This document shows, piece by piece, positions 1 through 34,257 of a stretch of DNA of 34,257 nt (positions are counted from its first letter, which is position 1; every line of letters starts with the position of its first letter). This DNA comes from Sulfuricaulis sp. GTDB lineage: Bacteria > Pseudomonadota > Gammaproteobacteria > Acidiferrobacterales > Sulfurifustaceae. The notes under the pieces were generated by a model, which saw nothing but the letters and a program-made list of their open reading frames with translations, searched no databases and had not been told where the DNA came from. The stretch is taken from positions 1 to 34,257 of the forward strand of contig JANLIC010000044.1 in the NCBI GenBank assembly GCA_024654125.1, given 5' to 3'. Position numbers and translations under genes: made by a program.

Positions 1-111
1 CGCACGCACAAGCGCATCATGGACATCATCGAGCCCACGGACAAAACCGTGGATGCGCTCATGAAACTCGACCTCGCCGCCGGCGTGGACGTGGAAATCA
101 AGTTAAGTTAA
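1..111 (+). CDS. rpsJ: 30S ribosomal protein S10, C-terminal fragment
   Basis: The window opens inside this gene; only the last 36 codons and the TAA stop are present. The residues match the S10 C-terminus: [20 protein letters not shown], then a short strand ending VDVEIKLS. S10 is a 30S head protein and also partners NusB in antitermination. It is normally the first gene of the S10 operon, and rplC follows here as expected. The gap to rplC is 132 bp and is filled by a palindromic repeat. The start and promoter lie outside the window. Confidence 0.95.
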
Positions 112-112
112 T

Positions 113-232
113 GGAACGCAGACAAGCGCAGATGGAAAACGCAGATAAACGCAGACGTTTTAAAAGATTCAGAACCATCTGCGTTCAACAGAAAAATATC
201 CGCGTTAATCTGCGGTCCCGGAATATTATTTA
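113..232. repeat. ACGCAGAT/ATCTGCGT palindromic repeat, copy 1
   Basis: The rpsJ-rplC spacer carries several ACGCAGAT-type words in its first half and their complements (ATCTGCGTT, ATCCGCGTTAATCTGCGG) in its second half, so the RNA could fold into a long imperfect hairpin. The right end reads GGAATATTATTT. The same architecture and right end recur in the rplC-rplD and rplW-rplB spacers. I treat it as a dispersed extragenic palindromic element; no coding sequence is seen. Confidence 0.75.
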
Positions 233-243
233 GGTTTTTTAAA

Positions 244-912
244 ATGGCACTCGGACTTGTAGGCAGAAAAATCGGCATGACCCGTCTGTTCTCGGAGAAC
301 GGCGAGGGCACGCCCGTGACCGTGCTGGAAGTGACCGCCAATCGCGTCACCCAGGTGAAGGACGAGGCGAACGACGGTTATCGCGCGGTGCAGGTGACAA
401 TCGGCAAGCGTCGCGCCGATCGCCTGACCAAGGCGCAGGCGGGCAAGTACGCCAAGGCCGGTGTCGAGCCAGGCCGCGGGCTGTGGGAATTCCGCCTGGC
501 CGCCAATGAGGGCGCCGATCTCAAGGCCGGTGCTGAGATCAAACTGGATCTCTTCCAGGTGGGCCAGCATGTGGATGTGCAGGGCACTTCAATCGGCAAA
601 GGCTTTGCGGGCGTGATGAAGCGTCATCACTTTGCCGGCGGGCGCGCTAGCCACGGTAACTCGTTGAGCCATCGAGCCCCGGGTTCTATCGGCCAGCGCC
701 AGACGCCGGGCCGCGTGTTTCCGGGAAAAAAGATGGCCGGCCATCTGGGCGACGCGACGGCCACCTGTCTAAATCTCGAAGTCATGCAGGTCGATGCCGA
801 GCGTAACCTGCTCATGGTCAAAGGCGCGGTTCCGGGGCCCAAGAGTCAGGACGTGGTGATCCGCCCGAGCGTGAAAGCCAAGAATTCGAATGAAGTAAAG
901 GGTAAGAAATAA
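244..912 (+). CDS. rplC: 50S ribosomal protein L3
   Basis: L3 is an early-assembling 50S protein whose extended loop reaches toward the peptidyl transferase centre. The 222-residue product begins [20 protein letters not shown], the usual L3 start. Near residues 135-165 it has the conserved loop with [20 protein letters not shown], which holds the glutamine region methylated by PrmB in E. coli L3. Length is close to the family norm (about 210). Ribosome-binding sequence is weak (TAGG about 10 bp upstream), because a repeat occupies most of the spacer. It is the second gene of the S10 operon, followed by rplD. Confidence 0.98.
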
Positions 913-993
913 GGAACCGCAGATGGACGCAGATTTTAAAAAGCCGTTATCCGCGTTAATCCGCGTTCATCTGCGGTTTCAGAAATATTATTG
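913..993. repeat. ACGCAGAT/ATCTGCGT palindromic repeat, copy 2 (short form)
   Basis: The rplC-rplD spacer is almost entirely an inverted repeat. GGAACCGCAGATGGACGCAG on the left is complementary, with mismatches, to CCGCGTTCATCTGCGGTTTC on the right. The right end reads AGAAATATTATTG, like the ends of copies 1 and 3. It begins directly after the rplC stop and ends about 8 bp before the rplD start, so it must be transcribed in the S10 mRNA. Confidence 0.8.
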
Positions 994-1001
994 AGCGAAT
1001 T

Positions 1002-1619
1002 ATGAAAGTTACAGTTATGAACAATGCGGGATCGGCGTCGGAACTTCAGGTGTCCGATGCGGTGTTTGCCGTGGTCTTCAACGAACCGCTGGTGCATCAG
1101 GTGGTGGTGGCGTATCAGGCGACCGGCCGGCAGGGCACGCGCAAACAGAAAACCCGTTCCGAAGTGCGCGGTGGCGGCAGAAAACCGTGGCGCCAGAAGG
1201 GCACCGGCCAGGCGCGCGCGGGCACCATTCGCAGCCCGCTGTGGCGCGGGGGCGGCAAGATTTTCCCGGCTTCGCCGGACGAGAATTTCACGCAGAAAGT
1301 CAATCGCAAGATGTACCGCGGTGCTTTGCGCGCCATCCTGTCCGAATTGTTGCGCCAAGGGCGATTGGTGACGGTCGCCGAGTTCAAGTTGGATAAGCCC
1401 AAGACTAAGGCACTGGTGGAGAAGCTCAAGAAACTCGAGACGCCGGATGTGTTGATTGTGACCGACGCGCCGGACATCAATTTGTCGCTGGCGGCCGGCA
1501 ACCTGCCGGATGTGGACGTGCGCCTGGTCAGCGCCGCGGATCCGGTGAGCCTGATTCGTCATGCGAAAGTCATACTGACGCAAGGTGCAGTCAAGAAGTT
1601 CGAGGAGATGCTGGCATGA
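1002..1619 (+). CDS. rplD: 50S ribosomal protein L4
   Basis: L4 is a 50S assembly protein that lines the exit tunnel; in E. coli it also represses its own S10 operon by acting on the leader. The 205-residue product starts [20 protein letters not shown], aligning with the start of E. coli L4. The conserved internal loop around residues 40-90 contains [20 protein letters not shown], the tunnel extension. The last codons overlap the rplW start by 4 bp (ATGA), typical of coupled translation. An alternative in-frame ATG five codons later is less likely because it removes the first strand. Confidence 0.98.
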
Positions 1620-1984
1620 GCGCGGCTACGACGAAGAAGTCTGGTGTTCTCAGCGCCTCCACGGAGGGAACGGCGGGGAAGGCGGTTGTCAGCGAGGAGA
1701 AACTGATTCAGGTGATTCTCTCACCGCATATCTCCGAGAAGAGCACACGCCTGGCCGACAAGGATCGGCAAATAGTCTTTGAGGTGCGACGTGACGCCAC
1801 CAAGCCGGTGATCAAACTGGCGGTGGAGAAAATGTTCAACGTCCAGGTCGAGTCGGTGACGCTGATGAATGTGAAGGGCAAACGCAAACAGACGGGGCGC
1901 ATGCCGGGCCGCCGTCAAGACTGGAAGAAGGCCTACGTGCGCCTCAAGCCGGGCCAGGACATCAATTTCGTCGGACAGCAATAA
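1616..1984 (+). CDS. rplW: 50S ribosomal protein L23 with extended N-terminus
   Basis: L23 surrounds the exit tunnel and docks trigger factor, SRP and SecYEG. The core is clear from about residue 26: [20 protein letters not shown], then [20 protein letters not shown] near the C-terminus. The 122-residue product is about 22 residues longer than E. coli L23. The extra part is an N-terminal Ser/Thr/Ala/Gly-rich segment. No ATG, GTG or TTG codon occurs in frame between the first ATG and the core, and that ATG overlaps the rplD stop by 4 bp. The extension therefore looks genuine rather than a start error. Confidence 0.96.
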
Positions 1985-2102
1985 AGAAACGATGAAAACG
2001 CAAATAAACGCAGATTACAAACTAGATGGACGCCGTTTAGGTTTATCTGTGTTCATCATGGAATAAACCCGCGTTCGTCTGCGGTTACAGGAATATTTAA
2101 GA
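1985..2102. repeat. ACGCAGAT/ATCTGCGT palindromic repeat, copy 3
   Basis: This third copy fills the rplW-rplB spacer. ACGCAAATAAACGCAGATTA on the left is complementary in part to CCGCGTTCGTCTGCGGTTAC on the right. The right end reads AGGAATATTTAA, matching the GGAATATTATT ends of the other two copies. The rplB start lies about 10 bp beyond it. Confidence 0.75.
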
Positions 2103-2111
2103 GAATAGAAA

Positions 2112-2948
2112 ATGGCACTGGTCAAAATGAAACCGACGTCCGCGGGTTCGCGCGCCATGGTGCGGGTCAAGAACCCCGAGCTGCACAAGGGCGCGCCGTA
2201 TGCGCCGCTGCTTGAGAAGCAGCGGCGTGGCAGTGGACGAAACAATCACGGCCGCGTCACCACGCGTCACCAGGGCGGCGGTCACAAACAACACTACCGA
2301 CTCATCGATTTCAAGCGCGACAAGGACGGTATTTCGGGGCGCATCGAGCGCCTGGAGTACGATCCGAATCGCAGCGCCAATATTGCCCTGGTGCTGTATG
2401 CCGACGGTGAGCGCCGCTACATCATCGCCCCCAAGGGGGTGGAGGCCGGAGCGGAAATCCTGTCTGGCGCAGACGCTTCCATCAAACCGGGCAATTGCCT
2501 TCCGTTGCGCAATGTCCCGGTCGGCAGCACCGTGCATTGCGTCGAGCTTAAGCAGCGCGGCGGTGCCCAACTCGCCCGCGCCGCCGGTTCCGGCATTCAG
2601 CTGGTCGCGCGCGAGGGTGATTACGCCCAGTTGCGACTGCGTTCGGGCGAAGTGCGCAAGGTGCACGTGGACTGCCGCGCCGTCATCGGCGAGGTCGGCA
2701 ACGCCGAACACAGTCTGCGCAAGCTCGGCAAGGCGGGCGCGTCGCGCTGGCGCGGCATCCGTCCGACGGTGCGCGGCACCGCCATGAATCCGGTGGATCA
2801 TCCGCACGGTGGTGGCGAGGGCCGCACCAAGGGCGGGCGTCATCCGGTCAGCCCGTGGGGCACGCCGACCAAGGGCTACAAGACGCGCGCGAACAAGCGC
2901 ACCAATTCCATGATCATTCACCGGCGCAAGCAAAAGAAGGGGTTTTGA
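2112..2948 (+). CDS. rplB: 50S ribosomal protein L2
   Basis: L2 is essential for subunit association and for the peptidyl transferase region of 23S rRNA. The 278-residue product has the two-domain RNA-binding core (roughly residues 60-200, beginning [20 protein letters not shown]). The C-terminal loop holds the nearly invariant [13 protein letters not shown] motif, whose histidine is required for activity. Length matches the family (about 273). The start [19 protein letters not shown] is canonical. It is followed 3 bp later by rpsS, so the two are probably coupled. Confidence 0.98.
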
Positions 2949-2951
2949 TCC

Positions 2952-3239
2952 GTGCCACGTTCAGTTAGAAAAGGACCGTATATTGATGCGCACCTTGCCA
3001 CCAAGGTGGACAAGGCACGCATGGAAAGCAGCAAGAAGCCGATCAAGACCTGGTCGCGTCGCTCGACCATCACGCCGGATTTCGTCGGCCTCACGATCGC
3101 GGTGCACAACGGACGGCAGCATGTGCCGCTACTGATCACCGAGAACATGGTCGGTCACAAGCTCGGCGAGTTCGCGGCTACCCGTACTTTCAAGGCGCAC
3201 TCGGGCAATCGCAAAGTGACGACGGAAGAGACGACTTAA
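2952..3239 (+). CDS. rpsS: 30S ribosomal protein S19
   Basis: S19 sits in the 30S head with S13 and contacts the A-site tRNA. The 95-residue product begins [18 protein letters not shown] after a GTG start, and contains the conserved [20 protein letters not shown] and [20 protein letters not shown] segments. The GTG start is supported by alignment of the N-terminus with S19; no in-frame ATG precedes it. It lies 3 bp after rplB and 3 bp before rplV in the compact part of the S10 operon. Confidence 0.97.
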
Positions 3240-3242
3240 TCC

Positions 3243-3614
3243 ATGCAAGCGACAGCGATTCTCAAATACGTCCGGGTGTCCGCGCAGAAGGGTCGCCTGG
3301 TGGCTGACCAGATCCGCGGCCTGCCGGTCGCACGCGCCCTGGAAGTGCTTCAGTTCAGCCCCAAGAAGGCGGCGGGACACGTGCGCAAGGTGCTCGAATC
3401 CGCCATCGCCAACGCTGAACACAACGAGGGCGCGGATGTCGATGAGCTCAAGGTGGCGACCATTCAGGTGGACGGCGGGCCGACGATGCGGCGCTTTCAT
3501 TCGCGCGCCAAAGGGCGCGGCGTGCGCATTCTTAAGCGCACCAGCCACATCACCGTGGTCGTGAGCGACGAGAAGAAAAAACCGTCGCGGGCGGCGAAGA
3601 AGGAGAAAAGCTGA
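3243..3614 (+). CDS. rplV: 50S ribosomal protein L22
   Basis: L22 lines the exit tunnel with L4; its long beta-hairpin forms part of the constriction and is a site of macrolide resistance mutations in other species. The core starts [20 protein letters not shown], and the hairpin region lies near residues 80-105 ([20 protein letters not shown]). The product is 123 residues, about a dozen longer than E. coli L22, because of a Lys/Arg-rich tail ending AAKKEKS. The stop overlaps the rpsC start by one base (TGATG), indicating coupling. Confidence 0.98.
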
Positions 3615-4300
3615 TGGGCCAGAAAGTCAATCCGATCGGATTCCGCATGGGGATCAGCCGTGACTGGACCGCCAAGTGGTATGCCGGCACCAAGACCTAC
3701 ACCCAGAACCTGCTCTCGGATATCGCGCTGCGCGACTACCTCAAGCAGAGGCTCAAGAACGCCGCGGTCAGCACGATCGTAATCGAGCGCCCGGCGCAGA
3801 GCATCAATATCACGGTGCACACGGCGCGCCCCGGGATCGTTATCGGCAAGAAAGGCGAGGATATCGAGAAACTGCGCCAGGAACTGACCAAGCTGGCCGG
3901 CCGTCCGGTGCAACTGGCGGTGGAAGAGGTGCGTCAGCCGGAACTGGACGCACAACTGGTGGCCGAGAACGTTGCCCAGCAACTCGAGAAACGCATCATG
4001 TTCCGCCGCGCCATGAAGCGCACGGTGACCAACGCCATGCGCCTGCGCGCGCTGGGTATCAAAATCATGGTCGCCGGGCGTCTGAACGGCGCCGAGATCG
4101 CGCGTACCGAGTGGTACCGCGAGGGACGCGTACCGCTGCACACGCTGCGCGCCGACATTGATTACGGTTTTGCCGAGGCCCATACGACCTACGGCAAGAT
4201 CGGCGTGAAGGTCTGGATATTCAAAGGCGAGGTGTTCGACCAGGACGCGCCCAAGACGGAAGATGCCGAGGCCCAGAAGAAAGGGGCAAAGGCCGGGTAA
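3614..4300 (+). CDS. rpsC: 30S ribosomal protein S3
   Basis: S3 forms part of the mRNA entry tunnel and helicase activity of the 30S subunit. The 228-residue product starts [21 protein letters not shown] type II KH domain lies near residues 40-110, with the [14 protein letters not shown] loop, followed by the C-terminal domain with [20 protein letters not shown]. The acidic/lysine-rich tail ([15 protein letters not shown]) is common in S3 proteins. The following 103-bp gap to rplP carries a REP-like hairpin, unlike the tight spacing upstream. Confidence 0.98.
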
Positions 4301-4345
4301 ACGAAACGTGCGCGTTGCGCACAACGGCACCGATATTACAGAACT

Positions 4346-4386
4346 CCCCTCTCCCGCAAGCGGGAGAGGGGGAGTAGGTGAAAATC
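4346..4386. repeat. CCCTCTCCC REP-like hairpin between rpsC and rplP
   Basis: A perfect stem, CCCCTCTCCCG / CGGGAGAGGGG with loop CAAG, lies at 4346-4371, followed by GAGTAGGTGAAAATC. The same stem family and the GGGAGTAGG tail recur upstream of rplE and ruvB; related stems lie before rplX and ruvC and between aspS and nudB. It is expected to be transcribed as a stable hairpin inside the S10 mRNA. It lacks a T tract, so it is not a normal intrinsic terminator. Confidence 0.85.
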
Positions 4387-4403
4387 TTTTATAAGGTTGG
4401 AAC

Positions 4404-4814
4404 ATGCTGCAACCGAAACGGACGAAATATCGCAAGCAAATGAAGGGCCGCAACCGCGGGCTGGCCCAGCGCGGTAACAAGGTGAGCTTCGGCGAGTATG
4501 GCCTGAAGGCCACGACTCGCGGACGCCTGACCTCGCGCCAGATCGAGGCGGCGCGCCGCGCGCTCACCCACTTCATCAAGCGTGGCGGGCGCGTGTGGAT
4601 CCGGGTATTTCCGGACAAGCCCGTGTCCAAGAAGCCATTGGAAGTCCGCATGGGCAGTGGCAAGGGCAATGTCGAATACTGGGTGGCGCAGATCCAGCCA
4701 GGTGCCGTGCTTTATGAAATGGAAGGCATCAACGAGCAGGAGGCGCGCGCGGCATTCAAGCTGGCCGCCGCCAAGCTCCCGGTCAGAACCGCATTCATGA
4801 CCAGATCACTGTAG
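4404..4814 (+). CDS. rplP: 50S ribosomal protein L16
   Basis: L16 is a late-assembling 50S protein at the A-tRNA elbow. The 136-residue product has exactly the E. coli length. It begins [20 protein letters not shown] and contains [19 protein letters not shown], which includes the arginine equivalent to the hydroxylated Arg81 of E. coli L16. The ribosome-binding sequence AAGG is supplied by TTATAAGGTTGGAAC just upstream, almost identical to the sequence before rplX. The product ends MTRSL, and rpmC starts 11 bp later. Confidence 0.98.
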
Positions 4815-4825
4815 GCAGGACGACG

Positions 4826-5014
4826 ATGAAAGTGAATGATTTCCGGGAAATGGACGCCACTGCTCGACAGAAGGAAATGAACGACATGCTGCGCGAGCAA
4901 TTCAACCTGCGCATGCAGAACGCGTCCGGGCAGCTGTCCAACACGGCGAACCTCGCCAAGGTGCGGCGCAATATAGCGCGCCTGCGCACGGTCATGAACG
5001 AGAAGTCAGGATAA
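4826..5014 (+). CDS. rpmC: 50S ribosomal protein L29
   Basis: L29 is a small two-helix protein near the tunnel exit, beside L23 at the trigger-factor site. The 62-residue product has the L29 pattern: [20 protein letters not shown] in helix 1, [20 protein letters not shown] across the turn, and a basic second helix. Length is normal. The start is preceded by AGGACGACG. rpsQ starts 4 bp after its stop. The order rplP-rpmC-rpsQ is the universal S10-operon end. Confidence 0.97.
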
Positions 5015-5018
5015 AGGC

Positions 5019-5285
5019 ATGGGTGAACAGACGAAAACCGCGCGCTCGGCTACCGGCCGCGTGATCAGCAACAAGATGAACAAGACCGTCACCGTGCAGG
5101 TGGATCGCCGCATCCGCCATCCGCTGTACGGGAAGATCATCACGCGTCATTCCAAGCTGCATGCGCACGATGAAGGCAACGAGTGCAAACCGGGCGACTT
5201 GGTCATGATCGAGGAATGCCGTCCGCTTTCGAAAACCAAGGCCTGGCGTCTGGTGAAGGTGCTGGAGCGGGCCCGGGAAGTCTGA
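5019..5285 (+). CDS. rpsQ: 30S ribosomal protein S17
   Basis: S17 is a primary 16S-binding protein with an OB fold, needed early in 30S assembly. The 88-residue product contains [20 protein letters not shown] near residues 13-32 and [20 protein letters not shown] at the C-terminus, both typical of S17. It is the last gene of the S10 operon. The next 87 bp contain a strong promoter for the spc operon, so transcription is partly renewed here. Confidence 0.97.
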
Positions 5286-5299
5286 AAAAGGGCCTGTTT

Positions 5300-5328
5300 T
5301 TGGCTGAATTCGAGGCAAATGTTATAAT
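5300..5328 (+). promoter_or_regulatory. Sigma70 promoter for the spc operon
   Basis: A TTGGCT -35 box at 5300-5305 and a perfect TATAAT -10 box at 5323-5328 are separated by 17 bp. The position, between rpsQ and rplN, matches the spc promoter of E. coli. A start near 5335 would give a leader of about 38 nt. The short hairpin CCCGTTTC / GAACCGGG (one G-U pair) lies at 5331-5350, and the ribosome-binding sequence GGAGACAGGAT precedes rplN. Confidence 0.82.
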
Positions 5329-5372
5329 CGCCCGTTTCTCTGGAACCGGGCGCGCCGTGTGGAGACAGGATA

Positions 5373-5741
5373 ATGATTCAGATGCAGAGCCTGCTGATGG
5401 TAGCCGATAACAGTGGGGCTAAAACGGTGCAGTGCATCAAGGTGCTCGGGGGTTCCAAGCGCCGCTATGCCGGGATTGGTGACGTGATCAAGGTCAGCGT
5501 GAAGGAAGCGATTCCGCGCGGCAAGGTCAAGAAAGGCGACGTCTACGACGCCGTCATCGTGCGCACCCGCAAGGGCGTGCGGCGCACGGACGGTTCGGTC
5601 ATTCGCTTCGACACCAACGCCGCGGTGTTGCTGGATAACAAACGCGAGCTGATCGGTACCCGTATCTTCGGTCCCGTGACGCGCGAATTGCGCAGCGAGC
5701 AGTTCATGAAGATCATCTCGCTGGCGCCCGAGGTTTTGTAG
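5373..5741 (+). CDS. rplN: 50S ribosomal protein L14
   Basis: L14 is a conserved 50S interface protein that forms bridge B8 and binds the RsfS silencing factor. The 122-residue product starts [20 protein letters not shown] and contains [20 protein letters not shown] and [19 protein letters not shown], all signature L14 segments. Length is standard. It is the first gene of the spc operon behind a strong promoter. A REP-like repeat separates it from rplX (80-bp gap), where E. coli has a very short spacer. Confidence 0.98.
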
Positions 5742-5790
5742 TCGCGCGCAGCGCGCTCGGCTTGCTCCCTTCTCCCTCAGGGAGAAGGGA
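5742..5790. repeat. CCCTTCTCCC REP-like element between rplN and rplX
   Basis: A stem CCCTTCTCCC / GGGAGAAGGG with loop TCA lies at 5767-5789. It is preceded by CGCGCGCAGCGCGCTCGGCT, the reverse complement of the GC-rich arm that flanks the copies before rplE and ruvB. The sequence therefore belongs to the same family, in the opposite or rearranged orientation. It lies wholly within the spc transcript and has no T tract. Confidence 0.8.
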
Positions 5791-5821
5791 AGTTGGTACA
5801 AGTCTATTATAAGGTTGGGAC

Positions 5822-6142
5822 ATGAATAAGATTCGCAAGGGCGACAAGGTGGTGGTGCTCGCGGGCCGCGACAAGGGCAAGCAGGGCACGGTGCTGCGCG
5901 TGCTCGAAGACAGCCGCGTGCTGGTCGAGAACGTGAACATGATCAAGCGCCACACCAAGCCGAATCCCAACAAGGGAGTGACCGGCGGCATCATCGAGCG
6001 GGAAGCGTCGATTCATGTCTCCAACGTCGCGCTGGTCAACCCGGGCACGGGCAAGGGCGAGCGTGTGGGCATGCGCCTGATGCAGGATGGCAGCAAGGTC
6101 AGGTTTTTCAGGAAAAGCGGCGAAATCGCCGATGTGAAATGA
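5822..6142 (+). CDS. rplX: 50S ribosomal protein L24
   Basis: L24 is an assembly initiator that binds the 5' end of 23S rRNA. The 106-residue product begins [20 protein letters not shown], a KOW motif (residues about 5-32), and continues with [20 protein letters not shown] and a basic C-terminus. Length matches the family. The ribosome-binding sequence is the AAGG in TATTATAAGGTTGGGAC, nearly the same as that before rplP. The next spacer to rplE is 224 bp and contains a full-length repeat element. Confidence 0.97.
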
Positions 6143-6186
6143 TTTTTTAAGGAAGCTTCGCCCGATCCAAAATGAAGATTCTTTCC

Positions 6187-6335
6187 GACTTCCCCTCTCC
6201 CTCAGGGAGAGGGCAAAGAGTGAGGGGGATCAAACACCCCTCATCCCCATCCCTTCTCCCTGAGGGAGAAGGGAGCGAGCCGAGCGCGCTCCGCGCGAGT
6301 TCGTTTGCTCGGGGAGTAGGTGAAATCTTCCAGAT
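6187..6335. repeat. Full-length REP-like element between rplX and rplE
   Basis: Three stems follow each other: CCCTCTCCC/GGGAGAGGG at 6193-6213, TGAGGGG/CCCCTCA around 6221-6243, and CCCTTCTCCC/GGGAGAAGGG at 6251-6273. A GC-rich arm (GCGAGCCGAGCGCGCTCCGC) and the tail GGGGAGTAGGTGAAATC come next. The arrangement is almost the same as at 33,924-34,075 before ruvB. It displaces the region where E. coli carries the S8 translational operator of the spc operon. Confidence 0.85.
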
Positions 6336-6366
6336 ATAAACGGCTAACAGTGATTTAATTTTTTAT

Positions 6367-6906
6367 ATGGCAAGACTTCAGGAACATTACCGGAAAAGCG
6401 TGAAGCCCGCGCTTCAGGCCAAGTTCGGCTACCAGAACGCGATGCAGGTCCCGCGGATCACCAAGATCACCCTCAACATGGGGGTGGGTGAGGCCATGGC
6501 TGACAAGAAAGTGATCGATCACGCCGCCAGTGATATGGCGCTGATCAGCGGCCAGAAGCCGCAAATCACACACGCACGCAAATCGATCGCCAATTTCAAG
6601 GTGCGCGAGAACTGGCCGGTGGGCTGCAAGGTTACGCTGCGCGGCGCGCGCATGTACGAGTTCCTGGATCGCCTCATCAGTGTCGCGATCCCGCGTATCC
6701 GCGATTTTCGCGGGCTGCCGTCGCGTTCGTTCGACGGGCGTGGCAACTATTCGCTCGGCATCAAGGAGCAGATTATTTTCCCCGAGATTGATTTTGACAA
6801 AGTCGATGCCATCCGCGGAATGGACATCACCATCGCCACCAGCGCCAAGACCGATGCGGAAGCGCGGGAACTGCTGGTGGCATTCAATTTTCCGCTACGC
6901 AGCTGA
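6367..6906 (+). CDS. rplE: 50S ribosomal protein L5
   Basis: L5 binds 5S rRNA and contacts P-site tRNA and S13. The 179-residue product has the E. coli length and starts [20 protein letters not shown]. Conserved segments include [20 protein letters not shown], the [13 protein letters not shown]-like stretch (here [19 protein letters not shown]), and [20 protein letters not shown]. No purine-rich ribosome-binding site is visible: the 25 bp before the ATG are AT-rich (GTGATTTAATTTTTTAT). It starts 224 bp after rplX, an unusually large gap. Confidence 0.98.
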
Positions 6907-6915
6907 GGGTTTTCA

Positions 6916-7221
6916 ATGGCCAAGCAAAGCATGATCAACCGTGACCAGCGCCGCACCGCGCTGGTTGCCAAGTACGCCATCCGGCGCGCCGAATTGCGCG
7001 CCAAGGTCAAGAACGTGAAGCTGTCCGAGGAGGAACGCCACGCCGCTATGCTGGCCATGCAGAAATTGCCGCGCGATTCGAGTTATACCCGCCGGCGTAA
7101 CCGCTGTAGCCTGACCGGACGCCCACGCGGTTATTACCGCAAGTTCGGGCTATCACGCAGCAAACTGCGCGAGGTCATGATGCGCGGCGAAGCGCCTGGC
7201 GTAGTCAAGGCGAGCTGGTAA
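6916..7221 (+). CDS. rpsN: 30S ribosomal protein S14 (zinc-independent long form)
   Basis: S14 is a late-assembling head protein. The 101-residue product is the long form: [20 protein letters not shown] at the start, and [20 protein letters not shown] near residues 60-80. Only one cysteine remains in the region where the short form has two CxxC pairs, so zinc binding is not expected. Its C-terminal KASW is canonical. rplE precedes it by 9 bp and rpsH follows after 14 bp with an AGGAG site. Confidence 0.97.
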
Positions 7222-7235
7222 GGAGAATTGAATTT

Positions 7236-7628
7236 ATGATGACCGATCCGATCGCCGATATGCTGACCCGCATCCGCAACGGCCAGATGGCCGAAAAGGT
7301 GAGCGTGCGTATTCCCGCTTCGCGGCTCAAGTTGGCGGTGGCCAAGGTCTTGCAGGACGAGGGTTATATCGAGACTTGTCGCGAGGTGACCGAGGACGAC
7401 CGGCCGTTAATTGAGATCGCCCTGAAGTACTACGACGGGCGGCCGGTGATCGAGCGCCTGGAGCGCGCGAGCAAGCCCGGACTGCGCCGTTACGAGGGCA
7501 AGAACTCGCTGCCGCGCGTAGACGGTGGCACGGGTGTGGCGATTATCTCGACATCCCAAGGCATCATGTCCGACCGCGCCGCTCGCAAGGCCGGTTTGGG
7601 CGGTGAAATTTTGTGCATCGTTTCATGA
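7236..7628 (+). CDS. rpsH: 30S ribosomal protein S8
   Basis: S8 binds helix 21 of 16S rRNA; in E. coli it also represses the spc operon by binding near the rplE start. The 130-residue product starts [20 protein letters not shown] and ends with [20 protein letters not shown] and [11 protein letters not shown], the C-terminal RNA-binding half. The first of two adjacent ATG codons is chosen because an AGGAG lies at 7221-7225, about 10 bp upstream. The second ATG would cost one residue and is equally possible. rplF follows 11 bp later. Confidence 0.97.
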
Positions 7629-7639
7629 GAGTATGAACC

Positions 7640-8173
7640 ATGTCGCGTATTGCTAATTATCCGGTGACTGTCCCGAGCGGCGTGCTGGTGGCGCTGGCCG
7701 GCGCCAAGGTCAGCGTGAAAGGCCCCAAGGGAAGCCTGGAACACGAGGCGCACCCCCTGGTGAAGGTGAGCCAAGAAGGGAGCCAGCTGAAATTCAAGCG
7801 CACGAATGATTCGACCCTGGCACGCGCTGTTTCCGGCACCACGCGTGCGCTGGTGAACAACATGGTCAACGGCGTGACCAAGGGTTTTGAGAAGAAACTT
7901 ACCATTATCGGCGTCGGTTACCGCGTCGCGGTGCAAGGCAAGAAACTGAACCTGACGCTCGGATACTCGCACCCGATCGTGTACGACATCCCCAACGGGA
8001 TCACGATCGATGCCCCGGACCAGACCAATCTCGTGGTCAAGGGCGCCGACAAACAACTGGTGGGCCAAGTGGCCGCCGAGATCCGCGCCTTCCGTTCGCC
8101 GGAGCCGTACAAGGGCAAGGGCGTGCGCTATCTCGACGAAGCGGTGGTGAAGAAGGAAGCCAAGAAGAAATGA
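7640..8173 (+). CDS. rplF: 50S ribosomal protein L6
   Basis: L6 lies near the sarcin-ricin loop and the factor-binding site. The 177-residue product has two related domains. The start is MSRIANYPVTVPSGVLVALA, the central region contains VNNMVNGVTKGFEKKLTIIG and GVGYRVAVQGKKLNLTLGYS, and the end has RSPEPYKGKGVRYLDEAVVK. Length equals E. coli L6. The 151-bp spacer to rplR contains an inverted-repeat-bounded insertion-like element. Confidence 0.98.
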   Translation: MSRIANYPVTVPSGVLVALAGAKVSVKGPKGSLEHEAHPLVKVSQEGSQLKFKRTNDSTLARAVSGTTRALVNNMVNGVTKGFEKKLTIIGVGYRVAVQGKKLNLTLGYSHPIVYDIPNGITIDAPDQTNLVVKGADKQLVGQVAAEIRAFRSPEPYKGKGVRYLDEAVVKKEAKKK

Positions 8174-8181
8174 TAAACGGC

Positions 8182-8285
8182 GTGGTTTGTCTTTATACTT
8201 CGTTGCGGCTTGTCTGCGCTGCTCACGTATCATCGTGTACGCTGCGCTGTTCGACGGTGCCGCGTCTCGTCTAAAGCCAAACCAC
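8182..8285. repeat. ~104-bp element with imperfect terminal inverted repeats (rplF-rplR)
   Basis: The ends GTGGTTTGTCTTTA (8182-8195) and TAAAGCCAAACCAC (8272-8285) are inverted repeats with 13 of 14 positions matching. The interior is GC-rich, with CACGTATCATCGTG-type local symmetry and repeated GCGCTG words, and has no ORF worth calling. The form resembles a small non-autonomous mobile element or REP-like unit. No clear target duplication is visible. It is transcribed within the spc operon. Confidence 0.65.
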
Positions 8286-8324
8286 TTGTTTTTTCACGGG
8301 CTTGGAGTTGAGTAAACGCATATT

Positions 8325-8681
8325 ATGAAAAAAGAGATCAATCCGCGTCAGCGCCGGGCGCTGCGCATCCGCCGCAAGATTGCCGGCCTGCAGGCCGAGC
8401 GGCTGTGCGTGCATCGCACGCCGCGTCATATTTATGCCCAGATCATCGACAAGACGGGCGAGAAGGTGCTGGCCGCCGCCTCCACGGTCGAGGCGGATGT
8501 GCGCGGCCAGATCAAGCACGGCGGCAACGTCGAGGCGGCGAAGTTGATCGGCAAACGCATCGCCGAGAAGGCCAAGACGGCGGGCATCACGCGCGTGGCA
8601 TTCGACCGCTCCGGGTTCAAGTACCACGGGCGCTTGAAGGCGCTGGCCGACGCCGCACGCGAAAACGGTTTAGAATTCTGA
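8325..8681 (+). CDS. rplR: 50S ribosomal protein L18
   Basis: L18 binds 5S rRNA with L5 in the central protuberance. The 118-residue product has a basic N-terminus ([20 protein letters not shown]), followed by [20 protein letters not shown] and a C-terminal [20 protein letters not shown]. Length matches E. coli L18 (117). The ribosome-binding site is poor, with AT-rich sequence before the ATG (GTAAACGCATATT). An inserted element lies about 40 bp upstream. rpsE begins 10 bp after the stop with a GTG codon. Confidence 0.97.
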
Positions 8682-8691
8682 GGACTATACA

Positions 8692-9201
8692 GTGGCAGCT
8701 TTCAGCGAATCCGAAGCACGAAGCGACAATCTTCAGGAAAAACTCATCAGCGTCCGGCGCGTGGCCAAGGTCGTCAAGGGCGGGCGCATATTCGGCTTCT
8801 CCGCGTTAACCGTGGTCGGCGACGGCGCTGGTCGCATTGGCATCGGTCGCGGCAAGGCGCGCGAAGTCCCGGCGGCGGTCACCAAAGCCATGGAAAACGC
8901 GCGTCGCAACATGATGAAGGTCCAACTCAAGGGTCCGACCCTGCATCACGCGGTGGTCGTCGCACACGGCGCCTCCAAAGTCGTGATGAAGCCGGCCTCG
9001 GTGGGCACGGGCATCATCGCGGGCGGGGCCATGCGCGCCGTGTTCGAAGTCGTGGGCGTGCAGGACGTACTGGCCAAATGCCTCGGCTCGCGCAACCCGG
9101 TGAACATGGTTCGCGCCACCGTCAAGGGACTGCTTGCCATGCACAGCCCGGAATCGGTCGCCCGCAAGCGCGGTAAACGCGTCGAAGAAATACTGGGTTA
9201 A
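8692..9201 (+). CDS. rpsE: 30S ribosomal protein S5
   Basis: S5 contributes to decoding accuracy and the mRNA entry helicase with S3 and S4. The 169-residue product starts from GTG ([20 protein letters not shown]). It contains the double-stranded RNA-binding-like domain with [20 protein letters not shown] and the C-terminal domain with [16 protein letters not shown]. The GTG is chosen because the following sequence covers the whole S5 N-terminus and no upstream ATG is in frame. It is followed 10 bp later by rpmD. Confidence 0.97.
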
Positions 9202-9211
9202 GAGGCGATCC

Positions 9212-9418
9212 ATGCCAGCAAATCCGAAATCTGGAAAGAAGTTGCGCGTGACGCTGCTCAAGAGCCCGTATGGCACCGGCAAGAGCCACATGGCCACCGT
9301 GCGCGGACTGGGTTTGCGCCGGCGGCATCATACGGTGGAGCTGGAAGACACCGCCGCCGTGCGCGGGATGATCAACAAGGTTGGTTATATGCTGAAGGTC
9401 GAGGGTGAGCCGGAGTAG
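9212..9418 (+). CDS. rpmD: 50S ribosomal protein L30
   Basis: L30 is a small peripheral 50S protein. The 68-residue product begins [20 protein letters not shown] and contains [20 protein letters not shown] and [19 protein letters not shown], matching the family. A longer open frame reaches upstream into rpsE but would only add unrelated residues. The start used is after AGAGGCGATCC, 10 bp past the rpsE stop. The N-terminal eight or so residues are a short addition relative to E. coli L30 (59 aa). Confidence 0.95.
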
Positions 9419-9605
9419 TCACGAATGCACTTAACGTGCATTCGTGCCGGCGAACGCCCGCGCATGGGTGAGGCGGAGAATTCGCAAACGTCCGGTGGAC
9501 GTTTGCGCCGCTGAACGGCTGCAGCTGATATTGCTGCAGCCCTGGCTGCAAGCAGGCTGGGGTTGATCGAAGTTCCATTTGCAACGCCAGGGATGGCTGA
9601 TACGA
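9419..9605. repeat. Triple-hairpin spacer between rpmD and rplO
   Basis: Three perfect inverted repeats follow one another. CACGAATGCAC/GTGCATTCGTG lies at 9420-9446 (11-bp stem, 5-nt loop). CGCAAACGTCC/GGACGTTTGCG lies at 9483-9507 (11-bp stem, 3-nt loop). GGCTGCAGC/GCTGCAGCC lies at 9517-9541 (9-bp stem). None is followed by a T tract. In E. coli rpmD and rplO are nearly adjacent, so this roughly 200-bp spacer is an addition, probably a repeat element or a structured RNA region. Confidence 0.75.
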
Positions 9606-9633
9606 GCGCATGACAATGGCAAGAGAGAATATG

Positions 9634-10074
9634 ATGCAACTGAATACGATGAAACCGGGCCGCGGCGCCAAAACCTCGCCCAAGCGTCTCGGACGCGGTG
9701 GCGGTTCGGGCCTCGGCAAGACCTGCGGCAAGGGGCACAAAGGCCAGACGGCGCGCGCCGGTGGATATCACAAGGTCGGATTCGAAGGCGGCCAGATGCC
9801 GATCCAGCGGCGCCTGCCCAAGCGCGGTTTCCGTTCGGCCATGAAGGTGGCCGGGCTAACGGCGGAAGTTCGCTTGCAGGAACTGGCGAAAGTCGAGGAC
9901 GCTGTTATCGATCTGGCGGCGCTCAAGAAGGCGAATATTGTTTCGCCGCAGGCGGAGCAGGCCAAGGTCTATCTGTCGGGCACGCTGGAGAAGCCGGTGT
10001 CGCTACGCGGACTCCGTATGACCCAAGGTGCGCGTGAGGCCGTGATCAAGGCCGGCGGGAAGATTGAGGACTGA
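9634..10074 (+). CDS. rplO: 50S ribosomal protein L15
   Basis: L15 is an assembly protein that bridges several 23S domains. The N-terminus [20 protein letters not shown], the glycine-rich [20 protein letters not shown] and the [18 protein letters not shown] segment define it. I use the ATG at 9634, giving 146 residues. It aligns with the E. coli start (MRLNTLSP) and has AGAGAG 6 bp upstream. ATG codons at 9610, 9616 and 9631 are in frame but less likely. The C-terminus ([15 protein letters not shown]) is normal. secY follows. Confidence 0.95.
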
Positions 10075-10077
10075 ATA

Positions 10078-10113
10078 ATGAGCTCTGCTTCGCTCGTCTC
10101 ATCATATGAGTAG
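10078..10113 (+). CDS. Possible 11-codon leader peptide overlapping the secY start
   Basis: ATG at 10078 opens an 11-residue frame, [11 protein letters not shown], that ends with TAG at 10111-10113. It overlaps the secY ATG (10106) in another frame. GAGG about 8 bp upstream could serve as its ribosome-binding site, while secY itself has no evident one. If translated, ribosomes ending here could reinitiate at secY. It may equally be chance. Confidence 0.25.
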
Positions 10114-11452
10114 TCCGGCGGGAAGCTTCGGTGGAATCGCGGGCCTGGGCAAGCTCACGGATCTGCGTCAGCGAATCTTCTTCGTCCTCGGGGCATTGAT
10201 TATTTACCGCATCGGGACCTACATCCCGGTGCCGGGGATCAACCCCGTGGCCCTGGCCAAGATGTTCGAGGGCACCCAGAGTTCTATCGTCGGATTATTC
10301 AACATGTTTTCCGGCGGTGCCTTGGAGCGGTTTTCGCTGTTCGCACTCGGGATCATGCCGTACATCTCATCGTCGATCATCATGCAGCTGATGTCGTCGA
10401 CGATACCGGCGCTGGAACAGCTGAAGAAAGAGGGCGAAAGCGGGCGGCGCAAGATCACGCAGTACACCCGGTATGGCACGGTGGTGCTGGCGACGTTTCA
10501 GGCTATCGGCATCGCCATCGCCCTGGAGAGCCAGACTTCGGCGGGCATGCCGGTGGTAATAGCGCCGGGTTTCGGATTCAAGCTGATCACAGTGATTTCG
10601 CTGGTGACTGGGACCATGTTTCTGATGTGGCTCGGTGAGCAGATTACCGAGCGCGGGATTGGCAATGGCATTTCAATCCTGATTTTCGCCGGCATCGTGG
10701 CGGGATTGCCCGGAGCCATCGCGCATACGCTGGAACTGGCGAGCCGTGGCACGTTCAATCCGCTATTCGTGCTGTCGCTGTTTGCCATTGCGCTTCTGGT
10801 GACGGCGTTCGTGGTGTTCGTGGAGCGCGGTCAGCGGCGCATCACCGTGAATTACGCCAAGCGCCAGCAGGGACGCCGGATGATGGCGGGTCAGACCAGC
10901 CATCTGCCGCTCAAGGTCAACATGGCGGGCGTGATTCCACCGATCTTCGCCTCGAGCATTATCCTGCTCCCGGCCACGGTCGTGAGCTGGTTCGGTCAGG
11001 CGGAGGGCATGGAATGGCTGCGCAACATCGCCACAACCCTGTCGCCCGGCCAGCCGATATATGTGATTTTGTACGCTTCGGCGATTGTGTTTTTCTGTTT
11101 CTTTTACACCGCCCTGGTGTTCAATCCCAAGGAGACGGCGGAGAACCTGAAGAAGTCCGGGGCATTCATCCCGGGCATACGTCCGGGTGACCAGACGGCG
11201 AGTTATATCGATGGGGTGATGTCGCGGCTGACTCTGGCGGGTGCTGTGTACGTGACACTGGTATGCCTGCTCCCGGAGTTCATGATCGTTAAGTGGAACG
11301 TACCGTTTTATTTCGGGGGCACCTCGTTGCTGATCGTGGTGGTAGTGTGCATGGATTTCATGGCCCAGGTGCAGGCCCGGCTGATGTCGCACCAGTATGA
11401 GAGCCTGCTGAAGAAAGCGAATCTGACCGGAGGGATGGGTATCCCGCGTTAG
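10106..11452 (+). CDS. secY: Protein translocase subunit SecY
   Basis: SecY is the central channel of the SecYEG translocon in the inner membrane. The 448-residue product has about ten hydrophobic segments. Conserved features are [18 protein letters not shown] in the first loop region, [20 protein letters not shown] in TM2/TM3, [20 protein letters not shown] in the cytoplasmic C4 loop, and [15 protein letters not shown] in C5. Length matches E. coli SecY (443). It lies in its standard place between rplO and rpmJ. The ATG start lacks a clear Shine-Dalgarno sequence, but alternatives are not better. Confidence 0.97.
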
Positions 11453-11483
11453 CAGGCGTTTCGGCTGAATCAGGAGAAAAGCG

Positions 11484-11597
11484 ATGAAAGTAAGGGCGTC
11501 CGTCAAGAAAATGTGCCGTAACTGCAAGATTGTGCGGCGCAAACGCGTGGTGCGCGTGATTTGTTCCGATCCGACCCACAAGCAGCGGCAGGGCTAG
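11484..11597 (+). CDS. rpmJ: 50S ribosomal protein L36 (zinc-binding type)
   Basis: This 37-residue protein reads [20 protein letters not shown] and then [16 protein letters not shown]. Zinc ligands Cys11, Cys14, Cys27 and His32 are all present, so it is the zinc-binding form of L36. L36 helps organise 23S rRNA near the L7/L12 stalk base. AGGAG lies 7 bp before the ATG. It closes the spc operon after secY, as in E. coli. Confidence 0.95.
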
Positions 11598-11686
11598 AAA
11601 TCCTGCGAAATGGTTGATTTTTCCTCGATAAATCAGTAACCTTGCGCGTTTTCGCGCAGGGGCAGTTGGCAGGAGACAGGCTCAAG
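11598..11686 (+). promoter_or_regulatory. Leader of the alpha operon (rpmJ-rpsM spacer)
   Basis: The 89-bp spacer contains a hairpin CCTTGCGCG-TTTT-CGCGCAGG (11640-11660, one bulge) without a T tract, followed by GGCAGTTGGCAGGAGACAGG before rpsM. In E. coli this position carries the pseudoknot bound by S4 to repress the alpha operon. The pairing here is compatible with such a structure, but I did not fold it. A weak promoter candidate (TTGATT, 17 bp, TAACCT) also lies at 11614-11642. Confidence 0.4.
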
Positions 11687-12067
11687 ATGGCCCGAATTGC
11701 AGGCATTAATTTACCGAACCAGAAACATATCTGGATCGCGTTGACGTCGATTTTCGGCATCGGGCACACCCGCGCGCGCGGTATATGCACCGCTTCGGGC
11801 GTGTCGACGTCCACCAGGGTCAAGGACCTGACCGACGCGGAGGTGGACAAAATCCGTCTCGAGGTCGCCAAGGTCACGGTCGAAGGCGATCTACGACGCA
11901 CAGTATCCATGAGCGTCAAGCGCCTCATGGACCTCGGTACCTACCGCGGCATGCGCCATCGCCGGGGATTGCCGGTGCGCGGACAGCGCACCCGCACCAA
12001 TGCCCGCACCCGCAAGGGACCGCGCAAGAGCGTCATCCGCGGCACGGGTAAGCCGACCACCGAATAA
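11687..12067 (+). CDS. rpsM: 30S ribosomal protein S13
   Basis: S13 is a head protein that contacts S19, the P-site tRNA and L5. The product (126 residues) starts [20 protein letters not shown] and contains [20 protein letters not shown] and [20 protein letters not shown]. An earlier in-frame TTG would add 15 residues without homology, so the ATG preceded by AGGAGACAGG is used. The tail (GTGKPTTE) is a few residues longer than in E. coli. It is the first gene of the alpha operon. Confidence 0.97.
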
Positions 12068-12083
12068 TTCCGGAAATTGAACC

Positions 12084-12503
12084 ATGGCCAATAGTCAAAC
12101 TGCCGCACCTGAAGCCGCCGCCACGCCGGCCAAGGCCAAGAAACGCGTCAAGAAAAGTGTGTCCGAGGGTATCGCCCATATCCACGCTTCCTTCAACAAC
12201 ACCATCATTTCCATCACCGATCGCCAGGGCAACGTGCTGTCGTGGTCAACGTGCGGCAACTCCGGCTTCAAGGGTTCGCGCAAGAGCACGCCATTCGCCG
12301 CCCAGGTATCGGCCGACAAGGCGGGTCGCGCGGCCCAGGAATACGGAGTGCGTTCGATTGAGGTAAGGGTGAAGGGTCCGGGCCCGGGACGTGAGTCCGC
12401 GGTGCGTGCGCTGCACGCGCTCGGCTTCGAGATCGCCAATATTATTGACGTGACGCCGATGCCCCACAACGGGTGCCGTCCGGCCAAACGGCGGCGTGTG
12501 TAA
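12084..12503 (+). CDS. rpsK: 30S ribosomal protein S11
   Basis: S11 lines the platform at the mRNA exit. The 139-residue product has an Ala/Lys-rich N-terminus (residues 1-25), about ten residues longer than in E. coli. The conserved core follows: [20 protein letters not shown], then [20 protein letters not shown], and a C-terminus [19 protein letters not shown]. The Asn-Gly pair before CRPAKRRR is the site of isoaspartate formation in E. coli S11. It is 16 bp after rpsM and 23 bp before rpsD. Confidence 0.97.
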
Positions 12504-12526
12504 ATTCATAACGGAGAATTCAACCA

Positions 12527-13153
12527 GTGGCACGTTACAACGATTCCAAATGCCGTCTCTGCCGGCGCGAAGGCGGCAAGCTGTTCCTCAAGGGCGAGAA
12601 ATGCTTCACCGAGAAATGTCCGGTGGAGAAACGCCCCTATGCCCCCGGCCAACACGGCCAGCGTAGGAGTCGCCTGTCTGACTACGGCAAACAATTGCGC
12701 GAGAAGCAGAAGCTGCGCCGCATCTATGGGATTCTCGAACGTCAGTTTGAGAATTATTACAAGGAAGCCGCGCGCCACAAGGGATCGACCGGCGATGATC
12801 TGCTGAAATTGCTCGAATCCCGCCTGGATAACGTGGCCTTCCGCATGGGGTTCGGTGTATCACGATCCGAGGCCAGGCAGCTGGTGCGGCACAACGCCGT
12901 GCGCGTAAACGGCCGGCGCGTCAATATACCGTCATACCAAGTGCGACCGAACGATTTCATCGAAATCTCCACAGCGGCACAGGAACAATTGCGCATCAAA
13001 GCCGCGCTCGAGGCCGCCGGTCAGCGCGGGATTCCGGAGTGGCTGGACGTGGACGTAAAGGCCATGAAGGGAACATTCAAGAACGTGCCGGAACGCAGCG
13101 ACTTGCCGTCGGACATCAACGAAAGTCTCGTCGTGGCGCTTTATTCGAAGTAA
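12527..13153 (+). CDS. rpsD: 30S ribosomal protein S4, four-cysteine zinc form
   Basis: S4 is a primary 16S rRNA binder and, in E. coli, the repressor of the alpha operon. The 208-residue product starts from GTG and reads [20 protein letters not shown]. Cys9, Cys12, Cys26 and Cys31 are spaced exactly as in the zinc finger of Thermus S4, whereas E. coli S4 lacks three of these. The S4 RNA-binding domain follows ([20 protein letters not shown] near residues 100-119), and the C-terminus ends SLVVALYSK. Its presence with zinc-type L36 suggests the zinc-replete ribosomal set. Confidence 0.97.
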
Positions 13154-13183
13154 CGTAATCCGTATCTTAACGAGGACGCTCTC

Positions 13184-14197
13184 ATGCTGAGTTCTGCAAC
13201 TGAATTCCTGAAGCCGCGTCTGGTGGACGTGCAAACGCTTTCACCTACGCACGCAAAAATCACGCTCGAGCCGCTCGAACGCGGTTTCGGCTACACGCTT
13301 GGCAATGCGTTACGGCGCATACTGCTTTCCTCCATGCCGGGGAGTGCCATCACCGAGGTGAAGATCGAAGGGGTACTTCACGAATACTCCACCATCGAAG
13401 GCGTGCAGGAAGACGTCATTGAAATCCTGCTCAACCTCAAGACAGTCGCGCTGCGCATGCACGGCCGCGAGGAAGTCACTTTAACGCTCGCCAAGAAGGG
13501 GCCCGGAATCGTCACGGCCGGCGACATCCAGCTGGAACACGATGTCGAAGTGGTGGATCCGAAGCACGTGATCGCCTCCCTGACCAAGGACGGGACGCTG
13601 AATATGGAGCTCAAGGTCAACCGCGGTCGCGGCTACCAGCCGGTCACGGTGCGCAGTGCCACGGCCGAGTCCCGTACCATCGGTGTCATGCAGCTCGATG
13701 CGTCTTACAGCCCGATCCACCGGGTGGCCTACACGGTCGAGAATGCACGCGTGGAACAGCGGACCGACCTCGACAAGCTGATTCTCGACATTGAGACCAA
13801 CGGCGCCATCAACCCGGAAGAGGCGGTGCGACGCGCGGCCAATATCCTGCAGGACCAGATTTCCATTTTTGTCGATTTGAAGAGCCCCGAAACCAAGGTC
13901 GAGGAAAGGCGCGAACCGGAGATGGATCCGCTGCTGCTGCGTCCGGTGGACGATCTCGAACTCACCGTGCGCTCCGCTAATTGTCTCAAGGCCGAGAATA
14001 TTTTTTACATCGGTGACCTGATCCAGCGGTCCGAATTCGAATTGCTCAAGACTCCCAATCTCGGCAAGAAATCACTCACCGAGATCAAGGACGTCCTGGC
14101 CCAGCACGGCCTGTCGCTCGGCATGAAACTCGAAAACTGGCCGCCGGCGTCTCTTAAGGACAGGGAAAAAACCCCGGAGATGGGTTCCGCCACCTGA
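13184..14197 (+). CDS. rpoA: RNA polymerase subunit alpha
   Basis: Alpha dimerises to start polymerase assembly; its C-terminal domain contacts UP elements and activators. The N-terminal domain (residues 1 to about 235) includes [20 protein letters not shown] and [20 protein letters not shown]. The C-terminal domain (about 250-325) includes [20 protein letters not shown], with the arginine equivalent to E. coli Arg265, and [20 protein letters not shown]. Length is 337 against 329 in E. coli. It is placed between rpsD and rplQ, the usual alpha-operon order. Confidence 0.98.
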
Positions 14198-14216
14198 TAA
14201 GCATCAAAGGTTAAAC

Positions 14217-14741
14217 ATGCGTCACCAGAAAAGCGGCCGTAAACTCAACCGCACCAGCAGCCATCGTGCCGCCATGTTCCGCAACATGGCGGTATCTTTA
14301 CTGCGCCACGAGCAGTTGGTGACCACTTTACCTAAGGCCAAAGAGCTGCGGCGTGTCGCCGAGCCGCTCATCACGCTGGGCAAGACGGCCTCGCTCGCCA
14401 ACCGGCGCCTGGCCTATTCCCGTCTGCGCGACCGCGACATGGTGGGCAAGTTGTTCGATGACATCGGCGTGCGCTTCAAGGATCGTCCCGGTGGCTACCT
14501 GCGCATCCTTAAGACCGGTTACCGGCGTGGCGATGCGGCACCCATGGCGCTGGTGCAGCTGACTGAACTGCGCGCCGCCGAGGCAGCCGACGCGGAACCG
14601 GCCGCCGAGGCCGTCGCTGCACCGGAAGGTGAGGCGAAGGAGACCAAGGGCAAGGGTGCCAAGGCGTCCAAGGGAAAGGCCAAGGCCAGGAAAAACGCGC
14701 CCAAGAAGAAAGCCTCGAAGGCCAAGTCGAAAACCAAATAA
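14217..14741 (+). CDS. rplQ: 50S ribosomal protein L17 with long Ala/Lys-rich tail
   Basis: L17 lies at the outer face of the 50S subunit near the tunnel exit. The core (residues 1 to about 120) starts [20 protein letters not shown] and contains [16 protein letters not shown]. After that the 174-residue product has about 50 residues absent from E. coli L17 (127 aa): an acidic Ala/Glu stretch, then a Lys/Ala-rich repeat-like end ([20 protein letters not shown]). Such tails are variable and probably disordered. It is the last gene of the alpha operon and is followed by an intrinsic terminator. Confidence 0.97.
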
Positions 14742-14772
14742 TCCGACTGGTTCACAATGTTGGATTGCAAAT

Positions 14773-14804
14773 AAAAGCCGGAAATTTCCTGGCTTTTTTA
14801 TTTT
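14773..14804 (+). terminator. Intrinsic terminator of the alpha operon
   Basis: AAAAGCC at 14773-14779 pairs with GGCTTTT at 14791-14797, with GGA/TCC extending the stem, one bulged T and loop AATT. A T-rich tract (TTTTTTATTTT) follows. It lies about 30 bp after the rplQ stop. Its leading A run also gives some symmetry, but only plus-strand genes end here. Confidence 0.8.
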
Positions 14805-14971
14805 GTTCCCCGCCCTGCGGGTTACGCCTATTATCGCCGATCCCGCCCAGCATATAACTGACTAATTTTAAAGCTAAAACCGGTCAAACGTATTGGGGTG
14901 CGGACTGCACTATATGTAAAAAGAGATAATGGATTGAGGAGTATCGCTCTCACCCCGAGAAAACCCGTCCC

Positions 14972-16204
14972 ATGGCCATTAGTAAAAAGAAGATCAGCAC
15001 CCTGGATCTCAAGCCAGGCATGTACGTCACGCAGCTGGATCGTCCGTGGCGCGAGGCCGACGTGCTGTTCCAGGGTTTTTACGTCAACTCCCTGGAGCAG
15101 ATCGAAGAGCTGCGGAATAAATATCGGTATGTCTATGTCGATATCTGGCGCGACAGCGCGCCGGACAGACCCAAACAAGACATCAAGGAAGACGCACTGG
15201 ATGAAGAGTTCAGAAACCTCTGCGGCCATTCCAAGCGAAATAATGTATACAAGGATTCGACGAGCGTTGATAAAGAGTTTGTCGTCGCCCAAGAGAAATA
15301 CAAGCGGGCCATGGAGACCGTGACCGAAATGATGCGGGACCTGCAGGCGGGGCGCACGCTCAAGCTGGTCATGATCAACAACGTCGTGACCGATCTGATG
15401 GAAAGTATCCTACGCAACCCGGATGCGTTTTCATGGCTGATGTACCTGAAGAACAAAGATGACTATTCCTACACCCATTCCGTCGACTCCTGCGCCCTCG
15501 CCATCACGTTCGGACGGCACCTTGGCTTGCCGCGCGAAAGCCTGATAAGCATAGGTACCGGCGCCCTGCTGTCTGACGTGGGCAAGGTGAAACTTCCCGA
15601 GGGGCTGCTGAACAAGCCCGGACGGCTGTCACCGGATGAATTCCAGGTCATGAAAAAGCATGTCGACTTTGGTGTCGATATCGTCATGAAAATTAAGGAT
15701 AGCAGCATGGAACTGATTAGTATGGTCAGGACCCACCATGAGCGATTCGATGGTAGCGGTTATCCGCTGGGAATCCGTGGCTCGGACATTCCCCTGTTCG
15801 GTCGCATCGCCGGCATTCTCGATTGTTATGACGCCATTACCAGCGATCGTTCCTACCAAAAGGCAATTTCTCCGCACCAGGCGCTGCGGGTCCTGTATAA
15901 CATGCGCGACAAGGCTTTTCAGGAAACACTGGTCGAACTGTTCATCCAGTGTCTTGGCGTGTATCCGACCGGTAGCCTGGTGGAAATGGTTAGCGGCGAG
16001 GTGGGAATTGTCATCGAGCAGAATCGTGCACGGCGATTGCGTCCGAAGATCATGTTGATCCTAAACCATCACAAGGTACCCCTGAAAAGTTACGAAACGC
16101 TTGATCTTGACCGGGAAACGGCGGGAAAAAGTCTCGAACTTGCCAAGGTATTAGAGCCCGGCACCTATGGAATCGATCCAAAAGAATACTATCTCAGGGC
16201 CTGA
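14972..16204 (+). CDS. DUF3391/HD-GYP domain protein with a degenerate HD dyad
   Basis: HD-GYP proteins hydrolyse cyclic-di-GMP through a metal centre. The 410-residue product has an N-terminal DUF3391-type region (about residues 5-130, DLKPGMYVTQLDRPWREADV). The HD-GYP domain spans about residues 160-330: His169 in YTHSVDS, HHERFDGSGYP starting at residue 255, and the later LDCYDAITSDR. The dyad that is normally HD in LLHDIGK reads LLSDVGK (Ser201-Asp202), so one metal-ligating histidine is missing. Activity may be lost or altered; a sensor role is possible. It is cytoplasmic, with no membrane segment or receiver domain, and an EAL remnant follows. Confidence 0.88.
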   Translation: MAISKKKISTLDLKPGMYVTQLDRPWREADVLFQGFYVNSLEQIEELRNKYRYVYVDIWRDSAPDRPKQDIKEDALDEEFRNLCGHSKRNNVYKDSTSVDKEFVVAQEKYKRAMETVTEMMRDLQAGRTLKLVMINNVVTDLMESILRNPDAFSWLMYLKNKDDYSYTHSVDSCALAITFGRHLGLPRESLISIGTGALLSDVGKVKLPEGLLNKPGRLSPDEFQVMKKHVDFGVDIVMKIKDSSMELISMVRTHHERFDGSGYPLGIRGSDIPLFGRIAGILDCYDAITSDRSYQKAISPHQALRVLYNMRDKAFQETLVELFIQCLGVYPTGSLVEMVSGEVGIVIEQNRARRLRPKIMLILNHHKVPLKSYETLDLDRETAGKSLELAKVLEPGTYGIDPKEYYLRA

Positions 16205-16205
16205 T

Positions 16206-16691
16206 ATGCCTTGGCCCGGTGCTACGACTTTCGTGTGGCACAAGTCAGCACTGCTGGAAAATCGTTGTCCGCTCCCCGTGGAGAACCAGTCCTTAAGAAA
16301 GACTGGTCTGGAGACGTTCCGTCGGTTTCACGACCTCGGGGTCAGGTTGTCGATCGATGACTTCGGAACCGGTTATTCGTCGCTGGCTTATGTAAAGAGA
16401 ATGCCGGTGAATGAATTGAAGATCGACAAGTCATTCGTCATGAATATGGACAAGGACAAGGGTGATGCCAAGATCGTGCGCACCGTCATCGACATGGCGC
16501 ATAATTTTGAAATCAGCGTCACCGCCGAAGGCGTCGAGAGTCAGGCCATTCTTGAACAGCTGGCCGGGCTGGGTTGTGATTGCGCGCAGGGATTCCACAT
16601 GGCCAGATCGATGCCGGCCGCGGATCTGATCCAGTGGTTGCAGGAGTCGCCGTGGTCGTTGAGTACCGGTCCCCTGGCCGTGGCCGGTTGA
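16206..16691 (+). pseudogene. Truncated EAL-domain remnant
   Basis: The frame encodes only the C-terminal half of an EAL phosphodiesterase domain: GVRLSIDDFGTGYSSLAYVK, then MPVNELKIDKSFVMNMDKDK, VTAEGVESQAILEQLAGLGC and DCAQGFHMARSMPAADLIQW. The EAL motif and the first half of the barrel, with several metal ligands, are absent. The first 30 or so residues do not look like EAL sequence. It begins right after the HD-GYP stop, and the only ATG further upstream lies inside that gene. I infer a decayed gene left by deletion or recombination. A short expressed fragment cannot be excluded. Confidence 0.8.
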
Positions 16692-16785
16692 TCGGGCGGG
16701 AAACTGTTTCTCCGGTTGTTTCGCTTCAGGTCTAGCTAGACATCCTATTTAACACAAGAGGCACGCCGTCCGGCGCAAAGAAAAC

Positions 16786-16794
16786 TGTTACTAT
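16786..16794 (+). promoter_or_regulatory. Extended -10 promoter giving a possibly leaderless mRNA
   Basis: TGTTACTAT is an extended -10 element (TGn plus TACTAT). It ends 7 bp before the GTG start codon of the next gene, so the expected transcription start coincides with that GTG. No Shine-Dalgarno sequence and no good -35 box are visible. Confidence 0.45.
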
Positions 16795-16801
16795 TCCGCC
16801 C

Positions 16802-17533
16802 GTGATCGTTCTGTTTACCGATTTCGGCCTGTCCGATCCCTATGTCGGTCAACTGCATGCGGTGTTGGCACGCGAGGCGCCGGGTGTTCCGGTGATCGAC
16901 CTTTTTCATTCGGTTCCTCCCTTTAATATTCGGGCCGGGGCCTATCTGCTGCCGGCCTACACCCGTGAATTGCCCCCGGACACGGTTATTGTGGGCGTGG
17001 TGGATCCGGGCGTCGGCGGGGACCGCCGACCGATCATGCTGCGGGCGGATAAGCGCTGGTATGTCGGTCCGGACAATGGTTTGTTCGAGGTGGTCAAGCG
17101 CCGTGCCCGTGAACAGCAATGTCACGTGATCCGCTGGCGTCCGGAAGAATTGTCGGCGAGTTTCCACGGGCGCGACCTGTTTGCACCGGTCGCTGCACGG
17201 CTCGTGCGTGGCGAGGTGCCGGAAGCCGACCTGGCCGAATTGACAACTCCGCCCGGGGCGCCTTGGCCGGAGGATCTGGCCGAGATTATCCATACAGATC
17301 ATTACGGTAACGCCATTACCGGGCTGCGCGCGATATCCGTTTCCACGACTCAGGAAATCCGGGCGAGCGGAGAAGTGTTACACTACGCGCGGGTTTTTTC
17401 GGAGGTGCCCCCAGGCCGGGCTTTCTGGTACGAGAATGCCAACGGGCTCGTCGAGATCGCCGTCCATGGCGATAGTGCGGCGACGCGATTCGGCTTCAAG
17501 CCCGGTGATCCGGTCACGTTGTCCAGTCCATGA
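16802..17533 (+). CDS. S-adenosylmethionine hydrolase (adenosine-forming), DUF62 family
   Basis: Members hydrolyse S-adenosylmethionine to adenosine and methionine and are related to fluorinase and chlorinase. The 243-residue product begins at a GTG (MIVLFTDFGLSDPYVGQLHA), the typical family start. It contains VVDPGVGGDRRPIML, YVGPDNGLFEVV and SASFHGRDLFAPVAA, which hold the conserved Asp, Arg and His of the water-activating triad. It also has DHYGNAITGL in the C-terminal domain. The short loop near the active site, unlike that of halogenating members, argues for the hydrolase. Its stop lies 7 bp before the GGDEF-EAL gene, suggesting an operon. The physiological role of the family is unclear. 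Confidence 0.88.
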   Translation: MIVLFTDFGLSDPYVGQLHAVLAREAPGVPVIDLFHSVPPFNIRAGAYLLPAYTRELPPDTVIVGVVDPGVGGDRRPIMLRADKRWYVGPDNGLFEVVKRRAREQQCHVIRWRPEELSASFHGRDLFAPVAARLVRGEVPEADLAELTTPPGAPWPEDLAEIIHTDHYGNAITGLRAISVSTTQEIRASGEVLHYARVFSEVPPGRAFWYENANGLVEIAVHGDSAATRFGFKPGDPVTLSSP

Positions 17534-17544
17534 AAATCTCATGA
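17530..17544 (+). other. Four-codon relay frame between two genes
   Basis: ATGAAAATCTCATGA encodes MKIS. Its ATG overlaps the stop of the SAM hydrolase gene, and its TGA overlaps the ATG of the GGDEF-EAL gene. It could let terminating ribosomes shift to the next start, which has no clear ribosome-binding site. This may be coincidence. Confidence 0.2.
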
Positions 17545-20006
17545 AGGAATGGAGCCTACAGAAGCGGGTGCTGTTTCTGGCGCTCGCCCCGCTTACGGTG
17601 GCGGTGCTGCTGTTGTCGCTGCACTTCACCAACGCCCGCATCCAGGACTTGGAGAACGCGCTGCGCAACCGCGGCCAGACCGTCGCCACGCAGCTCGCCG
17701 CGATCAGTGAGGACGCATTTCAGTCCGGTAACCGTCAGGTGCTCGCCCGGTTCGTACAATCGACCTTGCAGGAAAAAAACGTGCTGTCGGTCACCGTCAC
17801 CGACATGAAGGGGAAGGTCCTGGCGCACGCTTCCGCGACCACCGACAAAAGCAAGCCCCCGCCATTGGTTGAAAGTTCGCGTTACCAGCTCCTGGCGCCG
17901 GTTTTTTACAGCGAGGGCGCCAAAGGGGTCTCCAAAGATCAGGCCGGCTGGGTGAGCGTTCAGCTGTCTAGTGCGGCGTTGCAGACCGAGCAGAACAAAA
18001 TCATGCTTCAGAGCCTGCTCATCGTTTCCCTGGGCCTGTTGGTGACCATCGTGTTCGCTTTGCGCATGGCGCGCGGCGTGACACGCCCGGTGCTTTCTTT
18101 GACGCGGGCGGTGGAGGAGATCAAGAACGGTGTGCTCGATTACCGGGTATCTACCCAATCGGGCGGCGAGGTGGGGCGGCTGGAGGACGGCATCAATGCC
18201 ATGGCGGCGGCCTTGCAGGAAGCGCGCGATCGGGAGAAGAAGCTGGCCGAGGACGCGTTGTTTCTCGAGAAGGTGCGCGCCCAGGTGACGCTCGAGTCCA
18301 TTGGCGACGGGGTGATCACCACCGATGCCGCTGGACACATCGTGTACATGAATCCGGTAGCGGAACAGTTCACCGAATGGAAGGGAGCCGAGGCGCATGG
18401 GAAATCGCTGAGCGAAGTATTTAAAATATTCGATGAGGAATCCAACCGCCTCGAGGAATACCCGATACATTACTGCCTCAAGGAAGGCCGCACCATCCGT
18501 CACGACAGTCATCACTTGTTGATGAGCCATGAAGGCGGCAAGATCGAAATTCAGGATTCAGCCGCTCCGATCCGTGATCGAGATGGGACAATCCTGGGCG
18601 CCGTGGTGGTGTTCCATGACGTGACGGAAATCCAGAGCATGGCGCGGCACATGGCCTTCCTCGCCTCGCGCGATTCGCTCACGGGACTCCTCAACCGGCG
18701 CGAATTTGAGTCACGCCTGCAGCATGTGCTGGACAGCGCGCGCGCCGGCGAGCGCACGCATGCGCTGCTTTACCTCGATCTCGACCAATTCAAGATTGTG
18801 AACGACACCTGCGGACATGTCGCGGGCGATGAACTCCTCAAGCAGCTGGCGAACCACCTGCAGAAGGAAATTCGCGCGAGCGACATGCTGGCGCGCTTGG
18901 GAGGTGACGAGTTTGGTGTCATCCTCGAAGACTGTTCGATCGACAAAGCCGAACAGATCGCCGATTTGCTGCGCCAGTCCGTCAAGGATTTCCGCTTCAT
19001 GTGGGAGAAACGGGCATTCGAAATCGGTGTGTCTATCGGTATGGTTCCAATCTCGCGCGACAGCGGCGGTTTGACCGAAGTCCTGAGCGCCGCCGACTCG
19101 GCCTGTTATATCGCCAAAGATCGCGGGCGCAATCGTCTGCACATCTACCAGCCGGACGATCGGGCGTTTACCCAGCGGCGTGGCGAAATGCAATGGGTAA
19201 ACCGGCTGCGCGAGGGGCTCGAAAACAACAGTTTTGACCTTTATTGCCAGGCCATCGTACCGCTGCGTGACGGAATGAAACATCCCGGCACTTTCCATGA
19301 AATCCTGGTGCGGGTTCAGGACGAGGACCTGGTGTTGCCGGCGGCCTTCATCCCGGCCGCCGAGCGCTATCACCTGATGCCATCCATAGACCGCTGGGTA
19401 ATCCGCACGGTTTTTCCGATGCTGGAGAAATACCAGGCGCAGACTGGCAGAAACGAGAAGATCGGTGGGTCGCTGTTTGCCATCAATCTTTCCGGCCAAT
19501 CCCTGGGTGACGAACAGTTTCTGGACTTCGTCATGCAGCAGTTTGTGCAGCACCGGGTCGATCCACAAACCATCTGTTTCGAGATTACCGAGACTGCCGC
19601 CATCGCCAACCTGACCCGCGCGCGCGATTTCATTGCGCGCTTCAAGCACATGGGTTGTCGATTCGCGCTCGACGATTTCGGTTCGGGACTTTCTTCGTTC
19701 GGCTATCTCAAGAGCTTGAGCGTGGATTATCTCAAGATCGCCGGCGATTTCATCGAAGGCATGCTCGAGGATCCCTTGCACCGGGCGATGGTGGAAGCCA
19801 TCAACCAGGTCGGCCATGTCATGGGACTGATCACGATCGCGGAATCGGTGGAAAGCCCGCTACTAATCGATAAGTTGTGCGAGATCGGCGTCGACCTCGC
19901 GCAGGGCCATGGCATCGATTCCCCCAAGCCGCTCCACCAGGTCCTGCGACTGCCGGAGCAGGAATGGAACTCGGTGCGTACGCACGCCGGCGGAATGGTC
20001 GGATGA
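17541..20006 (+). CDS. Membrane HAMP-PAS-GGDEF-EAL cyclic-di-GMP protein
   Basis: The 821-residue product has TM1 at about residues 8-28, a periplasmic sensor region, and TM2 at about 154-175. A HAMP domain, a PAS domain (about 245-365), GGDEF (about 375-535) and EAL (about 548-810) follow. The GGDEF motif is intact at residues 454-458 with the RxxD inhibitory site (Arg445, Asp448). The EAL motif reads EIL, but the catalytic Glu587 is kept, as are DDFGSG (Asp711, Asp712) and AESVES. Both activities are thus possible. An upstream in-frame GTG/ATG extension inside the preceding gene is rejected because the hydrophobic N-terminus begins at MKEWSLQKRV. Confidence 0.92.
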   Translation: MKEWSLQKRVLFLALAPLTVAVLLLSLHFTNARIQDLENALRNRGQTVATQLAAISEDAFQSGNRQVLARFVQSTLQEKNVLSVTVTDMKGKVLAHASATTDKSKPPPLVESSRYQLLAPVFYSEGAKGVSKDQAGWVSVQLSSAALQTEQNKIMLQSLLIVSLGLLVTIVFALRMARGVTRPVLSLTRAVEEIKNGVLDYRVSTQSGGEVGRLEDGINAMAAALQEARDREKKLAEDALFLEKVRAQVTLESIGDGVITTDAAGHIVYMNPVAEQFTEWKGAEAHGKSLSEVFKIFDEESNRLEEYPIHYCLKEGRTIRHDSHHLLMSHEGGKIEIQDSAAPIRDRDGTILGAVVVFHDVTEIQSMARHMAFLASRDSLTGLLNRREFESRLQHVLDSARAGERTHALLYLDLDQFKIVNDTCGHVAGDELLKQLANHLQKEIRASDMLARLGGDEFGVILEDCSIDKAEQIADLLRQSVKDFRFMWEKRAFEIGVSIGMVPISRDSGGLTEVLSAADSACYIAKDRGRNRLHIYQPDDRAFTQRRGEMQWVNRLREGLENNSFDLYCQAIVPLRDGMKHPGTFHEILVRVQDEDLVLPAAFIPAAERYHLMPSIDRWVIRTVFPMLEKYQAQTGRNEKIGGSLFAINLSGQSLGDEQFLDFVMQQFVQHRVDPQTICFEITETAAIANLTRARDFIARFKHMGCRFALDDFGSGLSSFGYLKSLSVDYLKIAGDFIEGMLEDPLHRAMVEAINQVGHVMGLITIAESVESPLLIDKLCEIGVDLAQGHGIDSPKPLHQVLRLPEQEWNSVRTHAGGMVG

Positions 20007-20007
20007 C

Positions 20008-22866
20008 CTAGCCGGCGCGCCGCCGCGGCGACTCCGTTCGTTCGAGCACGTGTTTCAGGAATGTCCCGGTATGGGAGTCCGGAAGCATCGCCACTTCCTC
20101 GGGAGTCCCCGTGGCCAGGATCCTGCCACCGCCGTCACCGCCCTCGGGGCCGAGATCGATGATCCAGTCAGCCGTCTTGATCACGTCGAGATTGTGCTCG
20201 ATCACCACCACCGTATTGCCGTGATCGCGCAAGCGGGTCAATACTGTCAGGAGTTGCTGGATGTCATGGAAATGCAGCCCGGTGGTGGGCTCATCCAGGA
20301 TATATAAAGTCCGTCCGGTATCGCGTTTGGAAAGTTCGCGCGCCAGCTTGATGCGCTGGGCCTCCCCGCCCGAGAGGGTGGTAGCGCTCTGGCCGAGGGT
20401 GATATAGGACAGGCCGACGTCGAGCAGCGTCGTGAGTTTGTGACTCACGGGCGGGATGGCGCTGAAAAACCCCGCCGCCGTTTCCACGGTCATGCCCAGC
20501 ACTTCATCGATGGTCTTGTCCTTAAAACGGATATCGAGTGTCTCGCGGTTATAGCGCTTGCTGCGGCAGACGTCGCAGGGTACGTAGATATCCGGCAGAA
20601 AATGCATTTCAACCTTGATCAGGCCGTCGCCCTGGCAGGCCTCGCAGCGACCGCCCCGGACGTTGAACGAGAACCGGCCGGGCGCGTAGCCGCGTTCGCG
20701 CGCCATGGGAGTGGCGGCGAACAGCTCGCGGATGGGCGTGAACAGTCCGGTGTAGGTCGCCGGGTTCGAGCGCGGCGTGCGTCCGATCGGCGACTGGTCG
20801 ATGTCAACGACCTTGTCGAACTGATCGAGTCCTTCGATGGTGCCGCAGGGAGCGGGCCCGAGCGAGGAGCCGTAAAGGTGCTTGGCGACGGAGGCATACA
20901 GCGTGTCGTTAATAAGCGTGGACTTGCCGGAGCCGGACACGCCGGTCACGCAGGTGAACAGTCCCATCGGGATCGACGCATCGATGTTTTTCAGATTGTT
21001 GCCGGTGGCACCGCGGATTACGAGCAGGCGCGCAGGGTCAAGCGGCGTCCGCCGCGCCGGCACAGCGATTTTCCGCTCTCCGCGCAGATAGGCCCCGGTA
21101 ATCGACGCCGGATGCCGCACGATGTCCCCGGGCGTTCCCCGGGCCACCACCTCGCCGCCGTGGACACCCGCGCCCGGGCCGATGTCCAGCACAAAGTCCG
21201 CGGCACGGATGGCCTCTTCGTCATGCTCCACCACGATCACGGTATTGCCCAGATCGCGCAGATGCCGCAAGGTGTCGAGCAGGCGCGCATTGTCGCGTTG
21301 GTGCAGACCGATGGAGGGTTCATCGAGCACGTACATGACACCGACCAGCCCGGCGCCGATCTGGGAGGCCAGACGTATCCGTTGCGCCTCGCCGCCGGAC
21401 AGCGTCTCGGCCGAACGGGCGAGCGTCAGATAATTCAACCCGACGCTCACTAGAAAACTGAGGCGGCTGGATACTTCCTTGACTATCTTGGCGGCGATTT
21501 CACCACGGCTTCCCGATAGCCGCAGGCCTTGGAAGAAATTCAGCGCCGTGGCCACGGGCAGTTGAGTGACTTCGTGCAGTGCCCTTCCTTCCACGAACAC
21601 GTGCCGCGCCTCGCGTTTCAGGCGCGATCCTTCGCAGGTTGCACAGGGCTGGTGGCTGAGATATTTCGCCAGTTCCTCGCGCACCGCGTTGGATTCGGTT
21701 TCGCGGTAGCGGCGTTCGACGTTGGGGATGACGCCTTCAAAAGCATGTTTACGCACGGCACGGCGACCTTGGTCGCCAAAATAGCTGAAGGCGATCATTT
21801 CATCACCGCTGCCATGCAGGATGACTTCCTGCACCTTTACTGGAAGATCCTCGTACGGCGTGTCGAGATTGAAGCGGTAATGTTTCGCCAGCGATTCCAA
21901 CATGTGAAAGTAAAAAGCGTTGCGTCGGTCCCAACCGCGAATGGCGCCGGCAGGCAGCGCCAGCGTCAAATCGCTGACCACGCGCGTGGGATCGAAGAAC
22001 TGGCGCACCCCGAGGCCGTCGCAGTCCGGACAGGCACCGGCCGGGTTGTTAAACGAAAACAGCCGCGGCTCCAGTTCGGCCAGGCTGTATCCGCAGTGCG
22101 GGCAGGCGTAGCGCGCCGAGAAGACGATTTCCTGCGTACTGCTCCCGGCCTCATCCAACACGGCCACCCGCACCAGACCCTCGCCGAGATTGGCCGCGGT
22201 CTCGAAGGATTCGGCCAGACGCTGCTCCTGTCCCTGGTGCACCACGACGCGGTCCACCACCGCCTCAATGGTGTGTTTGAAATTTTTCTTCAGCGCCGGT
22301 GCTTCATCCAGCGAGGCGACCACGCCGTCAATGCGCGCCCGGATGTAGCCCTGCGTGCGCAGCCGCTCCAGGATATGCAGGTGTTCGCCCTTGCGTCCCT
22401 CGATCAGTGGCGCCAACAGCATGAGTTTGGTGCCCTCGGGCAGAGCCATGACATGGTCGACCATCTGGCTCACGGTCTGGGCCGAGAGCGTGACACCGTG
22501 TTCCGGACAGCGCGGTTCGCCCACGCGCGCGTATAGCAGGCGCAGGTAGTCGTATATTTCCGTGACTGTGCCCACGGTTGAGCGCGGGTTGTGTGAGGTG
22601 GATTTCTGTTCGATGGAAATCGCGGGACTGAGGCCCTCGATCAAGTCCACGTCCGGCTTTTGCATTAGCGCCAGGAACTGGCGTGCATAGGCCGACAGCG
22701 ATTCGACATAGCGGCGTTGGCCTTCGGCATACAGCGTGTCGAAGGCGAGCGATGACTTACCGGAACCGGAAAGTCCGGTGACCACAATGAGTTTGTCGCG
22801 CGGCAGGTCGACGTCGATGTTTTTGAGATTGTGCGTGCGTGCGCCGCGAATACGGATGGTATCCAT
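20008..22866 (-). CDS. uvrA: UvrABC system protein A
   Basis: UvrA is the damage-sensing ABC ATPase of nucleotide excision repair. The 952-residue product starts [20 protein letters not shown]. It has two Walker A motifs ([18 protein letters not shown]), two signatures ([24 protein letters not shown]) and both zinc modules (CPHCG...CPDC and CEAC...CDVC). I choose the ATG at 22866; a GTG one codon earlier gives MMDTI. Its stop is one base from the stop of the convergent GGDEF-EAL gene. It diverges from the YajR-like gene. No LexA box of the CTGT-N8-ACAG type is visible upstream. Confidence 0.98.
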
Positions 22867-22922
22867 CACTGCTGTTTCATTTCCAAGCCGCTACCTCGGC
22901 GTAGCGGCCGGTATGCTGAGTT

Positions 22923-22944
22923 AAAGGGCAATCAAAGGGCAATC
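22923..22944. repeat. Tandem 11-bp repeat in the uvrA-yajR divergent region
   Basis: AAAGGGCAATC occurs twice in direct tandem. It lies between the divergent starts of uvrA and the MFS gene (120 bp apart), close to an AT-rich TGTTAATATACG stretch that could hold a -10 box. It could be a regulator-binding site or a chance duplication. Confidence 0.6.
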
Positions 22945-22986
22945 TGTTAATATACGCAAAAGAGCCGATCTTTCCCAATCCAGAAA

Positions 22987-24366
22987 ATGCCACCTCAACA
23001 AGACCGCATGTCCCCGACCGAGCGGCGTGCCACCGCCGGACTGGCCGGAATTTACGGCCTGCGGATGCTTGGGTTGTTTCTGATTCTGCCGGTGTTCGCA
23101 GTTTACGCGGAACGCCTGCCGGGCGGCGAAAACCACACCCTGATCGGACTGGCGTTGGGAATCTACGGGCTGTCACAGGCGCTGCTGCAATTGCCCTTCG
23201 GCATGGCGTCGGATCGTATCGGACGCAAACGAGTGATCTATTTTGGGCTGGTGTTGTTCGCACTGGGCAGCTTCATGGCCGCCGCGGCCGACGACATTTA
23301 CATGGTCATTGTCGGGCGCACGATCCAGGGCGCGGGCGCCATCAATGCGGCGTTGACGGCACTGCTGGCGGATCTCACGCGCGAGGAGCATCGCACCAAG
23401 GCGATGGCCGTGGTCGGTGGAACCATCGGGCTGACCTTCGCTGTTTCCCTGGTTCTGGGTCCTGCGCTATATCACTTGATCAGCATCCCGGGTATTTTCG
23501 CAATGACAGGCGTGTTGGCCCTGCTAGCGGTGTTGGCGATCAAATTCATTGTTCCCAATCCGAAGGCCAGCCATTTCCATTCCGATGCCGAGGTGGTGCC
23601 GGCTGGCCTGCTCAGCGTGTTGCGCGATCGCGAACTGGGACGGCTGAATTTCGGGATTTTCGCGCTGCACGTGGTGCAGATGGCGATGTTCGTGGTGGTC
23701 CCGTTTGCGCTGCGGAATACGGGTAATCTCGATGCCAACCATCACTGGCAGGTTTATCTGCCGGTGCTCGCGATTTCCGTCATGCTCATGCTCCCGCTGA
23801 TCTTTTACGGCGAGAGAAAGGCCAGGGTCAAGCCGGTCTTTATCGGTTCCATCGCGCTGATGCTGGCCATGCAGCTCGCCTTCATTCCCGCCATCGATCA
23901 TTTCTGGGGCGTGGTCACGGTGCTGACATTCTATTTCGTTGCCTTCAACGTGCTGGAAGCGAGCCTGCCCTCGCTGGTGAGTAAAATTGCTCCAGCGAGC
24001 GCCAAAGGCACGGCCCTCGGGGTCTATAATACCTGCCAGTCGCTGGGACTGTTCGTCGGCGGGGTGGCGGGCGGGTTGCTCTCGAATTACTTTGGCACAG
24101 GGGCTGTGTTCGCGTTCGGCGCGGTCCTGATCGGCGTTTGGTTGTATCTGGCTTACGGGATGAAAACACCTCCGGCGATAAAAAATTTGATGTTTCATAT
24201 CAACACACTGAATGCGGAAGAGGCCCGGCGCCTGGAGCGCGAGCTGTCAGGCGTCAAGGGCGTGGCCGAAGCCACTGTGATCGCCGACGAGGGGGTCGCC
24301 TATCTCAAGGTAGACCGGCGTTATTTTGATGAGCAAGCGCTGCGCCGTTTATTACCCTCGGCCTGA
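22987..24366 (+). CDS. yajR: MFS transporter of the YajR type
   Basis: This 459-residue inner-membrane carrier has about 12 hydrophobic segments and the MFS motif A, GMASDRIGRKRVIYF, between TM2 and TM3. After TM12 (about residue 395) it has a soluble domain of about 60 residues (NTLNAEEARRLERELSGVKG, ATVIADEGVAYLKVDRRYFD). That resembles the C-terminal ferredoxin-like YAM domain of E. coli YajR. Substrate is unknown; drug or metabolite export by proton antiport is the family expectation. The first ATG is used; a second ATG seven codons later is possible. It sits between uvrA and ssb. Confidence 0.88.
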   Translation: MPPQQDRMSPTERRATAGLAGIYGLRMLGLFLILPVFAVYAERLPGGENHTLIGLALGIYGLSQALLQLPFGMASDRIGRKRVIYFGLVLFALGSFMAAAADDIYMVIVGRTIQGAGAINAALTALLADLTREEHRTKAMAVVGGTIGLTFAVSLVLGPALYHLISIPGIFAMTGVLALLAVLAIKFIVPNPKASHFHSDAEVVPAGLLSVLRDRELGRLNFGIFALHVVQMAMFVVVPFALRNTGNLDANHHWQVYLPVLAISVMLMLPLIFYGERKARVKPVFIGSIALMLAMQLAFIPAIDHFWGVVTVLTFYFVAFNVLEASLPSLVSKIAPASAKGTALGVYNTCQSLGLFVGGVAGGLLSNYFGTGAVFAFGAVLIGVWLYLAYGMKTPPAIKNLMFHINTLNAEEARRLERELSGVKGVAEATVIADEGVAYLKVDRRYFDEQALRRLLPSA

Positions 24367-24479
24367 AGGGTGACCGGACCGTGGATCGGTATTTTACAGT
24401 TCATTCCTTTAGAACATTTTTATAAACTGATGTATCACCTTGATTTATTCAGCGCTAGTCCTTGTGACTGGCGGTGGAA

Positions 24480-24508
24480 TTGTGCCGGCATCCGAATCTG
24501 GCTATGAT
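24480..24508 (+). promoter_or_regulatory. Candidate promoter for ssb
   Basis: TTGTGC (24480-24485) and TATGAT (24503-24508) are separated by 17 bp. A start near 24515 would leave a leader of about 115 nt containing the 24524-24607 inverted repeat. No LexA-type box overlaps it. Confidence 0.45.
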
Positions 24509-24523
24509 GATTTACCCTTAACT

Positions 24524-24607
24524 TCACGGAGAAACGGGTTTTTTACTTTCTTTTTTGACAAAGCGAACGAGCGAAGCGAGCAGGCTTCCTTATTCATGTC
24601 TCCGTGA
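24524..24607. repeat. Inverted-repeat-bounded segment upstream of ssb
   Basis: TCACGGAGA at 24524-24532 and TCTCCGTGA at 24599-24607 are perfect 9-bp inverted repeats. They enclose a T-rich stretch and GCGAACGAGCGAAGCGAGC. The segment lies in the ssb leader, 21 bp before the start codon. It may be a small insertion element or a long-range RNA stem. Confidence 0.55.
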
Positions 24608-24628
24608 CTAACCAATGGAGAAACAGGC

Positions 24629-25099
24629 ATGGCACGCGGTGTAAACAAGGTAATTTTGATCGGCAATCTGGGGCGTGATCCCGAGGTGCGTTATTCTCCC
24701 AGTGGATCCGCGGTGGCGAATGTCACGCTGGCCACGTCGGAATCATGGAAAGACAAGAATTCCGGCGAGAAGCAGGAAAAGACCGAATGGCACCGGGTGG
24801 TGTTTTTCGGCCGACTGGCCGAGATAGTCGGTGAATACCTGAAAAAAGGTTCACAGGTGTTTGTCGAGGGACGTCTTCAGACACGCAAGTGGCAGGACAA
24901 GGAAGGGCACGACCGCTACACCACTGAAATCGTCGCCAATGAAATGCAGATGCTCGGCTCTCGCGGGGGCGCTGGGGTACCAAGCGACAATTTCAATCAG
25001 GATCAACCGTCCGCGGCGGAAAATTCCGGCCCGACCGGAGCCAAAAAGGCGGGCAGCACGGCGGTGGCCGGGGATTTCGACGACGATATTCCATTCTGA
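24629..25099 (+). CDS. ssb: Single-stranded DNA-binding protein
   Basis: SSB coats single-stranded DNA and recruits repair and replication partners through its C-terminal tip. The 156-residue product begins [20 protein letters not shown]. It has the OB fold to about residue 110 ([20 protein letters not shown] and [20 protein letters not shown]), a short flexible linker, and the terminal DDDIPF motif. Length is a little shorter than E. coli SSB (178) because the linker is short. GGAG precedes the ATG. It is downstream of the YajR-like gene, close to uvrA, as in many gammaproteobacteria. Confidence 0.97.
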
Positions 25100-25122
25100 G
25101 ATTAAATATCAGTGTAGGCGGG

Positions 25123-25150
25123 GATGTGAGAATCGCTGTCTCACATCTTT
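25123..25150 (+). terminator. Possible ssb terminator hairpin
   Basis: GATGTGAGA / TCTCACATC form a perfect 9-bp stem with a 7-nt loop, 24 bp after the ssb stop. Only TTT follows, so termination may be weak. Confidence 0.5.
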
Positions 25151-25195
25151 GCACCCGCTCATCTCACGCTAGTCCGCCTTTCCTCGATGTGCAGT

Positions 25196-25221
25196 AAAAA
25201 ACAGGGGGCATTCGCCCCCTG
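25196..25221 (-). terminator. Intrinsic terminator of the small membrane protein gene
   Basis: On the minus strand, CAGGGGGC / GCCCCCTG form a perfect 8-bp stem with a 4-nt loop, followed directly by TTTTTT. It lies about 29 bp after the stop of the minus-strand gene at 25250. Confidence 0.85.
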
Positions 25222-25249
25222 CCGATTGCCGATCTACTGGCTATTTACT

Positions 25250-25579
25250 TCAACTCCTGGCTGTTAAAAACAGTGTCCTGAGGGAAACGACCAGCACAGC
25301 GGCGCCCGTGAGTGCGACGATGTTGCCAAGTATCGGTGCCCCGTATGTTTGCACGACCGGGATCGCGCTAAACAACGCGTTGGCGGCCGTGGCGGACAAC
25401 ATTAGTCCGATCGCCGCCAGGAGGAAATTCGTTGTTTCTTTGCCTCCCACGTTCAGAAAGCCCACGGCAATTCCTATAAGTGCCAGAATAAGCGGTACCG
25501 AGCCGTGGGTGAAGCCAAGTACGGCCACTACGGCAATCACGAGTCCGGCGATAAACGCCCATTTACCAATCATCTCCAT
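25250..25579 (-). CDS. Small multi-pass membrane protein of unknown function
   Basis: I do not recognise this 109-residue protein. It is strongly hydrophobic, with three to four probable membrane segments (WAFIAGLVIAVVAVLGFTHG, PLILALIGIAVGFL, TTNFLLAAIGLMLSATAANA, ILGNIVALTGAAVLVVSL). A short NVGGKETT segment lies between the second and third. It has no signal cleavage site. The ATG at 25579 is preceded by GGAGG with a 6-bp spacing, and a strong terminator follows. It is a single-gene unit, so it is very likely expressed. No function can be assigned. Confidence 0.75.
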   Translation of the reverse strand: MEMIGKWAFIAGLVIAVVAVLGFTHGSVPLILALIGIAVGFLNVGGKETTNFLLAAIGLMLSATAANALFSAIPVVQTYGAPILGNIVALTGAAVLVVSLRTLFLTARS

Positions 25580-25847
25580 GTGCAACCTCCATTGAGTTTG
25601 AGGAAAGGTGAATATTGAGTTGATTTTGGGGGAAAATGCTGCAGCAAACTAAAGAGAGAAACGGAAACCTACATAGAGAACAGAGAACAGTGTCACTGCA
25701 TTTGATATCATTAAGTAACGATTAACGGAAGAGGAAAATCCTACTTTTTTTCATCGGGAACTGCACACCGCACGAAAATGGGCGTGAATCAAAAACTCTT
25801 CTCCATGTCTTGTTTGTCCGCCACGGGTGTAAGGCGGATTCATCCGT

Positions 25848-26195
25848 TTAACCGGGTGGCCAGTGCATGTTTCGGCCGCCAAGCACATGCATGTGGATAT
25901 GAAACACCGACTGGCCGGCGTCGGCATTACAGTTCATGACTGTCCGATAACCTGACTTGGCCAAGCCGGATTCCCCGGCAATACGGACAGCCGCTTTCAT
26001 CAGTTTGCCGATTAGATCGGCATCGCCATCGGCCAGATCATTGAGTGTGGCGATATGCCTTTTGGGAATCACCAGAACGTGCAACGGGGCCTGTGGATTA
26101 ATGTCCTTGAACGCCAGAACGTCCTTGTCCTCATACACCGTATTCGGTTTGATCTGCCCCGACACCATTTTGCAAAACAGGCACTCTGCTGTCAT
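25848..26195 (-). CDS. hinT: HIT-family purine nucleoside phosphoramidase (HinT-like)
   Basis: The 115-residue product has the HIT family fold: LFCKMVSGQIKPNTVYEDKD at the N-terminus, PLHVLVIPKRHIATLNDLAD in the centre, and the histidine triad HIHMHVLGG near the C-terminus. HinT proteins hydrolyse adenosine 5'-phosphoramidates and acyl-adenylates. Length matches E. coli HinT (119). The start is preceded by AGAGAGA. It stands alone on the minus strand, divergent from the acidic protein gene; the histidines of the triad are all present. Confidence 0.93.
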   Translation of the reverse strand: MTAECLFCKMVSGQIKPNTVYEDKDVLAFKDINPQAPLHVLVIPKRHIATLNDLADGDADLIGKLMKAAVRIAGESGLAKSGYRTVMNCNADAGQSVFHIHMHVLGGRNMHWPPG

Positions 26196-26362
26196 ATAAT
26201 TTCTCTCTGGTTGTCCCGCGTGGCGGCCACGGGGTGGGCCGCGAGCTTGTCAGCATAGTGCGGTAGCCGTCGGGAGGAAAGAGCGGGAAAGGAGGCAGTG
26301 GCGGATCGTAAAATGCCGTCTATATATTTTGTGAAGAGGGTTTTTTCGCGAGGGGATTGAAA

Positions 26363-26647
26363 ATGCCTATGCATGATGAACCGGTGGTCGGGGCCGTTTA
26401 CAAAGATTTGGAGGAGGATGGCCGCACGTTTGAGGTCATTGCCTTTGATGAAAACGATGGCACCATCAAAATTCAGTACAGCGACGGTTCCACCGGCGAG
26501 ATCGACCTGGATGACTGGTACGGGATGGACCTGGAACGTCTGAAGTCTGACGACGACGAGGACGACCCGGACGAGGGCAAAAGCGCCGAGGACGACGATA
26601 CTGACTTGGACGATGATGTGGAGCTGGATGACGAAGAAGAGGAATAA
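26363..26647 (+). CDS. Small acidic protein, DUF6763-like
   Basis: The 94-residue product starts MPMHDEPVVGAVYKDLEEDG. It has an apparently folded first half with FEVIAFDENDGTIKIQYSDG and IDLDDWYGMDLERL. The last 40 residues are nearly all Asp/Glu (DDDEDDPDEGK, DDDTDLDDDVELDDEEEE). The first half resembles small gammaproteobacterial proteins that I recall as DUF6763; I am not certain of the number. Function is unknown. I choose the ATG at 26363, with AGGGG 7 bp upstream, over the TTG two codons earlier. Such acidic tails can mimic nucleic acid or bind basic proteins, but that is speculation. Confidence 0.75.
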   Translation: MPMHDEPVVGAVYKDLEEDGRTFEVIAFDENDGTIKIQYSDGSTGEIDLDDWYGMDLERLKSDDDEDDPDEGKSAEDDDTDLDDDVELDDEEEE

Positions 26648-26760
26648 AAAAATACTCAAGACTGCCTTGGTAACAAGCTTTCCCGCCACGTCCCGCAGCC
26701 AGATTACTCAATAAGGAACCTGGGCAGCCTTCCGTGCCCCACCATTTCCATTTATTGAAT

Positions 26761-26789
26761 GAGGCAACGATCCGCCGGATCGTTGCCTC
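26761..26789. terminator. Hairpin between convergent genes
   Basis: GAGGCAACGATCC and GGATCGTTGCCTC form a perfect 13-bp stem with a 3-nt loop. It lies between the ends of the plus-strand acidic protein gene and the minus-strand HU-like gene. Neither side has a clear T tract, so its role as a two-way terminator is inferred from position. Confidence 0.55.
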
Positions 26790-26877
26790 GGGTTCGTGCT
26801 TATCGACGATCAGCCCGTGAGACCGGCCATCGTCACATGCTGTTCTTGGAAACGCCTAAATTCCCGTGAATTTGCGC

Positions 26878-27198
26878 TTACACCATGTCCTTCAGCATTT
26901 TTAGCGGCTGGCACTTGACCACGTTGCGTGCGGGTTTGGCCTTGAAAATAACCTCTTCTTTGGTGAACGGGTTGATGCCCTTACGAGCGGGTACCGCCGG
27001 CTTGTAGACCATCTTGATCTTCATGAGGCCGACAAGATTGAAAATGCCGGGGCCCTTTTTCAGATCGCGCTCGATCAGGCTGGTCATCGTATCGAAAACC
27101 GCCACGACGTCTTTACGCTTTAGGTTGGTTTTCTCCGCGATATGGGCGTAGATCTCGGACTTCGTGGTCGGTTTCTTTCCCGATTTGTTGTTTGCCAT
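26878..27198 (-). CDS. HU-like DNA-binding protein
   Basis: HU-family proteins bend and compact DNA as dimers. The 106-residue product has a short Lys-rich N-terminal extension (MANNKSGKKPTTKSEIYAHI). An HU-type helical part follows (AEKTNLKRKDVVAVFDTMTS), with FNLVGLMKIKMVYKPAVPAR and GINPFTKEEVIFKAKPARNV on the arm side. It resembles the divergent HU-like proteins of beta- and gammaproteobacteria rather than HupA, HupB or IHF. The ATG at 27198 follows AGGAG with a good spacing; the longer frame upstream is rejected. The single-gene unit faces the 420-bp gap upstream. Confidence 0.85.
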   Translation of the reverse strand: MANNKSGKKPTTKSEIYAHIAEKTNLKRKDVVAVFDTMTSLIERDLKKGPGIFNLVGLMKIKMVYKPAVPARKGINPFTKEEVIFKAKPARNVVKCQPLKMLKDMV

Positions 27199-27549
27199 GT
27201 AATGCTCCTGAGTGGAATATGGGTTTGTGGGGTTAGGTAAACGCACATAATTTAGCGGAAAAGGCAGGGGGATAGAAGAGCGGAATCCATTTATTCCCGG
27301 GAATTCCGGAGTTTCCGGCGTCGCCCGCCTGCGACCGTTATGGCGCCTCCACGGCCGTCATAACAGTCGCCCCTCTGAGGCTACCCCCGCTCCTATGGAC
27401 TGAAAGAGTTATCCAGCCGTCGGCCTGGGACGTTCGGATTCCCTTCCCGGTGTCGGAATCCTGCTGAGGGAATATGCCCAGCTCCGTTTTACAGACGTCC
27501 GCCTGCCAGACAACGCTTTAAAAATAATGCGTTACAGGGGGTCCGCCTA

Positions 27550-27555
27550 TATAAT
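27550..27555 (+). promoter_or_regulatory. Consensus -10 box upstream of the FmdB-aspS cluster
   Basis: A perfect TATAAT lies 65 bp before the FmdB-like start codon; no good -35 box is found at 16-18 bp. A start near 27562 would give a leader of about 58 nt that contains the 27578-27606 hairpin. Confidence 0.45.
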
Positions 27556-27577
27556 CCTGCTTGTCTGGAATATTCCC

Positions 27578-27606
27578 CGCCCCCATACTTTGGGGGCGCA
27601 TTTTTT
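27578..27606 (+). terminator. Terminator-like hairpin in the leader of the FmdB-like gene
   Basis: CGCCCCCA / TGGGGGCG form a perfect 8-bp stem with a 5-nt loop, followed by CATTTTTT. It ends 2 bp before the AGGAG of the next gene. It lies after the -10 box, so it could attenuate transcription, or it could end transcripts from upstream. Confidence 0.65.
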
Positions 27607-27619
27607 CAGGAGAAGCGGT

Positions 27620-27922
27620 ATGCCGATTTACGAGTATGAATGCGGGTCATGTGGCCACCGGCTGGAAGCCATCCAGAAGATGAGTGAGTCGGTTCTGAAG
27701 GACTGTCCGGCCTGTGGCAAGTCTGCACTCAGAAAGCAGATTTCCGCGTCCGGTTTCCAGCTTAAAGGCAGTGGCTGGTATGTCACGGATTTCAAGGGCG
27801 GGGGCAAGAAGGAGAAATCCGAATCTTCGGATGCCAAATCCTCGGATACCAAGGATTCCACTCCCCCGAAAAAGAAAGCCAGCGGCGGTTACGGCGGCGG
27901 CGGTTGCGGCTGTGCCCATTGA
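27620..27922 (+). CDS. FmdB-family zinc-ribbon protein
   Basis: The 100-residue product begins MPIYEYECGSCGHRLEAIQK. It has a zinc ribbon with Cys8/Cys11 and Cys29/Cys32 (CGSC, CPAC), followed by SASGFQLKGSGWYVTDF. A low-complexity Lys/Ser-rich linker and a glycine-rich end, GGGGCGCAH, complete it. These are features of FmdB putative regulators, whose biochemical role is unknown. The in-frame extension to 27527 is rejected because the ATG at 27620 has AGGAG upstream and matches the family start. The order FmdB, DUF502, aspS is common in proteobacteria, so this is probably one operon. Confidence 0.9.
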   Translation: MPIYEYECGSCGHRLEAIQKMSESVLKDCPACGKSALRKQISASGFQLKGSGWYVTDFKGGGKKEKSESSDAKSSDTKDSTPPKKKASGGYGGGGCGCAH

Positions 27923-27925
27923 GGC

Positions 27926-28567
27926 ATGATGGCGACGCTGCGACGATATCTGGTGGCTGGGTTGCTGATCTGGGTCCCGCTCGGCGTTACCCTGCTGATT
28001 GTAAAGTTCCTGGTGGATCTAATGGACCGGACTCTGCTGCTGCTTCCTGTAAGCATTCAGCCGGAAACCCTCTTGGGCTTCCGTATTCCGGGCCTGGGAC
28101 TGGTGTTGACCGCCATCGTCGTCCTGGCGACCGGTATGATTGCCACCAACCTCTTTGGCATGCAGCTGTTCACCATCGGCGAGCGAATTTTGCAGCGCAT
28201 CCCGCTGGTGCGTTCGATTTATGCCTCGGTCAAGCAGGTCACGCAGAGCATGTTTTCCTCCGGCAAGTCGTTTAGCAAAGTGGTGCTGGTCGAATACCCC
28301 CGCAAGGGCATGTGGTCGCTGGCGTTCCAAACTGGATCGGGAGCGGATGAAATCAAGAGCAAGACAGGACAGGAAATCGTCAACATATTCATTCCCACCA
28401 CGCCGAACCCCACATCCGGTTTTTTCCTTATGATCTCCCGCAGTGACGTGATTGAGCTCGACATGACCGTGGATCAGGGTCTTAAAATGCTGCTCTCTGT
28501 CGGAGTGGTGATTCCTGAATATAAAAAAGATGTTCTTACCGGCCAGCAGGCGCGCCAGGAATCCTGA
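27926..28567 (+). CDS. DUF502 family membrane protein
   Basis: The 213-residue product has two hydrophobic segments (about residues 8-32, [20 protein letters not shown], and about 55-80, [20 protein letters not shown]). A soluble region with [39 protein letters not shown] and [16 protein letters not shown] follows. This is the DUF502 pattern; the function is unknown. It starts 3 bp after the FmdB-like stop with two adjacent ATG codons (27926, 27929), and aspS begins 34 bp after its stop. The context suggests co-transcription with aspS, not a shared biochemical pathway. Confidence 0.9.
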
Positions 28568-28601
28568 GCGTGCCCCGTTTGTCCTAACAGCCGGAGACAA
28601 A

Positions 28602-30395
28602 ATGCGCAGTCATTATTGCGGCGAACTCAACGATTCCTTCATCGGCCAGCGCGTTACCCTGTGTGGCTGGGCCCACAGCCGCCGTGACCACGGCGGTGTG
28701 ATCTTCGTCGATCTGCGCGACCGCGAAGGCGTGGTGCAGACGGTATTCGATCCTGCTAAAAAAGAACCGTTTGCCGCCGCCGAGACGGTGCGCACGGAAT
28801 TCGTCCTGCGTGTGCAGGGTAAAGTGCGGGCGCGGCCGACCGGCACCGAAAACCCGCACCTGCGCACCGGCAAGGTGGAGGTCGTCGCCGACCACGTCGA
28901 AATTCTCAACCGCGCCGAGGCCCTGCCATTCCAGCTCGATGAGGCCGATCTTTCCGAGCCGGTGCGGCTCACCTACCGCTATCTCGATCTGCGGCGCGAT
29001 GTCATGCAGAAGAATCTGCGGCTGCGACACCGCATTACCCGGATGTTGCGGCGATTTCTGGAAGACCGGCATTTCACCGAAATCGAAACGCCGATGCTGA
29101 CCCGGTCCACGCCCGAGGGCGCTCGTGACTACCTCGTGCCTTCGCGCACGCATCCGGGCCATTTCTTCGCGCTGCCGCAATCGCCGCAACTGTTCAAGCA
29201 GCTACTGATGGTCGCGGGCTTCGAGCGCTACTTCCAGATCGCGCGCTGTTTCCGCGACGAGGACCTGCGCGCCGACCGCCAGCCGGAATTCACCCAGCTC
29301 GACGTTGAGACCTCGTTCCTGGATGAAAACGGCGTGATGGGCCTGATGGAGGAGATGCTGCGCGCGCTGTTCAAGGATGTGCTCGGCGTCGATCTGCCCG
29401 ATCCGGTTCCGCGCCTGAGCTACGACGAATGTTTGCGGCGCTTCGGGACGGACCGGCCGGACTTGCGCGTGTCGCTGGAACTCGTGGATGTCGGCGATCT
29501 GATGAAGCAGGTCGAGTTCAAGGTTTTTGCTGGTCCAGCGAATAGTCCAGCCGGGCGCGTGGCGGCGTTACGTGTGCCCCAGGGCGGCGAACTGCCGCGC
29601 AGCCAAATCGACGGCTACACGGATTTCGTCGGGCAGTATGGCGCCAAGGGGCTGGCGTATATCAAGATCAACGATGCGGCGAAGGGACGCGACGGGTTGC
29701 AATCGCCAATACTCAAATTCCTGCCGGATGATGTCATCGCGGGCATCCTGCAACGCACGAATGCACAGACGGGAGACCTGATCTTCTTCGGGGCTGACAC
29801 CGCCAAGGTCGTCAACGATTCGCTTGGGGCGCTGCGCCTGAAGCTGGGTGAAGATTTGAAACTCAGTCAGGAGGGTTGGAAAATTCTGTGGGTGGTGGAT
29901 TTCCCGATGTTCGACTACGACGCCGAGGCCAAGCGGTGGGTCGCGCTGCATCATCCGTTTACGTCTCCCAAAGTTGAAGACCTGGAGCGTGTCGATATAG
30001 ACCCAGCCAATGTCACGGCTCGTGCCTATGACATGGTGTTGAATGGCTCCGAAATTGGTGGCGGATCCATCCGTATCCACCGTGTGGATGTACAGGAAAA
30101 GGTATTTGCCACGCTCGGTATCGGACCCGACGAGGCGCGTGCCAAGTTCGGCTTCCTGCTCGATGCGCTCCGTTACGGCGCGCCGCCCCACGGAGGAATA
30201 GCCTTCGGCCTCGACCGCCTGTGCGCACTCATGAGCGGTGTGGATTCGATCCGCGACGTGATCGCCTTCCCCAAGACGCAGAAGGCCACGTGCCTGCTGA
30301 CCGAGGCCCCGAGCACGGTGGATGAGAGGCAGCTGCGCGAACTTCATATCAAATTACGTCAGCCTCCAGAGAAAATTCCCGGCGAGGCGACGTAA
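28602..30395 (+). CDS. aspS: Aspartyl-tRNA synthetase, probably non-discriminating (Asp/Asn)
   Basis: The 597-residue class II synthetase begins [20 protein letters not shown]. It has the N-terminal OB-fold anticodon domain (to about 110), motif 1 near residues 130-180, motif 2 with [20 protein letters not shown], the bacterial GAD insertion (about 290-420) and motif 3 with [13 protein letters not shown] near 545. His30 in HSRRDHGG and Gly81 in RPTGTENP match the residues that mark the Pseudomonas non-discriminating enzyme (His31, Gly82). E. coli has Leu at the first site. The longer frame upstream is rejected because GGAG precedes the ATG used. Confidence 0.97.
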
Positions 30396-30402
30396 TATGG
30401 CA

Positions 30403-30533
30403 AGACGAGTGAAGCAGGGCTACCAATCTTACTGAGCATGCGCGAAGCGCATCCGGCTCGCCTCCCTCTCCCGCGATAGCGGGAGAGGGAATGAGGGTGA
30501 GGGTTTGTGACTAGACGAACGCAGCAGGACTAC
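30403..30533. repeat. REP-like hairpin flanked by a 21-bp imperfect direct repeat (aspS-nudB)
   Basis: CCCTCTCCCGC / GCGGGAGAGGG with loop GATA lies at 30464-30489. The segment reads as the reverse complement of the copy before ruvC (GGCGAGCC arm on its left, AATGAGGGTGAGGG on its right). It lies between AGACGAGTGAAGCAGGGCTA (30403) and AGACGAACGCAGCAGGACTA (30513), near-identical words. Confidence 0.8.
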
Positions 30534-30537
30534 TTTT

Positions 30538-31005
30538 TTGTTGCTACAGACGAAAAAATTTAAACGCCCGGAATCGGTCCTGGTGGTGGTTTATACCCGG
30601 ACCGAAAAAGTATTATTGTTGCGGCGTTCCGACGATCCCGGTTTTTGGCAATCGGTGACGGGCAGCCTGCGGTGGGAGGAGAAGGAACCTCGACGGGCTG
30701 CGGCACGGGAACTCGAGGAAGAGACCGGACTCACGCCGTTGGAACTTCATGCGACGGGATGGGTGAATCGCTATACGATTCTGCCGCAATGGCGCCATCG
30801 CTATGCCCCCGAGGTGAATGAGAACAGGGAACATGTTTTTTATCTTGTGCTTCCCGACGAGCGCGAGATCGTTTTAAATATACGTGAGCATACGGAATAC
30901 GGGTGGTATTCGTTCGAGGCCGCGGCCGAGAAAGCCGCTTCCTGGAGCAACCGCGAGGCCATCCTAAAGTTGAAGGAAAATGTCGAAACCGGCCGCGACG
31001 TCTGA
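30538..31005 (+). CDS. nudB: Dihydroneopterin triphosphate diphosphatase (Nudix)
   Basis: NudB removes pyrophosphate from dihydroneopterin triphosphate in folate synthesis. The 155-residue product has FKRPESVLVVVYTRTEKVLL at the start and DDPGFWQSVTGSLRWEEKEP. The Nudix helix ARELEEETGL follows; the box has one extra residue before REL, as in NudB relatives outside the enterics. WRHRYAPEVNENREHVFYLV and SWSNREAILKL complete the match. No ATG is available near the N-terminus; TTG at 30538 (AGGA about 9 bp upstream) or the adjacent TTG at 30541 is the start. Its end overlaps the next gene by 26 bp. Confidence 0.9.
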   Translation: MLLQTKKFKRPESVLVVVYTRTEKVLLLRRSDDPGFWQSVTGSLRWEEKEPRRAAARELEEETGLTPLELHATGWVNRYTILPQWRHRYAPEVNENREHVFYLVLPDEREIVLNIREHTEYGWYSFEAAAEKAASWSNREAILKLKENVETGRDV

Positions 31006-31636
31006 ACGTGCACCGTCCGTCGTTCTTGTTCACGGCCTGTGGTTCCCGGGCTGCCTTCTGACGGTGCTGGGACGTCAGCTGCGCCGGCAGGGATTCAAAA
31101 TTTATATTTTCTCTTACCCTTCCGTGCGATCCGATCTCATCGATAATGCCGCGCGGCTTTCGCGTTTCCTCGAAACACTCGATGCCGATACCGTGCATCT
31201 CGTGGGCCACAGCCTGGGGGGGATACTGATCCGCGCCCTGTTTCAGAATCATCCCCGACAGAAACCGGGGCGCGTCGTGACCCTCGGCACGCCGCACGGC
31301 GGCAGCCGGGTCGCCGCCCATTTGAGTCAACATGTTATTTGGCGCCGCGTGATGGGAAAAGGAACGGCGCAGTTGCTCGCGGCAGTACCTCAACAATGGG
31401 CGGCACCGCCATGCGACGTTGGTGCGATCTGTGGCACCCGATCCTTGGGCATTGGGAGATTCTTGGTGCGTCACCTGCCGCGGCCCAACGACGGTCTGTT
31501 GACGGTAAAGGAAAGCGCTTATCCCGCCGCCCTCGAACACCTGGCCTTGCCGGTGTCGCATACAGGGATGCTGTTTTCGCGCACGGTGGCACGTCAGGTT
31601 GGCGCCTTTTTAAAGCACGGACATTTTGCCCCTTGA
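30980..31636 (+). CDS. Alpha/beta hydrolase (lipase/esterase-like)
   Basis: The 218-residue product has the alpha/beta hydrolase fold. [11 protein letters not shown] near residue 15 supplies the oxyanion region, [17 protein letters not shown] holds the nucleophilic serine, RPNDGLLTV the likely acid, and LPVSHTGML the catalytic histidine. It has no signal peptide and no lid-like insertion. The [13 protein letters not shown] loop resembles PGAP1- or lipase-type members. Substrate is unknown. It overlaps the nudB end by 26 bp and has AAGGA before its ATG, so it is probably co-translated. It could be an esterase, thioesterase or lipase. Confidence 0.85.
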
Positions 31637-31660
31637 ATCGCGTCATTTCCTTGCTCGCGG

Positions 31661-31690
31661 TTGGGCGATGTCTGGGCCCGATGTTACACT
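31661..31690 (+). promoter_or_regulatory. Weak promoter candidate for yebC
   Basis: TTGGGC (31661-31666), an 18-bp spacer and TACACT (31685-31690) precede yebC by about 50 bp. The boxes are poor matches, so this is tentative. Confidence 0.3.
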
Positions 31691-31740
31691 GGAGCACCGC
31701 GAAACGGCGGGCAGACAACGATTTCAAGACAGGAACATTC

Positions 31741-32490
31741 ATGGCCGGCCATTCGAAATGGGCCAATATCAAGCACCGCAAGGGGGTCCAGGACGCCCGG
31801 CGAGGCAAGGTTTTCACCAAGCTCATCCGCGAAATCACCGTTGCTGCGCGCGCCGGCGGTGGGGGCGATCCCAAGCTCAATCCGCGCCTGCGCACCGCCA
31901 TGGACAAGGCCTTGGCCGCCAACATGACCAAAGACACCATCGAGCGTGCCATCCAGCGCGGAACCGGCGAGCTTCAAGGGGCGCAATACGAGGAAGTCCA
32001 TTATGAAGGTTACGGCCCGGCCGGCGTCGCGATCATGGTCGAGGGCACCACGGACAATCGCACCCGCACCGTCGGCGAGGTGCGTCACGCCTTTTCTAAA
32101 TATGGCGGCAACCTGGGGCAGGACGGTTCGGTCGCTTTCCTCTTTAACAAAACCGGGATACTCAGCTATCCCGCCGGGACCAGCGAAGACAGGATCATGG
32201 AGGCGGCACTCGAGGCCGGGGCCGAGGACGTGATCGCAGACCCGGACGGTTCCATCGAGGTCTTGACCACACCCGAGGTGTTTCATGCCGTGGTCGAGGC
32301 CATGGAAAAACAAGGTTTGAAGCCCGAGCATGTCGAGATCCAGCAGCGGGCCTCGACCGCTTCCCCCGTCGCGGGCGAGGACGCCGAACAAATGCTCAAG
32401 CTTTTGGAAGCCCTGGAAGACCTGGACGACGTGCAGAATGTGTATTCGAATGCAGACTTTCCAGACGAATTACTCAAACAGGCAAGTTAA
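31741..32490 (+). CDS. yebC: YebC/PmpR-family protein
   Basis: YebC proteins were long annotated as transcription regulators and are now linked to relief of ribosome stalling at proline-rich stretches. The 249-residue product begins [20 protein letters not shown]. It contains [40 protein letters not shown] and [18 protein letters not shown], all family signatures, and ends [15 protein letters not shown]. Length matches E. coli YebC (246). A longer frame upstream is rejected, since the ATG at 31741 has AGGA upstream and matches the universal start. The yebC-ruvC order is common in proteobacteria. Confidence 0.97.
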
Positions 32491-32533
32491 AAAAATTGAC
32501 GCCATGGCCGCACTTTGCCCTTACTCTCGTTCC

Positions 32534-32672
32534 CGCTCCCGGAGGGAGCGACCACCGGGCCAAATGGTTGTCGCGAATGGTGGCGATGAACCGGTGTAAT
32601 CTCACCCTCATTCCCTCTCCCGGTGGGAGAGGGAGGCGAGCCGAGGCGCGCTGGCGCGCTCGCTTTTATTAA
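32534..32672. repeat. REP-like hairpins between yebC and ruvC
   Basis: Two perfect stems are present: CGCTCCC/GGGAGCG at 32534-32550 and TCCCTCTCCC/GGGAGAGGGA at 32612-32634. The second is followed by GGCGAGCCGAGGCGCGCTGG, the arm seen in the other copies. The element ends about 10 bp before the ruvC start and leaves no clear ribosome-binding site. Confidence 0.8.
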
Positions 32673-32682
32673 TCCCGCGCTG

Positions 32683-33207
32683 ATGCGAATTCTCGGCATC
32701 GATCCCGGTTCGCGTATTACCGGTTTCGGCGTGGTGCAGGTGTTGCGTAACGGACGAATCGAATATATCGCCAGCGGTTGCGTGCGCGTGCCTCGGGGCG
32801 AGATTGGCGGACGGCTTAAAACAGTTTTTGACGGTGTAACGGAAATTATCCGTACCTATCAACCCACGGTACTCGCCATCGAAAAGGTATTCATGGCTAA
32901 AAACGCGGATTCCGCCCTCAAACTCGGGCAGGCGCGCGGCGCGGCGATCCTCGCCGGCGCCAACCAGATGCTCGACATCGCCGAGTACACCGCGCTGCAG
33001 ATCAAGCGCACCGCCGTGGGCCAGGGCCACGCCGGCAAACAGCAGGTGCAACATATGGTCAAGGCGCTCCTCGCGCTGAACACAGTTCCGAAGGCCGACG
33101 CCGCCGATGCGCTCGCTTGCGCCATTTGTCATGCGCATCATGCGGTGGGATTGCAGGCGCTGCCGCGACGCAAGGCAAGTCGGCGCCGGATGAGACTGGC
33201 CCCGTGA
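32683..33207 (+). CDS. ruvC: Crossover junction endodeoxyribonuclease RuvC
   Basis: RuvC cuts Holliday junctions produced by RuvAB branch migration. The 174-residue product begins [20 protein letters not shown]. It keeps the four acidic catalytic residues: Asp7 in GIDPG, Glu67 in AIEKVF, Asp139 and Asp142 in KADAADALA. Length matches E. coli RuvC (173). The ATG at 32683 is used because the upstream in-frame extension encodes repeat sequence. No Shine-Dalgarno is seen, because a REP-like element abuts the gene. The stop overlaps the ruvA GTG by 4 bp. Confidence 0.97.
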
Positions 33208-33797
33208 TCGGACGCCTGCACGGCGTGCTGCTGCGCAAGGAGCCACCGGCCCTGCTGGTGGACGTCAGCGGCGTGGCTTACGAGCTGGAAGCCCCCATGA
33301 CGACTTTTTACGAATTGCCGGCGGTGGGCGATCAGGTGACGCTTTATACGCATCTCGTCGTGCGCGAGGATGCGCACCTATTATATGGATTCATCCGCGA
33401 GACCCAGCGGCGACTGTTTCGCGATCTGCTCAAGGTCAACGGTGTGGGACCGCGCGTGGCCCTGGCGGTGCTGTCGGGCCTGTCGGACGAAGAATTCACG
33501 CGTTGTGTAGCCGAAGAGGACATTGCGCGACTCACAAAGGTCCCGGGGATCGGGCGCAAAACCGCCGAGCGTCTGGTGATCGAAATGCGCGACAAGCTGC
33601 CCCAGAATGCCCCAGCGCCGGCCACCCGCCTCGCCGCCGGAGCCACACCGTCCGATCCGGTGAGCGAGGCGGTCAGCGCGCTGGTGTCCCTGGGCTATAA
33701 GCCGAACGAGGCCAGTCGCGCCGTGCGCGGCGTATCTGCGAAGGGGCTGAGTGCGGAGGAAATCATCCGGCAGGCGCTAAAGGGGATGGCCGGATGA
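33204..33797 (+). CDS. ruvA: Holliday junction branch migration protein RuvA
   Basis: RuvA tetramers bind Holliday junctions and load the RuvB motor. The 197-residue product starts at GTG ([20 protein letters not shown]). Domain I (about 1-62) includes [16 protein letters not shown]. Domain II has two helix-hairpin-helix motifs, [17 protein letters not shown] and [16 protein letters not shown]. Domain III, which binds RuvB, ends [15 protein letters not shown]. The GTG overlaps the ruvC stop (GTGA), as expected for coupled translation. Longer upstream frames are not RuvA-like. Length is close to E. coli RuvA (203). Confidence 0.97.
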
Positions 33798-33923
33798 GCC
33801 TGTGCGAGGGTGTTACAGTATGTGTTCTATTGCGCCCATCAAAGCATGACGGTACAAGGAGAAAGTAGATGCAAAATTGGAGGAACCCTCACCCCCGGCC
33901 CGATCGAAATGAAGACGCTCATC

Positions 33924-34075
33924 GACTTCCCCTCTCCCTCCGGGAGAGGGCAAAGGATGAGGGGATCGATCCCCCCTCATCCCCATCCCTTCTCCCGCAA
34001 GGGGAGAAGGGAGCGAGCCGAGGCGCGCTGCGCGCGCTTTCTTTCACTTGGGCAGAGGGGGAGTAGGCGGACATC
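33924..34075. repeat. Full-length REP-like element between ruvA and ruvB
   Basis: Its parts occur in the same order as before rplE: CCCTCTCCC/GGGAGAGGG at 33930-33950, GATGAGGGGAT/ATCCCC.CTCATC, CCCTTCTCCC/GGGAGAAGGG at 33987-34011, the arm GCGAGCCGAGGCGCGCTGCG, and the tail GGGGGAGTAGGCGGACATC. The ruvB start lies 6 bp beyond. The remaining 126 bp of the ruvA-ruvB spacer show nothing recognisable. Confidence 0.85.
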
Positions 34076-34081
34076 TATATT

Positions 34082-34257
34082 ATGATCGAGACCGACCGAC
34101 TGGTATCAGCGCATGCGGTAGAAGCGGCCGAAGAAACCGTCGAGATGCGGCGGCTGCGACCGGCGCGCCTCGCGGAATACGTGGGCCAGGAACCCATCCG
34201 GCGGCAGATGGAGATTTTTATCGCCGCCGCCCGTGGGCGCCACGAGGCGCTGGACCA
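34082..34257 (+). CDS. ruvB: Holliday junction DNA helicase RuvB, N-terminal fragment
   Basis: RuvB is the AAA+ ring motor of Holliday junction branch migration. Only the first 58 codons lie in the window. They read [20 protein letters not shown], then [36 protein letters not shown], matching the RuvB N-terminus (the RP..L.EYVGQ motif). The ATP-binding Walker A motif would follow just past the window edge. The ruvA-ruvB spacer of 284 bp is unusually long because of the inserted repeat. Confidence 0.95.

Follow-up and report, generated by a model that had tools for sequence, protein, structure and literature searches.

The leader of the fmdB-DUF502-aspS cluster of Sulfuricaulis sp. (GenBank assembly GCA_024654125.1, contig JANLIC010000044.1) probably contains two nested promoters, one of the sigma70 type (P1) and one of the sigma32 (RpoH) heat-shock type (P2), arranged so that a G-C-rich hairpin could be formed only by the transcript of the sigma70-type promoter. 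The sequence analysed, here called the window, is a stretch of 34,257 nt from an incomplete genome (2.43 Mb, 346 contigs, 87.7% complete). Its relevant features, with promoter starts as expected from promoter geometry, are as follows.

26878-27198, minus strand: gene for an HU-type DNA-binding protein, upstream of the fmdB leader
27526-27533, plus strand: AATGCGTT block, conserved non-consensus -35 region of the presumed P1, 24 nt before TATAAT
27550-27555, plus strand: TATAAT, -10 element of the presumed P1 (sigma70); expected start at about 27561-27563, from the usual geometry
27560-27566, plus strand: CTTGTCT, -35 element of the presumed P2 (sigma32/RpoH), matching only the CTTG of CTTGAAA
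27578-27598, plus strand: hairpin CGCCCCCA-TACTT-TGGGGGCG, 8 pairs (7 G-C and 1 A-U) with a 5-nt loop
27581-27588, plus strand: CCCCATAC, -10 element of the presumed P2, after a 14-nt spacer; expected start at about 27594-27597, from the geometry of dnaKp1
27601-27606, plus strand: T6 tract, separated from the stem by 2 nt and from AGGAG by 1 nt
27608-27612, plus strand: AGGAG, ribosome-binding site upstream of the FmdB ATG
27620-27922, plus strand: gene for an FmdB-type zinc-ribbon protein (Pfam PF09723, E 6.8e-18), ATG at 27620
27926-28567, plus strand: gene for a DUF502 protein (Pfam PF04367, E 2.2e-36)
28602-30395, plus strand: aspS, aspartyl-tRNA synthetase gene (Pfam PF00152, PF02938 and PF01336)

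The three genes of the cluster lie in one direction on the plus strand, and the Pfam matches for all of them uphold the identity that a preliminary description of this DNA had given to the cluster. Three sets of loci were compared with the window. The relatives comprised 56 loci, one of which (L119) was dropped when its FmdB start was not found, leaving 55 leaders, 53 from the same order and two (L113 and L121) from the same class only. All 56 relatives' loci gave a tblastn match to aspS at the same locus as fmdB, and 52 gave one to DUF502. A further 80 genome-contig loci, which overlap partly with the other sets (L031 and L002, for instance, share one leader), were used only for scoring with a clpB matrix and for the tblastn searches; aspS was found at the fmdB locus in 75 of them and DUF502 in 31. 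The third set, a class sample, took the best 108 of 216 matching genomes, excluded the loci of the other sets and, after the loss of L330 and L350, provided 106 leaders. DUF502 was matched by tblastn in 45 of the 108 class loci from these best 108 of 216 genomes, in stretches that are short; a DUF502 motif regular expression (30/106 class loci, again from the best 108 of 216) was unreliable and was dropped in favor of tblastn. Related loci are not independent. Other elements were seen nearby: an inverted repeat of 15 nt with 87% complementarity, GCGACCGTTATGGCG / CGTCATAACAGTCGC (27331-27370), situated between the fmdB leader and the HU-type gene; a repeat-like palindrome, CCCTCTCCCGC-GATA-GCGGGAGAGGG (30464-30489), 3' of aspS; and a strong, terminator-like minus-strand hairpin with a T-rich tail (25200-25223), just after a minus-strand open reading frame at 25250-25585.

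The hairpin in front of the fmdB cluster exists as first described, apart from minor corrections: the stem has the eight pairs reported for it and not the all-G-C composition, and the T-run, placed 2 bp before AGGAG in that description, ends 1 nt before it. Hairpin, T-run and upstream TATAAT, all three of which had been noted, are present in each of the nine genus members examined, the window included, and in all nine the arms CGCCCCCA and TGGGGGCG are identical and the 8-pair stem is kept. The stem is stable (-16.6 kcal/mol) and as G-C-rich as is expected of a terminator stem. Folding of the 69-nt leader gave -30.9 kcal/mol (z -3.65), a stability equalled by none of 200 shuffles; for a 141-nt stretch around the leader, z was only -1.33 and 17 of 200 shuffles were as stable. 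By count, terminator-like patterns between 24000 and 34257 are near chance (16 found versus 12.0 +/- 3.4 expected). A search of the window against Rfam 15 returned no match at gathering score, and the three matches between 27200 and 27900 fell far below gathering score, all of them on the other strand. Importantly for what follows, the left arm of the hairpin contains the CCCCA of the presumed P2 -10 element, and the right arm contains the expected P2 start.

The P2 motif had not been named in the preliminary description and emerged from reading the leaders of the relatives, in which CTTG, 17 nt and CCCCAT recur about 60 nt before FmdB. The window has this arrangement, which is the spacing of a sigma32 promoter, and the eighth base of its -10 element is C versus T in CCCCATNT. 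The E. coli sigma32 promoter dnaKp1 shares CTTG, a spacer and CCCCAT with the window, with spacing within 1 nt; on the scaffold printed for dnaKp1, CTTGAA occupies -35 to -30 and +1, counted along that scaffold, is the tenth base after CCCCAT (PMC10216364). The window nevertheless differs from sigma32 promoters in its -35 element, CTTGTCT rather than CTTGAA(A), and the variants found in the genus (CTTGTCT, CTTGTTT, CTTGTGC, CATGTCT and TTTGTTT) include no CTTGAAA. A gene for RpoH itself is present in the same genome (TIGR02392 match of 373.8 bits against a cut-off of 323.1).

The pattern TTG-N16..18-CCCCA was found within 120 nt of FmdB in 38 of the 55 relatives' leaders, against a mean of 0.57 in shuffled leaders (maximum 4) and a single occurrence on the reverse strand. 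It was likewise enriched when only one leader per genus was kept (15/26 versus 0.29 in shuffles), within the genus of the window (8/9 versus 0.11) and in the class sample drawn from the best 108 of 216 genomes (19/106 versus 0.91, with 2 on the reverse strand). Searches of the genome of the window for further copies were less informative: CTTG followed by 15-16 nt and CCCCAT gave 3 matches versus 6 in the control and missed the window site, which has 17 nt, and a longer pattern with 17 nt and one mismatch gave 119 versus 56 in the control, too many for any to be used singly. In the same genome, a thioredoxin-Hsp33 gene pair has CTTG-N16-CCCCAT upstream (L141, reverse strand, 1179 of 2705).

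The clpB genes of the same genomes were chosen as a reference so that the E. coli consensus would not be the sole guide. Thirty loci each were collected for clpB, groES and hslV, and those in which the gene start was misplaced were left out (L209, L212, L214 and L225 for clpB, L183 for groES and L257 for hslV). Sites of the type CTTGAAA-N13..15-CCCCATNT were present upstream of clpB in 25 of 26 regions, and the P2 spacer of the window falls in the same range. As references for sigma32, hslV was dropped for its few sites and groES for the GCACTC...GAGTGC repeats in many of its upstream regions. Such inverted repeats, presumably CIRCE-like, precede many of the groES genes (L173-L202), while clpB has sigma32-type sites. 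With a matrix built from clpB only, 24 of the 55 relatives' leaders scored above the 95% null and 10 above the 99% null; the corresponding numbers were 38 and 30 of the 80 genome-contig leaders, and 60 and 41 of the 106 class leaders (best 108 of 216 genomes), the reverse strands of which gave 14 and 2. At 6.5, the P2 site of the window falls short of the 95% null (8.2), because its -35 element lacks AAA. The case for P2 in the window is drawn from its place and spacing, which are fixed across genera.

The -10 element of such a site is fixed by the promoter, and the test for a hairpin is whether the downstream side has been chosen to pair with it. Sites could be scored in 46 of the 55 relatives' leaders by a stricter rule (9 had no site) and in 49 by a looser one (6 had none). 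In 25 of 49 loci, all of the first four bases of the -10 element had downstream pairing partners, as compared to 4.2 +/- 2.0 in 500 shuffles, of which the highest reached 11; at clpB the same pairing occurred in 1 of 25 loci versus 0.63 in shuffles. When shuffling in a folding test was confined to the downstream part, p was <0.05 in 20 and <0.01 in 13 of 46 loci, and at least three of the four -10 bases were paired downstream in 33 (fewer than three in the other 13). The same folding test at clpB gave 0/25 at either level and at least three paired bases in 4/25; a -10 element that doubles as a hairpin arm, as in the window, is thus not seen at clpB. Covariation of the flanking pairs was weak to marginal (p 0.015 over 45 loci; p 0.06 over 20 loci, one per genus). 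Together, the stem kept in all nine genus members and the -10 pairing in 25 of 49 loci show that the hairpin is not a product of chance.

The two elements differ in their reach. Among the 60 class leaders with a promoter signal (best 108 of 216 genomes), the hairpin was detected at p<0.05 in 7 and at p<0.01 in 2, which rules it out as a class-wide feature. Thus, the sigma32-type signal is widespread, and the hairpin is mainly a feature of this order; across the class, pairing is hardly above chance. This distribution bears on the reading that there is no functional sigma32 promoter and that CCCCAT is kept only for its role as left arm in an RNA hairpin. The degenerate -35 elements of the genus would agree with such a reading, which is nevertheless improbable: over half of the class leaders carry the promoter signal, few of those have the hairpin, and many of the class sites carry CTTGAAA. 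Because CTTG-N-CCCCAT occurs across the class without the hairpin, the promoter signal has the broader distribution of the two.

The inverted repeat could also act at the DNA level, as a repressor site overlapping the sigma32 -10 element. It does cover that element, and its arms are identical in the nine genus members examined. However, in 15 loci of the family the loop varies from 4 to 8 nt and the arm sequence differs among families, and over 49 loci the C's of the -10 element lie 4 to 13 bases from their best partners. Variable loops and arms are a poor fit to the fixed spacing of a site for a dimeric protein, and a repressor site here seems distinctly unlikely.

As to P1, a TATAAT or TATACT box precedes the sigma32-type -35 element in 48 of 49 loci, at a distance of 3-7 nt in 41 of them. 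There is no recognizable -35 hexamer at the usual spacing from the TATAAT of the window, and a scan of 24000-34257 for sigma70-type promoters listed two sites, neither of them at 27550-27555. The AATGCGTT block is shared by the genus and by several other genera. In at least 15 of the 24 loci where a script detected a block of this kind, it begins 24-25 nt ahead of TATAAT; the true number may be higher, as the script sometimes took a different copy (e.g., in L009). As a -35 region the block is unusual in lacking TTGACA, and it is perhaps an activator or UP-type site.

The hairpin and T-run were originally taken for an intrinsic terminator that nearly every transcript would have to pass. What stands of this is that a sigma70 RNA would carry the hairpin; the signs of terminator function are weak, and a presumed sigma32-type promoter overlaps the hairpin. 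A main promoter located after the hairpin had been named as one observation that would speak against the proposal, and P2 comes close to being one, overlapping the hairpin with its expected start in the right arm. In the resulting alternative, the hairpin and U-tract would form an attenuator at which part or most of the sigma70 RNAs stop at about 27601-27606, giving RNAs of about 40 nt, and in a stronger form of the proposal the sigma32 promoter would be a built-in bypass. The strong stem and a T-run of 4-8 nt in nine of nine genus members favor an attenuator, and a looser rule for terminator patterns does list the leader hairpin. Moreover, L029 has a T5 immediately downstream of its stem, and L022 keeps a T4 close to the stem despite a distant ribosome-binding site.

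Other properties of the T-run argue against this alternative. The U-tract does not directly follow the stem, the gap being 2 nt in the window and 2, 2, 5, 2, 3, 5, 2, 5 and 5 nt in the nine genus members (L001-L009, in order), whereas the distance from the end of the T-run to GGAG is 2 nt in the first eight of these and 3 nt in the last. The T-run of the genus is anchored to the ribosome-binding site and not to the stem. In L012, a T6 directly adjoins GGAG at a distance of 39 nt from the stem; in the loci of one family (f4) the hairpin is kept and a T-run directly after it is absent. Scored with a formula of the d'Aubenton-Carafa type (threshold 0), the window hairpin reaches -12.9, and 12 of 15 family loci, the window included, fall below 0, as compared to 21.3 for the neighboring minus-strand hairpin at 25223-25200. 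The three family loci with scores above 0 are L003, L029 and L012, the last by virtue of a TTTGTTG right after the stem; none of the four f4 loci scored is above 0. Among the relatives, T makes up 0.43 of the 12 nt leading up to the ribosome-binding site (52 leaders), versus 0.29 of the 120-nt leaders, and the T-run is most likely in the main a U-rich stretch that precedes this site. An alternative antiterminator fold had been named as something to look for; inspection by eye of the 53 leaders folded (of 55; L011 and L113 have no TATA box) revealed none that was shared. Terminator activity is possible and is not the best-supported conserved function of the hairpin; an attenuator as the explanation of this leader is considered somewhat unlikely.

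Alternatively, the leader might hold an RNA thermometer or another translational switch, in which the start of the sigma70 transcript sequesters the ribosome-binding site. Such a fold is predicted for the P1 RNA of the window, whose ribosome-binding site pairs with the 5' end at 0.47 and with any partner at 0.82, versus 0.21 in the predicted P2 RNA; for L002 the predicted values are 0.93 and 0.22. Seven of nine genus members are predicted to have the site paired with this 5' end (0.47-0.71), L006 and L009 being without such pairing. However, over 48 leaders (of the 49 loci scored by the looser rule), this pairing summed to 8.8 versus 10.9 in shuffles, with p<=0.05 in none, and the Rfam search gave no match. 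Pairing of the 5' end with the ribosome-binding site, being not above shuffles, was set aside, and a thermometer of this kind is very improbable.

The preferred reading, nested sigma70 and sigma32 promoters, would work as follows. Transcription from P1, directed by TATAAT at 27550-27555 and starting at about 27561-27563, would yield a leader of about 57 nt that carries the whole hairpin. Transcription from P2, directed by CTTGTCT-N14-CCCCATAC (27560-27588) and starting at about 27594-27597, would yield a leader of about 24 nt that begins in the right arm and lacks the left arm and the loop. As the left arm of the hairpin is the P2 -10 element, the hairpin would be possible in the P1 RNA and not in the P2 RNA. 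Judged from sequence, both promoters may be active, and the hairpin would then most likely act as a 5' structure that tunes the output of P1 by way of stability, pausing or modest attenuation, with heat shock leading to a hairpin-free mRNA. A bolder version, in which the leader is selected by the sigma factor, the hairpin restrains vegetative transcripts and heat shock relieves this restraint through a start inside the stem rather than through antitermination, is doubtful.

Several known systems resemble parts of this arrangement. The hslVU (clpQY) mRNA of E. coli has a stem-loop in its 5'-UTR, near a sigma32 promoter, that is said to affect the level of the mRNA. That stem-loop lies in the sigma32 transcript, whereas the hairpin of the fmdB leader would be excluded from it. 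The housekeeping gene rpoD of E. coli has separate promoters for growth and for heat shock (PMC3415461); in the fmdB leader, by comparison, the two presumed promoters overlap in a stretch of about 40 bp, and one of them would start within the hairpin of the other's transcript. Premature termination in 5'-UTRs has been reported to be widespread in E. coli (PMC7815308). Like 5'-UTR attenuators with intrinsic terminators, the fmdB leader has a G-C-rich hairpin and a T-run before the first gene, but it has a poor score and an unfavorable T-run spacing, and the hairpin would be bypassed by a second promoter. In the literature searched, chiefly open-access text without supplementary tables, no paper was found that treats RpoH and FmdB together, and no link of the FmdB/DUF502/aspS cluster to heat shock came up.

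If the nested-promoter reading is true, an uncharacterized FmdB zinc-ribbon gene would be under heat-shock control in many Gammaproteobacteria and, provided that the putative co-transcription of the cluster holds, so would the DUF502 gene and the tRNA-synthetase gene aspS. The design would be a compact one, in which a single CCCCAT serves both as a promoter element and as a hairpin arm, and in which the choice of sigma factor would decide whether the mRNA carries a 5' hairpin.
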